Assembly (NCBI RefSeq): GCF_014696355.1
Contig: NZ_JACJQA010000007.1
Location: forward strand, 1-64,000
Direction: 5' to 3'
Length of the DNA stretch: 64,000 bases
Source: Pseudanabaena sp. FACHB-1998
Lineage (GTDB): Bacteria; Cyanobacteriota; Cyanobacteriia; Pseudanabaenales; Pseudanabaenaceae
The first letter of the stretch is position 1, and the number at the start of each line of letters is the position of its first letter. Shown here piece after piece: positions 1 through 64,000 of the stretch. A program made the translations under genes and the position numbers. The notes beneath the pieces are model-generated. The model did no database searches. It saw only the letters and a program-made list of their open reading frames with translations, and was not told where the DNA came from.

Positions 1-2
1 GG

Positions 3-107
3 ATCAAAACTAAACTCAATCACTTTGCTCTCAAGTCTAAACTCTACTTCAATGCTATTAGGGCTAGTTTCTCTCAACTCCAAAAACTGGCTATTCCTTC
101 CACGTAA
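3..107 (+). CDS. 3' end of an unrecognised protein, truncated by window start
   Basis: An open frame enters from the left edge and stops at TAA 105-107. The 34 visible residues are basic and rich in Lys, Leu, Phe and Ser, ending QLQKLAIPST. Basic C-termini like this occur on cyanobacterial transposases, but nothing diagnostic is visible and I do not claim a family. The gap to the next start is only 27 bp. Confidence 0.35.
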   Translation: MKTKLNHFALKSKLYFNAIRASFSQLQKLAIPST

Positions 108-134
108 CATCAGTTACTAACAAGTAAATTCGCC

Positions 135-2450
135 ATGCCTTTAAAAGCGTCAGTTCTAGGCTTAGCAAAAATCCATAAGGCGAGACAGCAAAGACGCTGG
201 AAGCGACAGGATACGCGCTGGTGTCAGGCTGCCATCGTCTCTGTTTCTGGACTCAAGCGCTTTCTGGCGGGTGAAGATATCGGTGATGACTCGTTTATCA
301 GGATTTGCCAAGCTGTCGGAATTGAAAATTGGCGAGATATTGCAGAAAGTAGTGAAGCATCCAACCTGACTCAAAAGAATTCTCGGAAACGCGATCGCCA
401 GTTTGCTACTAGAAAACCAATAACCAAAATTGATCGTGCTGCCTTACTTTGCCTTCCAAATCAGCGATTACCACCGCAAACTAATGAATTTCTAGGACGT
501 AAGAGCGACCTAGAGAAACTGCTACATTTTATGTCACTAGACTACCGATCGCCAATTATTACTATCAGTGGCATGGGCGGGGTCGGTAAAACTGCTCTAG
601 TATTACAAGCCGCCTATCTGTGCTTAGAATATCGATATTTGCAGGAAAATAGAGGCGATTTAAAGTTACTGAGTACTCCAGATTTAGAAGTTTTACCGCC
701 GCAATTTGAGGCGATTATTTTTGTGTCCGCAAAAGAGAGCAATCTACTACCCACAGGAATTACCGCCAAGCTCAAACGTCAGGTTAGTTTGCTCGATATC
801 TTCCAAGCGATCGCCACTACCCTTGATGCGCCAGCCATTACCCAAGCAATTAATCCTGATGAACAATTCCAAAAAGTGCGGGAATCTCTGAGCGCCCAAT
901 CTACACTTTTGATCATTGACAACCTAGAGACTATTGAAGATAAAGAGAAAATCATTAGCTTTCTCAATGACTTACCCAACACAACCAAAGCAGTGATCAC
1001 CAGTCGCGAACTGCAAGTTATCTATGCGCCACTGCGTTTAGGTGCATTATTAGAAATGGATAGTTTGCAGTTAATTGCCCAACAAGCAGATGAAAAGGGA
1101 GTCAATCTTAGTGATGAGGAGATATTCCAGTTATATCAACGTTTTGGCGGCGTTCCTGTAGCTCTGATCTATGCGATTGGACAACTAGCTAATGGGTTTT
1201 CCTTCGCTAATCTAATTGATCCAGCAATCCAATTATTTGCAGATATTGGTAGATTTTGTTTTGAAAATTCTGTTCAATCAATTTCCCATAGACCCGCTTA
1301 TCAGTTGCTATTGGCGATCTCATTATTTCACCAAAGCCCTAGACATGAGGCGCTAATTTCTGTCGCAGGACTAGAAGCAAATGATGTCATTGCCAGTGAA
1401 AGTTTAACAAAGTTGCAGAGGCTCTCTTTGGTCTTTCAAGAAGGAGAACGCTATGGAATGTCATCGCTGACCCGTGAATATGCACTCCAAGAATTGCAAA
1501 GGAAAAGTGAAAAAGAAGCAGAAATGCGCGATCGCTGGATTAATTGGCATTTGGAATTTTCTCGGAAATATGGCGGCAAGGATTGGGGAGATTGGCATTC
1601 AAATTATGATTACCTAGAAGAAGAATGGGAAAATCTTGCCTCAGTTCTCGATTGGTGCGCGATCCGCGATCGCTATATTGATGGGCGCGACATTGGGGTT
1701 AGCCTTGCCTATTATCTCTATTTATATGGTCACTGGGATCGGGGTATGGCAATTTTAGGCTGGGTCGTTGAGGCGGGAGAACGCCGTGAAGACTGGCTTA
1801 CGGTGGTACAGCTAAGGGCGATGAGTGGTTGGATCATGCTAATGATGGGACAGCTTGACTATGCCGAACATCATTTGTCCTATGGATGGCAACTCAGCAA
1901 TGACTACGGCACGATGTTTACACGGTGTGAGATTGCCGATAATCTGGCAATTCTGCATATCCGTAGGGGCGAATACCCCAATGCACGTCAATGGAGTGAA
2001 ACCTGCGATCGCCTCACCTTAGAACTTGAAGATCCCGACCGCACTCGTTTTCAAATTTATGGACTATGTACTAAAGCCGATCTTTTCTATGAAGAGCAAA
2101 ATTATGTTAAAGCCAAGGAACTTTACCAAACTGCTCTAGATTTAGCTCTAGAGATTCAATGGCAACGCTACACCAATTACACAAGGGGCTGGTTAGCCGA
2201 TATTGCGATCATCGAAGGTGATTTTCCAAAAGCTGAAAAATTGCTAATGACTGGATTTATTGTCGCCGAACGTAATCACGATCGCCAAAGAATCGCCTTT
2301 TTTGAGCGTTGCTATGCCAGACTCGAATTTGCTAAAGGCAATCTTGAGCGATCGCAAGAATGGGGAATAAAAGCCAAAGAAAGTTTTTACCGCTTAGGCA
2401 TGAAATTAGAAATGTCTCATATGGAAAATTTTTTAGCGTTCAAAAATTAG
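135..2450 (+). CDS. NB-ARC STAND ATPase with TPR C-terminus
   Basis: A 771-residue signal-transduction ATPase. Residues 1-72 form the small HTH-like N-terminal domain common on cyanobacterial NB-ARC proteins (SGLKRFLAGE, then ICQAVGIENW). Next come an OB-like joining segment with FLGR, the Walker A GMGGVGKT at about 146-153, and a Walker B-like TLLIIDNLE near 255-263. After an all-helical middle, TPR-like helices fill about 540-760. Proteins of this kind act as inducible switches, and the TPRs are normally the sensor or scaffold. No separate effector domain is visible, so the output is unknown; transcriptional regulation and defence are both possible. The ATG start at 135 has no strong Shine-Dalgarno. 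The gene appears to be monocistronic and ends just before a family A palindromic element. Confidence 0.85.
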   Translation: MPLKASVLGLAKIHKARQQRRWKRQDTRWCQAAIVSVSGLKRFLAGEDIGDDSFIRICQAVGIENWRDIAESSEASNLTQKNSRKRDRQFATRKPITKIDRAALLCLPNQRLPPQTNEFLGRKSDLEKLLHFMSLDYRSPIITISGMGGVGKTALVLQAAYLCLEYRYLQENRGDLKLLSTPDLEVLPPQFEAIIFVSAKESNLLPTGITAKLKRQVSLLDIFQAIATTLDAPAITQAINPDEQFQKVRESLSAQSTLLIIDNLETIEDKEKIISFLNDLPNTTKAVITSRELQVIYAPLRLGALLEMDSLQLIAQQADEKGVNLSDEEIFQLYQRFGGVPVALIYAIGQLANGFSFANLIDPAIQLFADIGRFCFENSVQSISHRPAYQLLLAISLFHQSPRHEALISVAGLEANDVIASESLTKLQRLSLVFQEGERYGMSSLTREYALQELQRKSEKEAEMRDRWINWHLEFSRKYGGKDWGDWHSNYDYLEEEWENLASVLDWCAIRDRYIDGRDIGVSLAYYLYLYGHWDRGMAILGWVVEAGERREDWLTVVQLRAMSGWIMLMMGQLDYAEHHLSYGWQLSNDYGTMFTRCEIADNLAILHIRRGEYPNARQWSETCDRLTLELEDPDRTRFQIYGLCTKADLFYEEQNYVKAKELYQTALDLALEIQWQRYTNYTRGWLADIAIIEGDFPKAEKLLMTGFIVAERNHDRQRIAFFERCYARLEFAKGNLERSQEWGIKAKESFYRLGMKLEMSHMENFLAFKN

Positions 2451-2463
2451 GAATGTGCTCATA

Positions 2464-2557
2464 TATAGCCATAGTCATTTGCATTAAAGCGAATGGCGGC
2501 GCAAAGCGCCGCCATTTGCTTCTTGGTTTTTGTGTTCTCACAAGACTGGCTACAGCC
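2464..2557. repeat. family A palindromic element, copy 1
   Basis: The element has a left end TATAGCC..AGTCATTTGCATTA, a hairpin (arms 2492-2502 and 2506-2516, loop AAA), and a right end with ACAAGACTGGCTACAGC. The outer part of the stem seen in other copies (CCAAGAAG) survives only on the right. It lies between the convergent NB-ARC and K+ channel genes, where it may also terminate transcription. Confidence 0.75.
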
Positions 2558-2560
2558 CTA

Positions 2561-3664
2561 CTACTTAGTGCGGGGCAGACGCAAAATATTTTGTTTTTTC
2601 GATAAAGGGCTGAGAAGTTTATTTAAGGCGCGCAGTTGCTCAGGTGTACCCATCGAAATTAAAACATCTCCCTGTAAAATTTCTGTATTGCCGTCAGGGC
2701 CCGCAATTAAATCGCCATCTACACGCCGAATTGCTAATACTAATGCACCCGTTTGCGCTCGCAAGCTTGCTTGTTTGAGTGATATGCCCACATAACTGGG
2801 ATTATCAATTCGATATTCCTCTATATAAAATGAACGATTAGAACCCGCAAGGATGCCATCGACAAAATCCATCACCTGTGGGCGCAATGCCACGGCTGCC
2901 ATCCTTTTGCCGCCCGTAATATAAGGCGAAATCACTTCGTCGGCTCCACCTCGCCGCAATTTTTGGATGGCTTCTTCCGTACTTGCCCTTGCGATCGCCC
3001 TAATTTCAGGATTTAAGGTTTTTGCCGATAGCACCGTATATAAATTCTCAGCATCCGATGGCAATGCTGCCACAATACAAACTGCTCGCTCTATGCCTGC
3101 AAAAAATAAAGTGTGATCAAGAGCCGCATCACCTTGTACCGCCAAATATCCTGCCTGTTCTGCCTGCGCGATCGCATTGGGATCGCTATCAATCACCACA
3201 AATGTAACGCTTCCTTCGGCGGCAAACTCAGCCGTAATCTGTCGTCCTGTTCTCCCAAATCCGCAAACTATGTAATGTTTGTCCAAAGACTCCATTATTT
3301 TTCTCTGTCGCCTCGCCTGAAAAATATTGTAGATATGCCCATTGGCGATCGCCGCTGTAAACTGAGCGGCAATATAGCTGATGCTAATAACTCCTAGCAC
3401 GATTAACGTAATGGTAAATATGCGTCCCTCAAGGTGTAAGGGATTCGTCTCCCCATAACCAATAGTCGCAAGGGTAATAATCGTCATGTACAGTGAATCA
3501 AACCAACTCCATCTCTCGATAAAGTGATATCCCAACGTACCCGTTACCGTTAGTCCAAGTAAAATTGCAACATTTAGGAGTAAAGTGCGTTTATATTGAC
3601 GCAGTTCACGTTCTAAAAAAGTTGGTTGCAACTCTTGGTAGTTAAGCGAACTTTTAAGATGCAT
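2561..3664 (-). CDS. TrkA-domain potassium channel
   Basis: A 367-residue inner-membrane potassium channel of the two-TM plus RCK type. TM1 is about 28-48. The selectivity filter TIGYGE is at 67-72, preceded by a pore helix, and TM2 is about 82-106. A Rossmann TrkA-N domain follows with GFGRTG at 135-140 and the acidic VIDSDP strand end, which would bind NAD or nucleotide. The last 90 residues are TrkA-C-like. The family forms tetramers gated by ligand binding to the RCK ring. The first ATG matches the start of the cytoplasmic N-terminal helix. The gene is convergent with the NB-ARC gene and no partner is encoded nearby. Confidence 0.9.
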   Translation of the reverse strand: MHLKSSLNYQELQPTFLERELRQYKRTLLLNVAILLGLTVTGTLGYHFIERWSWFDSLYMTIITLATIGYGETNPLHLEGRIFTITLIVLGVISISYIAAQFTAAIANGHIYNIFQARRQRKIMESLDKHYIVCGFGRTGRQITAEFAAEGSVTFVVIDSDPNAIAQAEQAGYLAVQGDAALDHTLFFAGIERAVCIVAALPSDAENLYTVLSAKTLNPEIRAIARASTEEAIQKLRRGGADEVISPYITGGKRMAAVALRPQVMDFVDGILAGSNRSFYIEEYRIDNPSYVGISLKQASLRAQTGALVLAIRRVDGDLIAGPDGNTEILQGDVLISMGTPEQLRALNKLLSPLSKKQNILRLPRTK

Positions 3665-4054
3665 ACATTTCTGTATAGTTTTAACCCGTAAGGAATTTAA
3701 CTAATAACTTAAGTAAAAAAATGTTAAGCTTCTTATACCAATATTGATCAAGCTTCTGGGATAAACTTGTTGGCAGTTCTACAAAAATCGCCCTAAAAAT
3801 TGGCTATTATTTGGGTCTAGATTGTTTAGCCTATTTACTCAATTACTTTTATTGAATAAATTAATGAACAAAGTTTATTTAATAAATAAGTCGCACCTAG
3901 CAGTCCAGCAATTCTCCTCATGAAACCAATTTTAGGGTTTCCAGAGCCTTTAACTCTGCAAACTTCAAAATTGGTTTTTGAAAGTCAAACTAAAAGTCAA
4001 ACTATATTTGGCTTTCAAAAGTCCCTATAAGAAGCTCTCACTCACGAGACAAGT
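3665..4054. other. AT-rich intergenic region between divergent genes
   Basis: This 390-bp space separates the divergent K+ channel and a hypothetical gene, so it should hold two promoters. I see a weak inverted repeat (ACCAATTTT ... AAAATTGGT, about 3925-3980) and a short direct repeat of AGTCAAACTA near 3982-4002. No ORF or RNA gene is convincing. Confidence 0.5.
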
Positions 4055-4594
4055 ATGACATCAGAGCCTCCTTCAGATACTCAAATCAGTCGGGTTGTAA
4101 CTTCTCCCTATCGTTCAGCCGTTGATATCAATGACGATAACTTGGAAAAGTTTCATACTTGGACGGGTTACAACACTCATAACGATATGAGTAGCAACAC
4201 TAAATTTCAAATGCGAGATTTTCATATCGACTTGGGTATGGCTGTGATCGGCTTTGGTGTGCTGTGTGGATGGGAAGTACGTTCACGCAAAATCGAGTAC
4301 AAGGGCAAAACCCATATTATTTATGAGTTAAGGGGTGATAGCGATCCTCAAGTTGTGCCAATGTTGAGGCAGAACTGTAGTGATGAGATGGCGACCTTTC
4401 TCCATAGTCGCTTAATTAGGACATTAGATTTTTTGCGTTCCTGCTCAAAATTTTCTGGTATTCCTCACGTACATATTATATCTATTCGTAATCACTATGT
4501 TATGAGTGCGGTATGGCGACCCTATCAAAATAAAATTTGGATGGTTCCTATCGATCAAATTGAAGGACTTTCATTTTCTAATCATTTGCTTTAA
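4055..4594 (+). CDS. conserved-looking hypothetical protein, 179 aa
   Basis: I do not recognise a family. The protein is soluble, with no signal peptide or membrane segment. An acidic, disordered N-terminus (1-35) precedes a mixed alpha/beta body with several aromatic strands (WEVRSRKIEYKGKTH, HVHIISIRNHYVMSAVW). The body ends in a short hydrophobic tail. Codon use matches the neighbours. The ATG follows GACAAGT without a clear Shine-Dalgarno. The gene is monocistronic, and a family B palindrome begins 17 bp after its stop. No function can be assigned from the context; the downstream rsmD looks unrelated. Confidence 0.7.
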   Translation: MTSEPPSDTQISRVVTSPYRSAVDINDDNLEKFHTWTGYNTHNDMSSNTKFQMRDFHIDLGMAVIGFGVLCGWEVRSRKIEYKGKTHIIYELRGDSDPQVVPMLRQNCSDEMATFLHSRLIRTLDFLRSCSKFSGIPHVHIISIRNHYVMSAVWRPYQNKIWMVPIDQIEGLSFSNHLL

Positions 4595-4610
4595 TTGTTC
4601 GCTAAGAAAC

Positions 4611-4692
4611 AAAACCCAGAAGCGCTGATTCGCTCGCGAAGCGAGCGAATCAGCGCTTCTGGGTTTTATATTTAATTGTGCCTACCTACTTA
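4611..4692. repeat. family B palindromic element, copy 1 (one end)
   Basis: A perfect 27-bp inverted repeat (4611-4637 and 4641-4667, loop GAA). It is followed by the family B terminal sequence TTTTATATTTAATTGTGCC and TACTTA at the right end. The left terminal sequence is missing. It can also serve as terminator of the upstream gene. Confidence 0.8.
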
Positions 4693-4704
4693 GTTGTAAT
4701 CTAA

Positions 4705-5256
4705 ATGTCCATTCGTATTAAAGGTGAGCGATCGCTAAAAACTCCAGCAGGGTTATCTACACGCCCTACACCAAGCAAGGTGAGGGCGGCTGTGTTTAAT
4801 ATTTTGCAAAGTCGGGTTTATGGCGCAAACTGGCTAGATATTTGTGCGGGTTCGGGGGCGATGGGGGCGGAGGCTTTGGTTAGAGGTGCTAATCAAGTTG
4901 TGGGGATTGAGTTATCCGCGATCGCCTGTCGCATCGTCAATGAAAATTGGCAAAAGGTCGCGAAATCAGTTCAAAGTTTTCAGGTAATTAAAGGCGATGC
5001 GGTTAAGGTTTTACCAAAGCTGCAACCGCAATTTTTTGATTTAGTTTATTTTGATCCTCCCTATCAAAGTGAGCTATATCAGCCTGTGTTAATGGTTTTA
5101 CCTGCATTACTTGCAGAGGATGCTTTAGTAATCGCCGAAGGCGATCGCCTACGTCCTTTGCCCGACCATATTGGCAGTCTTACCTGTTGCGATCGCCGCC
5201 AGTATGGACAGACCGCTTTAACCTTCTATCGCAATCCTCGAGTAATACCCAATTAA
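4705..5256 (+). CDS. rsmD: 16S rRNA (guanine(966)-N2)-methyltransferase RsmD
   Basis: A 183-residue SAM-dependent methyltransferase of the RsmD family, which methylates G966 of 16S rRNA during 30S assembly. It starts with the family N-terminus IRIKGERSLKTPAG and TRPTPSKVRAAVFNIL. The SAM-binding motif LDICAGSGAMGAEAL is at about 44-58 and the catalytic DPPY at 117-120. The length is normal. The C-terminal codons (RVIPN and stop) lie inside the perfect hairpin shared with the convergent gene at 5287-5853. Confidence 0.93.
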   Translation: MSIRIKGERSLKTPAGLSTRPTPSKVRAAVFNILQSRVYGANWLDICAGSGAMGAEALVRGANQVVGIELSAIACRIVNENWQKVAKSVQSFQVIKGDAVKVLPKLQPQFFDLVYFDPPYQSELYQPVLMVLPALLAEDALVIAEGDRLRPLPDHIGSLTCCDRRQYGQTALTFYRNPRVIPN

Positions 5257-5290
5257 GAAATGGCTACGCCATTTCTTAATTGGGTATTAC
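5242..5290. terminator. bidirectional terminator of rsmD and convergent gene
   Basis: Perfect 23-bp arms (5242-5264 and 5268-5290) with loop TAC. Both stop codons (5254-5256 on plus, 5287-5289 on minus) are inside the arms, so one structure closes both transcription units. Confidence 0.85.
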
Positions 5291-5853
5291 TTCAACAAAT
5301 TAGGCGGTATGTTGATTTTGCCTGAATTGTAGTCTTCCCATACTTTAAAAATTAACCTAGCTCTCTTTTCACCCGTTTCTTCATAGGCTTGGATTTGCGA
5401 TCTCACTAACTTTTTCATCAATGGACGCTTGGCTAAATCCAATAATTCCATTAGTTCCATTTCAGAAAAGTTAGCTTCTAAACTGGCAACATACTGAGGT
5501 TCCACATACTTCCAGCCCGCCGACTGGGCAAGCATCTGTTGTAACCATTCACTAAACTTAGTTCTGGTTCCTGTTCCGTAAGCAAAGTCAACCATATTCC
5601 AGAAAGATAAGTCATATTGCTTACCAATCCCCAATTCAACTAAGAGTTCCCTTGCTAATTGTTTTTTGGATTTTATGGAGACAGTTGATGTAGGTGATTG
5701 CTGACTATTTTCCGCATTGGCGATCGCTGTAAAAGTGGGGCTATAGCTGAAGATAGAAATACAAGCTATAAATAGAAATTTAGATAAGTTGAGAGAAAGT
5801 CGAGCGTAGGATAAATTGGGGCTTAAGCGTTGATTTGAATTTTGCTTTTTCAT
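5287..5853 (-). CDS. exported DUF2059-like protein
   Basis: A 188-residue protein. A basic N-terminus and a hydrophobic stretch (about 25-43, FLFIACISIFSYSPTFTAIA) ending ANA look like a signal peptide. The mature part is helical, with KKQLARELLVELGIGKQYDLSFWNM and a C-terminal segment FSEMELMELLDLAKRPLMKK. That pattern resembles DUF2059 proteins (paired helices, unknown role in the envelope). The family assignment is by eye and moderate. It is monocistronic and convergent with rsmD. Confidence 0.6.
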   Translation of the reverse strand: MKKQNSNQRLSPNLSYARLSLNLSKFLFIACISIFSYSPTFTAIANAENSQQSPTSTVSIKSKKQLARELLVELGIGKQYDLSFWNMVDFAYGTGTRTKFSEWLQQMLAQSAGWKYVEPQYVASLEANFSEMELMELLDLAKRPLMKKLVRSQIQAYEETGEKRARLIFKVWEDYNSGKINIPPNLLK

Positions 5854-6197
5854 AACTTTCTAGAATTTTTAAGATTCTATATTGCCACAATACTAATGCT
5901 ACTCTCTTCTCCTTCAGAATTATAGCTGCCGCCATTCTGGTTAGGATATAAAGCCCCAGAAGATAGAGTTGCGGCGCTTTGCGCCGCAACTCTATCTTCT
6001 GATATAGTGGCGCGTCGTATCCTTATACCTGTAGGGAAAAGAGTAAAGAACCCGATTTTTGAGGGTGCAGCTTTGCTTCGTCATCAAAAATTGGTTCTTG
6101 ATTAAATTGCGGAACCCTTACAACATTGTGAGAAGATTTAGCAGTAAGAAATACAGTTGTAGTTGTGTTTTCGGCTAATAAATCAATAAGTAGATCA
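5854..6197. other. intergenic region with a family A element
   Basis: The space between two divergent genes. It holds the family A element at 5921-6018 and the promoters of both genes. Nothing else in it is convincing. Confidence 0.5.
5921..6018. repeat. family A palindromic element, copy 2
   Basis: The left end reads TATAGCTGCCGCCATTCTGG then TTAGGA. The stem is a perfect 20-bp inverted repeat (5958-5977 and 5981-6000). The right end is degenerate (GATATAGTGG). It lies between divergent genes, so a terminator role is not an obvious explanation for this copy. Confidence 0.7.
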
Positions 6198-7847
6198 ATG
6201 AGATATTTGCTGCGTCGCTTTTTGGCTTGGTTTGCGATCGCCATCCTCTTAATAACCGTAATTTGGGGCTGCACCAACGGCAAAAATATTAATAATGGCA
6301 AACTGGGAATTAGCGATCGCACCGATGAGCGCATCGTTTTAGGCACAACCAGCAAAATCCGCACCCTTGATCCTGCCGATGCTAACGAATTTTTTGTTAG
6401 TAACGTCTTTTACAACACCCTTGAGCGTCTCTATACTTATAAAGAAGGGTCTAACGAGATCGTGCCGCAACTAGCGACCGAGATGCCCAAAGTGAGCGAA
6501 GACGGCTTAACTTATACCGTGCCTGTGCGGACAGGTATCAAATTTCACGATCGCACGAATTTTAATGCTTATACGATGAAGTTTGCTTTGGAGCGTTTTA
6601 TAAACTTAAAAGGCACTCCCTCCTACATTTTGAACGATGTCATCGAATCGATCTCCACGCCTACAGAAAATGAACTCGTTTTTAAGCTCAAACAACCCTT
6701 ACAGTTTTTTCCTAAGTTTTTAGCCTTCACTGGGGCGGCGGCAATTTCTCCACAGGTCTACAAACATATCAAGGACGAGAAAACTGGCAAATTGCTATTT
6801 TTGCCCGATAAACTCATTGGTACTGGCCCCTATCAAGTGACGCAGTTTGTCGAAGGTAGTTATTTACGCCTTGATGCTTTCCCTGATTATTGGGGTAAAA
6901 AGCCAGCTAACAAAGGTATTGATATTCAATTTTTTAGTTCTAATGCCAATTTGCTCAATGCTTTCAAAATTGGGGCTGTAGATGTCGCCTTCCAGACCTT
7001 GACCCCCACCCAAGTTAAGAACGTCGAAGCCAATGCTCAAAAAAACGGTTGGACGATCGCCTCAGGGCAGGGAGCGACAATTCTGTATATGGTTTTAAAT
7101 ACGCAGCAATCACCCCTAAATGATGTGCGGGTGCGTCAAGCTTTAGCCGCCTCTATTGATCGACCTCTTCTAGAATCGCGCATATTTTTTAATCAACGTG
7201 CGCCACTCTATAGCTTAATCCCTAGTGCTTTTCCTGAGTCAAAGCCAGTTTTTGAGCAGAAGTATGGGGAGGGTAATGGTAAGCTCGCAAGGCAGTTGCT
7301 CCAAGAAGCTGGTTATTCAGATGATAAACCTGCCCAAGTCACCATTTGGTATACCCCTAAATATGGTGGTAACGGTGATTTGATTGCTAGTACCATGCGT
7401 GCGGCGATTCAAAAAAATGTCGGCAAGATTTTGCAAGTTAAAACTGAACGAGTGGAAAATACTGTGGGCTATGCGTTTTTAGATAAGGGCGTATATTCTA
7501 GCTATCTCTTGGATTGGGTTCCCGATATTCTTGACCCCGATAATTACATCAAGCCATTTTTAGAATGTGAAGAGGCTGAAAAAAATGTCTGTAAAAAGGG
7601 AAGTAGTCAATTTCAAGGCTCTTTTTACAACAATCCTGAAATGAATGAATTAATCGCGAAACAGCGCAAAGAGCGTGATGTCACTAAGCGATCGCAGCAA
7701 CTTCAGAGAATCCAAGATATTTTGGCTCAGGATGTTCCATTTATTCCCCTTTGGCAAAACAAAGAGTATGCCTTTGCCCAAAAAGGAGTACTAGGTGTAA
7801 AGATCGAACCTAATCAACAACTCCCCTATTGGAATATTTCTAAATAA
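6198..7847 (+). CDS. ABC transporter substrate-binding lipoprotein, peptide/Ni family 5
   Basis: A 549-residue SBP_bac_5 (DppA/OppA-like) protein for periplasmic capture of peptides or similar solutes. A basic N-terminus MRYLLRRF, a hydrophobic stretch and a near-lipobox VIWGC near residue 18-22 suggest a lipoprotein. Family landmarks follow: LDPADANEFFVSNVFYNTLE, the GTGPYQV segment, LNTQQSPLNDVRVRQALAASID and the C-terminal QDVPFIPLWQNKEYAF. I prefer the ATG at 6198 because it begins the signal peptide; a GTG 33 bp upstream would add 11 polar residues. No permease or ATPase genes adjoin it, so the transporter core must be elsewhere. A strong terminator follows. Confidence 0.88.
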   Translation: MRYLLRRFLAWFAIAILLITVIWGCTNGKNINNGKLGISDRTDERIVLGTTSKIRTLDPADANEFFVSNVFYNTLERLYTYKEGSNEIVPQLATEMPKVSEDGLTYTVPVRTGIKFHDRTNFNAYTMKFALERFINLKGTPSYILNDVIESISTPTENELVFKLKQPLQFFPKFLAFTGAAAISPQVYKHIKDEKTGKLLFLPDKLIGTGPYQVTQFVEGSYLRLDAFPDYWGKKPANKGIDIQFFSSNANLLNAFKIGAVDVAFQTLTPTQVKNVEANAQKNGWTIASGQGATILYMVLNTQQSPLNDVRVRQALAASIDRPLLESRIFFNQRAPLYSLIPSAFPESKPVFEQKYGEGNGKLARQLLQEAGYSDDKPAQVTIWYTPKYGGNGDLIASTMRAAIQKNVGKILQVKTERVENTVGYAFLDKGVYSSYLLDWVPDILDPDNYIKPFLECEEAEKNVCKKGSSQFQGSFYNNPEMNELIAKQRKERDVTKRSQQLQRIQDILAQDVPFIPLWQNKEYAFAQKGVLGVKIEPNQQLPYWNISK

Positions 7848-7859
7848 TCTCAAAGCCCA

Positions 7860-7920
7860 AACTAATCAATAAATAAAAAAGTCGGCACTTTGCGCCGACT
7901 TTTTTATTTATTGATTAGTT
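7860..7920. terminator. bidirectional terminator
   Basis: Perfect 27-bp arms (7860-7886 and 7894-7920) with A- and T-rich outer parts giving a U-tract in either direction. The stop codon of the minus-strand gene (7908-7910) is inside the right arm. It serves the convergent binding-protein and secreted-protein genes. Confidence 0.85.
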
Positions 7921-8363
7921 TCGCTAATTGATAATCGATAGGCGGTGCTTTCCCCATTGGCAGTACCTACCCAAATCTCATACCTTCCTTCTGCCCAAGC
8001 CCCCGATAGTTCAGCATTGCGACCATTACGACAATAAATGCCATCAGGACCTTTAACTAATAGCGAGAAGTTGCGATCACCCGATACCTTTAAGCTTAAA
8101 AATCCAAAACTCTTTTGGACAGTAAAAAAATGATTGGGCTTTTGGTTAGCAAGCCCTTGACATTGCCCATTAGCCTTGCCTGAAACAAGGGATTGCAGAG
8201 GTACATCTCCGCCTGATGTCCCCGCATATACTTGCGGATCAGGAGCAAATCTTGGAGCCACTGACTTTAATGACTCTTGGCTCATCGTCGGAGCTAAAGG
8301 CATGAAAAATATCGGTGCTAGTGCAAAGCCTAATAAAGCGATCGGCAGTTTCAAGGGTTTCAT
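7908..8363 (-). CDS. secreted protein, paralogue 2 of a pair
   Basis: A 151-residue protein with a signal peptide (LPIALLGFALAPIFFMPLAPTMS). The mature domain starts APRFAPDPQVYAGTSGG. It contains C-QGLANQKPNHFFTV, LLVKGPDGIYCR and a terminal YEIWVGTANGESTAYRLSISE, which reads as a small beta-sandwich similar to bacterial pre-peptidase C-terminal (PPC-like) domains. Two Cys probably form a disulphide. It is a clear paralogue of the gene upstream (same order of motifs). Its ATG overlaps the upstream TGA as ATGA, which implies translational coupling. The function is unknown; an extracytoplasmic structural or binding role is an inference. Confidence 0.7.
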   Translation of the reverse strand: MKPLKLPIALLGFALAPIFFMPLAPTMSQESLKSVAPRFAPDPQVYAGTSGGDVPLQSLVSGKANGQCQGLANQKPNHFFTVQKSFGFLSLKVSGDRNFSLLVKGPDGIYCRNGRNAELSGAWAEGRYEIWVGTANGESTAYRLSISETNQ

Positions 8364-8929
8364 TTTTGACGTATTTCACTCAAAGACAAAGTATATCGAA
8401 AAGACTGATTAATGTTTTTAGAGCCGATCCATACTTGATAATTACCCTTGGGCAATCGCCTAGTAACTTGGGGGTTGCGACCACCAGACTCATCATCCGC
8501 ACAAATCACAATTCCGTTAGGTCCTTTAATCAACATCGTCGGATCATCATTGATGTTGCTGCTATAGACCAACATATCCATTACAGGAAAATTCTCTCTC
8601 AAAGTAATAGTATGATTTGGTTTAGCATTAGCAAAACCACGGCAATTATCCGCAATACCTGCGATCTCGGCAATGCTTGCTGTTCCACTAGAGTTGCCCT
8701 GTAAAGCTACAGGATCAGGTCGAAAATTGCGTCCTAGGGATACAGTGTTTTGGGAAAAGCTAGGCGAAGCGATCGCCAAGGATAAGATCACGCTGCTGAG
8801 TATTCCCCCACTCAATTTCATCATAAATGATTGTCCAAAGGTTTTAGCGATCGATTTAGACTGATCGCCTTTTTTTGAGTCTATTTTCAAGCCCATTTTT
8901 GAACTGTAAGTGTCCATAATTAAATCCAC
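8360..8929 (-). CDS. secreted protein, paralogue 1 of a pair
   Basis: A 189-residue first gene of a two-gene unit. A long basic N-region (about 35 residues) precedes the hydrophobic LSGGILSSVILSLAIASPSFS signal segment. The mature part begins RNFRPDPVALQGNSSG, matching RFAPDPQVYAGTSGG of the downstream copy. It then shows C-RGFANAKPNHTITL, MLIKGPNGIVIC and YQVWIGSKNINQSFRYTLSLSE. The stop overlaps the next start (ATGA). An internal Met (MKLSGG) could also be the start, which would give a normal-length signal peptide. No family name is certain; the fold looks like a PPC-type beta domain. Confidence 0.68.
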   Translation of the reverse strand: MDLIMDTYSSKMGLKIDSKKGDQSKSIAKTFGQSFMMKLSGGILSSVILSLAIASPSFSQNTVSLGRNFRPDPVALQGNSSGTASIAEIAGIADNCRGFANAKPNHTITLRENFPVMDMLVYSSNINDDPTMLIKGPNGIVICADDESGGRNPQVTRRLPKGNYQVWIGSKNINQSFRYTLSLSEIRQK

Positions 8930-9462
8930 TCAAGATAAGAAGACACAGGTTAAGAAACTAAAATTTAAACAAATAAAATTTAAAGAAAAAGCAACATACT
9001 ATTTAGAGACTAGTCAAGATATTTGCATCCTGCTTGAATACTAGGACTAATTATTAAAGTCTTTGTTCCAGCTATAGCTGTGGTCACTAGCAGTAGGATA
9101 AATTAAAAACCAAGAAACGAGTGCAGCGTGAAGCGCTGTAACTCGTTTCTCGGTTTTGTGTCCTAACAAGAATGGCAACATCTATATATGATTTTTGGGG
9201 CCGCATTTGTGACCCAAAAAATTAGTACTTTATCTTACTGTAAATAATTTAGGGGTGCGTGGCTTCGCCGCACACCCCTAAATTATCGGAGTAATACCAA
9301 AGCTAAAGCAACCTATAGCCATCTAGAGTGGTGTAGAGCTTGCATTCAGTCGCTAGCTTCTCTTTGGATAGATATTTGCGATCGCGTTATTACATTACTT
9401 GATGATCGTGGTAAGTTAAGTTTAGTTAAGAAACTTTTTTTGAGCATGAGGCTCTCTGTTAT
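8930..9462. other. intergenic region with two palindromes
   Basis: A 533-bp space between divergent genes. It holds a family A element (9073-9186) and a second, imperfect hairpin at 9246-9284 built on AATTTAGGGGTG. The last 180 bp before ftsH should contain its promoter; a HIP1-like GCGATCGC lies at 9379. I see no ORF. Confidence 0.5.
9073..9186. repeat. family A palindromic element, copy 3
   Basis: The left end is TATAGCTGTGGTCACTAGCA then TAGGA. The imperfect stem is built on AAAACCAAGAAACGAGTGCAG. The right end is TCCTAACAAGAATGGCAACA then TCTATA. That 20-mer recurs, inverted, at 11404-11423. Confidence 0.8.
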
Positions 9463-11349
9463 ATGAAATCCTCTTGGAGAACTGCACTGCTGTGGTTACT
9501 GCCCATAGCAATAATTGGCTTTTTTGGTTGGCAAACAATAGTTGCTCGTCCTGCTCCTAATCGCCCTACGGTCAATGCGGCAAATACCCGTATTGCCTAC
9601 GGTAGATTCCTTGAATACCTTGATGAACATCGGGTACGCAAGGTGGATATTTTTGATGGTGGACGCACGGCGGTAATCGTAGCAAGCGATCCCCAAATTG
9701 AGGGTAAAGAGCAACGCGCTAGAGTTGATTTGCCTCTATACGCACCAGAGTTGATGGAAAAACTCAATGAAGGTGGTGTGGATCTTGCTATTTATCCACC
9801 TAGCAACAATGGTGCAATCTGGAATTTTGTTAGTAATTTAATTTTTCCGATCGCTTTACTTGCTGGTTTATTCTTCCTATTCCGTCGCTCCAATCAAATG
9901 GGTGGACCCGGACAAGCTATGGACTTTGGTAAATCCAAAGCGCGTTTTGCAATGGATGCCAAGACTGGCGTGATGTTTGATGATGTCGCGGGTATCGAAG
10001 AAGCGAAGGAAGAATTGCAAGAAGTTGTGACTTTCTTGAAGAAGCCTGAACGCTTTACAGCCGTTGGCGCAAAGATTCCTAAAGGCGTTTTATTAATTGG
10101 TCCTCCCGGAACTGGTAAGACTTTGCTAGCCAAAGCGATCGCTGGTGAAGCTGGCGTACCTTTCTTCTCCGTATCAGGTTCTGAATTTGTCGAAATGTTT
10201 GTGGGTGTTGGTGCATCCCGCGTGCGCGACTTGTTTAAGAAAGCCAAGGAAAATGCACCTTGCATCATCTTTATTGATGAAATTGATGCTGTCGGTCGTC
10301 AACGTGGCGCTGGTATTGGTGGCGGTAATGATGAACGCGAACAAACCCTCAACCAAATCCTTACGGAAATGGATGGTTTTGAAGGTAACTCTGGTGTGAT
10401 CGTCATTGCGGCAACTAACCGCGCCGATGTACTTGACTCAGCCCTATTGCGTCCCGGTCGTTTCGATCGCCAAATCGGTGTTGATCCACCTGACATCAAA
10501 GGTCGTCTACAAGTATTGAATGTTCATGCTCGCGACAAAAAGATTAGCCCTGAAGTTTCTTTAGAAGCGATCGCCCGTCGTACCCCCGGATTTGCAGGTG
10601 CTGACCTTGCGAACTTGCTTAATGAAGCCGCGATTCTCACCGCCCGTCGTCGCAAGGATGCGATGACCATGGCAGAAATCGATGATGCCGTAGATAGGAT
10701 CATCGCTGGACTCGAAGGTAAAGCTCTCGTTGATAGCCGTAATAAGCGTTTGATTGCTTATCACGAAGTTGGTCATGCGATCGTTGGTACTTTGATGAAG
10801 GATCATGATCCTGTTCAAAAGGTAACTCTCATTCCTAGAGGTCAAGCGGCTGGTTTGACATGGTTCACTCCTGACGAAGAACAAACTTTAATCTCTCGTG
10901 GTCAAATCCTCGCTCGGATTACAGCCGCCCTCGGTGGACGTGCTGCCGAAGAAGCAGTATTTGGAGCTGCGGAAGTAACTACTGGTGCGGGTGGTGACTT
11001 ACAACAAGTAAGCGGCATGGCGCGTCAGATGGTGACTCGTTTTGGTATGTCAAATATTGGTCAACTTGCCCTTGAAGGTCAAAGCTCCGAAGTATTTCTA
11101 GGACGCAGCATGGGTGGCGGTTCTCAATACTCTGAAGATATTTCGGCAAAGGTCGATCAACAGGTTCGCGAAATCGTACAGAAGTGTTATCAAACGGCTC
11201 TGCAAATCGTGTATGAAAACCGTGCTGCAATCGATCGCGTTGTTGATCTTCTAGTGGAAGCAGAAACTCTTGACGGTGATGAATTCCGCCGTATTATCTC
11301 TGAGTACACAGCTCTTCCCATAAAAGAACGTTTTGTTCCTCAAATTTAA
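9463..11349 (+). CDS. ftsH: ATP-dependent zinc metalloprotease FtsH
   Basis: A 628-residue membrane AAA+ protease that degrades damaged or misassembled membrane proteins (in cyanobacteria notably photosystem II D1). TM1 is about 7-24 and TM2 about 122-141, with a lumenal/periplasmic domain between. Walker A GPPGTGKT is near 212-219, Walker [10 protein letters not shown] follows, and the second region of homology contains [18 protein letters not shown]. The zinc site HEVGH has H434, E435 and H438. The length is typical of a cyanobacterial FtsH; which of the usual four paralogues it is cannot be told here. A terminator with 27-bp arms begins right after the stop. Confidence 0.97.
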
Positions 11350-11350
11350 A

Positions 11351-11405
11351 AGCTATCAATAAAAAAGAGAGGACGCAATGCGTCCTCTCTTTTTTATTGA
11401 TAGCT
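11351..11405. terminator. terminator of ftsH
   Basis: Perfect 27-bp arms (11351-11377 and 11379-11405) ending in a T-run. The right arm runs directly into family A copy 4. Confidence 0.85.
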
Positions 11406-11512
11406 GTTGCCATTCTTGTTAGGAAACAAACCCAAGAAGCGAGTGGCGGCGCGAAGCGCCGCCACTCGCTTCTTGGGTTTTGATTTGTCCTAATATAAGT
11501 GACTACCGCTAC
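11401..11512. repeat. family A palindromic element, copy 4 (best copy)
   Basis: The most complete copy. The left end is TAGCTGTTGCCATTCTTG then TTAGGA. The stem is a perfect 25-bp inverted repeat (11428-11452 and 11456-11480, loop GAA; CCCAAGAAGCGAGTGGCGGC). The right end is TCCTAATATAAGTGACTACC. The left end is the exact reverse complement of 20 bp in copy 3. Confidence 0.85.
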
Positions 11513-11525
11513 ACTGTAATCACCA

Positions 11526-11915
11526 ATGTCAGATATAACTAATGCGATCGCGATCGCGTCAGGTGCAGTCTTTGGAGCTTTGTCGCGTTTTTATATTACA
11601 GAATGGACAAAAGCAAAATTTGGTAATCATTTTCCCTATGCTACTTTTGGAATTAATCTCACTGGTTGCTTAGCAATGGGCTTCTTTTTTGCGATTTCCC
11701 AAGGAATCACGGGTTATCCTACCGAATTAGATTTATTAATTAGAACTGGATTTTTAGGTTCTTACACCACATTTTCTACTTATGGCTTTGATACGCTGAC
11801 GTTATGGCGGAGCAAGCAGATGGTAGCAACGGCTTTTTATTGGGCGGGGAGTGCGCTCTTTGGTTTGGGCGCAGTGCTTTTAGGGGGAGCGATCGCCAAA
11901 CTTTTTGTCAAGTAA
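11526..11915 (+). CDS. crcB: fluoride channel CrcB/FluC, first copy
   Basis: A 129-residue four-helix membrane protein of the CrcB/Fluc family, which exports fluoride passively as a dual-topology dimer. It shows the N-terminal GAVFGALSRFYITEW, the INLTGCLAMG helix, and the pore motif GSYTTFSTYGFDTL, which carries the family's Phe/Thr-Ser residues. The ATG starts just before TM1. A second copy follows 44 bp downstream in the same direction. I looked for a fluoride-riboswitch-like fold upstream but saw only the family A palindrome. Confidence 0.92.
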   Translation: MSDITNAIAIASGAVFGALSRFYITEWTKAKFGNHFPYATFGINLTGCLAMGFFFAISQGITGYPTELDLLIRTGFLGSYTTFSTYGFDTLTLWRSKQMVATAFYWAGSALFGLGAVLLGGAIAKLFVK

Positions 11916-11959
11916 TTCAAACTTCAATGCGTAATTATTAATTCTCAAGCCAAGTAACA

Positions 11960-12373
11960 ATGAACTTTTTGAAAGGACGTTTTCCACTAGCGATCGCGAT
12001 CGGTGCAATTTTTGGAGCATTAAGTCGTTTTTACATCACAGAAGGCGTAAAAGCTATATTTGGAGAGGGTTTTGGCTTTTACGGCACATTCTTTATTAAC
12101 GTATCGGGCTGTTTATTGATTGCCTATATTTTGACGCTAGCGGTTGAGAAGATTCGGATTATTTCACCAGAATTCCGATTGATGACAACTACAGGTTTCT
12201 GCGGTGCATACACTACCTTTTCTACCTATGGCTTAGAAACAAATAATTTTTTAACTAAGGGCAACATCACCGCGATGTTAATTTATGGGATTGGTAGTGC
12301 GATCGCAGGCATGATTGGTATCCAAATCGGTGTTTTATTAGCTAGAGCAAGCGATCGACAAGCAGAGCCTTAG
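11960..12373 (+). CDS. crcB: fluoride channel CrcB/FluC, second copy
   Basis: A 137-residue paralogue of the preceding gene, also with four TM helices: GAIFGALSRFYITEG, FINVSGCLLIAY, GFCGAYTTFSTYGLET. In many bacteria tandem crcB genes encode a heterodimer with the two subunits fixed in opposite membrane orientation. Whether that applies here depends on the charge bias of the loops. The C-terminal tail is more charged (ARASDRQAEP). It is probably co-transcribed with copy 1. Confidence 0.92.
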   Translation: MNFLKGRFPLAIAIGAIFGALSRFYITEGVKAIFGEGFGFYGTFFINVSGCLLIAYILTLAVEKIRIISPEFRLMTTTGFCGAYTTFSTYGLETNNFLTKGNITAMLIYGIGSAIAGMIGIQIGVLLARASDRQAEP

Positions 12374-12542
12374 CTTCTAGAGGCATTTAGAATCCGTACT
12401 AATCTGTTGCTACGGGATCGCCTTAGCATTGGCTCTATGTATCCTGAGTCACTCGCTAGAAAGTTAGCTTTAAATTATAATTTTAAGAATTGCGCCTGCT
12501 TTATAGTAAGCTTCCAAACTGAGTTTATAGGGTCATACAAGA

Positions 12543-12890
12543 ATGAAATTAGAGATTAGCGATTTAAGTAACGGTATTCGGCAGGCTAAGTTAATCGGGC
12601 GCATGGACATGAAAGGGACTCTGGAGATTGACAATGAGTTTGCTCTAAAAATTGGTAGTAGTAGTCAGCCAGTTGTAGTAGATATGTCAGAGGTAGAGTT
12701 TTTAGTTTCTTTGGGAATGCGTACTCTGATTTCCGCAGCTAGGGGCGTGAATAATCGAGGTAACAAAATGGTATTGCTTCAACCTCAGCCACTTGTCCGC
12801 GAAGCTCTAGAAACGGCAGGATTTTCTCAACTGATTCCTATGTTTGATGATTTAGACGAAGCTATTATTGCTTTAACCGCTCCCGCTTAA
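12543..12890 (+). CDS. STAS-domain anti-sigma factor antagonist
   Basis: A 115-residue single-domain STAS protein (RsbV/SpoIIAA type). The core reads KLIGRMDMKGTLEID, VVVDMSEVEFLVSLGMRTLISAARG, then a C-terminal helix ending FDDLDEAIIAL. The Ser of VSLGM occupies the position phosphorylated by RsbW-like kinases. It is the first gene of a three-gene partner-switching set: the kinase lies 75 bp downstream and the phosphatase further on, all in one direction. The unphosphorylated form would bind the kinase and release its target. Confidence 0.88.
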   Translation: MKLEISDLSNGIRQAKLIGRMDMKGTLEIDNEFALKIGSSSQPVVVDMSEVEFLVSLGMRTLISAARGVNNRGNKMVLLQPQPLVREALETAGFSQLIPMFDDLDEAIIALTAPA

Positions 12891-12965
12891 TCAGTGAATC
12901 ACCGCCGAACCTGTAACTGAGCTACTAACTAATTAAGTTGTACTTATCCTCCTCAATATAAGCTC

Positions 12966-13388
12966 ATGTCATACCAACTAACCTTAAAAAATCGGTTTGA
13001 AGACTTGGAGGTTTTGAGTAACTGGATTGGCGATCTATCTAAATTACTAGGTATTTCCCATAGAGGTACTTTTAGATTACAACTAGCCACAGAAGAAGCA
13101 GTCACTAATATTATTCAAAATGCTTATGAAAATATGGGTGAGCATGACATCTTTGTGGACTTGTTGAAGGAAGAAAATACTGTAACGGTATCTCTGCGCG
13201 ATCGCGGCTTTTTCTTCGATCCACTTGCTTACCCAGAAGCTCAATTGCCAAATAGCTTAGAAGCAGCTCAAGAAGGTGGGCTTGGTATTCATTTAATTCG
13301 CAATTATGCGGATGAGTTTCTCTATGAAAGGATTGATAATGAGAATATCCTGACATTAGCTATTAAAGATTTGGATGCAGTTGCATAG
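12966..13388 (+). CDS. anti-sigma regulatory factor, RsbW-like serine kinase
   Basis: A 140-residue stand-alone GHKL ATPase (HATPase_c_2). The N-box LATEEAVTNIIQNAYE is at about 41-56, then LRDRGFFFDP, and the G-box EGGLGIHLI near 103-111. Proteins of this kind phosphorylate a STAS partner on Ser and sequester a sigma factor or other target. Its position right after the STAS gene supports that pairing. No sigma factor gene is in the window, so the output target is unknown. A strong hairpin follows the gene. Confidence 0.88.
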   Translation: MSYQLTLKNRFEDLEVLSNWIGDLSKLLGISHRGTFRLQLATEEAVTNIIQNAYENMGEHDIFVDLLKEENTVTVSLRDRGFFFDPLAYPEAQLPNSLEAAQEGGLGIHLIRNYADEFLYERIDNENILTLAIKDLDAVA

Positions 13389-13889
13389 TTCAAGCTCAAT
13401 GCTTATTGAGCTAGCAATTTTCATGATGAAACAAATTTGGGAGTTTTTAGCGACTTTGGTACTAAAAACTCCCAAATTTGTCTTTTAAAGCCAGTCATAG
13501 GCTTAGCTTTTAAAAAATAAATTTACTTTAAGCTTTGATATAGCCTATTGATGCTTTGAGTGGTACAGAAATATTTTTGAAAGCGGTGCGAAGCAACGCT
13601 TTCAAAAATATTTTTGGGTTTCAAATAAGCGCAAAGCGCTGTATATCCTTTTTTAGGTTAGCTCTGAGTTTATGAGAGTGTGGTTGCATTTTTATAAATT
13701 AGTGTTGCCGTTTGGTTTCAGAAAGGAAATAGATAATAATAGTACAACCCAAAAGCTCAGAAGCAGATTGCGGTGCGAAGCGCCGCAATCTGCTTCTGAG
13801 GTAGGAAAACTTGCTTGCAATAAAAGACTTATTTCTGTAAGTCTGTGAGGCTATGAAGCAGTGTAAAGCACTGTAATTAAAACAATAAA
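13389..13889. other. hairpin-rich intergenic region
   Basis: A 501-bp space with no ORF. It contains the terminator at 13432-13480, a second hairpin (13570-13585 and 13597-13612, AATATTTTTGAAAGCG), and a third one (13756-13773 and 13783-13800, CTCAGAAGCAGATTGCGG) whose core resembles the family A stem. The promoter of the SpoIIE gene should lie in the last 90 bp. Confidence 0.55.
13432..13480. terminator. terminator after the RsbW-like gene
   Basis: Perfect 19-bp arms, 13432-13450 (CAAATTTGGGAGTTTTTAG) and 13462-13480, with an 11-nt loop, 44 bp after the stop codon. Confidence 0.7.
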
Positions 13890-15443
13890 ATGGTCAAAGC
13901 TATTCAAGATTTTAGTAGAGAAAAAAGGATGTATCTGAGGCAAGAATTAGCCTATGGGACATCTGTGGCAGTTGATCTGAGCATAAATGCTCAAACGGAG
14001 AGCTTTTTGCCCTTATCAAAAGGAATAGTGATTGATTCTTCTTTTGGGGGTTGCGGTATTCTCTGCGTTACATCGGAACCTATCCAAAAAGATACTCTTT
14101 GTCGGATTAAAATTGACAATCTGGAGCCGATTATTGTCAAGATTATTTGGGTAAAAATACTGGATGATAGTGTTGTCAAATTTGGGGTTACTTATGACTT
14201 TAATCCAGAGCTATTGCCTATAGATCAAGATCAATTATTAGACAGCGATCGCTCTGTCGTAATGGCAATTTTTTCTTGCTCTATTTTTAAGGGGGTTGAT
14301 ATTAAAACTATCGAATTATTATTACCTCAGTTTGAATTTGTAAAATTAAGAGATGGGGAAATTCTAATTACTCCAGGGCAAGAAAATCATAAATTATATT
14401 TGTTACTGTCAGGTAATTTACAAGTTTGCCTAGCTAATGTTAATGAGTTAGTTATTGATGTTAATTTAGGATTTATGATTTCCTCAGGGGAATGTATTGG
14501 TGAGATGTCTATTCTTGAGAATAAACCTGCTTCCGCCTATGTTGTTGCGGATGGCGATTGTCAAATTGTGGCAATTCAGGAAACTGTTTTTTGGGAAAGA
14601 CTAGTTACTATTCCTCAATTTGTGAAAAATTTACTTCAAGGGCTATCTAGTCGAATGCGAAGACATAATGAAATCGCTTTAGAAAAGCAATTATTTTTTG
14701 AGCTAATCAATAGGGATTTAAAGGCTGCTAGTAAAATTCAGTCTAATATTTTGCCTCAGATGCCAGTTTTCCCCAATCATCCGCGAGTGGATGTATTTGC
14801 AAAAGTTATTCCTGCTAAAGAGGTAGGGGGAGATTTCTTTGATTGTTTAGAGTTGGATGAGCGTCATATCTGTATTGCAGCTGGCGATGTTTCAGGGAAA
14901 GGTATTCCTGCTGCCTTATTCATGATTCGTGTAATTACTTTGTTGCGATTAATGATATCTAGACTTAATTCTCTGGACTCAATTTTTAGTTCTATCAATC
15001 AATATTTGTGTGAAAGCAACAAGGATTTTATGTTTGTGACCATGTTTGTCGGGATTTTTGATGTCAATGAGGGCAAGCTGATTTACGTCAATGGTGGGCA
15101 TAATCGACCTTTTTTAAAGCGTGGCGATCGCTCTGTAGAATTAATCAACGTCCCAAAGGGAATGCTACTCGGTATTTCGCAGCAAGCAAACTATGGGATA
15201 GCGGAGTTGACTCTAGAGCCTGAGGATACTTTGCTGGTTTACACAGACGGTGTAACTGAAGCAGAAAATGCACAACGGGAATTTTTTACAACCCAAAGAA
15301 CAGGTGAAGTGTTGGGTGAATTCCCCCCTCAAATCACTTCGCAGGAAATAGTTGAGAGACTGGAGAGTAATATTTTTGTGTTCTCTGGTAATGTTGCTCA
15401 GTCAGACGATATTACAATTCTTTCCTTACGATATTTGGGCTAG
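13890..15443 (+). CDS. PilZ-like / cNMP-binding / SpoIIE serine phosphatase
   Basis: A 517-residue multi-domain PP2C phosphatase (RsbU type). Residues about 10-115 look PilZ-like (KRMYLRQELAYGTSVAVDL, DSSFGGCGILC), a fold that can bind c-di-GMP. Residues about 130-250 are a cyclic-nucleotide-binding domain (REGD-like LRDGEILITPGQ, then GECIGEMSILENKPASAYV). A helix with LKAASKIQSNILPQ leads into SpoIIE (GGDFFDCLELD, AAGDVSGKGIPAALFM, YTDGVTEAEN) with the Asp metal ligands intact. It would dephosphorylate the STAS protein 1 kb upstream. The two input domains suggest that second messengers set the switch. The classic PilZ RxxxR is not clean, so that domain call is moderate. Confidence 0.85.
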   Translation: MVKAIQDFSREKRMYLRQELAYGTSVAVDLSINAQTESFLPLSKGIVIDSSFGGCGILCVTSEPIQKDTLCRIKIDNLEPIIVKIIWVKILDDSVVKFGVTYDFNPELLPIDQDQLLDSDRSVVMAIFSCSIFKGVDIKTIELLLPQFEFVKLRDGEILITPGQENHKLYLLLSGNLQVCLANVNELVIDVNLGFMISSGECIGEMSILENKPASAYVVADGDCQIVAIQETVFWERLVTIPQFVKNLLQGLSSRMRRHNEIALEKQLFFELINRDLKAASKIQSNILPQMPVFPNHPRVDVFAKVIPAKEVGGDFFDCLELDERHICIAAGDVSGKGIPAALFMIRVITLLRLMISRLNSLDSIFSSINQYLCESNKDFMFVTMFVGIFDVNEGKLIYVNGGHNRPFLKRGDRSVELINVPKGMLLGISQQANYGIAELTLEPEDTLLVYTDGVTEAENAQREFFTTQRTGEVLGEFPPQITSQEIVERLESNIFVFSGNVAQSDDITILSLRYLG

Positions 15444-15523
15444 ATATTTGGGCTAATTATTCAGACAAAAATACTTTTCGCTCTTCTAAGAATTGGTATG
15501 CAGCACTTCATTAATTATTCTCA

Positions 15524-15578
15524 CAACCCCAGAAGACGAGTTGCGGTGCGAAGCACCGCAACTCGTCTTCTGGGGTTG
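15524..15578. terminator. 26-bp-arm hairpin, probable terminator
   Basis: Arms 15524-15549 and 15553-15578 are perfectly complementary with loop GAA. The core TTGCGGTGC.GAA.GCACCGCAA resembles the family A stem, but the family A outer ends are absent. Confidence 0.65.
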
Positions 15579-15594
15579 GTGACCATATCCATAC

Positions 15595-15685
15595 TAAGTA
15601 GGTTGGCATAATTAAATATAAAACCCAAATAAGCTAATTCGCCCGCTTCGCGGGCGAATTAGCTTATATTAAGCCGAGGTACTTA
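15595..15685. repeat. family B palindromic element, copy 2 (both ends)
   Basis: The left end is TAAGTAGGTTGGCATAAT then TAAATATAAAACCC. The stem is a perfect 18-bp inverted repeat (15629-15646 and 15650-15667). The right end is TTAAGCCGAGGTACTTA, the inverse of the left-end pattern. At 91 bp it has MITE-like organisation. Confidence 0.8.
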
Positions 15686-15854
15686 CATAAAGCTGCAACA
15701 GACTGTATTGCTGGGGATGCGTTAATGCTGTCCTTTAACAGGATTATAATAAAAATATAAATCTTCAGTATGAATTCGATTCTTTGGATTTTATATTTAA
15801 TTGTGCTTACTTTAGAATTTGCTAATTTAATTTATCAATATAAATTTATTTAAA

Positions 15855-17780
15855 ATGGAACTAATGCTGGAGTTTTTTGATTCTGGTTCATTTATCCCCC
15901 ACGGACATTGCTATCTATGGAATCCTTGGCTGGTATGGCTACATATTCTATCTGACCTGTTCATAGCGATCGCCTATTACTCAATTCCGATTGGACTACT
16001 CTATTTTATTCGCAAGCGCAAAGATTTACCTTTTCAGCGAATTTTTTTGTTGTTTGGTCTATTTATCATTTTTTGTGGAACTACCCACGTAATGGATATA
16101 TGGACACTTTGGCATCCTAGTTACTGGCTGTCAGGAGTGATTAAATCGCTCACTGCCATTATATCCATCTATACTGCGGCAAGTTTTATCCCCTTAATTC
16201 CTCAAGCTCTAGAACTTCCTAGCCCATCTCAATTAGTGGCGATGAATGAAGAACTTGCGAAAGAAATTCAAGAACGCAAGCAAGTAGAGATAGAACTTAC
16301 CCGTAGTCGAGATCTTAGGGAAGCAATTTATAACGAATCAACCGATGCTCTTTTTTTGGTCGATCCCATCAGCCTGCTGATTTTTGATTGCAATCAACGG
16401 GCTGTGGAAATGTTTGAAGCCAATAGCAAGTCAGAGTTAATCGGTATTGAGGTTCAGCCCCTTCAGAAGCAACAATTTACCGATGATGAGATTATCGCCA
16501 GAGTTGCAGATATGCAGAAATTCGGTTTTTGGACTAGTGAAATAGAATATGTCACTAGAAAAGGTAAGTCTTTTTGGGGTAGTATCGCCTCTAAGCCTAT
16601 TAATGTGGCGGGGAAAAATATTCATTTGGTGCGGGTTAAGGATATTAACGATCGCAAACTGACTGAAGAACGTATTCATAACCTGAATATTGAGTTAGAA
16701 GCGAAGGTTCAAGAACGCACCCTTGAGCTATCTCAAGCTAATGCTGAATTAGAGATAGAAGTTAATGAGCGCAAGCTTACAGAAGAACGCTTTGACTTAG
16801 TGCTTAAAAATTCACCCATCACAGTTTTCATGCAAGATCTGGATTTACGATACACTTGGATTTATAACCCCGCTTTAAATATTAATCCTGACGAAATAAT
16901 TGGCAAGAAGGATTTCGATCTCTTTTTAGTTCCAGAGGAAGCTCAAAAAATAAGTAATATCAAACAGCGAGTACTGACAAGCGGCGTGGGCGGGCGAGAA
17001 GAGGTATTTGTCACTGCTGAAGGTCAAAAGCGATATTTTGATTTGACAGTTGAACCCCATCACGATCACAATGGAGAAATTAATGGAATTGGCTGTGTGG
17101 CTCTCGATATTACTTGGCGCAAACAATCAGAAGCGGAATTAAGGGCTTCCTATGAGCGCGAAATTATTTTAATGAAAGAAGTTCATCATCGGGTGAAAAA
17201 TAATTTGCAAATTGTTTCAGGCTTGCTATATCTACAAGCTAGACAAGTCCAAGATCAGAAAATGCGCGAAATTCTCTATAGCAGCCGCGATCGCATTCAG
17301 TCCATGGCGCTACTCCATGAAAAGTTGTACCAATCAAAGAATATCGAAAATATTGATTTTATCGCTTATATCCAAAGCTTAACTCGAAATTTACGAAAGT
17401 CCTATGCATCTCAATCCATGGCGATTTCTTTGAATATTGATGTCGAGTCCATTAATGTGGATATGGATACAGCTATGTATTGCGGCTTGATTATTAACGA
17501 ATTAGTCTCTAATTGCTTTAAGTATGCCTTTCCTGAAGGTCAAACGGGGCAAATTATGATTGAGTTCGCTAAAAACGGTCAAGACAGCTATGAACTGATC
17601 GTCCGTGATGACGGTGTAGGGATGGCTGAAGAAATTGATCTCAAATATGCTAAGAACTTAGGATTACAACTAGTTTATTCTCTGGTTACTGAACAATTGA
17701 AAGGAGAGGTTTTATTAGAAAATTTTCATGGTACAGTTTTTAAAATTTCATTTAAAATTAAAAGCATTGTAGCGATTTAA
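15855..17780 (+). CDS. ethylene-receptor-like sensor histidine kinase
   Basis: A 641-residue membrane sensor kinase. The first 120 residues match the three-helix ethylene-binding domain of plant ETR1 and Synechocystis Slr1212: SDLFIAIAYYSIP with D34, and FCGTTH with C74 and H78. The C-H spacing is four and the D-to-C spacing is 40, as in ETR1 D25/C65/H69, the copper ligands and nearby Asp. Two PAS domains follow (about 150-270 and 310-430). Then comes a HisKA_2 box EVHHRVKNNLQ with the probable phospho-His H445, and an HATPase_c end (DDGVGM, NLGLQLV). Unlike Slr1212 I see no bilin GAF domain. The next gene starts 16 bp later and is a REC-kinase, so the two are probably one operon. Ethylene binding is inferred from the ligands only. 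Confidence 0.9.
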   Translation: MELMLEFFDSGSFIPHGHCYLWNPWLVWLHILSDLFIAIAYYSIPIGLLYFIRKRKDLPFQRIFLLFGLFIIFCGTTHVMDIWTLWHPSYWLSGVIKSLTAIISIYTAASFIPLIPQALELPSPSQLVAMNEELAKEIQERKQVEIELTRSRDLREAIYNESTDALFLVDPISLLIFDCNQRAVEMFEANSKSELIGIEVQPLQKQQFTDDEIIARVADMQKFGFWTSEIEYVTRKGKSFWGSIASKPINVAGKNIHLVRVKDINDRKLTEERIHNLNIELEAKVQERTLELSQANAELEIEVNERKLTEERFDLVLKNSPITVFMQDLDLRYTWIYNPALNINPDEIIGKKDFDLFLVPEEAQKISNIKQRVLTSGVGGREEVFVTAEGQKRYFDLTVEPHHDHNGEINGIGCVALDITWRKQSEAELRASYEREIILMKEVHHRVKNNLQIVSGLLYLQARQVQDQKMREILYSSRDRIQSMALLHEKLYQSKNIENIDFIAYIQSLTRNLRKSYASQSMAISLNIDVESINVDMDTAMYCGLIINELVSNCFKYAFPEGQTGQIMIEFAKNGQDSYELIVRDDGVGMAEEIDLKYAKNLGLQLVYSLVTEQLKGEVLLENFHGTVFKISFKIKSIVAI

Positions 17781-17795
17781 AGGGGAAAGCTGAAA

Positions 17796-19313
17796 ATGTC
17801 AGCAATCAAAATTCTAGTGGTTGAAGACGAGGTAATTACAGCGCGAGTCATTTCTGAAGAATTAACTTCATTGGGATATATTGTCACCGATATGGTTACT
17901 TCCGATGAAGCGGCTCTGGCTAGCGTCTGCCAAAATATGCCCGATTTGGTATTGATGGACATCATTTTAAGGGGGTCGGCACAAGATGGCATTGCGATCG
18001 CCACGATCTTACGCGAAGAATTTCAAATTCCTGTGGTTTACATTACGGCGCATACAGATGAGTCAACTCTTACCCGCGCCAAAATTTCTGAGCCATTTGG
18101 CTATCTTGTCAAGCCCTTTGATGAAAGAGATTTGCGGGTTGTGATTGAAACATCCCTGTACAAACATCAAATGGAAAGGAAACTAGCCGAACGAGAGAAC
18201 TTTCTTTCCACGATTTTGAGATCGACCAGTGATGCCGTAATCGCTACTGATAGCGTAGCCATCGTTACTTATATGAATCCTGCTGCCGAAAGTTTAACAG
18301 GATGGTCACATTTAGAGGCTTTAGGAAGAAATGTGACTGAGGTCGTTCAATTGATCGATGAAAATAGCGGAGCTGAAGTCGCAAATCCAGTTCCTGCGGT
18401 ATTACAAACTGGGAAAGTAGCGTATCTCAAAGATTATACGGCGGTAATTGATCGGTATGGCATCAAAAAATCTGTTGGCGATAGTGCATCACCAATTCGT
18501 AAAGTCGCAGACTCAATCGATGGAGCGGTTTTGGTGCTTTGGGATATCAGCGATCGGCGCAAAGCCGAAACCTTGGAGTCCGAAAAAAGTGAAATTAGCC
18601 GAGCGCTAAACAACGAAAAAGAACTTAACAAGCTTAAATCCCAATTTATTGCGATGTCATCCCATGAGATGCGTACTTTTCTGACGAATATTATGCTTTC
18701 AGCCAATCTTTTAGAAGAACCTAATTATCCCGATGACAAGAAATTAAATCGATTAAAGCGAATTAAAGATGCGGTTGTGCAGATGACTATTTTAGTCGAA
18801 AATATGCTGACTCTTGGCAAATTCGCGCTGGGGCTATCCAATTTCAATCCAACTTCCATAGATTTAGAAAAACTTTGTTTAGACATTGTGGAGGAATTTA
18901 AGTACTTTCCTACTAAAAATGTACCGTTGGCGATTGACTTTTCCTGTGATGGCGATAATCAACTAGTTGATATTGATGTGAATTTGATAAGTTACATTCT
19001 CCGAAACTTACTGTCTAATGCGATTAAATATTCTGGCGAAGACGTTGATATTCAGCTTAGTCTTTCCTATGAGAGAGGCAGTCAGCCTAAAGCAATATTG
19101 CAGATTCAAGATCACGGTATTGGAATTCCTGAAGACGATTTACCCTCTGTGTTTAATCTTTATCATCGAGGATCTAATGTCAGTGGCATTAAAGGTACGG
19201 GGCTAGGATTGGCGATCGTTAAACATGCCGTGGATATTCATGGAGGTGAAATTACCTTAAAAAGTAAAGTCAATCAAGGAACTATTTTTACGGTGATTTT
19301 ACCAATTAATTAA
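17796..19313 (+). CDS. REC-PAS-histidine kinase hybrid
   Basis: A 505-residue protein with an N-terminal receiver (VVEDE, phospho-acceptor D55 in DLVLMDI, TAHTDE, and Lys in VKPF). A PAS domain follows (about 135-250, DAVIATDSVAIVTYMNPAAE), then a coiled linker, HisKA with H290 in SSHEMRTFLTNI, and HATPase_c (NLLSNAIKYSGE, DHGIGIPEDD, GTGLGLAI). The receiver-first order suggests it takes phosphate from a partner; the HisKA_2 kinase 16 bp upstream is the obvious candidate. The H-box has Phe where most kinases have Pro (HExRTP), which may alter phosphatase or kinase behaviour. A MITE lies just after the stop. Confidence 0.88.
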   Translation: MSAIKILVVEDEVITARVISEELTSLGYIVTDMVTSDEAALASVCQNMPDLVLMDIILRGSAQDGIAIATILREEFQIPVVYITAHTDESTLTRAKISEPFGYLVKPFDERDLRVVIETSLYKHQMERKLAERENFLSTILRSTSDAVIATDSVAIVTYMNPAAESLTGWSHLEALGRNVTEVVQLIDENSGAEVANPVPAVLQTGKVAYLKDYTAVIDRYGIKKSVGDSASPIRKVADSIDGAVLVLWDISDRRKAETLESEKSEISRALNNEKELNKLKSQFIAMSSHEMRTFLTNIMLSANLLEEPNYPDDKKLNRLKRIKDAVVQMTILVENMLTLGKFALGLSNFNPTSIDLEKLCLDIVEEFKYFPTKNVPLAIDFSCDGDNQLVDIDVNLISYILRNLLSNAIKYSGEDVDIQLSLSYERGSQPKAILQIQDHGIGIPEDDLPSVFNLYHRGSNVSGIKGTGLGLAIVKHAVDIHGGEITLKSKVNQGTIFTVILPIN

Positions 19314-19324
19314 TAGGAGGCTTA

Positions 19325-19464
19325 GAGCGTGTTTGAGAAGTTTTTTACCCCCTCTAACTCCCCCTTGAAAGGGGGAGGATTCAAGTTTCCCCCCTTTCAA
19401 AGGGGGGATTAAGGGGGGTAAAAGCAGAAATTTATGCTAGATAGGAGACTTCTCAAACACGCTC
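19325..19464. mobile_element. 140-bp MITE with TTA target duplication
   Basis: Terminal inverted repeats GAGCGTGTTTGAGAAGT (19325-19341, and inverted at 19448-19464) are flanked on both sides by TTA (19322-19324 and 19465-19467). The interior is a C/G-run palindrome (CCCCCTTGAAAGGGGG and CCCCCCTTTCAAAGGGGGG) with no coding capacity. A 3-bp TNA duplication fits mobilisation by an IS5/IS1031-type transposase, but none is in the window. Confidence 0.85.
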
Positions 19465-19530
19465 TTACGCCTTGGTTAAATGTGTTTTCTCTTCCTTATA
19501 AATTAATTGAGCAGTCACGGATCGGCTTTT

Positions 19531-20619
19531 ATGAAGCGAATTTTAGTTATTGAAGATAATTCCCTAATTTTAGAAGATATTCAAGATATTTTATCCTTAA
19601 ATAATTTTGATGTAATTACTGCTCAAAATGGGATTATTGGCGTGCAAATTGCCAAGGCAGTAATTCCTGATTTGATTTTGTGCGATGTGATGATGCCAGA
19701 ATTAGACGGATTTGGAGTTTTAATAGCGTTACGTCAGAATTCTTTGACAGCAACAATTCCAGTCGTTTTTCTCACTGCCAAAACAACTCGCGAAGATATT
19801 CGCGAAGGCATGGAGTTGGGAGCCGATGATTATTTAACTAAACCATTTACGGCTCTAGAGTTATTAAAAACAATTTCGGCAAGAATTGAGAAACAAGAAG
19901 CCCTTAGGCAAGCAAGTACTGCGAAATTAGACAACTTGAGGCGCAATATAGCTTCCTATTTACCCCATGAACTCCTAACGCCTCTACATGGGATTATGGG
20001 AATGGCAGATTTGCTATCCAACTTCCATGACAATATGACCGCTAATGAATTGATCGAATCCATTGCGGTTATTCAAAATAGTAGCGATCGCCTAAATAGA
20101 TTAGTGCAGAATTTTATCATCTTTTCTGAGTTGGAAGAGAAAGCAGCAGGTTCGCAAACTTGGCAGGATTATCCTCAAAATAATGATACTGAATCGGTAA
20201 TATTGCTAGCTGCGCGTACCTGTGCAGAAAAGGCAAATAGGACTGAAGATTTAGAAATGAATTTGGAAAGTGTTCCCCTCAGAATTGCGTCTAAGCATCT
20301 CAACAAAGTAATCGAGGAACTAGTTGATAATGCTTTTAAGTTCTCTCCAGTGGATAGTGCTGTCCGATTGTTTAGTACGCTCGATCAGAAATTTTTAAGC
20401 TTATATATTTGCGATCGCGGGCGTGGGATGACCACCGAACAAATAGCTAATATTGGCGCATATATGCAGTTTGATCGCCAATATTATGAGCAGCAAGGGA
20501 ATGGATTGGGTTTAATCATATCTAAGCGAATTATCGAATTATACGGTGGTGAGTTATCAGTAGAAAGTATTATCGGCAGACAAACTTCTGTCTGCATCAA
20601 GTTCCCTATTGGGCATTAG
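19531..20619 (+). CDS. REC-histidine kinase hybrid
   Basis: A 362-residue protein. The receiver (VIEDN, D52 in LILCDVMMPELDG, TAKTT, TKPF) is followed by a helical linker, HisKA with H146 in SYLPHELLTPLHGIMG, and HATPase_c (IEELVDNAFKFSP, CDRGRGM, GNGLGLIIS). I place the start at ATG 19531, directly before the receiver strand RILVIEDN; a TTG 24 bp upstream would add only polar residues. It is separated from the upstream kinase by the MITE, which may have broken or modified a former operon. No output domain is present, so it probably passes phosphate to, or receives it from, the kinases upstream. Confidence 0.87.
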   Translation: MKRILVIEDNSLILEDIQDILSLNNFDVITAQNGIIGVQIAKAVIPDLILCDVMMPELDGFGVLIALRQNSLTATIPVVFLTAKTTREDIREGMELGADDYLTKPFTALELLKTISARIEKQEALRQASTAKLDNLRRNIASYLPHELLTPLHGIMGMADLLSNFHDNMTANELIESIAVIQNSSDRLNRLVQNFIIFSELEEKAAGSQTWQDYPQNNDTESVILLAARTCAEKANRTEDLEMNLESVPLRIASKHLNKVIEELVDNAFKFSPVDSAVRLFSTLDQKFLSLYICDRGRGMTTEQIANIGAYMQFDRQYYEQQGNGLGLIISKRIIELYGGELSVESIIGRQTSVCIKFPIGH

Positions 20620-20649
20620 GGATGTGCGGCGAAGCCGCACATCCCTAAT
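20615..20649. terminator. hairpin at the end of the REC-kinase gene
   Basis: Perfect 16-bp arms (20615-20630 and 20634-20649, loop GAA; ATTAGGGATGTGCGGC). The TAG stop codon is in the left arm. Confidence 0.6.
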
Positions 20650-20662
20650 CTCAGCTTATACC

Positions 20663-20696
20663 AAATCACAAAAGTGTTGTCACACTTTTGTGATTT
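20663..20696. repeat. family C palindrome, copy 1
   Basis: Perfect 15-bp arms (20663-20677 and 20682-20696). The core AAAAGTGTTGTCACACTTT is found again, inverted, at about 26946-26964. It is followed by AAAACCCAAATCTTG. Confidence 0.6.
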
Positions 20697-20708
20697 AAAA
20701 CCCAAATC

Positions 20709-20761
20709 TTGTAATACCAAATGAAGAAATTGCTACGCCATTTCTTCATTTGGTATTACAA
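20709..20761. terminator. terminator of the aminopeptidase gene
   Basis: 25-bp arms (20709-20733 and 20737-20761) with one mismatch and loop TAC. The minus-strand stop codon is inside. The core GCTACGCCATTTCTT is nearly that of the hairpin at 5242-5290. Confidence 0.75.
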
Positions 20762-22666
20762 GGTACAGTTGGTGGTGAGCCATGCTCTTTCTTCTTCGGT
20801 AAGCAGGGGTGATAGTTTCTCGATCACTTTGGTGTAATAAGCCTCTAGCCATGCAATTTGTGACGGATTGAGCTTAGAGCGATCAATTAACTTTTTGTCA
20901 AAGGGAATATAGGTCAAAGACTCAAATTCATACCAAGGCGTAGAATTAGCTTCTTTCTCAGTGGTATTAGCTGATTTAGGCTGGAACTCCTTTACAAAAT
21001 AGAGATTTTCTAAGCGAATTCCACCCCACTTGGGCTGATAATATCCCGGCTCAATGCTGTTGATTGTACCGAGTTCAAGGGATTGGTTGACGCGCTTACT
21101 GATACCATTCGGTCCCTCATGGACATTGAGAAATACGCCCACCCCATGCCCAGTGCCATGTCCATAGTCTAGTCCACTTTGCCAAAGCGAAGAACGGGCA
21201 ATCCCATCGATTTGACTACCTGTGGTTCCTTTGGGAAATCTTTGCATGGCGCAATTGATATGAGATTTCAGGACTTCGGTGTAGCGATCGCGTTGTTCGG
21301 CGGTAGGTTCGCCAATACTTAGCGATCGCGTATCGTCGGTAGTACCACCGTAAAATTGGGAGCCTGAATCTAACAGCAATAAATCCCCCTTGATTAACTT
21401 GCACTCAGGATTGGGATTGCTGTAATGCACAATGGAGCCATTTGCGCCCGTTCCTGCAATCGTCGGAAAACTAAGATCATAGAATCCTTCTTGCTGTTTA
21501 TATAAACCTTCGATTTCATTAGCTACATCGCGCTCACTAATCGAAATATTGGCGCTGATCTGATCTTCTATCCATTTAATCGTTAAGGTCTTAGCCAAAC
21601 TTGCATTGAGGTTAGCTTGTTGCATTTGAGCAATTTCAATCTCATTTTTATGGGATTTGAAATTTTCTACGGGATGTTCGCCTTCAATGATTTTCGCCTT
21701 TGCTTCCTTCAGTTGCAGATAAGTTCCGAAGGTCGTTTGGGCGATCGCCATTAAGACATTTGGGACATTGTGATAATTAGTGACTAGCTCTTGAAGCTTC
21801 GGTAGATATTGGTTATATTCTAAAAGCTGTACCTGTCCCTCAAGGTGTTGCCGCACTGCGTCATCAATACGAGATGTATTCGTAAATAGATAGGCTGCAT
21901 TTTTGGTAACGATCGCATAGCTAATGAAGACAGGATTGCATTCCACATCACGACCGCGCAAATTATAGAGCCATGCGATCTGATCAAGTTTAGTTACAGG
22001 CAAAATTGAGGCTTTCTTTTTGTCCATTACTTGACGGACGCGCTCTAACTTTTTGGCTAGGCTTTCGCCAGTAATGGAGTCAGGCAATGGAATAACGGGC
22101 TGGTCACCAAAGGCGGGTATTGGCTCACTTTCTGCCCAAGGATTCTGCGATCGCACGGCATCCACCAGATTATCCACAATCGGAACTATCTCGATTCCAC
22201 TAGCTCCTAATTTTTCGGAAAATTGCCGATATTGAGAGACTGTAATCGTAAAGGGATCGATTCCTAGACGGAAGGACTGCAATTGATTAAGAGACTTCTG
22301 TCCAAGTTCCTCAAGGACTTCGGTTACGGTTTGATGCCCATCTAATCCCACTTTACAAACTTTTTGGAGATTTGCCTCCACTTGCATATCTGCTTGTTCG
22401 TAATAACGGGAATCAACAAATATCCATGCTTGATCGGCACTAATCAAGAAATCTCCTGCCGAGCCTGTGAAGCCACTAATCCATTGACGACGTTGTTTTG
22501 CTTCGGGAAGATATTCATTGAGATGTTCGTCCGCCGAGGGGACAAAATAAGCATCTAGTTTATGTTTGATAAGTTGCGATCGCAAAGCAGCAAATTTATA
22601 GGCAGTTCCAGTTAAATCAACGGATGTCAGTGGCAATTCGGTGGGCAAAGACTGTGATAAAACCAT
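20756..22666 (-). CDS. Xaa-Pro aminopeptidase, M24 family (aminopeptidase P1 type)
   Basis: A 636-residue cytosolic metallo-aminopeptidase that removes N-terminal residues before proline. Two creatinase-like N-terminal domains (about 20-170 and 190-340; FVPSADEHLNEYLPEAKQRR) precede the pita-bread M24 domain. The metal ligands are recognisable: Asp in LLLDSGSQF, Asp in GTTDDTRSL, His in HGTGHGVGVFLNVHEGP, Glu in NSIEPGYY and Glu in GGIRLENLYFV. The length matches the long eukaryote-like APP1 type rather than the 440-residue PepP. It appears monocistronic. Confidence 0.93.
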   Translation of the reverse strand: MVLSQSLPTELPLTSVDLTGTAYKFAALRSQLIKHKLDAYFVPSADEHLNEYLPEAKQRRQWISGFTGSAGDFLISADQAWIFVDSRYYEQADMQVEANLQKVCKVGLDGHQTVTEVLEELGQKSLNQLQSFRLGIDPFTITVSQYRQFSEKLGASGIEIVPIVDNLVDAVRSQNPWAESEPIPAFGDQPVIPLPDSITGESLAKKLERVRQVMDKKKASILPVTKLDQIAWLYNLRGRDVECNPVFISYAIVTKNAAYLFTNTSRIDDAVRQHLEGQVQLLEYNQYLPKLQELVTNYHNVPNVLMAIAQTTFGTYLQLKEAKAKIIEGEHPVENFKSHKNEIEIAQMQQANLNASLAKTLTIKWIEDQISANISISERDVANEIEGLYKQQEGFYDLSFPTIAGTGANGSIVHYSNPNPECKLIKGDLLLLDSGSQFYGGTTDDTRSLSIGEPTAEQRDRYTEVLKSHINCAMQRFPKGTTGSQIDGIARSSLWQSGLDYGHGTGHGVGVFLNVHEGPNGISKRVNQSLELGTINSIEPGYYQPKWGGIRLENLYFVKEFQPKSANTTEKEANSTPWYEFESLTYIPFDKKLIDRSKLNPSQIAWLEAYYTKVIEKLSPLLTEEERAWLTTNCTL

Positions 22667-22731
22667 GAATTTTTTTGCTATTAGAGATTAAGACATATTA
22701 TATTCAGTCTAACCGATCTCGTTATAGCGAT

Positions 22732-22832
22732 TAAGTACCTCGGCTTAATAAAACCAAGAACCCCAATAAGCTAATTCGCCCGCGAAGCGGGCGAATTAGC
22801 TTATTGGGGTTTTATATTTAGTTATGCCTATG
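22732..22832. repeat. family B palindromic element, copy 3 (both ends)
   Basis: The left end is TAAGTACCTCGGCTTAATA. The stem is a perfect 25-bp inverted repeat (22759-22783 and 22787-22811, loop GAA). The right end is TTATATTTAGTTATGCCTA. The stem core CTAATTCGCCCGC equals that of copy 2. Confidence 0.8.
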
Positions 22833-22882
22833 TGGATTAGAAGCAAAAAGATTGGGAAGCAATCTTTTTGCTTCTAATCCAC
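22832..22882. terminator. terminator of the DUF4278 gene
   Basis: Perfect 23-bp arms (22832-22854 and 22860-22882) with a 5-nt loop. The stop codon (22874-22876) is inside the right arm, which abuts the family B element. Confidence 0.8.
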
Positions 22883-23425
22883 GTAGGAACCACGATATTT
22901 AATTCTTTCCTTGGGTTTTGCAGCTTTTTGAGGAGAATCTTCGGGAGATAAAAGTTCTGCTTGGCTTTCAGAAGGAATATTTTGACCGTTAGGAGAATTT
23001 TCTATAACTACTCCTCGATATTTAAATACAGGTTGCTCTGTTTTTACTGGGAGTTCTTCAACTTCAATATCTGATTTTGTCCTTAAAGCTTCTCCATAGG
23101 AACTTCCTCGATAGCGCATAGTTTTACTAATATCTGCTCCAAGCACCTCCCTCTCTTCGGGATTTAATGGGGCATTTGGGCTAGATGAAGAATTATCCAT
23201 AGCTCTTGAGGCGGGAGGTGTGTAGAGTTTCGCTAATGCTTTAAAGCAGAAGTAGGGAAATACTACGGCGATCGCCAAAATCACTAATAGAGAATTGATA
23301 CTCGTAATTGTATTAGAAACGATATCTACATGATTTGTGGAAGCCCATACTGAAGTCAAGGAATAAACTGCAACAGCAGAGGCGATTTGCAAAGCTCGAT
23401 AAACAGATGACTTTTTCATGAGCAA
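22874..23425 (-). CDS. membrane-anchored DUF4278 protein with three YRG motifs
   Basis: A 183-residue protein with two N-terminal hydrophobic stretches (about 10-28, ALQIASAVAVYSLTSVWA; about 40-62, SLLVILAIAVVFPYFCFKAL). A polar tail follows with three spaced copies of a short motif, MRYRGSSY, FKYRGVVI and IKYRGSYV, the last at the extreme C-terminus. The YRG-x-Y motif is the mark of DUF4278, a short cyanobacterial domain of unknown function. The linkers between copies are disordered and rich in Pro, Ser and Glu. No partner is evident. The start ATG follows the reversed AACAATC-rich leader without a strong Shine-Dalgarno. Confidence 0.7.
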   Translation of the reverse strand: MLMKKSSVYRALQIASAVAVYSLTSVWASTNHVDIVSNTITSINSLLVILAIAVVFPYFCFKALAKLYTPPASRAMDNSSSSPNAPLNPEEREVLGADISKTMRYRGSSYGEALRTKSDIEVEELPVKTEQPVFKYRGVVIENSPNGQNIPSESQAELLSPEDSPQKAAKPKERIKYRGSYVD

Positions 23426-23734
23426 GCGGGCATATGTGCCTTGGATGAAATTGAATTAATTTCAGTGTGTCTAGGATAACAACAATCTATGAATTGATAT
23501 TACTCTATAGACTCAATAAGATACTTTAATTAAAGTAATGCCTATATTTAATAGCGATCGCCATTTTCGCTACGATTTCCTAACTTTGTCTCTAGCGAGT
23601 GGCGGCGCGAAGCGCCACCACTCGCTTTTGGGTTTGGGGCTTAACCAGACAAACCCAGAGCGTCACGTCACAATATTTGGCAACAGGACTGGCGACAGCT
23701 ATATTATGGTATCGCCGTAATTTTGGTAAGCGCA
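23426..23734. other. intergenic region with a degenerate family A element
   Basis: A 309-bp space between divergent genes. It holds the hairpin at 23595-23625 and a family A-like right end (AACAGGACTGGCGACAGC) at 23682-23699. No other structure is supported. Confidence 0.45.
23595..23705. repeat. family A element, degenerate copy
   Basis: 14-bp arms with one mismatch (23595-23608, GCGAGTGGCGGCGC; 23612-23625). The stem core equals copies 4 and 5. The right end AACAGGACTGGCGACAGCTATA occurs about 55 bp further on than in other copies, so there seems to be an insertion within the element. Confidence 0.5.
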
Positions 23735-24349
23735 ATGCAGGAATGGATCACAAACACAATGAACTCCCTAGGTTATCTGGGGATTGGGCTATTAATGTTT
23801 TTAGAAAATCTGTTCCCCCCCATTCCCTCAGAGTTGATTATGCCCCTCGCAGGCTATACGGCAACTTTTCCTAATTCTCAGATTCAAGTCTTGCCCGCGA
23901 TCGTGGTGGGGGTAATTGGCACGATTTTAGGCGCAATCCCTTGGTACTACGCAGGGCTGCTCTTGGGACAGAATCGTTTGGAGGTGTTAGCAGGACGCTA
24001 TGGCAAATGGATCGGCATTTCCGCAGGCGATATTGATAAATCTGTGCAATGGTTTCAAAAGCATGGCGCTAAGGCGGTATTGCTAGGGCGATTAGTTCCG
24101 GGGATTCGTACTTTGATTTCTGTCCCTGCGGGGATCAGTAAAATGCCCCTGTTGCCATTTTTTCTTTACTCGACCATTGGCACAGTGGGCTGGGTGGCTT
24201 TATTAACCTATGCGGGTTATTTTTTAGGCAAAAATTACAAGTTGGTGGAAGATTACATTGATGTGATTACAAAGGTTGTTGTTTTTGGGGTGCTATTCGC
24301 GATCGCTGCTTTTATTGGCTATCGCCTATGGAAGCGATCTCGATCTTAA
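23735..24349 (+). CDS. DedA family membrane protein
   Basis: A 204-residue polytopic inner-membrane protein of the DedA/VTT superfamily. It has the landmarks FLENLFPPIPSELIMPLAG near the N-terminus, RYGKWIG, and LGRLVPGIRTLISVPAG with the conserved Arg and Gly/Pro. Members move polyprenyl or phospholipid carriers or couple to proton motive force; the substrate here is unknown. I start at ATG 23735; a TTG 12 bp upstream is possible. A 21-bp-arm hairpin follows directly. Confidence 0.9.
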   Translation: MQEWITNTMNSLGYLGIGLLMFLENLFPPIPSELIMPLAGYTATFPNSQIQVLPAIVVGVIGTILGAIPWYYAGLLLGQNRLEVLAGRYGKWIGISAGDIDKSVQWFQKHGAKAVLLGRLVPGIRTLISVPAGISKMPLLPFFLYSTIGTVGWVALLTYAGYFLGKNYKLVEDYIDVITKVVVFGVLFAIAAFIGYRLWKRSRS

Positions 24350-24394
24350 AAAATTTCTTAAAAGTGTTGCGAAGCAACACTTTTAAGAAATTTT
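24350..24394. terminator. terminator of the dedA-like gene
   Basis: Perfect 21-bp arms (24350-24370 and 24374-24394), loop GAA, ending in T-runs. It is directly joined to the next palindrome at 24395. Confidence 0.8.
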
Positions 24395-24451
24395 CAAAAT
24401 AAAAGAGATTTAACCAACTGCTTAGCAGTTGGTTAAATCTCTTTTATTTTG
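24395..24451. terminator. terminator of rnhB
   Basis: Perfect 27-bp arms (24395-24421 and 24425-24451), loop TTA. The rnhB stop is inside the right arm. Two perfect palindromes, one for each convergent gene, stand back to back here. Confidence 0.82.
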
Positions 24452-25047
24452 AAAGATTTGCGGTGTAAGTCACTGTAGCCAAACTGGGCGATCGCCTGTC
24501 GATGCTTTGCAGTGCCGTAACCCTTATTAGTAGCAATATCGTAATCCTTGTAAATTTCTGATAATTCAATCATTTGGCGATCGCGCCATACCTTTGCCAC
24601 AATACTTGCCGCCGCGATCGCCAATGAGTGCGAATCCCCTTTAATTACAGTGGTTTGAGCAATAGGCGCGATTAGCTGAAAGCGTAGAGGCTGATTACCA
24701 TCGATGAGACAATGTTTTGGCTGCGGTTGTAACTGGGCGATCGCTCTTTCCATCGCCAATAAACTCGCTGACAGAATATTCATCGCATCTATTTCGGATA
24801 CTGAAGCGGAACCAATTGCATAGGCGATCGCGACTTCACGAATAACTAGATCTAGTTGCTCTCGTCTTTTGGCGGATAACTTCTTACTGTCGGTTACACC
24901 TAAGTTTTCTAAGTGGGTTAATTTATCCAAGGGCAGAATTACCGCCGCCGCCACAACTTCCCCAAATAATGCACCTCTCCCAACTTCATCTATCCCTGCA
25001 ACAGGATGATGTTCTATTTCCAATAATCTTAAATCTTCTTTTTCCAT
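24433..25047 (-). CDS. rnhB: ribonuclease HII
   Basis: A 204-residue type 2 RNase H that removes ribonucleotides misincorporated in DNA. The signature GIDEVGRGALFGEVV carries the first catalytic residues (Asp-Glu), followed by TDSKKLSAKRRE, the Asp in HCLIDGN, and IAAASIVAKVWRD with the last metal site. The length is normal. It lies 61 bp downstream of the GUN4-kinase stop on the same strand, but a perfect hairpin between them suggests separate transcripts. Confidence 0.95.
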   Translation of the reverse strand: MEKEDLRLLEIEHHPVAGIDEVGRGALFGEVVAAAVILPLDKLTHLENLGVTDSKKLSAKRREQLDLVIREVAIAYAIGSASVSEIDAMNILSASLLAMERAIAQLQPQPKHCLIDGNQPLRFQLIAPIAQTTVIKGDSHSLAIAAASIVAKVWRDRQMIELSEIYKDYDIATNKGYGTAKHRQAIAQFGYSDLHRKSFKIKEI

Positions 25048-25071
25048 ATTTTTGGTAACTAAAAGTCACAC

Positions 25072-25116
25072 CTAAATAACAGAGAAAATGGCTCTGCCAT
25101 TTTCTCTGTTATTTAG
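25072..25116. terminator. terminator of the kinase-GUN4 gene
   Basis: Perfect 21-bp arms (25072-25092 and 25096-25116), loop TCT. The kinase stop codon is inside the right arm, and the palindrome lies 24 bp before the rnhB start. Confidence 0.78.
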
Positions 25117-26662
25117 ATGCTGAGCATTTGTAAAAGCTCGACATTCTCTCTAAATTTTTATTGGGATCGCGGAGTAAAAATGGTAAATGACCAATGGGCG
25201 GGCTTTGAAAATTGGGCTGACGACCTTCGATATATTCCCATCTAGAAGCTGCGCGATCGTATGCAGTATCGATCGCTAACTCTCCCGATGGACTTATCCA
25301 GCCGCTTATCTCGTAGGTTTTACGAATATCTTTACCATTCTCTTCATAGATCTTTTTCTGAGGACTTAAGCCCTGCTTACCGTTGCTAGCCTGTGTCCAT
25401 AGTTGATCGATTAAAACCAAATCAGCGCAACTAATTCGATTAAATTCATCACTATAAAAGGTTCCATCTCTATAGGATTGACTACCTGCTGCTTTTAGCA
25501 ATTGGAGATAGGTTTCTTTATCGGCAGCTTTCCAGTTTTTGTCTTTGAGATAGATTTTTAGTTGGGTATAGTCAGGTTTACCATCATTAGATGTTTCACT
25601 ATTGGGAGTTATCGAAGGACTAGCCGAAGGAATGGCGGTCGGTTCTGGATTATTTGTAGGGCTAATTTTAGGGCTTTGGGGAGGACTAGCGATTGGTGAA
25701 GGAGCTATCAAATTTTTGAAAGTACCTGTACTAATTAGATAAAATCCTGAAGCACATACCATTAGTACAATTATCGATGGTAATAGCCAAGGATTTACGC
25801 TCACTTCGCGATCGTCCATGATTCGCGGCGATTGGTTACTCAATTTCGGCAACTTCACCATGTCCTTCAGGACTTCATCAACATTTTGGTAGCGATCGCG
25901 AGGATTGCAACGGGTCATGCGATCTAAGACTGTGGCAAATTCACGGCTAACTTTGGCATAGCTGCGCCAAGTAATCTCATTGTCGCGATCCCGCGAGAAT
26001 TGGCTGGGATGTTTGCCAGACAGCGCTTGCAGGGCTACCATTCCCAAGGAGTAAATATCGCTACAGGCGACAGACTGTCCGCGCTCCTGCTCGTAGGACA
26101 TATAACCGGGGGTTCCGATGGGCAAAGTTACCCTTGCTTTGTTATGGGCGCTAGCAACTTCCATTTGCACTTGCTTCACAGTGCCAAAATCAATGAGAAC
26201 TAATTTGCCATCATTATGGCGGCGAATAATATTACTAGGCTTAATATCGCGATGAATCACATTATATTTATGGACAAAATGGAGAATCTCGAGAATTTCT
26301 TTGATAATCTGCGCTACTCTTGCCTCAGCCATTTGACTAGCAGGCGGCATTTCAGTACTGAGAGGATGCCCTGCAATATATTCTTGAACTAGATAGAATT
26401 CTTTGTTTTCTTGGAAATAGGCATATAGTTGCGGAATGCGATCGTGTCTTCCTAATTCCTGTAATGTCTCCGCTTCTGCTTTAAAAAGCTCTAAAGCCTT
26501 TTGGGTAAAGACAGGATCGTCAATGGTGGGATTGAGATGTTTCACCACGCATTTAGGATTTTTGGGCAAACGGGTATCTTCAGCAAGGTAGGTTTGCGAA
26601 AATCCTCCTTCTGCTAATTCCCTAAGAATGCGATAGCGGCGATCGAGTAACTTGCCTTGCAT
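25109..26662 (-). CDS. Ser/Thr protein kinase with C-terminal GUN4 domain
   Basis: A 517-residue protein. The Hanks-type kinase (about 10-275) has a Gly-rich loop LAEGGFSQTYLAED, Lys41 in VVKH, HRDIKPSN (D139), DFG (D158) and GTPGYMSYEQ, so it looks catalytically complete. A single hydrophobic helix (about 291-311, LLPSIIVLMVCASGFYLI) and a Pro/Ser-rich linker follow. Residues about 366-515 match GUN4: YTQLKIYLKDKNWKAADKET, CADLVLIDQLW, GLSPQKKIYEE and a terminal PPIGHLPFLL. GUN4 binds Mg-porphyrins and bilins in chlorophyll synthesis and signalling. The kinase-TM-GUN4 order would place GUN4 across the membrane from the kinase, if the helix really spans it. Confidence 0.9.
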   Translation of the reverse strand: MQGKLLDRRYRILRELAEGGFSQTYLAEDTRLPKNPKCVVKHLNPTIDDPVFTQKALELFKAEAETLQELGRHDRIPQLYAYFQENKEFYLVQEYIAGHPLSTEMPPASQMAEARVAQIIKEILEILHFVHKYNVIHRDIKPSNIIRRHNDGKLVLIDFGTVKQVQMEVASAHNKARVTLPIGTPGYMSYEQERGQSVACSDIYSLGMVALQALSGKHPSQFSRDRDNEITWRSYAKVSREFATVLDRMTRCNPRDRYQNVDEVLKDMVKLPKLSNQSPRIMDDREVSVNPWLLPSIIVLMVCASGFYLISTGTFKNLIAPSPIASPPQSPKISPTNNPEPTAIPSASPSITPNSETSNDGKPDYTQLKIYLKDKNWKAADKETYLQLLKAAGSQSYRDGTFYSDEFNRISCADLVLIDQLWTQASNGKQGLSPQKKIYEENGKDIRKTYEISGWISPSGELAIDTAYDRAASRWEYIEGRQPNFQSPPIGHLPFLLRDPNKNLERMSSFYKCSASK

Positions 26663-26777
26663 AGTTGCCTTATAAATGAGCGCAGGTGCTAAGCACGCTC
26701 TCTATTTTATGGCAAGTTTTCCTATGTAGTTATGTTTAATTTATAAATTACTCCCTTCCCACCCCCAGAACCTGCCT

Positions 26778-26887
26778 TATAGTTACAGTCACTTGCATTA
26801 GGAAAAACTAAAACCCAAGAAGTGAGTGGCGGCGCTTCGCGCCGCCACTCACTTCTTGGGTTTTGTGTCTTAACAAGACTAGCTATA
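26778..26887. repeat. family A palindromic element, copy 5
   Basis: The left end is TATAGTTACAGTCACTTGCA then TTAGGA. The stem is a perfect 26-bp inverted repeat (26810-26835 and 26839-26864, loop TTC). The right end is TCTTAACAAGACTAGCTATA. The end types are swapped relative to copy 4, so the hairpin is flanked by the same two ends in opposite orientation. Confidence 0.85.
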
Positions 26888-26939
26888 CAAAGTGAATAAT
26901 TAGGCGATCGCGGCGAAGCCGCGTAGGTCTAATACGAAT

Positions 26940-26974
26940 TCACTAAAGTGTGACAACACTTTTGCGAATTAAAA
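26940..26974. repeat. family C palindrome, copy 2
   Basis: Imperfect inverted repeat AATTCACTAAAGTGTGACAA ... CTTTTGCGAATT. The central 19 bp are the reverse complement of the core of copy 1 at 20668-20686, and AAAAACCAAG follows, as in copy 1. Confidence 0.5.
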
Positions 26975-27205
26975 ACCAAGCTCAGTAAGGATTTTAAAAG
27001 CACTAGGTGGCATAGCCATTTAGTGCCTTGGTATAATTATTCACAGGGAAGAAGGATTTGAATAATTTTTATATAAATATGTTGAGATGTTAACTTAAGC
27101 CTACCCACATGGGAAGCCTGCATATTTGCCGATCAACGTCGCTCATGATCTCGCTGGTTCTGACTAAGAAGGAAAGGATGTTTTGATATAGATATAGAAT
27201 GAACT

Positions 27206-27865
27206 ATGACCAACGCTGTACCCAACCCTTCCATGTTTACCTTCGCACTGCCCAAAGGCTCACTCTTAAAAGACTCCATCCGCTTACTCCAAGATGTAGG
27301 ACTTGACTTTAGTGTTTTTCTTGATCCTGCCAACCGTCAACTGCAAATTTTAGATCCCACAGGAACCGCTAGAGCCTTACTGGTCAGAGCGCAGGACGTG
27401 CCTGTATATGTGGAATATGGACAAGCCCAAGCGGGCATTGTCGGCGAAGATGTACTGCGTGAAAAAACGCCAAAGGTTGCCAAATTATTAGACTTAGGAT
27501 TCGGTGGTTGTCGGATGTCGATCGCTGTGTCAGGAGAGAGTCGCTATCGATCGCCCCTAGACCTGCCGCCCCATAGCCGCATTGCTTCTAAATATGTCGG
27601 TTGCGCCCGTGCATACTTTGACAGCATTGATTTACCCGTCGAGATTATTCCCCTCTATGGTTCCGTCGAGCTTGGACCCATTACGGGCATGGCTGAGGCG
27701 ATCGTCGATTTAGTTTCTACGGGCAAAACTTTAAAGGATAACGGACTGATTGAAATTGAAGTGTTGTATTACAGTACCGCCAGATTAATTGCCCATCCCC
27801 TTAGTTATCGCTTGTATAGCGATCGCTTTAGCGAACTAATGGACAAGATGCAAGTAAAGGCATAA
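27206..27865 (+). CDS. hisG: ATP phosphoribosyltransferase, short form
   Basis: A 219-residue catalytic subunit of the first step of histidine synthesis (ATP + PRPP to phosphoribosyl-ATP). It begins [18 protein letters not shown]. It contains [25 protein letters not shown] and the PRPP-binding segment [19 protein letters not shown]. The length is that of the short form, which lacks the C-terminal regulatory domain and needs HisZ; hisZ is not in this window. It is convergent with prk and shares its terminator. Confidence 0.95.
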
Positions 27866-27899
27866 AAAAAGGGCGCTTAGCGCCCTTTTTTTATGCCTT
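27857..27899. terminator. bidirectional terminator of hisG and prk
   Basis: 20-bp arms (27857-27876 and 27880-27899) with a GC core GGGCGC and seven A/T on each side, a textbook bidirectional rho-independent terminator. Both stop codons lie in the structure. Confidence 0.9.
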
Positions 27900-28796
27900 A
27901 AGCTTTTTCGATTCAGCTACGAGCGACTCGATTAATGGATTCAAAATTAACTCCATCGCAAAGCCCATCTTGCCACCCGGTACGACCAAAGTGGTATGAC
28001 GAGACATGAAGGAATCATGAATCATGTCTAGCAAATAACGGAAGTCAATTTGGAACTTCTCACGGAAAACACGATTGGTGTGGATAATTACAAAGCTTTC
28101 ATCAAGAGTGGGAATGTCGCGAGTAATGAAAGGATTGGAAGTATCAACAGTAGGAACGCGCTGGAAGTTAATGTGAGTATTCGAGAACTGAGGCGCAATG
28201 TAATTTACATAGTCTGGCATCCGACGCAAAATTGTATCGACGATCGCTTCAGCACTATAGCCACGCTCGGCATTATCACGATGAATTTTTTGAATCCATT
28301 CCAAGTTCACAATCGGAACCACACCCACCAACAAATCAACATACTGAGCAAGGTTAATATCTTCGGCAACTACACCACCATGCAAACCTTCGTAAAAAAG
28401 CACATCTGTGCCAGATTCAATGCTTTCCCAAGGAGTAAATTCGCCAGGTTGATTATTTGTACCTAAACGACCATTGTGATGTGTAGCTTCTTCAGGGCTG
28501 TGTAGGTAGTAGCGTCTTTGACCATTACCAGTTTCACCATATTCATGAAACAGGGCTTCAAGCTTATCTAAGAGGTTAGCATTCAACCCAAAATGGCTGA
28601 GACTACGACCTTCAGCCGCCGCTTGCTTCATGGCTTCGCGCATTTCTACGCGGTTGAACTTATGGTAGCTATCACCTTCGATAACGGCTGCTTTGATATC
28701 TTCCAATCTGAAAATATGTTCAAAGGCTCGCTTAACGGTACTAGTACCTGCACCCGATGAACCTGTTACTGCAATAACTGGATGTTTTTTAGACAA
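27891..28796 (-). CDS. prk: phosphoribulokinase, class I (proteobacterial type)
   Basis: A 301-residue ATP-dependent kinase making ribulose-1,5-bisphosphate. The sequence follows the octameric class I enzyme of purple bacteria: SKKHPVIAVTGSSGAGTST with the P-loop at 12-20 (Thr replacing the usual Lys), VIEGDSYHKFNR, LFYEGLHGGVV, VNLEWIQKIHRD, and TNFQRVP-type NTHINFQRVPTVDTSNPF. It lacks the Cys-containing N-terminus of the 330-residue, CP12-regulated class II enzyme that cyanobacteria normally use in the Calvin cycle, so it is probably an extra, differently regulated copy. The start is TTG at 28796, with an excellent AAGGAG seven bases upstream; no in-frame ATG fits. Confidence 0.92.
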   Translation of the reverse strand: MSKKHPVIAVTGSSGAGTSTVKRAFEHIFRLEDIKAAVIEGDSYHKFNRVEMREAMKQAAAEGRSLSHFGLNANLLDKLEALFHEYGETGNGQRRYYLHSPEEATHHNGRLGTNNQPGEFTPWESIESGTDVLFYEGLHGGVVAEDINLAQYVDLLVGVVPIVNLEWIQKIHRDNAERGYSAEAIVDTILRRMPDYVNYIAPQFSNTHINFQRVPTVDTSNPFITRDIPTLDESFVIIHTNRVFREKFQIDFRYLLDMIHDSFMSRHTTLVVPGGKMGFAMELILNPLIESLVAESKKLKA

Positions 28797-29041
28797 ATTT
28801 TTTCTCCTTAAAGTTATTTTAATTAATGTGTTTTGATTAACGTGATGGCGATCGCTCGCTGCCCAAAAATCACAAAAAATATTAAAACTACTATACCGTT
28901 GTATCTACCTTTATATATACAGCAGTGCGAAATGAGTTGTGAGAGGCGCACCTTGCGGGTGGGACTCACACACTCTTAAAAGCTATAGTAGTGTTGCCCC
29001 GCCGAAGGTAGCAACACTCATTTAAGGCAAAACTTGAAGAC

Positions 29042-30040
29042 ATGGCTGAGCCGCTATCCCAAAAACTTATACAACCTTTAATGGTTGGCAATGTCGCCCT
29101 TAAAAGTCGGGTACTACAATCGCCTTTATCGGGAGTGACGGATTTAGTGTTTCGGCGGTTGGTGCGGCGCTATGCCCCAGACTCAATGCTCTACACCGAG
29201 ATGATCAGCGCAACGGATCTGCATCACAGGTCGGCTTTGCCCAAGCTCATGGAGATTGATCGCCACGAAACCCCGATCAGCATTCAGCTTTTTGATTGTC
29301 GTCCTGATTTTCTTGCCGAAGCAGCCCAAAAAGCAGTATTAGAGGGAGCCGACACCGTAGACATTAATATGGGTTGTCCTGTCAATAAAATCACAAAAAA
29401 GGGCGGTGGCTCATCCCTATTACGTCAACCCGAATTAGCCGAGCAAATAGTGCGATCGGTGGTCGAGGCGATCGATATTCCCGTCACCGTAAAAACTCGC
29501 ATTGGTTGGGATGACAACGAAATTACGATCTTAGATTTTGCTAAACGCATGGAGGATGCAGGAGCCAAGATGATTACTGTCCATGCGAGAACGCGATCGC
29601 AGGGCTATACGGGTCAGGCTAAGTGGGAATGGATTCGCAAAGTTAAAGAAGTACTGACGATTCCTGTAATTGCCAATGGTGATATTTTTTCCGTTGAGGC
29701 GGCGATCGCCTGTTTAGAGCAAACGGGAGCCGATGGCGTGATGTGTTCGCGTGGGACTTTGGGCTATCCATTTTTGGTGGGACAGGTGGATTATTTTTTA
29801 AAGACAGGTGAACGTTTGCCTGACCCTTCACCAATTGAATGTTTAGAAGTCGCGAAAGAGCATTTACAAGGGCTATGGGATTACAAAGGCATACGCGGCA
29901 TTAGGCAATCCCGCAAGCACATGACTTGGTATGCGAGGGGTTTTGCAGGAGCAGCGGTGTTGCGCGATCGCCTCTGTCGAATTGAGTCATTGCAAGATGG
30001 TCTGGATTGTCTAGATGGTGCGATCGAGGATCTATTTTGA
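29042..30040 (+). CDS. dus: tRNA-dihydrouridine synthase
   Basis: A 332-residue FMN enzyme reducing uridines in tRNA D-loops. It has a TIM barrel with SPLSGVTDLVFRRL at the N-terminus, VDINMGCPVNKITKKGGGSSLL carrying the catalytic Cys112, VKTRIGWDD, TVHARTRSQGYTG and ANGDIFS. The C-terminal helical domain ends RLCRIESLQDGLDCLDGA. The last 76 bp are noteworthy: bases 29964-30030 recur at 34444-34510. The stop overlaps the convergent trypco1 stop by 9 bp. The subfamily (DusA/B/C) cannot be set with certainty; it resembles DusB. Confidence 0.93.
   Translation: MAEPLSQKLIQPLMVGNVALKSRVLQSPLSGVTDLVFRRLVRRYAPDSMLYTEMISATDLHHRSALPKLMEIDRHETPISIQLFDCRPDFLAEAAQKAVLEGADTVDINMGCPVNKITKKGGGSSLLRQPELAEQIVRSVVEAIDIPVTVKTRIGWDDNEITILDFAKRMEDAGAKMITVHARTRSQGYTGQAKWEWIRKVKEVLTIPVIANGDIFSVEAAIACLEQTGADGVMCSRGTLGYPFLVGQVDYFLKTGERLPDPSPIECLEVAKEHLQGLWDYKGIRGIRQSRKHMTWYARGFAGAAVLRDRLCRIESLQDGLDCLDGAIEDLF
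29964..30030 (+). repeat. left copy of the 67-bp dus-end direct repeat
   Basis: 61 of 67 positions are identical to 34444-34510, same orientation; mismatches are at 29980, 30001, 30002, 30019, 30024 and 30027. It lies within the dus coding sequence and codes for DRLCRIESLQDG and following residues. The repeat brackets the trypco1/caspase/toxin-antitoxin segment. Confidence 0.85.
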
Positions 30041-30370
30041 TGGAAATTTGCATTCTACTTGAATCTCGAAATTACTTTCGGCAGAGCCTTCGGTGAGCAT
30101 GGGAATACCTGCTTTACCGCCAATTTTGAGACTGAATTTGAGGGTGATTTTATCGACTTCAACGGTGCTAAGGTTGCGAAATGCGCCGATCGCGTAGGTG
30201 GTGTAGCCGCGAATGGTGCTATGCACTTTTTGGAGATCGACAGGAGTTAAGTCTGCCGAGCGATAACCTTCTTCGTCATCAGGTTCGTCAAGCTGTTCTT
30301 TAGGAGCTATATAAATTGAAAATTCTTCGCCATTTTCATCTTTGACTACTAGTTGTTGCACTTCTGACAT
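30032..30370 (-). CDS. trypco1-domain protein (CU044_2847 family)
   Basis: A 112-residue small beta-rich protein. The N-terminus VQQLVVKDENGEEFSIYI and the C-terminal half DKITLKFSLKIGGKAGI ... AESNFEIQVECKF match the trypsin-co-occurring domain 1. That domain is found beside or fused to trypsins, caspases and STAND NTPases in predicted prokaryotic conflict systems. The frame is open further upstream, but I place the start at ATG 30370 because the homology begins there. It is divergent from the caspase-STAND gene across 72 bp with a shared dyad, so the two are probably one system. Its stop overlaps dus by 9 bp, as expected at an insertion boundary. Confidence 0.82.
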   Translation of the reverse strand: MSEVQQLVVKDENGEEFSIYIAPKEQLDEPDDEEGYRSADLTPVDLQKVHSTIRGYTTYAIGAFRNLSTVEVDKITLKFSLKIGGKAGIPMLTEGSAESNFEIQVECKFPSK

Positions 30371-30383
30371 CTTAACTACACCT

Positions 30384-30399
30384 AACAATCGTGATTGTT
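30384..30399. promoter_or_regulatory. 16-bp dyad between divergent conflict-system genes
   Basis: The perfect inverted repeat AACAATC-GT-GATTGTT is 14 bp upstream of the trypco1 start and 44 bp upstream of the caspase gene start, with TATAAA just to its right. The position suits an operator controlling both genes. No regulator gene is in the island, so the binder is unknown. Confidence 0.5.
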
Positions 30400-30442
30400 G
30401 TATAAATATACATGATCGCCCGAACTCCAATTTTAAAAAATT

Positions 30443-33244
30443 ATGGCTAAAGTTGCGCTTGTAATTGGTGTTGCGCGTTATGGCAATTTTAATAATCTTG
30501 AAAAAACTGCTAACGATGCAGGGGCGATCGCGGAGATATTTGAACAAGATGGCAATTATGTGATTGAGCCATTACCCCGCAAGCTAGATGCGAATAATGA
30601 AAGTCGTTATGAGTTCGATGCTGATCCGAAGAAAGAGGTTAAATATAAAGATCTGCTGGCTAAGATTAAACATTTTTTAGGGGAACAAGCAAAAGGGAAA
30701 GATGCACTGATCTATTTTGCGGGGCATGGGTTTGTTGCCAAAAATGATGCAGATGATGATATTGGCTTTTTTGCCGCTACGGATTCTAGCAAGGACGGAC
30801 AGAATAGTTTGAGTTTTGATATTTTCACTACGCTAGTGGCAAAATCGGAACTAAAGAGTTTGGTAGTATTGCTGGATTGCTGTAATGCGGGGAATCTATT
30901 GGAACGCAGTCAATATCAGGGGATGCAGAAGGTATTCAATGAGAAGAATTATTATTTGATGGCGGCTTGTCAGGGTTCGGAACGGGCTAGGGAAGGTAAG
31001 GAGCATGGTATTTTTACCGCTGGAATTTTGAATGTTTTACAGGCAAAAATAAAGGAAGGGGAAAGAATCGATTTGGATCTTTTATTTAGTGAGGTGTCTA
31101 AGCAACTACAACAAAGTGGTCAGGAAGTAATTCGCACGGCGGGAGGTGGCGCGATTATTTTGATTGAGAAGGCGAGGGGGAATGTTGCGCCTGTAGTTGA
31201 TGAAACTTGTCCTTATGTGGGGTTGAATGCTTTTGACCAAAACACAGCCAAGTACTTTTGTGGTCGAGATAGTCAGATTGATTTGTTGTTGAGAAAGATC
31301 GAAGCATCGCGGTTTGTGCCTGTGATTGGGGCATCGGGTAGCGGTAAATCATCGCTGGTGAGGGCGGGTTTGATGCCAGCGTTGAAAGAACAAGGTTGGT
31401 GCGTCTTGCCGCCGATTAAGCCTTGGTTCAATCCATTAATGCTCTTAAAACAAGCTTTAGTTGAGCAGTTTTATAAGTTGCCGACAGAAATTAAGAAGGC
31501 TTATGCAAAATTGGAAAGTGAAGGTTTAAATGCGATTTTGCCTGAACGATCGCCGCGAGTTTTGCTGGTAGTGGATCAGTTTGAGGAGTTATTTACAGTT
31601 TGTACCAACGAGCAGGAGCGTCAAGAGTTTATACGGTTACTGGCGGAAGGAGCCGATCACGAGGGACGTTTGACGATCGCCACGACGATGAGGGCAGATT
31701 TTGTGGAGCAAGCCTTGCAATATCCTGCTTTGGCAAAGTTGATTCAACGCGATCGCGCCTTTTGGTTAGTGCCATTAGAGCCATCGGAACTTAGGGATGC
31801 GATCGCTGAGCCTGCAAGAATGCAAGGCTGCGAACTAGCCGAAGGTTTGCTAGAGGTGATTTGTCAGGATGTGGAAGCGGAGAAAAATAGTTTGCCGTTA
31901 TTGGAGTTTGCGCTGACGGAGCTATGGGAAAAACGCGATCGCCAAAAGCATCGATTGACTTTAACGGCTTATGCCGAGATGGGTAAGTTGCGCGGCGCGT
32001 TGGATCGCCATGCTAAGCAGTTGTATGAGGGATTGTCATCGGATTTGGAACGCAATTGGACGAGGCGGTTATTTTTGCAATTGGTGCGGACGGGGCAGGA
32101 TGTCAGGGATACGCGGCAGCGTCAAGCCAAACAGTTTTTGTTAGAGATGGCGCGATCGGAGGAGGATCGAGAGGCGATCGCGAATTTATTAGAAGTTTTT
32201 GCGGGGGCTGAGGGGCGACTGTTGACGATGGGTGAGGAGAATAATGTTGCTTTTATGGATTTGGCGCATGAAGCGCTGATCGATGGTTGGCAAATGTTTA
32301 AGGAATGGCGATCACAGGATCGTGATTTGCGAAGACTTTGCGATCTCGTGAAGGATAATTTTCAGGGATTTAATAACGCTAAAGAAGAAGATAAAGATAA
32401 GTTTCTATTATCTGAGGGGGTGATTGCTCAAATTGAGGAAAAGGGAACGGCGATTAATGATTACCCATTACCCGAAGAATTTGTGCAGCGCAGTCGTTAT
32501 AAATATAAGCCTTGGCTCGATCCTGCGAATTTCCCTGAAATGGTGGATATTCCTAGTGGTACGTTTTGGATGGGATCGCCTGAAGGGAAAGGCGATGACG
32601 ATGAGAAACCCTATCACCAAGTTACGGTAAAAGCGTTTCAGATGGGCAAGTATCTGGTCACTCAGGCTCAATGGCGGACGGTGGCGATGTCACCCAAGGT
32701 GGCGATCGATTTGATTTTAAATCCTTCTTATTATCGCGGTGAAGATTGCCCAGTTGAAAAGGTGAATTGGTACGAGGCTCAAGAATTTTGTGCGCGGCTG
32801 TCAAGTTTGACAGGAGAGAGCTATCGGCTCCCTAGCGAGGCAGAATGGGAATATGCCTGTCGCGCTGGATTAGAAGAATATATGGAATATTGCTTTGGTG
32901 GTGATGCAGATCAACTTGGAGAATATGCTTGGTATGACAAAAATAGTGAACGCAAAACCCATCCTGTGGGACAGAAATTACCTAATGCTTGGGGACTTTA
33001 TGATCTCCATGGCAATGTTTGGGAATGGTGTGCCGATGATTGGTATGACAGTTATGAAGGAACGCCAATAGGTTCACAGAATTGGATAAAAGATATTAAG
33101 AATTATAAAGAGGGCGACGGAACGACAAAATCTCAGCGTGGCGGCTCATGGTTCAGCAACGCTTACAATTGTCGCTCAGCAAATCGCAATAGGAGCTTTA
33201 CAGATCATCGCGACTATTACCTCGGTTTTCGCGTTATTCTCTAA
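30443..33244 (+). CDS. caspase-like protease / nSTAND1 NTPase / FGE-sulfatase-fold fusion
   Basis: A 933-residue predicted immune-type effector. Residues 1-235 are a C14 caspase/metacaspase fold: ALVIGVARYGN, YFAGHGF with H95, and LLDCCNAG with catalytic C147. Residues about 255-640 are an nSTAND1 NTPase: CPYVGLNAF, FCGRDSQI, Walker A GASGSGKSS, Walker B LLVVDQFEELF, then RLLTMGEENNVAFMDLAHEALI. Residues about 690-933 are an FGE-sulfatase (C-type-lectin-like) domain: DIPSGTFWMGSPEG, YRLPSEAEWEYACRAG, HGNVWEWCADDWYD, RGGSWFSNAYNCRSANR and a final GFRVIL. The likely logic is recognition by the FGE domain, switching by STAND and cleavage by the caspase. HIP1 octamers inside the gene suggest long residence in cyanobacteria. 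Confidence 0.92.
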   Translation: MAKVALVIGVARYGNFNNLEKTANDAGAIAEIFEQDGNYVIEPLPRKLDANNESRYEFDADPKKEVKYKDLLAKIKHFLGEQAKGKDALIYFAGHGFVAKNDADDDIGFFAATDSSKDGQNSLSFDIFTTLVAKSELKSLVVLLDCCNAGNLLERSQYQGMQKVFNEKNYYLMAACQGSERAREGKEHGIFTAGILNVLQAKIKEGERIDLDLLFSEVSKQLQQSGQEVIRTAGGGAIILIEKARGNVAPVVDETCPYVGLNAFDQNTAKYFCGRDSQIDLLLRKIEASRFVPVIGASGSGKSSLVRAGLMPALKEQGWCVLPPIKPWFNPLMLLKQALVEQFYKLPTEIKKAYAKLESEGLNAILPERSPRVLLVVDQFEELFTVCTNEQERQEFIRLLAEGADHEGRLTIATTMRADFVEQALQYPALAKLIQRDRAFWLVPLEPSELRDAIAEPARMQGCELAEGLLEVICQDVEAEKNSLPLLEFALTELWEKRDRQKHRLTLTAYAEMGKLRGALDRHAKQLYEGLSSDLERNWTRRLFLQLVRTGQDVRDTRQRQAKQFLLEMARSEEDREAIANLLEVFAGAEGRLLTMGEENNVAFMDLAHEALIDGWQMFKEWRSQDRDLRRLCDLVKDNFQGFNNAKEEDKDKFLLSEGVIAQIEEKGTAINDYPLPEEFVQRSRYKYKPWLDPANFPEMVDIPSGTFWMGSPEGKGDDDEKPYHQVTVKAFQMGKYLVTQAQWRTVAMSPKVAIDLILNPSYYRGEDCPVEKVNWYEAQEFCARLSSLTGESYRLPSEAEWEYACRAGLEEYMEYCFGGDADQLGEYAWYDKNSERKTHPVGQKLPNAWGLYDLHGNVWEWCADDWYDSYEGTPIGSQNWIKDIKNYKEGDGTTKSQRGGSWFSNAYNCRSANRNRSFTDHRDYYLGFRVIL

Positions 33245-33695
33245 ATTCTTTCTTGCGTAAGGACTTTTTCTCTTCTGTTTTTTTCCTCCTTTCCCCTTCT
33301 TTGCATTTTTTCCTTCTTTATCCTTATTCGTTGCTAGGTAGTCAAATTTTTTTAACAATCCATTCATAAAATTTATTCCCAGAACCTTCTATTTGCCATT
33401 TAAAACAAAATTGGTAGGGGCGATGCCCCCGTGCTCGCCCTTCTGTCGCAGATCACAAACCATTTTTATAGGCGGTGACAATTTCCAAATCCAACGACAA
33501 AATTGCTATCGCCACCAATTTTTATCAATAGCGATGAAGCATGGGAGATATGTCTGGAACAAGGAAAAAGTAGAAAGGTAAAAGGAAAAAAGAGGGGTTT
33601 CTAGAGATCGCTTTGTGGACAAGATTGAGCTTAATGATGCTGATAGCGATCGGCTTATTTATAGAAGACTTAAATAATGGAGCAAAATACGATTT
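33245..33695. other. gene-poor stretch inside the island
   Basis: No intact gene. It starts with a pyrimidine-rich run (33260-33330). Then comes a GGTAGGGGCGATGCCCCCGT sequence (33412-33431) of a type dispersed in cyanobacterial genomes. A short open frame follows on plus, ending RFVDKIELNDADSDRLIYRR (stop at 33675-33677), which looks like a coding relic. No reverse transcriptase or template repeat is seen. Confidence 0.5.
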
Positions 33696-34071
33696 CTAAA
33701 TTTCTGATTGCTCTTGTTGCTGCTTAAATGCCTCAACAATTTCTTCAATCTCCGTAGTAGAGATACTTGATTGATCAGATTTAGCATACATAAATGGCTA
33801 ACAAGATAATCCTAGTGGTCGTTTTAACGTGATAAATGAGTCGATAGCCACCACTTTTCCCCTTTTGAATATCGCTATTCTTGACACGCACTTTAAAAAC
33901 AACGATATTTAACCCCGACAGGCGATCGCCTAATACTTCTCCAGCCTGTAACTGCTCGATCACAGGTTGTATATCTGAGCGAATTTTACGATAGCGTTTA
34001 AATAGAATCCGAAACTGCCTCTCAAAGTTTCCAGAAGTTTCAACTTGAACAATAGGCTGATCAGTTTCCAT
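33696..34071 (-). pseudogene. RelE/ParE-like toxin, frameshifted by a TATG duplication
   Basis: The frame from 34071 codes for a RelE/HigB-type mRNA interferase-like toxin (RQFRILFKRYRKIRSDIQPVIEQL, GDRLSG, KVRVKNSDIQKGKSGGYRLIYH, IILLAIY). It stops at 33781 after AIYVC. Removing one unit of the tandem TATG-TATG at this point restores AIYAKSDQSSISTTEIEEIV and a stop at 33696-33698, giving about 123 residues, the usual C-terminus of this family. So the gene carries a 4-bp duplication and frameshift, and the last 29 residues are lost or replaced. The truncated 96-residue product may be inactive, or this may be a sequencing error. It overlaps its antitoxin by 11 bp. Confidence 0.75.
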
Positions 34072-34327
34072 CCAGACTATCCCAAAGTTGAGAAATTGGT
34101 TTGGTTTGTCCAGTCTTTACCTCATGCAATGCTCTATGAAGACTAGCTGCAATTTGCGATGGACTTGGATCGAAGACTTCATTCTGCTCTTCCAAATTAA
34201 TATCTAGCAACTCTTCAATCAAAACAATGACTCGAACTTGCGGCTGCTTCGGTAAATTTTTTAGATGTTTGGGCAGTTCGAGTTTCCCATCAGGCGTAAT
34301 CGTAGTAGAAAATTCGTAGGCTTTCAT
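34061..34327 (-). CDS. type II antitoxin of the RelE-like toxin
   Basis: An 88-residue first gene of the toxin-antitoxin operon. The N-terminal part (MKAYEFSTTITPDGKLELPK) has the look of a short DNA-binding beta segment of AbrB-like or small antitoxin type. The C-terminal helices (PSPSQIAASLHRALHEVKTG, SQLWDSL) match the toxin-wrapping tail of RelB-like antitoxins. It ends overlapping the toxin start by 11 bp, the usual coupled arrangement. The antitoxin is intact while the toxin is frameshifted. Confidence 0.75.
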   Translation of the reverse strand: MKAYEFSTTITPDGKLELPKHLKNLPKQPQVRVIVLIEELLDINLEEQNEVFDPSPSQIAASLHRALHEVKTGQTKPISQLWDSLDGN

Positions 34328-34412
34328 AGTTTTATTACGACAGATAATTTCAGTATAAAAATAAAATCAGTATCGAGCAAAAATCTTAAGATATTTATTA
34401 TTTTAAATTAGC

Positions 34413-34526
34413 ATGACGATTGAATTTTGGGCTGATGAGTTAGGCGATCGCCTCTGTCGGATTGAGTCATTGCAAGATGGCATGGATTGTCTAGATGGAG
34501 CGAGCGGGGAGATTGCTATACTATGA
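34413..34526 (+). pseudogene. relic of the dus 3' end (right copy of repeat)
   Basis: A 37-codon open frame in which the centre, GDRLCRIESLQDGMDCLDGA, reproduces the C-terminus of Dus (29042-30040) in the same phase. Bases 34444-34510 are 61/67 identical to 29964-30030. The flanks (MTIEFWADEL before, ASGEIAIL after) do not match Dus. It is read as the right-hand duplicate of an integration or duplication target and not as a working gene. Confidence 0.7.
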
Positions 34527-34553
34527 CGATATCGCTCATCGTAGGAATCCATC

Positions 34554-35180
34554 ATGACCCAAGCGATCGCTGTTACCACTGAAAATGTTAATAATTCCAT
34601 CGTTGCTGAGGCGGCGATCGCTAAGCCAGAAGAGCAGCTTCTTTGGACTAGTGCTGACCTAGAACTGATGCCCGATAACGGCAACCGTTATGAAATTATT
34701 AATGGAGAACTTTTTGTGACTAGAGCGCCTCACTGGAAACATCAAACCACCTGCGGCAGATTTTTTACTGCTTTGGATATGTGGTCAATCGCCACAAAAT
34801 TAGGCAAAACAGCAATGGGTGCGGGTGTAATTTTTGGCGATAAGGATGATGTGATTCCTGATGTGGTGTGGGTCAGCAAAGAGAAGTATGAAATTTTGAT
34901 TGATCAGGCTGGACACTTGCTGGGTGCGCCTGATTTGGCGATCGAGGTGCTTTCGGCGGGAACGGAAAATGAAAAGCGCGATCGCGAAATCAAACTTAAA
35001 CTATATTCATCAAGGGGAGTATTGGAATATTGGATTGCGGATTGGCGAGCCAAGCAAATTCAAGTTTATCGACGTGAGAATGGTGTTCTCAAACTCGCAA
35101 TGACTTTATTCGAGAGTGACACGCTCACATCGCCACTTCTGCCAGATTTTTCCTGTTTAATCTCCCAGATTTTTGAGTAA
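34554..35180 (+). CDS. Uma2 family endonuclease-fold protein (DUF820)
   Basis: A 208-residue PD-(D/E)XK-superfamily protein of the group expanded in cyanobacteria. It shows RYEIINGELFVTRAP, VIFGDKDDVIPDVVWVS (the PDV core), LAIEVLSAGTENEKRDREIKLKLYSSRGVLEYW and a C-terminal SPLLPDFSCLI. The catalytic Asp and Glu (PD ... IEVLS) and the following Lys are kept. The function of Uma2 proteins is unclear; many are found near mobile DNA. The ATG follows TAGGAATCCATC, and the gene lies just outside the right dus repeat. Confidence 0.88.
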   Translation: MTQAIAVTTENVNNSIVAEAAIAKPEEQLLWTSADLELMPDNGNRYEIINGELFVTRAPHWKHQTTCGRFFTALDMWSIATKLGKTAMGAGVIFGDKDDVIPDVVWVSKEKYEILIDQAGHLLGAPDLAIEVLSAGTENEKRDREIKLKLYSSRGVLEYWIADWRAKQIQVYRRENGVLKLAMTLFESDTLTSPLLPDFSCLISQIFE

Positions 35181-35192
35181 TAAATTTTTGAT

Positions 35193-35692
35193 ATGAGTGT
35201 CCCAGCCAAAATCTCTGAGCTAGTCGATCGCTTCCAGCAAAATGCATCGGAATATCGCTCAGCAACCTATAACGAAACTCAAGCAAAAAATGATTTTATC
35301 GATCCATTTTTTGAGACTTTAGGTTGGGATATTCGTAAGCCTCATCACTGGTTATTGTTTCCCCATAAATTGAATGATGGAAAAGCAGTTTTAATTTCTC
35401 AAGATTAAGTTATATGCAGGGACTATTGAGTTCTCGCCTGTTAGATTTTTATTTGTATCAAGTCAGCAGTCCGTTTCGAGGGGGATATTGGTCTTATGGG
35501 AAAAGATTTATTGAGCAATTACCTATTCGCCTTATAAATTTTGGTATTAAGAGCGATCGCGATAGTCATGATCGCCTAGTTTCTCTGGTTGAACAAATGA
35601 TGTCATTACACAACAGTTTGAAAACGGTCAATTCACCTAGTGAGAAAAAAGTAATTCAAAAACAAATAGTAGAAATCCTTTTAATCGCATAA
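35193..35692 (+). pseudogene. internally deleted type IIG-like restriction-modification gene
   Basis: Two short frames are the two ends of one large gene. 35193-35408 reads MSVPAKISELVDRFQQNAS and KNDFIDPFFETLGWDI, the N-terminus of Eco57I/type IIG-like restriction-methylase proteins. It then runs into unrelated sequence and stops. 35414-35692 reads LSSRLLDFYLYQVSSPFRGGY and FIEQLPIRLINF, the C-terminal target-recognition end, with a helix and KKVIQKQIVEI before an early stop. The nuclease and methylase core (normally around 800 residues or more) is missing, so the locus is dead. It lies immediately downstream of the Uma2 gene (12 bp). Confidence 0.78.
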
Positions 35693-35750
35693 ATAAAAAC
35701 GGCTTGCTATGTAAAATATTGGCAGTCTCATAAACTTATCACCAAGCATC

Positions 35751-36878
35751 ATGCAACTACTTAGCCGTCGTAACATCCGCCTGTTTTCAATTTTATTTTT
35801 TATAACAGTGCTGATTTCCGCGCTGGGATGGTTTGTGTTTTTGCGTCCATCAGTTACTAGTCTCAATAAAACGGCTCAGATTGCTGGCTCTAGCCTCCAA
35901 AATATTACCCTTACGGAATTTGATGCGGAGGGAAAATTACTATGGGAAATTACTTCCAAAAGTGCTGATTATCGACAGGATCGGAAGATAGCTGATGTGC
36001 AGGATGTCAAAGGGAAGTTTTATCGTAATGGACAACCTCTGATGGAGGCTACGGGCGATAAGGGAACTATTGATCAAGTTTCTAAGGAAATTTCTCTAGA
36101 GGGCAATATTAGAGCGATCGCTACTCAAGAAAAAATTAATATGAAAGCCGATCGCATGGTGTGGAAAGCTGAGCAGGACATTCTCAAGGCTACGGGAAAT
36201 ATTCAGATTGACAAGATTGAAGATAAGTTACGAATGACGGGTAACGAGCTAACGGCTAAACCGAGTACGAATGTCTATAGTCTCGAAAAGAAAGTGATTG
36301 TTACCGCCGTAGAGCCACCGTTAGAGATGAGGAGTGAGAAAGTTACTTGGGATGCTCAACGCGATCGCGTTTTTACAGAAGTTCCCATTTCCGTGATTCA
36401 AGTTAAGGACAAAATGCAGCTATCGGCTGATAAGGGTGATTGGAATATTAAAAAGAAAGAAGTTACTTTTACGGGCAATATTCAAGCCAAAGATCCTAAA
36501 TTAGATGTGGAATTAGTGGCAGCTCAGGCTCTCTGGAATTTAGACAAAAAATTAGTGACTTTACCTGTAGAGTTTACTGCTACTAGCAAGAGTCGCGGCA
36601 TCACGGTCACGGCTCAGCAGGGACAAGCCCAACTCGAAGAGGAACGCATTAATCTCACAGGGCAGGTTTCGGCTAGTTTTCAGTCTACGCAGGGTGTGGT
36701 GAATGCCGATAAGGTGGAATGGAGCATTCCCTCAAAGACGATTACTGCCGAAGGTAATATCATTTATCAACAGCCTGATAAAAATCTCAATGTCAAGGGC
36801 GATCGCGCCGTATCGAATCTCGAAGAACAAAAAGTTACCGTTACTGGCAGTAATGTGGTTACGACATTAACGCCTTAA
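35751..36878 (+). CDS. lptC: LPS export periplasmic protein LptC
   Basis: A 375-residue bitopic inner-membrane protein. One N-terminal TM (about 10-29, IRLFSILFFITVLISALGWF) is followed by a long beta-jellyroll of the LptA/LptC (OstA) type with repeated strands such as LWEITSKSADYRQDRK, VKGKFYRNGQPLMEA, ISLEGNI, LKATGNIQI and KTITAEGNIIY. LptC accepts LPS from the LptBFG ABC transporter and hands it to the LptA bridge. It is longer than the E. coli protein (191 aa), as in other cyanobacteria. The glycosyltransferase 108 bp downstream may be functionally related (envelope glycans). Confidence 0.88.
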   Translation: MQLLSRRNIRLFSILFFITVLISALGWFVFLRPSVTSLNKTAQIAGSSLQNITLTEFDAEGKLLWEITSKSADYRQDRKIADVQDVKGKFYRNGQPLMEATGDKGTIDQVSKEISLEGNIRAIATQEKINMKADRMVWKAEQDILKATGNIQIDKIEDKLRMTGNELTAKPSTNVYSLEKKVIVTAVEPPLEMRSEKVTWDAQRDRVFTEVPISVIQVKDKMQLSADKGDWNIKKKEVTFTGNIQAKDPKLDVELVAAQALWNLDKKLVTLPVEFTATSKSRGITVTAQQGQAQLEEERINLTGQVSASFQSTQGVVNADKVEWSIPSKTITAEGNIIYQQPDKNLNVKGDRAVSNLEEQKVTVTGSNVVTTLTP

Positions 36879-36986
36879 ATTACTTGACGCTATGGGCAAC
36901 TAAATTAGATTTGAGGTTGCTCAAATGGGTTCAGGCTATTAGGGGAAAATATTTTCACATCGGGTATAATTGACAAAAATTTCAAA

Positions 36987-38561
36987 ATGAACCGAGCAAA
37001 GTTTTTAATAATTCTGTTAGTTTTAGTTGGTATTTATTTACGTATTCCTAGTCTTGATCTAGGTTTATGGAGAGATGAGGCATCTACTTATTTTGATTCA
37101 CTTCCTAATAACTTTGAGGAAATTATCAATACCGTCACATACAGTGAACTTAATCCTCCAATTTTCTATTTGATTATGCATCAATGGATGCAATGGTTTG
37201 GTGACCAAGAACTAATATTTAAGATCCCAGCATTATTATTTGGATTATTGCTCATTCCTTCCACCTATGTCCTAGGTAAATTAACAGGCTCCCCAAAAGC
37301 TGGATTAATTGCAGCAACTATTGCTACATTTGCCCAAGAATCTGTTTACTACTCCCAAGAAGCTAGACCATATACATTAGCGGCTTTACTAGTCTGCTGG
37401 GTAATGTTTTTTTACTGTAAAGCTCTTGCTACAACAAAACACCAAATATGTTATTTGATTGGCTTTGTAATTTGTTCAGATATTCTACTATACGTCCAAT
37501 ATAGTGGCTTATTACTTGTTAGTAGTTTGATTATACTTACTTTATTTCTACTGCTCACCCACACGATAAAATCGGCAATGCCTTTCGCATTAGCTTTTGG
37601 TGTAATCTTTTTATTATTCATGCCATGGCTACCAATTTTTATTTCTCATTTATATACAGGCACTCCTTGGACTATTAAGGAGCCTTTTTTAAGGATCTTT
37701 TATGAGAATATTGGATATACATTAATAAATCCAAGAAAGCTAAATTTATTGTTTATTATTTTGGGATTAGGTATTATATTAAGAAAATTCTTTCAAACTA
37801 AATCAACAATTCGAGACTTTCATATTTCTCCAGAAATATATACATTCATCTTAGGTATATGCTTCATATATATAATAGCTATAGAAGCAATATTTTCCTA
37901 TAAAGGGCGTTACATTTTGCCATTTGCACCCATTGCTTGGGCTTTTTATGGAAGTTGTTTACTGGCTCTGTCAAAATTTTTATTGGATTATGTTAATAGT
38001 AACAAGACTTCTAAATGGCAGTATTATGTTCGTCAAGCAATTCTAGGATTGCTTGTCATCCTATTGATATTCTCTGTTATTAATCGAAATAAGTATGATT
38101 TGAGTTTTGGAAATATTGATAAATCTGGCATTAAGACCTTAGCAAAATCTTGGCAAACACGAAAAGATGATAAAAAAACTCTATACATTCTAAGTCCAGA
38201 TTTTTTGGCTCCAACTTTTGGCTATTACTTCTCAAAGCATCCAGTCCAATTTTATGGTTTTGCACGGTGGGATAAACCAGAAATCTTTAGCCCTCAAAAC
38301 TATGCAGAAATATGGGCTAATCCAATGTTGTTGGAAGAGACGGAACGTCTGATTCAAAAAGAGATAAAAAAAGGCTATAGAAAATTAGCTCTTATTAGTG
38401 ACAACAATATTAGTAGTGATTTAGGGAAAATGAAATATAGTAAAACTATTCAGTTTTTAGATACCCTTAAGAAAAGGTATAATCTTCTAGAAAAGGCGGA
38501 TTATCGTGGTCTGAATGAATCAATTTCCTTATACTTATTCGACCTTAATTCTAATAATTAG
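36987..38561 (+). CDS. GT39-type membrane glycosyltransferase
   Basis: A 524-residue polytopic enzyme with about ten or more TM helices and the ArnT/PMT-like N-terminal loop LDLGLWRDEASTYFDSL, whose Asp-Glu pair is the catalytic signature of this superfamily. The middle is very hydrophobic; the soluble C-terminal 130 residues carry the charged segments. Members transfer sugars from polyprenyl-phosphate donors to lipids or proteins on the outer face of the membrane. The acceptor is unknown. AT-richer codon use than its neighbours is shared with the second GT39 gene at 45315-46994. Confidence 0.85.
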   Translation: MNRAKFLIILLVLVGIYLRIPSLDLGLWRDEASTYFDSLPNNFEEIINTVTYSELNPPIFYLIMHQWMQWFGDQELIFKIPALLFGLLLIPSTYVLGKLTGSPKAGLIAATIATFAQESVYYSQEARPYTLAALLVCWVMFFYCKALATTKHQICYLIGFVICSDILLYVQYSGLLLVSSLIILTLFLLLTHTIKSAMPFALAFGVIFLLFMPWLPIFISHLYTGTPWTIKEPFLRIFYENIGYTLINPRKLNLLFIILGLGIILRKFFQTKSTIRDFHISPEIYTFILGICFIYIIAIEAIFSYKGRYILPFAPIAWAFYGSCLLALSKFLLDYVNSNKTSKWQYYVRQAILGLLVILLIFSVINRNKYDLSFGNIDKSGIKTLAKSWQTRKDDKKTLYILSPDFLAPTFGYYFSKHPVQFYGFARWDKPEIFSPQNYAEIWANPMLLEETERLIQKEIKKGYRKLALISDNNISSDLGKMKYSKTIQFLDTLKKRYNLLEKADYRGLNESISLYLFDLNSNN

Positions 38562-38592
38562 AAGTCAAGCTAAAAAATGAATAAATTTACTC

Positions 38593-38696
38593 TAAGTAGC
38601 TCGGCGTAATTAAATATAAACCCCAAAAACTTGTGGCATACGTGTAGCGTGCGCCACAGGTTTTGGCTCTGTTTTTTAATTATGCCCCGCTACTTA
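38593..38696. repeat. family B palindromic element, copy 4 (both ends)
   Basis: The left end is TAAGTAGCTCGGCGTAAT then TAAATATAAACCCC. The right end is TTTTTTAATTATGCCCCGCTACTTA, the inverse of the left. The stem (38622-38665, CCAAAAACTTGTGGC ... GCCACAGGTTTTGG) is imperfect and its core differs from copies 1-3. Confidence 0.8.
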
Positions 38697-38779
38697 AGCG
38701 TTTATTTGTAAGTTTTGATCCTCTAAGTTCTCCTTAAAAAGTGGCGTGGCACATGTTCATATTTAGGACTACCTAATGC

Positions 38780-40009
38780 TTACGAAAAACTGCCGCGCAT
38801 TACTTGATTGAGCATGGATTCCACTTTGGATGCAAGCCCTGTATCACTCATACCCATTTGATCTAACACGCTGAGAGACAACTCTAGCGATCGCAAAGAC
38901 TTACCTTGATATTGATATTGATATTGTGAGCTACCGCATAACTGGTAAAGACAGGCTAAATCATAGAGAGATTTGGCATATTCCACCATCATGCCAAATT
39001 GCTCAAAGGATAGAGAAGCATCTAAGAGAGAGTCTTCCGCAGTTTCAATGGCATCTTCGTCAAGACTCTCTAGACCTTCTAATAGACGATAGACATAAAT
39101 CCGTCCGCGTAGATGTTTGGCAATAGCAATTCCCCTTGCGTATTGAAAATCGCGAAAACGTGGTAACACATTAATACGGATGCAAATCAAACTATCTTCA
39201 ATTTGGCGATCGCCTAGCATTGCTTCAGCGAGATCGCAATATAAATAGCCAATTTCAATGCTGTCTACAGGTTCCTTGAGTAAAGAAATCGTGTCTTTGA
39301 TGAAGGAGATCGCTTCTTGCCATTGAGACTGGGCGATCGCCACCTTGGCGAGTCCCTTGAGAGCCTGTATTCGCAAGTAATTATTAGAATGGGTCAGGGC
39401 AATCTCTAAAGTATTTTGAAATAGCCCAGCCGCTTGATTGATATCGCCAATTAGTAAATACAACTGACCTAGATAGGCATAACTTTTGGCAATAGCACAT
39501 TCATCCTCAGTTTCTAGACGTACTGATAGCGATCGCTCCAAACTCATGAGAGCCGAATTATAATCGGCAATTTTTAGGAAATATAATCCAATCGCATCAT
39601 CCGTTAAAGCTTTTCCTTCCCCATTATCACCATAGCTGTGATAAGCCCGTTCTAAAGCTGGTAATACCTCAACTAACTCCCCCGATTCCAGTGCTAAAAT
39701 TGCACTTACATAAAAAAAATAAGCCTTTTGTTCGTCAACAGTTTCGAGATTTAGATTCTCTAGATTTTGATTTAAAGTACTTCCCGCCCGTTTTACAAGG
39801 TCTTTAGCTCTTTGCAAAGACTCTGGTTGTTTTGTCGCAATCAACTCGGCTGCCAAATCCAGTAACATTCTTGCCGTTGTAGGTAGATCTTCCTCCGAAC
39901 TACCACCTATATTCGTATTTTGCAGACATTGTTCAAAATACGCGATCGCCGAAGTTCGATCTTGCTGCCGCAATTGATGCCCTTGAGTAAGAAACTCAGC
40001 TAACTTCAT
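38780..40009 (-). CDS. TPR repeat protein
   Basis: A 409-residue all-helical soluble protein with five or more TPR units. The clearest are YNSALMSLERSLSVRLET, YLGQLYLLIGDINQAAGLFQNTLEIA and LAKVAIAQSQWQEAISFIKDTI. No enzymatic or DNA-binding domain is seen. The start is ATG 40009, placed by GGAG six bases upstream; a TTG 12 bp further out is less likely. It probably acts as a scaffold; I do not recognise a named orthologue. Confidence 0.8.
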   Translation of the reverse strand: MKLAEFLTQGHQLRQQDRTSAIAYFEQCLQNTNIGGSSEEDLPTTARMLLDLAAELIATKQPESLQRAKDLVKRAGSTLNQNLENLNLETVDEQKAYFFYVSAILALESGELVEVLPALERAYHSYGDNGEGKALTDDAIGLYFLKIADYNSALMSLERSLSVRLETEDECAIAKSYAYLGQLYLLIGDINQAAGLFQNTLEIALTHSNNYLRIQALKGLAKVAIAQSQWQEAISFIKDTISLLKEPVDSIEIGYLYCDLAEAMLGDRQIEDSLICIRINVLPRFRDFQYARGIAIAKHLRGRIYVYRLLEGLESLDEDAIETAEDSLLDASLSFEQFGMMVEYAKSLYDLACLYQLCGSSQYQYQYQGKSLRSLELSLSVLDQMGMSDTGLASKVESMLNQVMRGSFS

Positions 40010-40117
40010 GGGAATCTCCAAAATTATTTGTATAAATCAACTAATCACTTAGGGCTTGCACTTAATATCCTACCCAAATCCTACCCAAAAAGTGAATAGC
40101 TTAGGCTAAACCCTAGC

Positions 40118-40160
40118 CAAGAAGAGAAAGTCGGCGCTTTGCGCCGACTTTCTCTTCTTG
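40118..40160. terminator. terminator of the alpha/beta hydrolase gene
   Basis: Perfect 20-bp arms (40118-40137 and 40141-40160, loop TTT), directly before the minus-strand stop. The stem core GTCGGCGC resembles the terminator at 7860-7920. Confidence 0.75.
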
Positions 40161-40162
40161 AA

Positions 40163-40903
40163 CTATACAAAGATCGCATTAGCAACCAAAGATAAAGACT
40201 GCCAAAAATTGTGAATTTGTTTACTAACGGATTGGCTTTGCGAATAATGAAAAAAATGCTTGCCATGCTGACTTAGCCATAGGCGATCGCTATCTTTAAA
40301 ATAAGATTTCCATTTTTTATACACCTGTTCTCCAATCACATAATCATCTACTGCGCCACAAATCAGCATTGGCACGGATAGTGATTTTGGTAAGATATAG
40401 GTGGGTGCATAGATAGAATGCGGAACTAGGGAATTATCTAGATCTTCTTTCAGTAAATTTGCTAACCAATACAGAATTTCTTTGTCGCGATAGCCAAATA
40501 AATAAAAAGCACTACGAGTTAAGATTGTTTCGCGGCTACAGCACATTAATTGGCGTTGTTCGTAGTAATGACTATGCCAACTAGTGGCGAGGTTTACTCC
40601 TACCGATAATAGGGTGAGCGATCGCACTCGCTCAGGATATTGGCGAGTGTAAAGCCATCCCACTAATCCTGCAATTCCATGTCCGACCAGATGTACTTTA
40701 TCTTGGCAAGTTTGCAAATAGTCATGGAGCGAGGCGATCGCTGAGTTTAAATCAATAGATTGATCGGGATCTTGGCAAAATTGCCACTGAGCTACTGGAT
40801 ATTGGCGTGATAGCGATCGCAGTAGGGGCAAATCAAAACGCTGGAGAGGTTGGCTAGTGGAAATACCCACAACTTGGGGGCAGGTAGCCTGTTTAAATGC
40901 CAT
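40163..40903 (-). CDS. alpha/beta hydrolase-fold protein without the nucleophile Ser
   Basis: A 246-residue protein with the hydrolase scaffold: CQDKVHLVGHGIAGLVGWLYTRQYPERVRSL for strand 5, the elbow and helix C, VPMLICGAVDDYVIG for the Asp strand, and LSQHGKHFFHYS near the C-terminal His. The elbow reads GHGIAG (74-79) where active enzymes have GHSxGG, so the nucleophile position (76) is Gly. It is therefore probably not a standard esterase; a binding or divergent enzymatic role is possible. I start at ATG 40903, where the fold begins; an ATG-less extension of 20 residues is less likely. Confidence 0.75.
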   Translation of the reverse strand: MAFKQATCPQVVGISTSQPLQRFDLPLLRSLSRQYPVAQWQFCQDPDQSIDLNSAIASLHDYLQTCQDKVHLVGHGIAGLVGWLYTRQYPERVRSLTLLSVGVNLATSWHSHYYEQRQLMCCSRETILTRSAFYLFGYRDKEILYWLANLLKEDLDNSLVPHSIYAPTYILPKSLSVPMLICGAVDDYVIGEQVYKKWKSYFKDSDRLWLSQHGKHFFHYSQSQSVSKQIHNFWQSLSLVANAIFV

Positions 40904-41075
40904 AAATTTATTGCAATTAATTATTAATAAGTTTGTAAGATTAAAAATAAAATCCGTGACCACACGCGCATTATAAATAAAGGGATGAAAGACGAAATCG
41001 TACTTTTACGGCAATTTAAGTTCAGCAATTTTCGTAAAATGACCTCATCCTCCATCCCATAAACGCATTTGAACT

Positions 41076-41159
41076 ATGAATAATGAAACGGTGCTGAGTC
41101 AAACATCCGCGTCAGAACTTGATATTCAAGTTAGCCTTATTGATTATAATTGTCAATAG
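41076..41159 (+). CDS. possible 27-aa small protein
   Basis: The frame starts ATG AAT AAT GAA and ends YNCQ. It stops five bases before a bidirectional terminator hairpin (41164-41209), the same spacing seen for real genes in this window. There is no Shine-Dalgarno and no recognisable family. It is acidic and soluble. It may equally be chance. Confidence 0.25.
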   Translation: MNNETVLSQTSASELDIQVSLIDYNCQ

Positions 41160-41163
41160 TTTG

Positions 41164-41209
41164 CTATAAAAAAGAGTGAAAATGCTTCACACCCTACTCT
41201 TTTTTATAG
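41164..41209. terminator. terminator of the WD40-kinase gene
   Basis: 14-bp outer arms CTATAAAAAAGAGT (41164-41177) and their complement (41196-41209), with a small inner hairpin GTGAA/TTCAC. It lies just before the minus-strand stop at 41213. Confidence 0.7.
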
Positions 41210-41212
41210 TTG

Positions 41213-43165
41213 TTAAGGCTTTTGCGCGGCTAATAATTGCCACACTTTCACTGAGCGATCAGCGCTGCCACTAACGAGAGTGGCATCCTTGGGGCTGAAA
41301 CTTAAGGACAAGATGGGAGCCTCATGATTGCTCAGGGTCTGCGTGATTTTACCTGTTGCGGCATCCCAAATCCGAATGGTTTTGTCCGCACCGCCCGAAG
41401 CGATCGCACTGCCATCACGATTAAATGCTAACGCCAATACGCCGCCTGTATGCCCTGATAGAGTGCGGACTAATTTACCCGTCGCGGCATCCCAAATTTT
41501 CACGGTTTGGTCTTGACTACCACTCGCGATGAGTTTGCCATCTGGACTAAAGGCGATCGCATTTATGGGTGCGTTATGTCCTGAAATCGATAGAATCTCC
41601 TTACTTGACTCAATATCCCAAATTTTGATGGTTTGATCGAAACTACCACTAGCTAACTTTTTGCCATTGGGATGGAAAACCACTGAGACCACCTTATCTT
41701 GATGTCCTTCAAAGGTTTGGATTAGCTCACCTTTACGCCAATTCCAAAGTTTAACTGTTTTGTCTGCACTCGCACTGACTAGGTTTTTGCCATTGGGGCT
41801 GTAGGCTACGCTATAGACCTGTCCATTGTGACCATCCAAATTTCGTACTGGCTGACCACTGCGGAAGTTCCATAATTTAATGGATTTATCAATACAAGCT
41901 GTGGCGAAGGTATTGCCATTGGGATGCACTGCGATCGAATTAATCCCTGAAATGGAACCAAGGTGATTGGATAAGGTTCCAAAGGATTGATTGTCGCGAA
42001 CGTTCCATAATCTCAAAGTGCGATCGTAACTACCACTAGCGAAACTGAAGCCATTGGGAAAGAAAGCCACTGCTCTGACCCACCCTGTGTGTCCTGTTAG
42101 GTTTAGTCTAAGTTGATAGGATAGAAGTGGTTTTGCAGGTTCTGTAATAGTCTCAGGTTTAGGGGAACTATTAGGAACAGAGGAAAGTTTCGGTAAGTTT
42201 TGATAGATATTAATTGCGCCCCAGCCCAACCCTGCAATACAAACCAAGGCGATCGCCCATTTTTGAAGCCCCGATCCTCCTTCAAAGGATGGCATCTGGA
42301 AACTATTGGAATCTTGTCCCACTGGTAAGTTATCAAGATCGTAGATAACTTCTTGAGCAGTTTGATAGCGTTCCTCTGGACGATGTTTCACCATCCGATT
42401 GAGAATGGTAGCAAGTTCGGCACGAATCGTAGAACCCATCTGCCAATCGAGCAAGTTCAAATCTTCTCGTCGCACTAATTGGCTAGGATGCAAACCTGTG
42501 AGAAGTTGAATGGCAGTTAATCCCAGCGCATAAATATCACAGCTAGGGGTAAACTTGCCGATCGCCTGATCAAAGGGCATATAGCTGGGCGTGCCTAATA
42601 CAACGCCATTGCGTGCCGAAGTCGCATAAATTCCTTTGAGAATGGCAAAATTGGTCAATACGAAATGATGATTGCCGCCACTACTACCTTTGCGACGGAT
42701 TAAATTGCGAGGATTGATATCTCCATGCACCATATTTGAATTATGGGCAACCTGTAAACTTGTGAGCAGTTCTTGCAGAAATTGAATCACTTCGGATTCG
42801 CTATAAAGCCTGCCAGAAGCAAGCTCCTCACTCAGGCGAGTTCCATTAATTGCTTCTTCAACGATATAAAATTCCTCTTCTTGTTCAAAGTATGTCGTAA
42901 TTTTAGGAAAGTCGATACTCTGATCGCTAAGTTGCTGCAATTTGGGAACTTCATTATGAAATAGCGATCGCGCCCAGTCGAGTTGGAGATTAGTTTTGTT
43001 AATTAGACAAAAGCTTTTGGCAATCCATCGCGGCATTTCCGCCGCCACGGTATCTTCAACTAAGTAAGTTTGCCCATAGGTGTCATCAGCGATCGTTTGG
43101 ACTACTCGAAAGCGTCCACCTAAGAGATTGCCAAACGCTTTACCCAGTGTTTGTGATGTCGCCAT
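41213..43165 (-). CDS. WD40-repeat Ser/Thr kinase, probable pseudokinase
   Basis: A 650-residue protein. The N-terminal kinase fold (about 15-285) retains Lys50 (WIAK), HGDINPRNL (D149) and GTPSYMPFDQA, but the Mg-binding DFG is NFA (172-174). A hydrophobic helix (about 300-320, KWAIALVCIAGLGWGAINIY) is followed by a seven-bladed WD40 propeller (about 345-645; repeats such as GHTGWVRAVAFFPNG, SGSYDRTLRLWNV, GSQDQTVKIWD). The kinase with DFG at 25109-26662 has the same kinase-TM-sensor layout and is a useful comparison. Loss of the DFG Asp usually abolishes catalysis, so scaffold or allosteric function is likely. A good terminator follows. Confidence 0.88.
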   Translation of the reverse strand: MATSQTLGKAFGNLLGGRFRVVQTIADDTYGQTYLVEDTVAAEMPRWIAKSFCLINKTNLQLDWARSLFHNEVPKLQQLSDQSIDFPKITTYFEQEEEFYIVEEAINGTRLSEELASGRLYSESEVIQFLQELLTSLQVAHNSNMVHGDINPRNLIRRKGSSGGNHHFVLTNFAILKGIYATSARNGVVLGTPSYMPFDQAIGKFTPSCDIYALGLTAIQLLTGLHPSQLVRREDLNLLDWQMGSTIRAELATILNRMVKHRPEERYQTAQEVIYDLDNLPVGQDSNSFQMPSFEGGSGLQKWAIALVCIAGLGWGAINIYQNLPKLSSVPNSSPKPETITEPAKPLLSYQLRLNLTGHTGWVRAVAFFPNGFSFASGSYDRTLRLWNVRDNQSFGTLSNHLGSISGINSIAVHPNGNTFATACIDKSIKLWNFRSGQPVRNLDGHNGQVYSVAYSPNGKNLVSASADKTVKLWNWRKGELIQTFEGHQDKVVSVVFHPNGKKLASGSFDQTIKIWDIESSKEILSISGHNAPINAIAFSPDGKLIASGSQDQTVKIWDAATGKLVRTLSGHTGGVLALAFNRDGSAIASGGADKTIRIWDAATGKITQTLSNHEAPILSLSFSPKDATLVSGSADRSVKVWQLLAAQKP

Positions 43166-43305
43166 GAGAACCTTACTCCAACTGCAACCCTTATGTTTGA
43201 TTATAAGCTAGTCTGCCGTGAAGTCAAACTAACACAGGCTCATTCAAAACTAGAGGATTGCACCGCAATTCTCTAGTTTTGCTGGCTAGCTGTACTGCAT
43301 CATAA

Positions 43306-43863
43306 CTAAGCTTTTGGTGCTGGCACAACATAGAGAATGCCTGAAATCAACGTAAGTAATAGTGCAATCCAGAAAAAGGTGATCGCATAGGGAATTTTGA
43401 TTAATAAAGTGGCGATCGCCACCATTTGCATCACAGTTTTCGCTTTCCCCCAAAAATTTGCGCCAATAATTTGGGGCTTATTTGCTTCGGTAGTTGTCTC
43501 CTGACTCGGCGCACTTGGCTTAGTGGGCGCACCACGCCAAGCCGTAATCAATAACTCTCGCGTAATAATCAAAAAGACTGCCCAAGCGGGAACCTGACCC
43601 AGTTCAATAAACAAGAGAAATAAAGCAATCGTGAGAACTTTATCGACTAGCGGATCGAGAAATTTACCCAGTTCAGTAATTTGATTAAGTTTTCTTGCTA
43701 AATATCCATCTAGCCAATCAGTAATCGAAGCAATTAAAAATACTGTTAAGGCAATTAGGCGAGTAAGTTCGCTATCTTGCCAAATAAATAGCCCAAAAAT
43801 AATAGGAACCGCAATCAATCTTGAGAGAGTTACCCAAGTTGGCAATGTAATTTCGGTGAGCAT
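43306..43863 (-). CDS. pgsA: CDP-diacylglycerol-glycerol-3-phosphate 3-phosphatidyltransferase
   Basis: A 185-residue membrane enzyme for the first step of phosphatidylglycerol synthesis, an essential thylakoid lipid. The CDP-alcohol phosphotransferase motif is seen as DWLDGYLARKLNQITELGKF followed by LDPLVDK. Four or more TM helices surround it. A Pro/Thr/Lys-rich loop of about 20 residues (GAPTKPSAPSQETTTEANKP) interrupts the usual fold and may be a cytosolic insertion. The gene is preceded by a 48-bp perfect palindrome and is on the same strand as two glycosyltransferases. Confidence 0.93.
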   Translation of the reverse strand: MLTEITLPTWVTLSRLIAVPIIFGLFIWQDSELTRLIALTVFLIASITDWLDGYLARKLNQITELGKFLDPLVDKVLTIALFLLFIELGQVPAWAVFLIITRELLITAWRGAPTKPSAPSQETTTEANKPQIIGANFWGKAKTVMQMVAIATLLIKIPYAITFFWIALLLTLISGILYVVPAPKA

Positions 43864-43871
43864 AATTTAAT

Positions 43872-43919
43872 CAAATAATATAGAAATGGGCGCGATCGCG
43901 CCCATTTCTATATTATTTG
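43872..43919. terminator. 48-bp perfect palindrome, terminator of the GT2-GtrA gene
   Basis: Arms of 24 bp (43872-43895 and 43896-43919) are perfectly complementary. The centre is the HIP1 octamer GCGATCGC itself, so the loop is formed from the octamer. The stop codon (43913-43915) is inside. It lies 9 bp before the pgsA start. Confidence 0.8.
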
Positions 43920-45193
43920 GTTTGCGTCACCCGCCAGCTAAGTTTGAGATTGAACCAAAAATTCCAAATGGTCACGATCGCGATCGCAATTAGGTTAGCC
44001 AGATACTTATTGACCCCAAAATGATTATAGAGAATATTGAGAATAATCAAGTTTAAACCAATCCCAATCAAGCAAATGAGATTAAATTTGACGAAGCGCT
44101 TAGTGAGTTTCCGCCACCCTGACTGTTGACTAGAAAAATCTCGAAAAGTCCATAAATCATTCCATAGGAAATTATTCAGAATTGCCACTTCCGAAGCAAT
44201 GATTTTACTGCGTGTTAATCCCCAACCTAGTGTGGAAGCGTCGCTCAGTAAGTAGAGGATTACCATATCGACAAATACTCCACTAAAACCAACTAGTCCA
44301 AATCTTAAAAAACGTTTGACAGGGAGACTAAATTTTTCGCGGATTTTGCCAATTCTGCCGCGCGATCGCAATCGTACTAAATGCAAAATATAGTCCATAT
44401 ATTGTCGCCAAGTTACCTTACTTTCTCCCTCTTGGCGCTCCTGAAAGACATAACCAACTTCCGCAACTCTACCAATATTGCCCCGTCCTAATACTTCAAT
44501 CAAAATCTTGTAACCTAGAGGATTCATCGGACAATTGGCGATCGCGCTACGCCGCACCATAAAGTATCCACTCATTGGATCGGATACGCGCCCAATTACA
44601 TTGGGCAAAATGATTAATCCTAGCATTTGCGCTCCACGGGACAACAAGCGCCGAGCAAAGCCCCAATCGCTTACCCCTCCACCCTCCACATGGCGACTAG
44701 CCACTACTAAGTCGGCTCCATTTTTCATCTCATCAAGCATCTTGAGCAGGGTTTCAGGGGGATGCTGCAAATCGCCATCAATTACACCTAGAATTTCTCC
44801 CTGCGAAGCTTGCCAACCACGAATCACTGCCGTTGATAGTCCTTTCTCTCCTTGCCGACGCATAATCCGCAGATGTGGATAGCTAGCCATTAAATCAAGT
44901 CCCACTTGCCAAGTCAAATCGGGACTATTATCGTCCACAATAATTAGCTCATAGTTTCCCCCTAAAGATTCATTTAATAAATCACTAAGAACTTTAACTA
45001 ACTTTTCTAGATTTTTACTTTCATTATAAGTAGGAACTATCAGAGAAAATATAGATATATCATTTTGATTTGGCTTCAATCTGTTCTCTGTTTCTTGCAA
45101 AACATCGTTGTCAAATGATATGACATCAATGTTTTGGATAAGTTCATTAACCTGAAAAGAGCCGACAGGAACTTCAGTGAGTAAATTTGTCAT
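43913..45193 (-). CDS. GT2 glycosyltransferase with GtrA domain (dolichol-phosphate mannose synthase-like)
   Basis: A 426-residue enzyme. Residues about 50-290 are GT2 of the Dpm1 type: SLIVPTYNESKNLEKLV, YELIIVDDNSPD, GVIDGDLQHPPETL and RVSDPMSGYFMVRR. Residues about 295-420 carry four TM helices of the GtrA family (FLRFGLVGFSGVFVDMVILY, FKFNLICLIGIGLNL). It would load a sugar on a polyprenyl phosphate. The GT39 enzymes nearby could use that product. The first 45 residues are a unique acidic extension. Confidence 0.9.
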   Translation of the reverse strand: MTNLLTEVPVGSFQVNELIQNIDVISFDNDVLQETENRLKPNQNDISIFSLIVPTYNESKNLEKLVKVLSDLLNESLGGNYELIIVDDNSPDLTWQVGLDLMASYPHLRIMRRQGEKGLSTAVIRGWQASQGEILGVIDGDLQHPPETLLKMLDEMKNGADLVVASRHVEGGGVSDWGFARRLLSRGAQMLGLIILPNVIGRVSDPMSGYFMVRRSAIANCPMNPLGYKILIEVLGRGNIGRVAEVGYVFQERQEGESKVTWRQYMDYILHLVRLRSRGRIGKIREKFSLPVKRFLRFGLVGFSGVFVDMVILYLLSDASTLGWGLTRSKIIASEVAILNNFLWNDLWTFRDFSSQQSGWRKLTKRFVKFNLICLIGIGLNLIILNILYNHFGVNKYLANLIAIAIVTIWNFWFNLKLSWRVTQTK

Positions 45194-45314
45194 AATTATT
45201 AGTATCGAAAATAAATATTGTTTTTTTTACTGATTTGATTTTTACATGATCTGGAATATCTCTACAAATTTTATTTGATGACAAAATTTAAGAATCCTAG
45301 CAATAGATACAAAA

Positions 45315-46994
45315 TTACTTCCTAGTAAGTTTACGCAAATCACTGCCAATACTTTTGCCTGTACGAGTATTAGGTAAAAAAACTTGAGTGATATTGAACT
45401 GGCTATCAAGCTCTGAAGGTACCTCGGAGTTAAGAATAAAAACGTCACTAAATTCGTTAAACATTGTAGATATCTGATTTGCAATTTCGGAAGAATTGTT
45501 AACAAACTTAGTAGAGCATGTATAGCAGGTGGGCTGAGATAATATTATGATATTGGGTCTAAGATAATAACTAAGGGTTAGTAAATCTGAAGCACTTCCA
45601 AAATTAGTGGAAACTATAAGTGGATTAGAAGATTTATTGATTTCATTTGCGACTAAATGATTATATTGACCATGTCCCTTAATCCAAGATGTTTGAGACT
45701 GAGTAATTACCACACAAGAAATTATACTCATGCAGCAAAAAAAAGCTAATGCAAGTACCTTTAAATTATCTAGCCAAGATTTAAAAGTAAAAGAAGAATC
45801 CAAAAAAATATTAGACACCAAATAAGCAAGTGACAAATTAATACCTACATAAGCAGGATTAAACAAACGACTAACCATAGAGCGGTTATCACCTACTGCT
45901 AAATCTGGCAATATTAATAAGACATAATTTACCGCAATAATTGAAAATATAAATATTACTGGCTTTAATGGATTTTGTTTAGTATGTTTGAAGAGGTAAT
46001 ATATTGAATAAACAGTAACTGTGAAACAAGCAATTACTATAAATAACAAAAATATGGTTAAGGGAGAGAGGAGATTTGACGTAGCTCCTGAATCCCCAAC
46101 GATATCTACAAACAATCTACTTAGATTAACCAACCATTCCTTTGAAATAGTTGCATAGAAACCTAAGCCTGATAATTTTTTTGATCCACCTGTGACTTTA
46201 TTTATGTGTAATACATTGTTTAAAACCACATAAAGCCATGGTGAAAATATGATTATTCCTAGTAAGGTAGAGGCTAAGTATTTTATAAAAGTTTTACTTA
46301 TTTTAAATCCTTCGATTGCGAAGACATAAATGCCATGACTGATAATCAAAAATATAGACAACAAAAAAGTGTAAAGAGAAAGAGCTAAAGATATTGAATA
46401 TAATAGCCACCCATAGTTAGAGCTTTTTCTTAAGGAGCGTAGCAAACATGTACTAGCGAAAATAATCATAAAAGTCCATAAGCTATATTGCCTAGACTCT
46501 TGGGCATAAAGAAGATGAAAAGGTGATATTGCCATTAAGGCAGTTGCAGTTAAAGCAATGGAAGATTTTTTAAATAATTCTATACAGAGCCAGTAAATTA
46601 AAGGGAGAGAAAGCAAACTCGCTACTGCTGATAAGCTACGCCTTGCAGAAATAGTATTACCGAACAATTCCACCCATGTCTTGGAAATTAAATAATAGAG
46701 TGGCGAGTGCTGTGGATCTTCGGCAGCCAAAGAATTGAGAACACTAAGATAACTTCTATCAGGATTGCTGTATTGATAGGCTTGCAAGTCGCCAGATTTA
46801 ACAATCTTTTTATCTCTTAAATATTGAACTAGTTCAAGTTCAGTATATCCAGAAGCTCTTAAAGATGTATAGGTCTCATCTGTCCAATAGACCTTATTAT
46901 CAAGATTGACGAATCGAAATACTATACCTAATAAAATTATTATGACAAGAAAAAAACTAAACGATGTTTTTAATACCTTGGAGTTAATAATCAT
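45315..46994 (-). CDS. GT39-type membrane glycosyltransferase
   Basis: A 559-residue polytopic membrane enzyme. The N-terminal TM is followed by the loop VYWTDETYTSLRASG with the catalytic Asp-Glu, then about eleven TM helices (LLSLPLIYWLCIELF, SFTKYLASTLLG, IIFIFSIIAVNYVLLIL). The soluble C-terminal region has a CYTCSTKF pair of cysteines. It is the same family as the 36987-38561 gene, with similar AT-rich codon use. It lies 121 bp upstream of the GT2-GtrA gene on the same strand, a likely donor-synthesis and transfer pair. Confidence 0.85.
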   Translation of the reverse strand: MIINSKVLKTSFSFFLVIIILLGIVFRFVNLDNKVYWTDETYTSLRASGYTELELVQYLRDKKIVKSGDLQAYQYSNPDRSYLSVLNSLAAEDPQHSPLYYLISKTWVELFGNTISARRSLSAVASLLSLPLIYWLCIELFKKSSIALTATALMAISPFHLLYAQESRQYSLWTFMIIFASTCLLRSLRKSSNYGWLLYSISLALSLYTFLLSIFLIISHGIYVFAIEGFKISKTFIKYLASTLLGIIIFSPWLYVVLNNVLHINKVTGGSKKLSGLGFYATISKEWLVNLSRLFVDIVGDSGATSNLLSPLTIFLLFIVIACFTVTVYSIYYLFKHTKQNPLKPVIFIFSIIAVNYVLLILPDLAVGDNRSMVSRLFNPAYVGINLSLAYLVSNIFLDSSFTFKSWLDNLKVLALAFFCCMSIISCVVITQSQTSWIKGHGQYNHLVANEINKSSNPLIVSTNFGSASDLLTLSYYLRPNIIILSQPTCYTCSTKFVNNSSEIANQISTMFNEFSDVFILNSEVPSELDSQFNITQVFLPNTRTGKSIGSDLRKLTRK

Positions 46995-47536
46995 ATTAAT
47001 TTATTTCAACGGCAACCTATTCTAACTACCCATAATGAAAAAATCAAGTATTCTAATTGCTACTTACTTAGATCTTTTTTGTAATTAAGATAATTCTAGA
47101 ACTACTGTAGCAATATAATTTTTGCAAAAGACAAGTGGTAGTGAGAAATGCTAGCACTTGTCTTTTGGATTTTGATTTGCCCTAGCTATCATTTGTACTG
47201 TTACATATATACATATATTTATTAATTAAAAATATTAATTTACTATTCAAAAAATTGCCAAATAGTAAAAAACTACATAATACTTACAAAATTGGTTTAG
47301 CTAATAATTTTGGATGCTGAAATTAGTGTTACTTCCTTCCCAGTCTAAAAACAAACCTTCCAACCCAAGCATTAGCGGTGCGCCGCATCGCTAATGCTTG
47401 GGTTGGAAGAGGTTTGTCCGAATGCAACTGACCACAGCTATAGGAGCATATGAGCGTAATTAGACGATAATGTACTGGGTTGGGTAGCGAAAACTTCCCT
47501 ATCTATGTAGCTCACAATACCTGCACAGATAACACT
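46995..47536. other. intergenic region with two palindromes
   Basis: A 542-bp, strongly AT-rich region between divergent genes. It has a hairpin AAAAGACAAGTG ... CACTTGTCTTTT (47127-47138 and 47155-47166) followed by a family A-like tail, and the family A element at 47352-47442. No ORF is convincing; an in-frame TTG at 47480 would extend the ABC gene by 19 residues but is not preferred. Confidence 0.5.
47352..47442. repeat. family A element, partial copy 6
   Basis: A long near-perfect inverted repeat (47352-47378 and about 47388-47416, CAAACCTTCCAACCCAAGC). It is followed by the family A right end GTCCGAATGCAACTGACCAC then AGCTATA. The left end is absent or unrecognisable. Confidence 0.65.
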
Positions 47537-48886
47537 ATGGTTCAAAACGTCGCAAAAACCAGCTTTATTGCTTTAGAGAATATTGGGAAGTCTTACTTAC
47601 AACCAAATGGGCAGACGATATCAATTATTGAAAATATTAATTGTCAGTTGCAAGTAGGTGAAATTATTGCTTTACTGGGCCCTTCTGGCTCAGGTAAGTC
47701 CACGCTCATGCGCATGATTGCTGGATTAATTCCGCCTTCTAGTGGCAAGGTGTTGTATTACAATCGTCCTTTGGTGGGTTTAAATCCGGGGGTAGCGATC
47801 GTTTTTCAAAATTTTGCGCTCTACCCTTGGCTGACGGTTTTAGAAAATGTGGAATTGGGGTTAAAGGCAAAGGGAGAGCCAAAAGATACGCGCTTACAAA
47901 AAGCTTTGCGAATGATCGATGTGATTGGTTTAGATGGATTTGAAAATGCTTATCCCAAGGAATTATCAGGGGGAATGCGTCAGCGCGTTGGTTTTGCGAG
48001 AGCTTTAGCGGTTGAGCCTGAGCTATTGTGCATGGATGAGCCATTCTCAGCTTTAGATGTGCTAACCGCAGAAAACCTCCGCTTTGAATTACTTGATCTT
48101 TGGTTAGAGCGACGAATTCCGACGAAATCAATTTTAATCGTGACCCATGGGATTGAGGAAGCCGTGACCCTTGCCGATCGCGTCATCGTTTTAGGTCGAA
48201 ATCCCGGTCGAATTCGGGCAGACTTACCGATCGCATTGCCGCATTATCGCGATCGCAAAAGTCCAGAATTTCAGGCTCTAGTTGACCAAGTTTATAAAAT
48301 TCTGACCAATCCCGACTTGCCTGACGCACCGAGCCAAACCACTACTACTACCTCCACATTGGAGCCAAAAGTATCATCACAACCCAAGTATCAATCCTTG
48401 CCCCATGTGCGAATTGGTTCAATGGCAGGTTTGCTCGAATTACTGGAGGGGCGGCAAGAGAAGGATCTCTATCGCCTTGCTCAAGAGCTATTGTTGGAAG
48501 TTGATGACCTTTTGCCGATTGTTGATGCGAGTAAGTTAATGGAATTGGTGACAGTGACGGAGGGAGACATTCAACTATCGTCACTGGGTGAAAAGTTTAT
48601 TAACTGCAATATTGACGAGCGTAAAGCCATTGTTCGCGACTTGTTACAGCAAAATATTCGCCTTGTGCAGCAGATCTTTCAGTTACTCCAAGCTAAGCGC
48701 AATCATCGAATATCTGAAGAGTTGGTTCTCGATATCTTAGAGAACTATTTCACTAGCAAAGAGGCACAGCGACAACTCAGAACTGCCATGGACTGGGGAC
48801 GTTATGCGGAACTCTTTAGTTATGATGAGCCTTCGGGGGAAATCTTTATCGAAGAAACTACTTCTGAAACTGAAGACTTGGAATAG
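47537..48886 (+). CDS. ABC ATPase, NitT/TauT type, with AAA-associated C-terminal domain
   Basis: A 449-residue cytosolic ATPase. The ABC domain (about 10-255) has Walker A GPSGSGKST, a Q-loop (FQNFALYPWL), signature LSGGMRQRVGFA and Walker B LLCMDEPFSAL. Its homology is to nitrate/sulfonate/bicarbonate-class ATPases. Residues about 300-440 are the AAA-associated domain found on many such ATPases (GSMAGLLELLEGRQEKDLYRLA). I start at ATG 47537 rather than the TTG 57 bp upstream. The permease follows 114 bp downstream. No substrate-binding protein gene is in the window, so the substrate is open. Confidence 0.9.
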   Translation: MVQNVAKTSFIALENIGKSYLQPNGQTISIIENINCQLQVGEIIALLGPSGSGKSTLMRMIAGLIPPSSGKVLYYNRPLVGLNPGVAIVFQNFALYPWLTVLENVELGLKAKGEPKDTRLQKALRMIDVIGLDGFENAYPKELSGGMRQRVGFARALAVEPELLCMDEPFSALDVLTAENLRFELLDLWLERRIPTKSILIVTHGIEEAVTLADRVIVLGRNPGRIRADLPIALPHYRDRKSPEFQALVDQVYKILTNPDLPDAPSQTTTTTSTLEPKVSSQPKYQSLPHVRIGSMAGLLELLEGRQEKDLYRLAQELLLEVDDLLPIVDASKLMELVTVTEGDIQLSSLGEKFINCNIDERKAIVRDLLQQNIRLVQQIFQLLQAKRNHRISEELVLDILENYFTSKEAQRQLRTAMDWGRYAELFSYDEPSGEIFIEETTSETEDLE

Positions 48887-48910
48887 CTTTAAAATAGCTT
48901 TGTCTGTCAA

Positions 48911-48965
48911 TCCAAATAATTTTTTAGAAGCCTTGCTCCGTAAGACTTCTAAAAAATTATTTGGA
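48911..48965. terminator. hairpin between the ABC ATPase and permease genes
   Basis: Perfect 20-bp arms (48911-48930 and 48946-48965) with a 15-nt loop, inside an obvious operon. It may terminate part of transcription and lower permease expression relative to ATPase, or simply stabilise the upstream message. Confidence 0.6.
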
Positions 48966-49000
48966 AATCCTCTTGTTGTAAATCTTAGATTGGATTGCTT

Positions 49001-50731
49001 ATGTTTCAGCCAACTATTGATCCTAAATCAGAATTTCGCTCACGATGGAGTGTCGGGGATATTTTACTACCCTTAGCGATCGTGTCTTTGATTTTTATCA
49101 TCGTGCAGACTGCTAGTAAATTTACAGGTACTTACGATAGTGAATATGTAATTAATCTGTCCCTTAGTTTTCTGCCTACCTATGCCTTGCAAACCTTAGT
49201 GAGAATGCTTGCCGCCTATGGATTATCACTAATCTTTAGTCTTATGTATGCTTATATTGCCTATCGTTCGACTACATGGTCAAAGGTTCTCATTCCCTTA
49301 TTAGACATTTTGCAATCCATTCCTGTTCTCTCATTTCTTCCTGCGGTGGTGTTAGCTCTGGTGGGCTTATTTCCGGGGCAAAGATTGGGTATTGAAATGG
49401 CTTCGATATTGCTGATTTTTACGGGTATGACTTGGAATATGACCTTTAGCTTTTATCAATCGCTGAGCAGTATTCCTAAGGAACTAAAAGAAGCGAGTGA
49501 AGTGTATCGGCTCAGTGCTTGGCAACGTTTTTGGACTTTAGAACTTCCTTCAGGGGTGGTGGGATTGGTTTGGAATAGTGTCATGTCGGTGGCGGGTGGT
49601 TGGTTCTTTTTGATGCAGACTGAATCCTTTACGCTTTCTAAGCGTAATTTTACTTTGCCTGGTTTAGGTTCCTTTCTGAAAGCTGCCGCCGATCAAGGTG
49701 ATAATGTGGCTATTCTTTGGGGAATTGTGGTTTTAATTAGCATTATTAGTATTATTGATTATTTTATTTGGCGACCACTGATTGCTTGGGCGGAAAAGTT
49801 TAAACATGAAACGGTAGAAGCAACCCAAGTTCCTGAATCAAGGGTGTTGGATTTTTTAAGGCGATCGCCAACCATGCGAATTATTAGCGAACGAGTATTT
49901 ATGCCCATATCGGAAACCTTTAACCATGGTTTTAGTAATAAGGCTGAAAAATCATCGCTTAAACAGCCCAAACCTTCTAAATGGCTTGGTTTGGCAAACT
50001 GGGTACTGATGGGGGTAGCAGGATTTATCGTTTTAGGGGGAACTATCGAAGCAATTTTGTTGCTTAGTAAGATGCCTTTGAGTTCTTGGCGACAGGTGGC
50101 GATCGGGGCGTTTTTTACTTCCATTCGGGTGGCAGTGGTTCTGATTATTTCACTTTTGATTACCGTTCCCATTGGCGTAACGATTGGACGTAGCCCGAAA
50201 TTAGCCCAAATCTTACAACCAATTGTTCAAATTGCCGCTTCAGTTCCAGCGACTGCGCTATTTCCAATTTTATTGCTGGGCTTAGCCAATATTGGTGGAG
50301 GCTTAGATATTGGAGCCGTAATTTTAATGACTTTAGGAAGTATGTGGTACATCCTGTTTAATGTGATTGCAGGCGCACAGGCTATTCCCTCTGAACTTTT
50401 TGAAGCGGCTAGGGTCTATAAACTTTCACCAGTAGAACGTTGGCGGACATTGATTTTGCCGGGAATATTTCCCTATTTAGTGACAGGGATTATTACGGCA
50501 GTTGGTGGGGCTTGGAATGCGAGTATTGCGGGAGAATATATTAAATTTCAAGGAAAGTTATTAACGGCGACAGGGCTAGGTTCAACGATTACACAGGCTT
50601 CAGATATTGGCGATTTTCCGCTTTTGTTAGCTTCAACTATTGTGATGTCGTTGTTAGTAGTAACAACGAATCGTTTGGTCTGGCGACCACTCTATCGTTT
50701 AGCGCAAGTGAAGTATCAATTATTGGTTTAG
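49001..50731 (+). CDS. fused double permease of a NitT/TauT-type ABC transporter
   Basis: A 576-residue protein with two BPD_transp_1 domains in tandem, so one chain replaces the usual permease dimer. Half 1 (about 20-285) has the EAA-like loop EASEVYRLSAWQRFWTLELP. Half 2 (about 340-575) has FEAARVYKLSPVERWRTLILP. Each half has about six TM helices. I start at ATG 49001; a TTG two codons upstream is the only alternative. It works with the ATPase upstream. A hairpin with 17-bp arms follows the gene. Confidence 0.9.
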   Translation: MFQPTIDPKSEFRSRWSVGDILLPLAIVSLIFIIVQTASKFTGTYDSEYVINLSLSFLPTYALQTLVRMLAAYGLSLIFSLMYAYIAYRSTTWSKVLIPLLDILQSIPVLSFLPAVVLALVGLFPGQRLGIEMASILLIFTGMTWNMTFSFYQSLSSIPKELKEASEVYRLSAWQRFWTLELPSGVVGLVWNSVMSVAGGWFFLMQTESFTLSKRNFTLPGLGSFLKAAADQGDNVAILWGIVVLISIISIIDYFIWRPLIAWAEKFKHETVEATQVPESRVLDFLRRSPTMRIISERVFMPISETFNHGFSNKAEKSSLKQPKPSKWLGLANWVLMGVAGFIVLGGTIEAILLLSKMPLSSWRQVAIGAFFTSIRVAVVLIISLLITVPIGVTIGRSPKLAQILQPIVQIAASVPATALFPILLLGLANIGGGLDIGAVILMTLGSMWYILFNVIAGAQAIPSELFEAARVYKLSPVERWRTLILPGIFPYLVTGIITAVGGAWNASIAGEYIKFQGKLLTATGLGSTITQASDIGDFPLLLASTIVMSLLVVTTNRLVWRPLYRLAQVKYQLLV

Positions 50732-50773
50732 CTCTGCTACACATAAAATAGCGTATCTATTTTGTGGTTTTGT

Positions 50774-50810
50774 ATAAATAAAGGCGGCACTTCGTGCCGC
50801 CTTTATTTAT
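50774..50810. terminator. terminator of the ABC permease gene
   Basis: Perfect 17-bp arms (50774-50790 and 50794-50810), loop TTC, GC core GGCGGCAC with A/T-rich ends. Confidence 0.8.
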
Positions 50811-50899
50811 TGGGTTTGGATTCTTAACATAACTTAGCTTGACATTATATATAAGTACAAGGTTTAGCATGACGCTACTAAGTTTTGTGGAAATGCCGA

Positions 50900-51628
50900 A
50901 TGAGTCACCTAGCTACCCGTCTACGCGAAGGTACACAAAAATCTCATACTGCCGCCGAGAATACTGCATTTATGAAATGCTTTCTTAAAGGCATTGTCGA
51001 GACTGTTCCTTTCAGAAAATTACTAGCAAATCTCTATTTTGTTTACAGTACGCTTGAGGAGGAACTAAAACGCCACTCTCAACACCCTATTGTAGGCAAA
51101 ATATATTTTCCAGAGCTTAATCGCCAACAAAATTTAGAACAGGATTTAGAGTTCTATTATGGTGATAATTGGCGCTCTGAAATTGTTCCTCTGAAAGCAG
51201 GACAAGTTTATGTCGATCGCCTCAAGGAAATTTCTGATAGTCAGCCTGAATTACTGATTGCCCATTCCTATACCCGCTATTTGGGTGATCTATCAGGTGG
51301 TCAAGCCTTAAAGCATATTGTGCGTTCGGCTCTGGATTTACCTAGCGATCGCGGCACGACTTTTTATGAATTTGACCAATTTCCCACAGTGGAAGCAAAG
51401 CGGGACTTTAAAGAAAAATATCGCCAAGCTTTAGATTCACTTGAGGTGGATGAGGAAACGGTTGAGCGAATTGTGGAAGAGGCAAATTATGCTTTTACCC
51501 TCAATCGGAATGTGGTCGATGAGTTAGAAGCGGACGTTAGAGCCGTGCTTGATCCCCATGTATTTGAATTGCTGACTAAGCAAGATCGGGCAGGTAGCAC
51601 TGAGCGCCATCATAGTCACGCAGCATAG
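50900..51628 (+). CDS. ho: heme oxygenase (biliverdin-forming)
   Basis: A 242-residue ferredoxin-dependent heme oxygenase making biliverdin for phycobilins. The proximal haem His is H16 (KSHTAAENTAF), and the distal helix reads YTRYLGDLSGGQALKHI. It ends in a His-rich RHHSHAA tail. I start at ATG 50900, five codons into a longer frame that begins with TTG. It is first of an operon-like series with hemN, hemerythrin and acsF, the composition of the low-oxygen chlA2-ho2-hemN cluster, so it is probably the micro-oxic isozyme (HO2). An AT dyad TTATATATAA (50845-50854) lies 46 bp upstream. Confidence 0.95.
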   Translation: MSHLATRLREGTQKSHTAAENTAFMKCFLKGIVETVPFRKLLANLYFVYSTLEEELKRHSQHPIVGKIYFPELNRQQNLEQDLEFYYGDNWRSEIVPLKAGQVYVDRLKEISDSQPELLIAHSYTRYLGDLSGGQALKHIVRSALDLPSDRGTTFYEFDQFPTVEAKRDFKEKYRQALDSLEVDEETVERIVEEANYAFTLNRNVVDELEADVRAVLDPHVFELLTKQDRAGSTERHHSHAA

Positions 51629-51634
51629 AAATGA

Positions 51635-51669
51635 TCAGAATAAACAGCACTTCGCGCTGTTTATTCTGA
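51635..51669. terminator. hairpin between ho and hemN
   Basis: Arms of 14 bp, TCAGAATAAACAGC (51635-51648), and complement (51656-51669), only 7 bp after the ho stop and 22 bp before the hemN start. It is within a presumed operon, so termination is likely partial. Confidence 0.55.
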
Positions 51670-51691
51670 AATACTTATAGGAATTGAATGA

Positions 51692-53092
51692 ATGACTACA
51701 ACCACACAGACAGTTAAATTTGATATTAATCTTTTACATAAATACAATCAGCCCGTCCCCAGATATACCAGCTATCCCCCTGCAACAGAATTAAACGAGA
51801 ACTTTCAACAAATCGATTTTCGAGGAGCGATCGCCGCAGGGAATCTCCAAAAAACGCCACTATCTCTCTATGCCCATATTCCCTTTTGTGATGCACCCTG
51901 TTATTTTTGCGGTTGCAATACTGTAATTAGCACTCGCAAGGAAATTGCCGAGCCTTATTTGGGTTATCTGATTCGCCATATTGAGCAGGTTTCGGCAACG
52001 GTAGATCGCGATCGCTTGGTTCAGCAAATGCATTGGGGTGGCGGTACACCTAATTATTTCTCCTTTGATCAAGTGGAGAGATTATGGCAAAGCTTTCAAT
52101 TGCATTTTACCTTTGCAGTCGATGCGGAAGTTTCCATTGAAGTAAATCCGCGATCGCTAACTCAGGAATATTTACAAGGCTTAAGAAATCTCGGCTTTAA
52201 TCGCATTAGTTTTGGTATTCAAGATTTTAATCCCAAGGTGCAAGAAGCGGTTAATCGGATTCAGCCTGAAGAGATGCTCTTTGAGGGAATGCGATGGATG
52301 CGTGAAGTGGGATTTGAAGGAGTGAATGTGGATTTAATCTATGGACTGCCCTATCAAACTCTAGAAACTTTCCGCGAAACCCTTGCTAAAACTATCGAGC
52401 TTGATCCCGATCGCATTGCCGTATTTAACTTTGCCTATGTGCCTTGGTTGAAGCCATTACAAAAGAAAAAGATTGATCCAGCGACTTTGCCTTCTCCAGA
52501 AGAGAAGTTGCAAATTATGGAAATGACCATCGAAACCTTAACTAAGCATGGCTATGTGTTTATCGGTATGGATCACTTCGCTAAGCCCAATGATGAATTG
52601 GCGATCGCTCAAAGTGAAGGCAAGTTACATCGCAATTTTCAAGGCTATACCACCAAGCCTGAATCTGATCTGATCGGTTTTGGCATGACTTCCATCAGTA
52701 TGCTGCAAAATGTCTATACCCAAAACCTTAAAGGTTTACAGGACTTTTACAAGGCGATCGATGCAGGTGAGTTGCCAATCGAGCGCGGTGTCACGCTTAA
52801 TGCCGATGATATTTTGCGCCGTTCGATCATTATGGAACTCATGTGTCAATTTGAGCTTTCTCAGGAAGAGATTGAATCTAAATATCATCTGACCTGTGAT
52901 CGCGATTTTGGTAAATACTTTGAGCCAGAGCGCTTGAAATTGCGTCAATTAGAGGCTGATGGCTTGATTGAACTAGAACGCGATCGCATTGAAGTAACAC
53001 CTGCGGGACGGTTATTAATTCGCAATATTGCCTCAGTGTTTGATAGCTATCTCACCAAAAATGACACAGGAAGATTCTCAAAATCAATTTAA
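51692..53092 (+). CDS. hemN: oxygen-independent coproporphyrinogen III dehydrogenase
   Basis: A 466-residue radical-SAM enzyme converting coproporphyrinogen III to protoporphyrinogen IX without oxygen. The N-terminal YNQPVPRYTSYPPATE is the HemN hallmark. The [4Fe-4S] motif HIPFCDAPCYFCGC has C66, C70 and C73. WGGGTPNYFS, ISFGIQDFNPKVQEAVNRIQ and YQTLETF follow. The length and motifs place it with true HemN rather than the HemW-like chaperones. It lies 63 bp after ho. Confidence 0.95.
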   Translation: MTTTTQTVKFDINLLHKYNQPVPRYTSYPPATELNENFQQIDFRGAIAAGNLQKTPLSLYAHIPFCDAPCYFCGCNTVISTRKEIAEPYLGYLIRHIEQVSATVDRDRLVQQMHWGGGTPNYFSFDQVERLWQSFQLHFTFAVDAEVSIEVNPRSLTQEYLQGLRNLGFNRISFGIQDFNPKVQEAVNRIQPEEMLFEGMRWMREVGFEGVNVDLIYGLPYQTLETFRETLAKTIELDPDRIAVFNFAYVPWLKPLQKKKIDPATLPSPEEKLQIMEMTIETLTKHGYVFIGMDHFAKPNDELAIAQSEGKLHRNFQGYTTKPESDLIGFGMTSISMLQNVYTQNLKGLQDFYKAIDAGELPIERGVTLNADDILRRSIIMELMCQFELSQEEIESKYHLTCDRDFGKYFEPERLKLRQLEADGLIELERDRIEVTPAGRLLIRNIASVFDSYLTKNDTGRFSKSI

Positions 53093-53096
53093 ATCT

Positions 53097-53513
53097 ATGA
53101 CCACCACTTTGACGAAACCGATCGCTGCTTGGCACACAGCTTATGAAACTGGGAATCTGGAGGTAGATACACAACATCAAGAACTTTTTGAAATTGTTAA
53201 TTCTTTGCATGATGCAGTAATTACGAGCAGAGATTTTTCTGTACTCCAAGAGATTTTGAATTGCTTAACTAATCATACAGTTGAGCATTTTCATACAGAA
53301 GAAGCTTTGATGATGTCAGCAAATTATCCTGATTATGAGCGTCATAAACAAATTCATGATTATCTCATTGCCAAGGTAGTTAATCTCTTGCACAAATTTC
53401 GCGATCGCGAGGCATCTATCACCACTGATATTACCCAGTTTCTAACCGAATGGTTAACTCATCACATTAAGGGTGAAGACCAGAAAATGATTCAGTTTTT
53501 TCAAAATAAATAG
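53097..53513 (+). CDS. hemerythrin-like oxygen-binding protein
   Basis: A 138-residue bacteriohemerythrin four-helix bundle with a complete set of di-iron ligands: H27 (DTQHQELF), H64 and E68 (VEHFHTEE), H83 and H87 (ERHKQIHDY), H123 and D128 (HHIKGED). The protein would bind O2 or sense it. I start at ATG 53097, five bases after the hemN stop; an earlier in-frame ATG (53061) would overlap hemN by 32 bp. Its placement inside a low-oxygen tetrapyrrole cluster suggests oxygen scavenging or delivery for acsF and heme oxygenase. Confidence 0.9.
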   Translation: MTTTLTKPIAAWHTAYETGNLEVDTQHQELFEIVNSLHDAVITSRDFSVLQEILNCLTNHTVEHFHTEEALMMSANYPDYERHKQIHDYLIAKVVNLLHKFRDREASITTDITQFLTEWLTHHIKGEDQKMIQFFQNK

Positions 53514-53629
53514 ATCCCCCGGCCCCTTAAAAAGGGGGGAGAATTTTCTTCTTCCCCTGTTTAAGGGGAATTGAAGGGAATCAAAAATCTTTAATTTTAT
53601 AACAAATCTCAATATAACTAATTACTACG

Positions 53630-54706
53630 ATGGTTTCTATTCAATCTCGCCCCGAACCCGAACTTCTCCGTGATGGCATCAAAGTTCCTGTTAAGGAAAC
53701 TCTCTTAACGCCAAGGTTCTATACCACTGACTATGACAAGGTTGCGAAGATGGATACTTCTTTGCAGCAAGCAGAACTCGAAGCTGTGGTGGAAGAACTG
53801 CGTACTGACTACAACCGCAACCACTTCAAACGTGACAAGGAATTTGAGCAATCTTGGGAGCATATTGATCAAGAAACTCGCGCTGCTTTCATTGACTTTT
53901 TAGAGCGTTCTTGCACCTCCGAATTCTCAGGTTTTCTGCTATTTAAGGAATTATCCCGTCAACTTAAAGATCGCAATCCTTTGCTATCCGAAGCCTTTAA
54001 CCTTATGGCAAGGGATGAAGCACGTCATGCAGGCTTTTTGAATAAAGCAATGAAGGATTTCCATCTGTCGCTAGATTTAGTCAATATGACTAAAAAACGT
54101 AGCTACACCTTCTTTAAACCAGAATGGGTAATTTATTCCGTTTATCTATCAGAAAAAATCGGTTACTGGCGCTATATTCTCGTGCATTATCATATGCAAA
54201 ATCATCCTGAAAACCGCTTCTATCCTCTATTTAAATATTTTGAAAGCTGGTGTCAAGATGAAAATCGTCACGGTGATTTCTTTAAGGTACTATTGCGATC
54301 GCAGCCTGATCTTTGGGGTACATGGCAAGCTAAACTTTGGGCGCGTTTCTTTTTATTAACCGTATTTGCCACCCACACCATCACCGTATTTGAACGAGCC
54401 GATTTCTATAAATCTATTGGTTTAGATGCGCGTCAATACAATAAAGAAGTGGTGATCAATACCAATCACACCGCCATTAGTGCCTTTCCTACGGTACTAG
54501 ATACCGATCATCCCGACTTTTTCCCTAGATTAGAGAAATGTGTGGACTACAATTTCAAGCTGACGACAATTAATGAAAGCGATCGCCCTCAGTTGATTAA
54601 GAACTTGCAAAAATTACCTTTGCTTGTAGCGATCGTCTGGCAATTGTTGTTGGTATATCTAATTAAACCCATTGATGCCGAAGTCCAGCGTGGTACTGTT
54701 CTATAA
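53630..54706 (+). CDS. acsF: Mg-protoporphyrin IX monomethyl ester (oxidative) cyclase
   Basis: A 358-residue di-iron enzyme forming ring E of chlorophyll. It shows the family N-terminus ETLLTPRFYTTDYDKVAKMD, the ligand motif FLERSCTSEFSGFLLFKEL, then NLMARDEARHAGFLNKAMKDF and CQDENRHGDFFKVLLRSQP. In Synechocystis two copies exist; the ChlA2 copy used at low oxygen is clustered with ho2 and hemN. This copy lies 116 bp after the hemerythrin gene in just that context, so it is probably the ChlA2 type. A small hairpin follows. Confidence 0.96.
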   Translation: MVSIQSRPEPELLRDGIKVPVKETLLTPRFYTTDYDKVAKMDTSLQQAELEAVVEELRTDYNRNHFKRDKEFEQSWEHIDQETRAAFIDFLERSCTSEFSGFLLFKELSRQLKDRNPLLSEAFNLMARDEARHAGFLNKAMKDFHLSLDLVNMTKKRSYTFFKPEWVIYSVYLSEKIGYWRYILVHYHMQNHPENRFYPLFKYFESWCQDENRHGDFFKVLLRSQPDLWGTWQAKLWARFFLLTVFATHTITVFERADFYKSIGLDARQYNKEVVINTNHTAISAFPTVLDTDHPDFFPRLEKCVDYNFKLTTINESDRPQLIKNLQKLPLLVAIVWQLLLVYLIKPIDAEVQRGTVL

Positions 54707-54723
54707 AATTGGCTAGGAAATCT

Positions 54724-54766
54724 CCAAATAAAAGTTGCAGCACTTCGCGCCGCTACTTTTATTTGG
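54724..54766. terminator. hairpin between acsF and the FkbM gene
   Basis: 12-bp outer arms CCAAATAAAAGT (54724-54735) and complement (54755-54766), enclosing TGCAGCACTTCGCGCCGCT. It lies between the convergent acsF and FkbM genes. Confidence 0.6.
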
Positions 54767-54776
54767 GGGGCTAGCT

Positions 54777-55757
54777 TTACATCATAGTCATGATTACGTT
54801 TCTTTGAATATTGGTATTGAGATCGGCTAAGGGGATAAAGCGATCGCAAGCTTCTATCTCTGAATAGTAGTTGTAACCTAACTCTTGCAATAATTCCTTG
54901 AGCTTGTCACCTGTTGCGCCCGAAGCCTTGAGGCTATTAGGATGTACTTCAATAATTAGATTAGGCTTGAGGGTTGTAATCATCGATTTTGCGCCCAAAA
55001 GAAAGGCACATTCACTACCTTCTACATCCAACTTGAGCAGGACTTTGCCTGTGAATTTTTGCCAATCTACTAAATCATCAAAACGCCTCAGGGGAACGAT
55101 AAAAGTACGATATTGATGAGTTGCGGAATGTTCAGCAAATACGCCTGCGGAGCCAGAAGTACCAAGGGGAACGATCAGTTCTATTTCACCATCGGTACTA
55201 CCAACGGCTAAGTTATGGAGTTGAAAATTACACAGCGCATTCGCTTTTAAAGATTGCTCTAAGGCTTTAGCTAGACGGGGTTGTGGCTCTACAGCAAGGA
55301 CAAAACCACTGGCTCCCACTAATTTACTCGCCACGATTGCAAAGCTGCCATGATTTGCGCCCACATCTAAGAAAGTATCACCCTCAGATAATAGCGCTGA
55401 CAACACCCGCGTATCCGTCTCTTGGCTGGCTAACTCATTGACCACCTGAAACATTCGCATATCAATGGGATCGAGAAATACTTGATAGCCCGCTAACTGC
55501 ATCTGCACATAGCTTTCGGGGGACTGTTGATAGAAAATATTGGAGAGGAATCTAAATAGATTGCGCCCCCCATACAGATAATTTTTGCCTGTGATTTGGA
55601 AATAAGCTTGGCTATACCAACCGAAGATTCGATATAAAAAAGGTAATTGCTTACGCAGGGAGGGATCGGCGATCCATCCTAAAACTGAGCGATCGTATAA
55701 CCAAGCGTCGGGCTGATCTAATTGGTTTGATTTTGTGCTATGAGAGTTGTGCGGCAT
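54777..55757 (-). CDS. FkbM family methyltransferase
   Basis: A 326-residue SAM-dependent methyltransferase. The SAM-binding strand-loop reads FLDVGANHGSFAIVASKLVG, followed by VLAVEPQPRLAKALEQSL, KLDVEGSECAFLLGA and LIIEVHPNSLKASG, the pattern of FkbM proteins. They often O-methylate sugars or polyketides. An N-terminal helical extension of about 100 residues is poorly conserved. I start at ATG 55757, because the frame upstream of it lacks an ATG. It is divergent from the ECF ATPase, with 48 bp between starts. Confidence 0.85.
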   Translation of the reverse strand: MPHNSHSTKSNQLDQPDAWLYDRSVLGWIADPSLRKQLPFLYRIFGWYSQAYFQITGKNYLYGGRNLFRFLSNIFYQQSPESYVQMQLAGYQVFLDPIDMRMFQVVNELASQETDTRVLSALLSEGDTFLDVGANHGSFAIVASKLVGASGFVLAVEPQPRLAKALEQSLKANALCNFQLHNLAVGSTDGEIELIVPLGTSGSAGVFAEHSATHQYRTFIVPLRRFDDLVDWQKFTGKVLLKLDVEGSECAFLLGAKSMITTLKPNLIIEVHPNSLKASGATGDKLKELLQELGYNYYSEIEACDRFIPLADLNTNIQRNVIMTMM

Positions 55758-55805
55758 AAAAAAGCGAATGAACGGCAAATAAAGGGCAATAGCTTGGGAA
55801 TATCT

Positions 55806-57539
55806 ATGGAAGCGATCGCAGTATTAGATAAAGTTTCTTATATTTATCCTAACTCTAAGGAGACCGTCTTACAGGATATTTCCTTAACGATCCATCAAGG
55901 GGAGTTTCTTGGCATCATTGGCGCGACTGGGGCAGGCAAAACTACCCTCTGCTTAGCCCTCACAGGGATTGTCCCCCAATTTTATGGCGGGCGCTTTTTT
56001 GGCAAAATTGCGATCGCGGGTTTAGATAGCCTTGATCATCCCGTCAGTGAGCTAGCCCGTCATGTGGGCATCGTCTTTGAAGATCCTGAAGTCCAAATTA
56101 CGGCTACCTCCGTCGAAAATGAAATCGCCTTTGCCCTCGAAAATCTCTGCGTACCCCGTGAAGAAATCCTGCGACGGATTCCCAGCGTTTTAAAATCAGT
56201 GCGTCTAGAAGGTTTTGAGAAGAAGAATCCTCAAGATCTATCGGGTGGACAAAAACAACGCCTCGCGATCGCCGCCGCCCTTGCCCTTCAGCCTGATCTA
56301 TTAATTCTGGATGAGCCTACCTCCCAACTCGATCCCATCGGCTCCCAAGAGGTTTTTGCCACCGTCCGCGAACTCAAAGAAAATTTAGGGGTGGCGATCG
56401 TCATGGTTTCCCATGCTGCCGAAGAAATGGCAGAATTTTGCGATCGCATCGCCTTACTGTCAGAGGGCAAATTGCTGGCGATTGGCACACCATCAGAAAT
56501 CTATGGACAGGTGGATTTGTTACACCAAAATAAATTACGACCTCCCGAAGTTGCTCAAGCCTTTAGTCAAATCCAACAAAAAGGAATTGAGCTTGATCCA
56601 ATTCCCGTGACCTTAGCCTCAGGATTGGCGGTTTTAGGGCAGTGGCGATCGCAAGGTCACAGGATCATATCGCCAAATCTTTCCAATTCCCCCAATTCTA
56701 GCGATCAACCTAAATTCTCTAAACCGCCAATTCTCTCTGTTAAAAATCTGCAACATACCTATGCCGATGGAATGGAAGCTATCAAAAATATTTCTCTAGA
56801 TATCCAAGAAGGAGAATATGTTTTAATTGTCGGACAGAATGGCGCAGGTAAAAGTACCCTAGTTAAGCACTTTCTCAATCTCCTCAAGCCTACATCAGGA
56901 CAAGTTTTCGTGGGCGATCGCGATACTTGCAAATTATCCGTGAGTGAACTCGCTCAATCCATCGGTTATCTCGCCCAAAATCCCGACAATCAAATATTTA
57001 ATACCAGTGTCGAAAAGGAAGTATCCTTTGCGCTTCCTTTTTTGGGCTACGCTCCTGAAGCAGTTAAACAAGAGACGGCTCGCAGTTTACAAGCGATGGG
57101 ACTCTGGGAAAATCGCCATGCCCATCCTCTCTCGCTTCCCAAAGGTGAACGCGGACGGATCGTGATTGCCGCCTTACTTGCCATGAATCCCGATATTATT
57201 ATTTTTGATGAACCCACCACAGGACAAGACTATCAAGGCGCGTCTTCTATTTTAGAAGTGAGCCGTCAACTGCATCAAATGGGGAAGACGGTAATCGTAA
57301 TTACCCACCATTTATACCTAATGCCTGACTACGCTGATCGCGCGATCGTCATGGGCAAAGGTACGATTTTGCTAGATGCGCCCCTGCGCCAAGCCTATCA
57401 TCAAGTCGATTTGCTAGAGTCCACCTACCTCACACCTCCGCAATCGGTATTCCTATCACAATATTTAAGCAAAACTAGCGATCGCTCCTATCCACTCATC
57501 ACACCCACAGAATTTGCCAGTTGCTTTGCGGCGCTATAG
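55806..57539 (+). CDS. fused double ATPase of an energy-coupling factor (ECF) transporter
   Basis: A 577-residue protein with two ABC ATPase domains in one chain, equivalent to EcfA1 plus EcfA2 (CbiO type). Domain 1 (about 5-240) has Walker A GATGAGKT, signature LSGGQKQR and Walker B LLILDEPTSQLD. Domain 2 (about 305-530) has GQNGAGKS and IIIFDEPTTG, but its signature is LSLPKGERGR, so one composite site is degenerate. It energises uptake of a vitamin or metal through EcfT and an S component, neither of which is encoded nearby. I start at ATG 55806; a longer frame from 55740 would overlap the divergent gene. Confidence 0.88.
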   Translation: MEAIAVLDKVSYIYPNSKETVLQDISLTIHQGEFLGIIGATGAGKTTLCLALTGIVPQFYGGRFFGKIAIAGLDSLDHPVSELARHVGIVFEDPEVQITATSVENEIAFALENLCVPREEILRRIPSVLKSVRLEGFEKKNPQDLSGGQKQRLAIAAALALQPDLLILDEPTSQLDPIGSQEVFATVRELKENLGVAIVMVSHAAEEMAEFCDRIALLSEGKLLAIGTPSEIYGQVDLLHQNKLRPPEVAQAFSQIQQKGIELDPIPVTLASGLAVLGQWRSQGHRIISPNLSNSPNSSDQPKFSKPPILSVKNLQHTYADGMEAIKNISLDIQEGEYVLIVGQNGAGKSTLVKHFLNLLKPTSGQVFVGDRDTCKLSVSELAQSIGYLAQNPDNQIFNTSVEKEVSFALPFLGYAPEAVKQETARSLQAMGLWENRHAHPLSLPKGERGRIVIAALLAMNPDIIIFDEPTTGQDYQGASSILEVSRQLHQMGKTVIVITHHLYLMPDYADRAIVMGKGTILLDAPLRQAYHQVDLLESTYLTPPQSVFLSQYLSKTSDRSYPLITPTEFASCFAAL

Positions 57540-57630
57540 TACCAATGCTCCCAATGCATCGCCACTCGATGCTGATTAGTTTCCAAAGGCTCTCTATCAT
57601 CAAATATTAAATCTGTGGGCGGCATGATTG

Positions 57631-60600
57631 TTACATTCCATTACCGATCGCGAAAAATGCTGACCAATATTTGGGATGTTTGAAATTTGCAGATTTGATT
57701 AGGGAAACTTGAGCCTTTTGGAGGGCTGCACTGGTGTTGATATCACCTTGGCGAAGTTCTTTATAGAAAGCGGTCATGAGACTTTGGGTTGCCTCATCAT
57801 CTACAGACCAAAGAGAAGCGATCGCACTTTTAGCTCCTGCCTTCTGGACTTGATAGCCAAAGCCCAAAATCTCCACCCCACTGCCTAACTTCCCTACACC
57901 CGTTTGACAGGCGCTAAGGACTATCAGTTCAATGTTAGGAATTTGCCAATCGGTAATTTCGTTCAAACGAATTTTGTCACCATTGCCAAAAATGATGAAG
58001 GAATTATCGGGCGTACCGATATTAAACTCGGCATGGGTAGCGAAATGGAGGATATTGTAGTTTTTGAATTTCGATTCAGTGATTTGACGACTAAAATCAC
58101 TTTCTAAGAGAGTGGTGGAGTTTTGGAAAGCATTGGCGATCGCTTGAACTTCTTTGATCGTAGCGGGTAGCCCCTGCTGACCAAACTTTTTCTCACCCGC
58201 TTTTCCACCAAAGGCTCCCGCTAAAATGCTAGGCTGAATTTTGGGCTTAGGCGAGAAGTCGCTAAGGCTGTAAGCAATGAGATTGCTAATGCGATATTTT
58301 TCGATGAGCCATTGCTTGCCATCATAGAGCGCCGCAAGGGGAACATAGCGCAGGATGCCATCGGGGGCATAGAGAATTGTCGTGGCTTTGGTTTGAGTGA
58401 GTTCGCTCTCAATCGGCTTAATTAAGAGATTGTAAAGAGAGATCGCATTTTCTTGGTAATCTTCAGAACCCGCATCAATGAGGTCGCCTTTAAAATTTGT
58501 CACTAGAGATTCTAGTTTGGCTTGCGATAGGTTAACGGCACGGCTAATGGGTAGAGCGTTGGGAGAGAAGAGAATGATCTCTAGGCGATCGCCTAAAATG
58601 AGAGGATAGAGTAAGACTGTGCTTTGAGGGATTTGGCGCAAATATTCAGGAACTTGATTTAGTTCTGCTTTAGGCAATTGTTGAATTTGACTCGCTAATT
58701 GACTGTTAAGGTCTTTGCTGTTCTCAAAGCTGATTTTTGAAAGTTGCGGAATCAGTGCTTTCTCCGCAGCTAAAACCCTAATTCCCTGTGCGGTGCGATC
58801 GCTACCCTTGATATTCTTGAGATAATCCTCTAGCTCTTGCACCTTGAGCAAGTCCAGTACTTGCAAAGCCTCCATAATTCGACCTTGCTTGAGTAATAAA
58901 TCTGCGAGATTTTTATAACTATTGGCAATGGTTTCTAGATAGGTTGTTTGATCTTCCTTGCTGAGTCCACGAATGTCTTTACGAATTGATTCACGGACAT
59001 TGATGGATTGCTTATAAAAGAGAATAGCTAATTCAGGTTGATTGAGTCTAGAGAGTGTGGAACCCAGTTGACTAAAGGAAAGGCTTTCCTTCTCGCGATC
59101 GCCATTTTGTTTAAAAATGGATAGGGTTTGCTGAAAGAAATTATAGGCTTGGTCATACTGCTGGAGCTTACTATAGGCGTTGCCCAAATTGCCAAGCACC
59201 AAGCCTTCACCATTGCGATCGCCTGTGGTGCGATTGATGGCTAGTGCTTGTTGATAAAATTCAATCGCTTTGGGAAGTTGCCCTGAATTACTATAGATAA
59301 TTCCTAAATTATTCAATGATGTCGCTTCACCACCAAGATAGCTAAGCTGTTTAGAAATTGCTAAAGACTGTTGGTGCGTCTCAATGGCTTTGGGATAGTT
59401 GCCAATGCTGCTATAAGCACTCCCCAGATTATTCAGGGATTTGCCCAACCCTTCGCGATCGCCAATTTTTTTGAATAGCTCAATTGATTGCAGATTAAAT
59501 TCAATAGCCTTGGGGAGATTGCCCAAATAGTCGTAAGTATTGGCTAAATTCCCTAACAATTTTGCTTCACTTTGCAGATCGCCATCCTGTCTTTTTAAAA
59601 CTAGCGCCTGTTGATAAAAGTCAATGGCTTTCTGGTACTGGGCTAAACTGTTATAGCCATTACCAATACCGATTAAAGAGTTCCCTAACCCATTGCTATC
59701 TCCCAGCTTTTTGGCAAGTGCTAGAGAACTTTGATAAGAAGCAATTGCTTTTTTATAATCTCCCACAATGACTTGAGCCGTTCCCAAATCATTGAGTAAA
59801 TTCTTCTGAGATTCCACATCTTGCGTTTGTCTAGCGATCGCCAAAGCTTCGGTATAGGCATTAATTGATTGGGAATACTGCCCTAAACTGCGATAGACAT
59901 CACCAAGATCCTTAAGGGAATAACTTTGATTTTCAAGATTCCCCATCTGTTTGAAAATCGCTAACGCCTGTTGATAGGCGGTGGCGGCTTTTTGATATTG
60001 CCCAAAGCGTTGATAGGCTGTACCAAGGTTGCCTAGATTAAGACTCTCGCTATTGCGATCGCCGATTTGTTGATAGGCGGTTACCGCTTTCTGAAAGAAG
60101 TCCGCCGCCTGTTGATGCTGCTTTAGATTTAGATAGCCATTCCCTAAATTGCTAAGTGAAGTTGCTTCCCCCTTGCGATCGCCAATCTGTTGTCTAATGG
60201 TTAAAGACTGCTGAAAAAAACTAATTGCTTGATCGTATTGTCTTAGGCTGTTATAGACAGCGCCAATATTACTGAGGGAAGTAGCTTCGCCTTTGCGATC
60301 ACCAATTTGCTTATTGATGGTTAAGGATTGTTGATAAAAGGCTAATGCTTTTGGATATTGTTTCTGTCGGAAATAGGTTAACCCAATATTATTTAGAACT
60401 ACTGATTCAGCGCTACGATCTTTAAGCTCTTGATAAATCTGTAAAGCTTGCTCATAGGTTTTGACTGCTTCATCATAGCGACTACCGCGCAGCAATTGAC
60501 TTGCATATTGGACTAATTGATCGGCTTGCTCTTGGCGGTTGGGGGGACTCTGGGCTAAGGTGCGATCAGCGATCGCCATTTGGATCGCCATTTGCACAGG

Positions 60601-60648
60601 CAACCCTAAAACCAACGTTAAAACTGCCATGCTCAAAATTTTACGCAT
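57631..60648 (-). CDS. CHAT-domain protease with 13 TPRs, exported
   Basis: A 1005-residue protein. An N-terminal signal-like segment (ILSMAVLTLVLGLPVQMAIQ) is followed by 13 successive TPR units of exactly 40 residues for most of the run (pattern GDRxGEATSLSNLGxxYxxLxQYxxA). A helical linker and a C-terminal CHAT (caspase-HetF-associated) peptidase follow, with His872 in ILHFATHAEF and Cys914 in LSACQTGVG; the gene ends YWSAFFAIGNGM. CHAT-TPR proteins are abundant in filamentous cyanobacteria and act in developmental or defence proteolysis. A degraded copy of this C-terminus exists at 61776-61829. The export signal suggests a periplasmic site, but could be a membrane anchor. Confidence 0.92.
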   Translation of the reverse strand: MRKILSMAVLTLVLGLPVQMAIQMAIADRTLAQSPPNRQEQADQLVQYASQLLRGSRYDEAVKTYEQALQIYQELKDRSAESVVLNNIGLTYFRQKQYPKALAFYQQSLTINKQIGDRKGEATSLSNIGAVYNSLRQYDQAISFFQQSLTIRQQIGDRKGEATSLSNLGNGYLNLKQHQQAADFFQKAVTAYQQIGDRNSESLNLGNLGTAYQRFGQYQKAATAYQQALAIFKQMGNLENQSYSLKDLGDVYRSLGQYSQSINAYTEALAIARQTQDVESQKNLLNDLGTAQVIVGDYKKAIASYQSSLALAKKLGDSNGLGNSLIGIGNGYNSLAQYQKAIDFYQQALVLKRQDGDLQSEAKLLGNLANTYDYLGNLPKAIEFNLQSIELFKKIGDREGLGKSLNNLGSAYSSIGNYPKAIETHQQSLAISKQLSYLGGEATSLNNLGIIYSNSGQLPKAIEFYQQALAINRTTGDRNGEGLVLGNLGNAYSKLQQYDQAYNFFQQTLSIFKQNGDREKESLSFSQLGSTLSRLNQPELAILFYKQSINVRESIRKDIRGLSKEDQTTYLETIANSYKNLADLLLKQGRIMEALQVLDLLKVQELEDYLKNIKGSDRTAQGIRVLAAEKALIPQLSKISFENSKDLNSQLASQIQQLPKAELNQVPEYLRQIPQSTVLLYPLILGDRLEIILFSPNALPISRAVNLSQAKLESLVTNFKGDLIDAGSEDYQENAISLYNLLIKPIESELTQTKATTILYAPDGILRYVPLAALYDGKQWLIEKYRISNLIAYSLSDFSPKPKIQPSILAGAFGGKAGEKKFGQQGLPATIKEVQAIANAFQNSTTLLESDFSRQITESKFKNYNILHFATHAEFNIGTPDNSFIIFGNGDKIRLNEITDWQIPNIELIVLSACQTGVGKLGSGVEILGFGYQVQKAGAKSAIASLWSVDDEATQSLMTAFYKELRQGDINTSAALQKAQVSLIKSANFKHPKYWSAFFAIGNGM

Positions 60649-60694
60649 TGATTCCCTCTTTTTGTGCTTTTTACTTTAATTAGAACTTATGCAT

Positions 60695-60741
60695 CAAATA
60701 GATAGAAATAATGGGCTTTGCCCATTATTTCTATCTATTTG
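60695..60741. terminator. terminator of the protease gene
   Basis: Perfect 22-bp arms (60695-60716 and 60720-60741), loop TTT. The stop codon of the protease (60735-60737) is inside the right arm. It lies between two minus-strand genes. Confidence 0.8.
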
Positions 60742-61676
60742 GTTTTATTCAATTCCGCTTCAATGCGACCAATTCGTACAGCATAATTCTCAATCCCACG
60801 ACCGCGCCGATCTCTTCGTCCTGCGGCATGAAGTCCCACAATCTGATAGACCCCATCAATTTTGCTGATCAAGGCGGAACCTGAAGCCCCAGGATTAGTG
60901 TCGCAGTCATGTACTAACATTCCTTCCTTTTCGCCTAGGACGCTACATTTTAAATGTACGCCTGCGGTGTAGCCCCGCCCCGCCCCCAGTTCGCCATAGA
61001 CTTTGGGATCAGGATAATCTCCCGAATAACCTGCTACTGAGAGTCTGTTTTTATACCGTTGCAATACGGCAATGGGAACCGTGCGCCATCTCAAAAAACC
61101 ATACTTATCACCTAAGGGTTTATTGATTTGCAAAATCGCCCAATCATCGGCGGATCTGATATCAGGTTTATTTGTCCCTGCTAAAACATTGTTGACTACT
61201 GCCACATCGTTTTTTGTGCGAACTCGTCCATTGATCAAATTGGGTAAGAAGAACATTTTGGTAAATAGACGATCCTTCTCGTAGACACAATGGGCATTGG
61301 TCAGTACCAGCGATCGCCCAATCAATGTACCTGTGCAGGAATATTCCTTTCCTGCCTTGCTGATCATCACGATTTTGCCGACTGTAGACCAAGGATATTC
61401 ACGGCTAATGAGTGGTAAGCGCTGATCTTCGCCGATGATGGCGCGATTGCTGCCCATTGGCGACTCGGATTCTCGTAATTTGCTAGGCACAAAGCCATCG
61501 GGATTGGCGTTAAGTTCTTTGAAGCTATCAATCTGAGTTGGGGCGATCGCCTCCTTGGGCAGTAATTCCGATAGGTTTTGGGCATTAACTCTATGGGGTG
61601 CGGTGAGATATTCTAACCCTGCGATCGCGATACCAAAACTAAAACTAAACCAATTTTGCCAAGTTCTAACTTTCAT
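60735..61676 (-). CDS. secreted trypsin-like (V8-type) serine protease
   Basis: A 313-residue protein. A signal peptide (FSFSFGIAIAGLEYLTAP) and propeptide-like segment precede the chymotrypsin fold with a complete triad: H129 in LVLTNAHCVY, D178 in DDWAILQI and S265 in NPGASGSALI. VGLHAAG follows. This matches the V8/glutamyl endopeptidase-like group of secreted bacterial proteases. It stands directly upstream of the CHAT protease gene on the same strand (87 bp), so a shared proteolytic role is possible. It is not near the trypco1 gene. Confidence 0.9.
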   Translation of the reverse strand: MKVRTWQNWFSFSFGIAIAGLEYLTAPHRVNAQNLSELLPKEAIAPTQIDSFKELNANPDGFVPSKLRESESPMGSNRAIIGEDQRLPLISREYPWSTVGKIVMISKAGKEYSCTGTLIGRSLVLTNAHCVYEKDRLFTKMFFLPNLINGRVRTKNDVAVVNNVLAGTNKPDIRSADDWAILQINKPLGDKYGFLRWRTVPIAVLQRYKNRLSVAGYSGDYPDPKVYGELGAGRGYTAGVHLKCSVLGEKEGMLVHDCDTNPGASGSALISKIDGVYQIVGLHAAGRRDRRGRGIENYAVRIGRIEAELNKTK

Positions 61677-61775
61677 AGACTCAAAGGTTACCTGTTTAAA
61701 GTCACGTTTTTATCAGTATAATTTAACTTACGAAAAACTTTTTTAGGTTTCAATTTTTGCAACAATTCCACAGGG

Positions 61776-61829
61776 CTATAACCCATTACCGATCGCAAAG
61801 AATGCTGACTAGTAATTAGGAGAATGGCG
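61776..61829 (-). pseudogene. relic of a CHAT-protein C-terminus
   Basis: Reading the minus strand gives RHSPNY-stop-SAFFAIGNGL-stop, which matches HPKYWSAFFAIGNGM at the end of the CHAT gene (57631). The Trp codon TGG has become TAG. Nothing recognisable of the rest of such a gene remains upstream. It is therefore the last trace of a deleted second CHAT gene between the protease and the NACHT gene. Confidence 0.6.
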
Positions 61830-61891
61830 AATTTTAATTTACAAGCAACTTTAAATCCTCTAGGATCGGGCTACTGCAATTACAAAATCTT

Positions 61892-64000
61892 ATGACTGGA
61901 TTAGAACCATTTATTCCACTTCTTGGTGGAATCATGCTCGATGTGCTTAAAGACAGTGGTAAGAAAGAAGGTGAAGGTTTAATTGCTCGTTGGATGAATC
62001 GAGATGTGGGTAAGGATGTGCAGGATGTCGTATTTAAAGCGGCGGGTAAGTATATCGAGAACTATACTGAACGTCATGGGGTACTCAAGGTATTGGGAAT
62101 GCGTGAGCCTGTCAAACTGGATGAGGTATTTACGACAGTTCAATTATTGGGAGAGGATGAGGTTCAGCAGTTTGCAACTATTGATGATTTGGAGAAGCTT
62201 TACCGTGAAGCTGGTCAAAGATTGCTGCGGTATCGTTCTAAGGAAAGGCAAGATGGGATTGCTTTTGCTAGTCAAAAGCAATTTCTGATGGTGTTGGGCG
62301 CACCGGGGGCAGGGAAGTCTACTTTTCTTCGCAAAATTGGTTTGGAATCTTTTAAAGGAAAAAAGGGCAACTTTAAGCATCAAGCCATTCCAGTTTTGCT
62401 AGAGCTAAAGAAATTTACTGAGAGCAAAATCGATCTCAAGGCGCTAATCGAGGCAGAGTTTACTACCTGTGGATTTCCTAAGCCCAAGCAATTTACGGAA
62501 AGTGCTTTAGATCAGGGAAAATTGCTGATTTTGCTAGATGGTCTAGATGAAGTACCTTCGGCAAATGTCAACTCCGTTATTGATGCAATTCAAGACTTTG
62601 TAGATCGCTACGACAAAAATCGCTACATTGCCTCCTGTCGCACGGCTGCCTATCGATACAATTTCAAACGTTTTAGTGATGTGATTTTGTCGGAGTTTGA
62701 TGATGAACAGATTCAGCAGTTTATCAATAACTGGTTTCGCTCCGAAGAAGACAAACAGGCGGGAACGGCGGCGCTTTGTTGGGAATTGCTAAAACGTGCT
62801 GAAAACAAACCTGCAAAAGAACTTGCCCATAGTCCGATTTTGCTAACTTTTCTCTGCTTGACCTATGACAAGTCACAAACCTTTGCAAATAATCGCAGTG
62901 GGCTATACAAGAAGGCTTTACGGATTCTCTTGGAGGAATGGGCTGCCGAAAAGCGGATTATGCGACAGGCGATCTATGAGGGTTTGAGTGTAGAGCTAGA
63001 GGAAGTTCTGCTCTCAAAAATTGCCTGTGAGGGATTTGAGGCGGATCGCTTGTTTATTCCTCAGACCCAATTAGTTGAGCGAATTAAGGAGTTTCTATCA
63101 AGTAATCTGAATGCGCCTAAACAACTGAGTGGCGAACAAGTTTTAGAGGCGATCGCCATTCAGCAAGGCATTTTAGTAGAAAGGGTTGAGGATGTATATT
63201 CTTTCTCACATCTGACTTTGCAGGAATATCTGACGGCAAGATATATCTACGCTCATGGTCAAATTTCGCAGATGGTAGAGAAATATTTGATTGATGATCG
63301 ATGGAGAGAAGTATTTCTATTGACTTCTGGGCTGATGGTAGAGAGAGGATCGGATGAACTGCTTCTAGAGATGCACAAAGTAGCAAAACACTATGCACGT
63401 CATCCCAAGGTGAAAGCATTACTGCAATGGGCAGATCAAGTTACGGCAGGGTCATCAGGTAATTTTAAACCTGCGGCTAAACGTGCGGTCGCGATTGGCA
63501 TCAGCAGAGCTAAAGTTTACTTTGTCACCGATAATTTCCGTACTAGTATATCTAGTTCTGTAGGTCATGCTATAGCCAGTTTTATCAACATAGACTTTAC
63601 TAGAGCCAGTCTTCTCAACTTCGATGTCAATCTAATAAGCAGAGACAGCGTCACTAATATAGAGAATGACAGAGACAGTTATATCAAAATCAGTATTATC
63701 AACTTTATCAACATCAACCCCATCAACGATATTATCAACAACATCGATATCAATATTGTCAGTAATATCAACTTAACCAGCATCATCGATCTTAGATTAG
63801 AAAAATCAGGCATCTTTACAGATCTAAAATTGTCAAAACTTACAAATCAATTGCAAGATCTTCAATCTGCTGTTCTATATAGATCAGACATCACTCGAAT
63901 TAAAAAAGTATCTGAACTATTTATATGTGCTTATATGGAAGTCTTTCATTTGACTGAAGAGCTTATTGATTACAGCAGCGAAGAATCTAAAGCCCTAAAC
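61892..64000 (+). CDS. NACHT-domain STAND NTPase, 3' end beyond window
   Basis: The frame is open from ATG 61892 to the window edge (703 codons). A helical N-terminal domain (1-115, LEPFIPLLGGIMLDVLKDSG) precedes the NACHT core: Walker A GAPGAGKST (about 135-143), Walker B LLILLDGLDEVPS (about 210-222) and ASCRTAAY. A winged-helix part with FSHLTLQEYLTARYIY follows. From about residue 550 there is a low-complexity stretch rich in Ile, Asn, Asp and Ser (INFININ..., NDIINNIDINIV), then charged helices. NACHT proteins of bacteria act in phage defence, with the C-terminus as sensor. The effector domain, if any, must be the N-terminal helices or lie beyond the edge. Confidence 0.88.
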   Translation, partial: MTGLEPFIPLLGGIMLDVLKDSGKKEGEGLIARWMNRDVGKDVQDVVFKAAGKYIENYTERHGVLKVLGMREPVKLDEVFTTVQLLGEDEVQQFATIDDLEKLYREAGQRLLRYRSKERQDGIAFASQKQFLMVLGAPGAGKSTFLRKIGLESFKGKKGNFKHQAIPVLLELKKFTESKIDLKALIEAEFTTCGFPKPKQFTESALDQGKLLILLDGLDEVPSANVNSVIDAIQDFVDRYDKNRYIASCRTAAYRYNFKRFSDVILSEFDDEQIQQFINNWFRSEEDKQAGTAALCWELLKRAENKPAKELAHSPILLTFLCLTYDKSQTFANNRSGLYKKALRILLEEWAAEKRIMRQAIYEGLSVELEEVLLSKIACEGFEADRLFIPQTQLVERIKEFLSSNLNAPKQLSGEQVLEAIAIQQGILVERVEDVYSFSHLTLQEYLTARYIYAHGQISQMVEKYLIDDRWREVFLLTSGLMVERGSDELLLEMHKVAKHYARHPKVKALLQWADQVTAGSSGNFKPAAKRAVAIGISRAKVYFVTDNFRTSISSSVGHAIASFINIDFTRASLLNFDVNLISRDSVTNIENDRDSYIKISIINFININPINDIINNIDINIVSNINLTSIIDLRLEKSGIFTDLKLSKLTNQLQDLQSAVLYRSDITRIKKVSELFICAYMEVFHLTEELIDYSSEESKALN

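Follow-up and report, generated by a model that had tools for sequence, protein, structure and literature searches.

An ethylene-receptor-like histidine kinase of Pseudanabaena and its conserved pairing with a receiver-kinase gene in cyanobacteria

In the literature searched, detailed characterisation of bacterial ethylene receptors is limited to SynEtr1 and AzoEtr1; the former, which is cyanobacterial, mixes light and ethylene. SynEtr1 (Slr1212; also UirS or PixA) of Synechocystis PCC 6803 is, in the excerpts of its published description used here, a sensor kinase with an ethylene-binding domain (EBD) and a cyanobacteriochrome that also serves as a light receptor, and its partner is the response regulator Slr1213, whose receiver enhances transcription. 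AzoEtr1 of Azospirillum brasilense is an EBD-PAS-kinase that binds ethylene when expressed in yeast and has its own regulator, AzoRR-etr1 (excerpt of PMC11819568). Two further EBD kinases, GeiEtr1 and GeiEtr2 of Geitlerinema PCC 7105, carry all seven of the residues that are needed for ethylene binding in AtETR1 and are described, in the excerpt of PMC6682694, with GAF domains and with other neighbour genes than those found here. In the plant receptors a GAF domain lies between the EBD and the kinase (the excerpt of PMC6682694 covers ERS1 and ERS2), and signalling by ETR1 and ERS1 is mostly independent of histidine phosphorylation (excerpt of PMC11819568).

The locus compared with these systems lies in a window of 64,000 nucleotides, the whole stretch of DNA that was analysed, from contig NZ_JACJQA010000007.1 of Pseudanabaena sp. 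FACHB-1998 (the source genome). An intact open reading frame (ORF) in this window encodes an ethylene-receptor-like sensor histidine kinase, termed the receptor below, which resembles SynEtr1 in being a cyanobacterial EBD sensor kinase with a response regulator. Coordinates of the receptor, of the two genes that follow it and of two upstream repeats are collected in Table 1.

Table 1. Features of the receptor locus, in positions of the 64,000-nt window.
Feature	Position	Strand	Remarks
Receptor	15855..17780	+	EBD-PAS-PAS-HisKA_2-HATPase, 641 aa
Ethylene-binding domain ETR1_N	15930..16217	+	Pfam E 1.2e-42; three predicted membrane helices
D34 codon (= ETR1 D25)	15954..15956	+	D in 94/99 EBD sequences
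C74 codon (= ETR1 C65, copper ligand)	16074..16076	+	C in 98/99 EBD sequences
H78 codon (= ETR1 H69)	16086..16088	+	H in 99/99 EBD sequences
Second PAS domain, aa 318-423	16806..17123	+	Pfam
HisKA_2 domain	17178..17405	+	Pfam; H445 codon 17187-17189
Gene 2, REC-PAS-HisKA-HATPase, 505 aa	17796..19313	+	Pfam; predicted phosphoacceptor D55 at 17958-17960
Gene 3, REC-HisKA-HATPase, 362 aa from ATG	19531..20619	+	Pfam; TTG alternative start 19507
Perfect inverted repeat, 26-nt arms, 3-nt loop	15524..15578	.	Between phosphatase gene and cassette
Perfect hairpin, 18-nt arms, 3-nt loop	15629-15667		Between phosphatase gene and cassette

The architecture of the receptor was determined by comparison to Pfam. 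The ETR1_N family matched aa 26-121 at an E-value of 1.2e-42 (144.5 bits against a cut-off of 27), which excludes a chance match. Matches to PAS families cover two regions: PAS_9 matched twice, PAS_4 over the second domain, and PAS_8 at aa 157-208 slightly below its cut-off. The first PAS domain was placed at about aa 157-270 with its end set by eye. These are followed by HisKA_2 at aa 442-517 (E 7.3e-29), which has an H box, and by HATPase_c at aa 545-635, which has N and G1 boxes; H445, picked by its motif, is presumably the phosphoacceptor. None of the 11 Pfam families listed at E 0.01 was a GAF family, and the bilin-binding GAF of SynEtr1-type dual receptors was not found in the receptor at that threshold. 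A first-pass annotation of the same DNA had read the gene as an ethylene-receptor-like kinase with D34, C74 and H78 at ETR1 spacing, followed by two PAS domains and a HisKA_2 kinase without a GAF, and the Pfam matches and the residues given below agree with it on both counts.

Besides the PAS model TIGR00229, all NCBIfam matches to the receptor fell far below their cut-offs, including one to a MASE3-kinase model that overlaps the EBD (86 bits against 560). A phmmer search of PDB sequences returned four matches, all to transmitter or PAS regions and none to the EBD; the related transmitters (best E 1.1e-14) belong to blue-light HisKA_2-type kinases (PDB 4r3a and 6ph4), which carry a blue-light sensor where the receptor has its EBD.

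Within the EBD, D34, C74 and H78 are displaced by exactly +9 from ETR1 D25, C65 and H69, and the other four required residues of ETR1 are represented by Y41, I44, P45 and I71. In the residues of the EBD and their spacing, the receptor is like plant ETR1 and ERS1. In an AlphaFold2 model of residues 1-151 (monomer, alignment of 30, mean pLDDT 86.4), helices span 24-54, 61-86 and 90-111; the first holds D34, Y41, I44 and P45, the second I71, C74 and H78, and the third K97. Because a Foldseek search of this model against solved structures provided no usable structure match (106 matches, none of them reaching E 0.001), the model contributes helix positions only. The receptor thus has the N-terminal ETR1_N match, the seven residues and the three predicted membrane helices of an EBD sensor kinase. 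C65 of ETR1 is a copper ligand (excerpt of PMC6586836), and K97 of the receptor aligns with AzoEtr1 K98, which has been equated with ETR1 K91 (excerpt of PMC11819568).

The EBD was found to be 48% identical, over 128 aa and without gaps, to a 525-aa protein of A. brasilense that carries residues identical to the receptor's seven and is followed by a 135-aa receiver. Since the sizes of this protein and of its receiver equal those published for AzoEtr1 and its regulator, we infer that it is AzoEtr1, from a different strain. The likeness extends to an EBD with seven residues, a PAS domain, no GAF mentioned in the excerpt of the AzoEtr1 description, and a response-regulator gene directly downstream. 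Two differences stand against this: the receptor has two PAS domains where one has been published for AzoEtr1, and the AzoEtr1 partner is a lone 135-aa receiver, whereas here the receiver is fused to a PAS domain and a second kinase, as far as the published excerpt goes.

By homology there is good support for reading the protein as an ethylene receptor; it very probably senses ethylene by means of a plant-type copper site, with the binding of both copper and ethylene predicted from these residues. The ETR1 site is a Cu(I) site, and a sequence does not reveal which ligand is chosen, which would leave room for a domain that senses copper, or another small Cu(I) ligand such as CO or acetylene, instead of ethylene; related receptors, however, bind ethylene or act in ethylene responses (excerpts of PMC6682694 and PMC11819568), and we judge a non-ethylene ligand to be improbable. 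Copper supply need not hinder an ethylene receptor in this organism, as two copper-ATPase genes score above the NCBIfam cut-off in the source genome.

The receptor may be a dedicated ethylene sensor, as the first-pass annotation suggested, or the two PAS domains may add further inputs. PAS domains can bind flavin or haem, and such a cofactor would suit a dual receptor in which light or redox enters through a PAS domain in addition to ethylene; SynEtr1, by its published excerpts, is dual. Against this reading, the receptor has no Pfam GAF, and the NCBIfam LOV-kinase model matches it at aa 386-622, chiefly the transmitter, with 62 bits against a cut-off of 450. A receptor of this dual kind is judged rather unlikely.

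The distribution of the ethylene domain was determined in order to place this receptor. The source genome has this one ETR1_N match and no other at E 0.01. Counting that genome, ETR1_N was detected in 208 genomes out of 388 that sample its class (207 above the cut-off) and in 18 of the 38 genomes of the 'relatives' set. All seven binding residues occur in 88 of 99 collected EBD sequences, a collection that includes the receptor itself and some duplicates between sources; the named EBD loci were found through shared peptide patterns, one of which (MDIWTLWH) lies inside the EBD, so conservation there is biased. In a Pfam tally of 48 EBD proteins, no more than 4 had a GAF match; this tally leaves aside 4 of the 43 named loci (L072, L078, L079 and L084, whose ORFs are short or cut) as well as the short loci from the EBD searches. 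The absence of a bilin GAF, to which the earlier annotation had drawn attention, loses its weight beside this tally and beside AzoEtr1, an EBD-PAS-kinase that binds ethylene. Two proteins with a GGDEF motif, L024 (genome G013) and L027 (genome G034), gave partial and weaker ETR1_N matches of 42 and 38 bits (cut-off 27) and are possible distant relatives of the ethylene domain.

Gene 2 begins 15 nt downstream of the receptor and encodes a REC-PAS-HisKA-HATPase protein; the receptor thus leads straight into a REC-kinase gene, as had been noted. In four genomes of the genus (the source genome, G010, G013 and G016), genes for EBD-PAS-PAS-HisKA_2, REC-PAS-HisKA and REC-HisKA proteins are consecutive, gene 3 standing third in all four genomes with the full pair (source genome counted). 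Identities of the other three to the source are 73-81%, 73-83% and 60-74% for genes 1, 2 and 3, respectively. In the stretches compared, the remaining neighbours of this three-gene cassette in G010, G013 and G016 do not correspond in place to those of the source, and the differing flanks around a kept row indicate that the three genes behave as a unit.

Other members of the genus carry rearranged versions. Genome G014 has an EBD kinase followed by a REC-HisKA-REC protein, and in G291 an EBD-PAS region 71% identical to the source is fused to a HisKA-REC kinase. In G002, G004 and G021 the transmitter and receiver are adjacent without an EBD and the partner is longer; relative to the source, the transmitter stretch is 51-58% identical and the receiver-PAS part 67-70%. 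By Pfam, G021 has two PAS domains ahead of HisKA_2 and its partner is REC-PAS-PAS-HisKA-REC. To judge by these arrangements, the kinase-receiver core is subject to natural exchange of both sensor and output.

The receptor cassette is preceded by a set of partner-switching genes (STAS, RsbW-like and cNMP-binding/SpoIIE phosphatase, in series at 12543-15443), and it was considered whether it belongs to that pathway. The phosphatase gene, on the same strand as the receptor, ends at 15443, 0.4 kb upstream of it, and the end of the RsbW-like gene, at 13388, lies 2.5 kb upstream. The first-pass annotation had placed the set 2 kb from the receptor; the proximity is real, but it is incidental and the neighbours are not conserved. 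The partner-switching proteins have no match at E 1e-10 among the flanking genes compared around four other genus copies (L100-L103; the L103 stretch reaches only 1.3 kb upstream). At E 1e-80, a search of 25 further genomes of the genus gave no match to the phosphatase, and the two perfect hairpins of Table 1 separate the phosphatase gene from the cassette. The linkage was rejected on the first two of these grounds, and membership of the receptor in the partner-switching pathway is considered highly improbable. A 20-base arm of the 15524-15578 hairpin has 73 matches in the genome with two mismatches or fewer, both arms counted, against none for the reversed control; the matches often form facing pairs, and the hairpin is a repeated element of the source genome.

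In order to follow the pairing across the class, a model of gene 2 (A2) was built from eight genes, all adjoining EBD kinases, and searched in the 388 class genomes with 3 candidates scored per genome. The relatives examined are the 84 full-length matches down to 421 bits (of 85, G101:C177 was dropped as cut by a contig end); below this score only the partners in genomes G034 and G210 were looked at. An upstream ORF on the same strand was present for 81 of the 84, and 77 of these 81 ORFs are HisKA_2 kinases. An EBD is carried by 35 of the 77, from 31 genomes, a frequency that is biased because A2 derives from EBD neighbours only and the HisKA_2 profile from their partner kinases. For the remaining 7 of the 84, no HisKA_2 ORF was called upstream: 3 have no upstream ORF in the sequence examined, and in 4 another ORF, lacking HisKA_2, comes first.

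The 35 EBD pairs are closely spaced (-194 to +480 nt, and at most 23 nt in 31 of them). By Pfam, PAS_9 is present in every one of the 35 EBD kinases and GAF families in none at E 0.001, and all seven binding residues occur in 32 of the 34 paired EBDs that are uncut at the site. GAF (PF01590) was found in at least 20 of 36 non-EBD kinases paired with gene-2 relatives, this number being reached after six were set aside: L247, L256, L279 and L280, whose ORF reaches the end of the sequence, and L238 and L294, which have an EBD ORF further upstream.

A converse test started from the ethylene domain. A HisKA_2 transmitter was recognised in 11 of 96 EBD ORFs at loci found by the EBD, which is a lower bound, as many loci end 1.5 kb past the EBD and the HisKA_2 profile was made from paired kinases. 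The next gene after all 11 is headed by a receiver of the gene-2 type (9 REC-PAS-HisKA, 1 REC-HisKA-REC in G014, and 1 REC-PAS-GGDEF-EAL in G034). Four genomes outside the genus (G028, G037, G169 and G188), found by the EBD and chosen by H-box motif, have a REC-PAS-HisKA gene directly after the EBD kinase, with a gene 2 that is 32-36% identical to that of the source. The order of receptor and REC gene is thus kept across distant genomes, as in a two-component pair. Genome G210 (L297) has an EBD-PAS-HisKA_2 kinase followed by REC-PAS-GGDEF-EAL, like G034 (L296); the gene pairs of these two genomes possibly constitute a direct link from ethylene to c-di-GMP.

A quick tree of gene 2 was calculated from 77 proteins, with the 7 loci that had no HisKA_2 ORF called upstream left outside it. 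The EBD label needs 9 changes on this tree, 8 of them forced by starred branches, and at least 7 after the six rows are set aside (35 EBD, 36 other); among the rows, L230 (EBD) is itself cut inside the EBD, and L289 and L290 are identical. The source clade groups with mainly non-EBD rows (23 other, 5 EBD), away from most EBD pairs, and its nearest outside row is L256, whose partner is cut. These label changes and the placement of the source clade make it likely that the ethylene domain was acquired separately more than once, with gain and loss looking alike on the tree.

The same survey bears on a rival reading, in which the EBD serves chiefly to anchor the protein in the membrane or is the relic of a copper site, the true input comes through PAS, and ethylene has no relevance in the cell. 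The two PAS domains of the receptor, the kinase-receiver pair that lacks an EBD in three genus genomes and the many non-EBD sensors served by the gene-2 family (the 36 above, with the six cut or split cases set aside) would all agree with such a role. A mere anchor would hardly retain the seven residues and K97, which are intact in the receptor, or the seven that nearly all of the uncut paired EBDs have kept, and a domain of 48% identity binds ethylene; we consider the anchor or relic unlikely and retain the ethylene-binding reading.

The residues expected of phosphotransfer are intact on both sides of the pair. Receiver residues E10, D11, D55 and K106 are present in all 84 gene-2 relatives and T84 in 83, and H445, N553 and D585 are kept in all 35 paired EBD kinases. 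The phosphoryl group of the receptor is therefore likely to go to the gene-2 receiver, a reading to which the adjacency of the genes and the exchanged sensors also contribute. The kinase half of gene 2 is less regular. The usual Pro five residues past the HisKA His is present in 80 of 84 relatives; in gene 2 of the source genome and its three full-pair relatives this position of the HisKA motif (near aa 290-296) holds F, or L in one of the relatives, a replacement found nowhere else among the 84. In four other relatives the HisKA His is absent from the aligned column. An Asn stands in place of the G1-box Asp in 53 of the 84 relatives, of which 30 lie beside EBD kinases; the source gene 2 keeps Asp. 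Examples of the Asn form are L157, L160 and L231, with motifs such as NTGIEI. Given the replaced Pro, the missing His and the Asn G1 box, the second kinase may behave unusually; in much of the gene-2 family its ATP binding may be poor and its role may differ from that of a plain kinase.

With domains, residues, gene order and conservation of the pair as the observed base, it is probable that a copper-dependent, plant-type ethylene receptor forms the input of a two-kinase relay here. In the proposed mechanism, the three-helix N-terminal domain would, as a dimer, coordinate Cu(I) by C74 and H78, close to D34, and ethylene would be bound there. The signal, perhaps joined by a second input, would reach the HisKA_2 transmitter by way of the two PAS domains, and the transmitter would autophosphorylate at H445. 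Ethylene probably reduces transmitter activity, a direction assumed from published work in which ethylene is reported to decrease the kinase activity of AtETR1 and is suspected of doing so in SynEtr1 (excerpt of PMC11819568). The phosphoryl group would pass to D55 of the adjacent gene-2 receiver and switch the gene-2 protein, which would in turn act on more receivers, perhaps first on the REC-HisKA protein of gene 3.

A PAS-only ethylene-receptor kinase is not new, since AzoEtr1, which has PAS and binds ethylene, is already published. Bacterial ethylene receptors are already known; the sensor is an ordinary one, and what seems new is confined to the wiring behind it. No description of an EBD kinase paired with a REC-PAS-HisKA kinase was found in the openly licensed PMC literature searched, surveys of bacterial EBD architectures aside. 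The likely unit, from the gene arrangements above, is the ethylene-copper domain, HisKA_2 and the receiver of a second kinase. We put forward tentatively, as a possibility somewhat short of probable, that the pairs represent an undescribed and widespread class of ethylene pathway. In such a class, a fixed HisKA_2-receiver pair would have gained an EBD on more than one occasion among cyanobacteria, all 35 cases having PAS but no GAF domains; the target of the receiver would be a second histidine kinase (a c-di-GMP enzyme in some species) and not a transcription regulator, and the ethylene arm would be uncoupled from bilin light sensing.

For the question of what role ethylene plays in cyanobacteria, a bilin-free receptor and its conserved partner are a clean system. 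Since sensor and output have been exchanged in nature, it can also be tested which part sets the response. The gene pairs further suggest targets of the ethylene signal: the second kinase in this organism and, in at least two others, the turnover of c-di-GMP.
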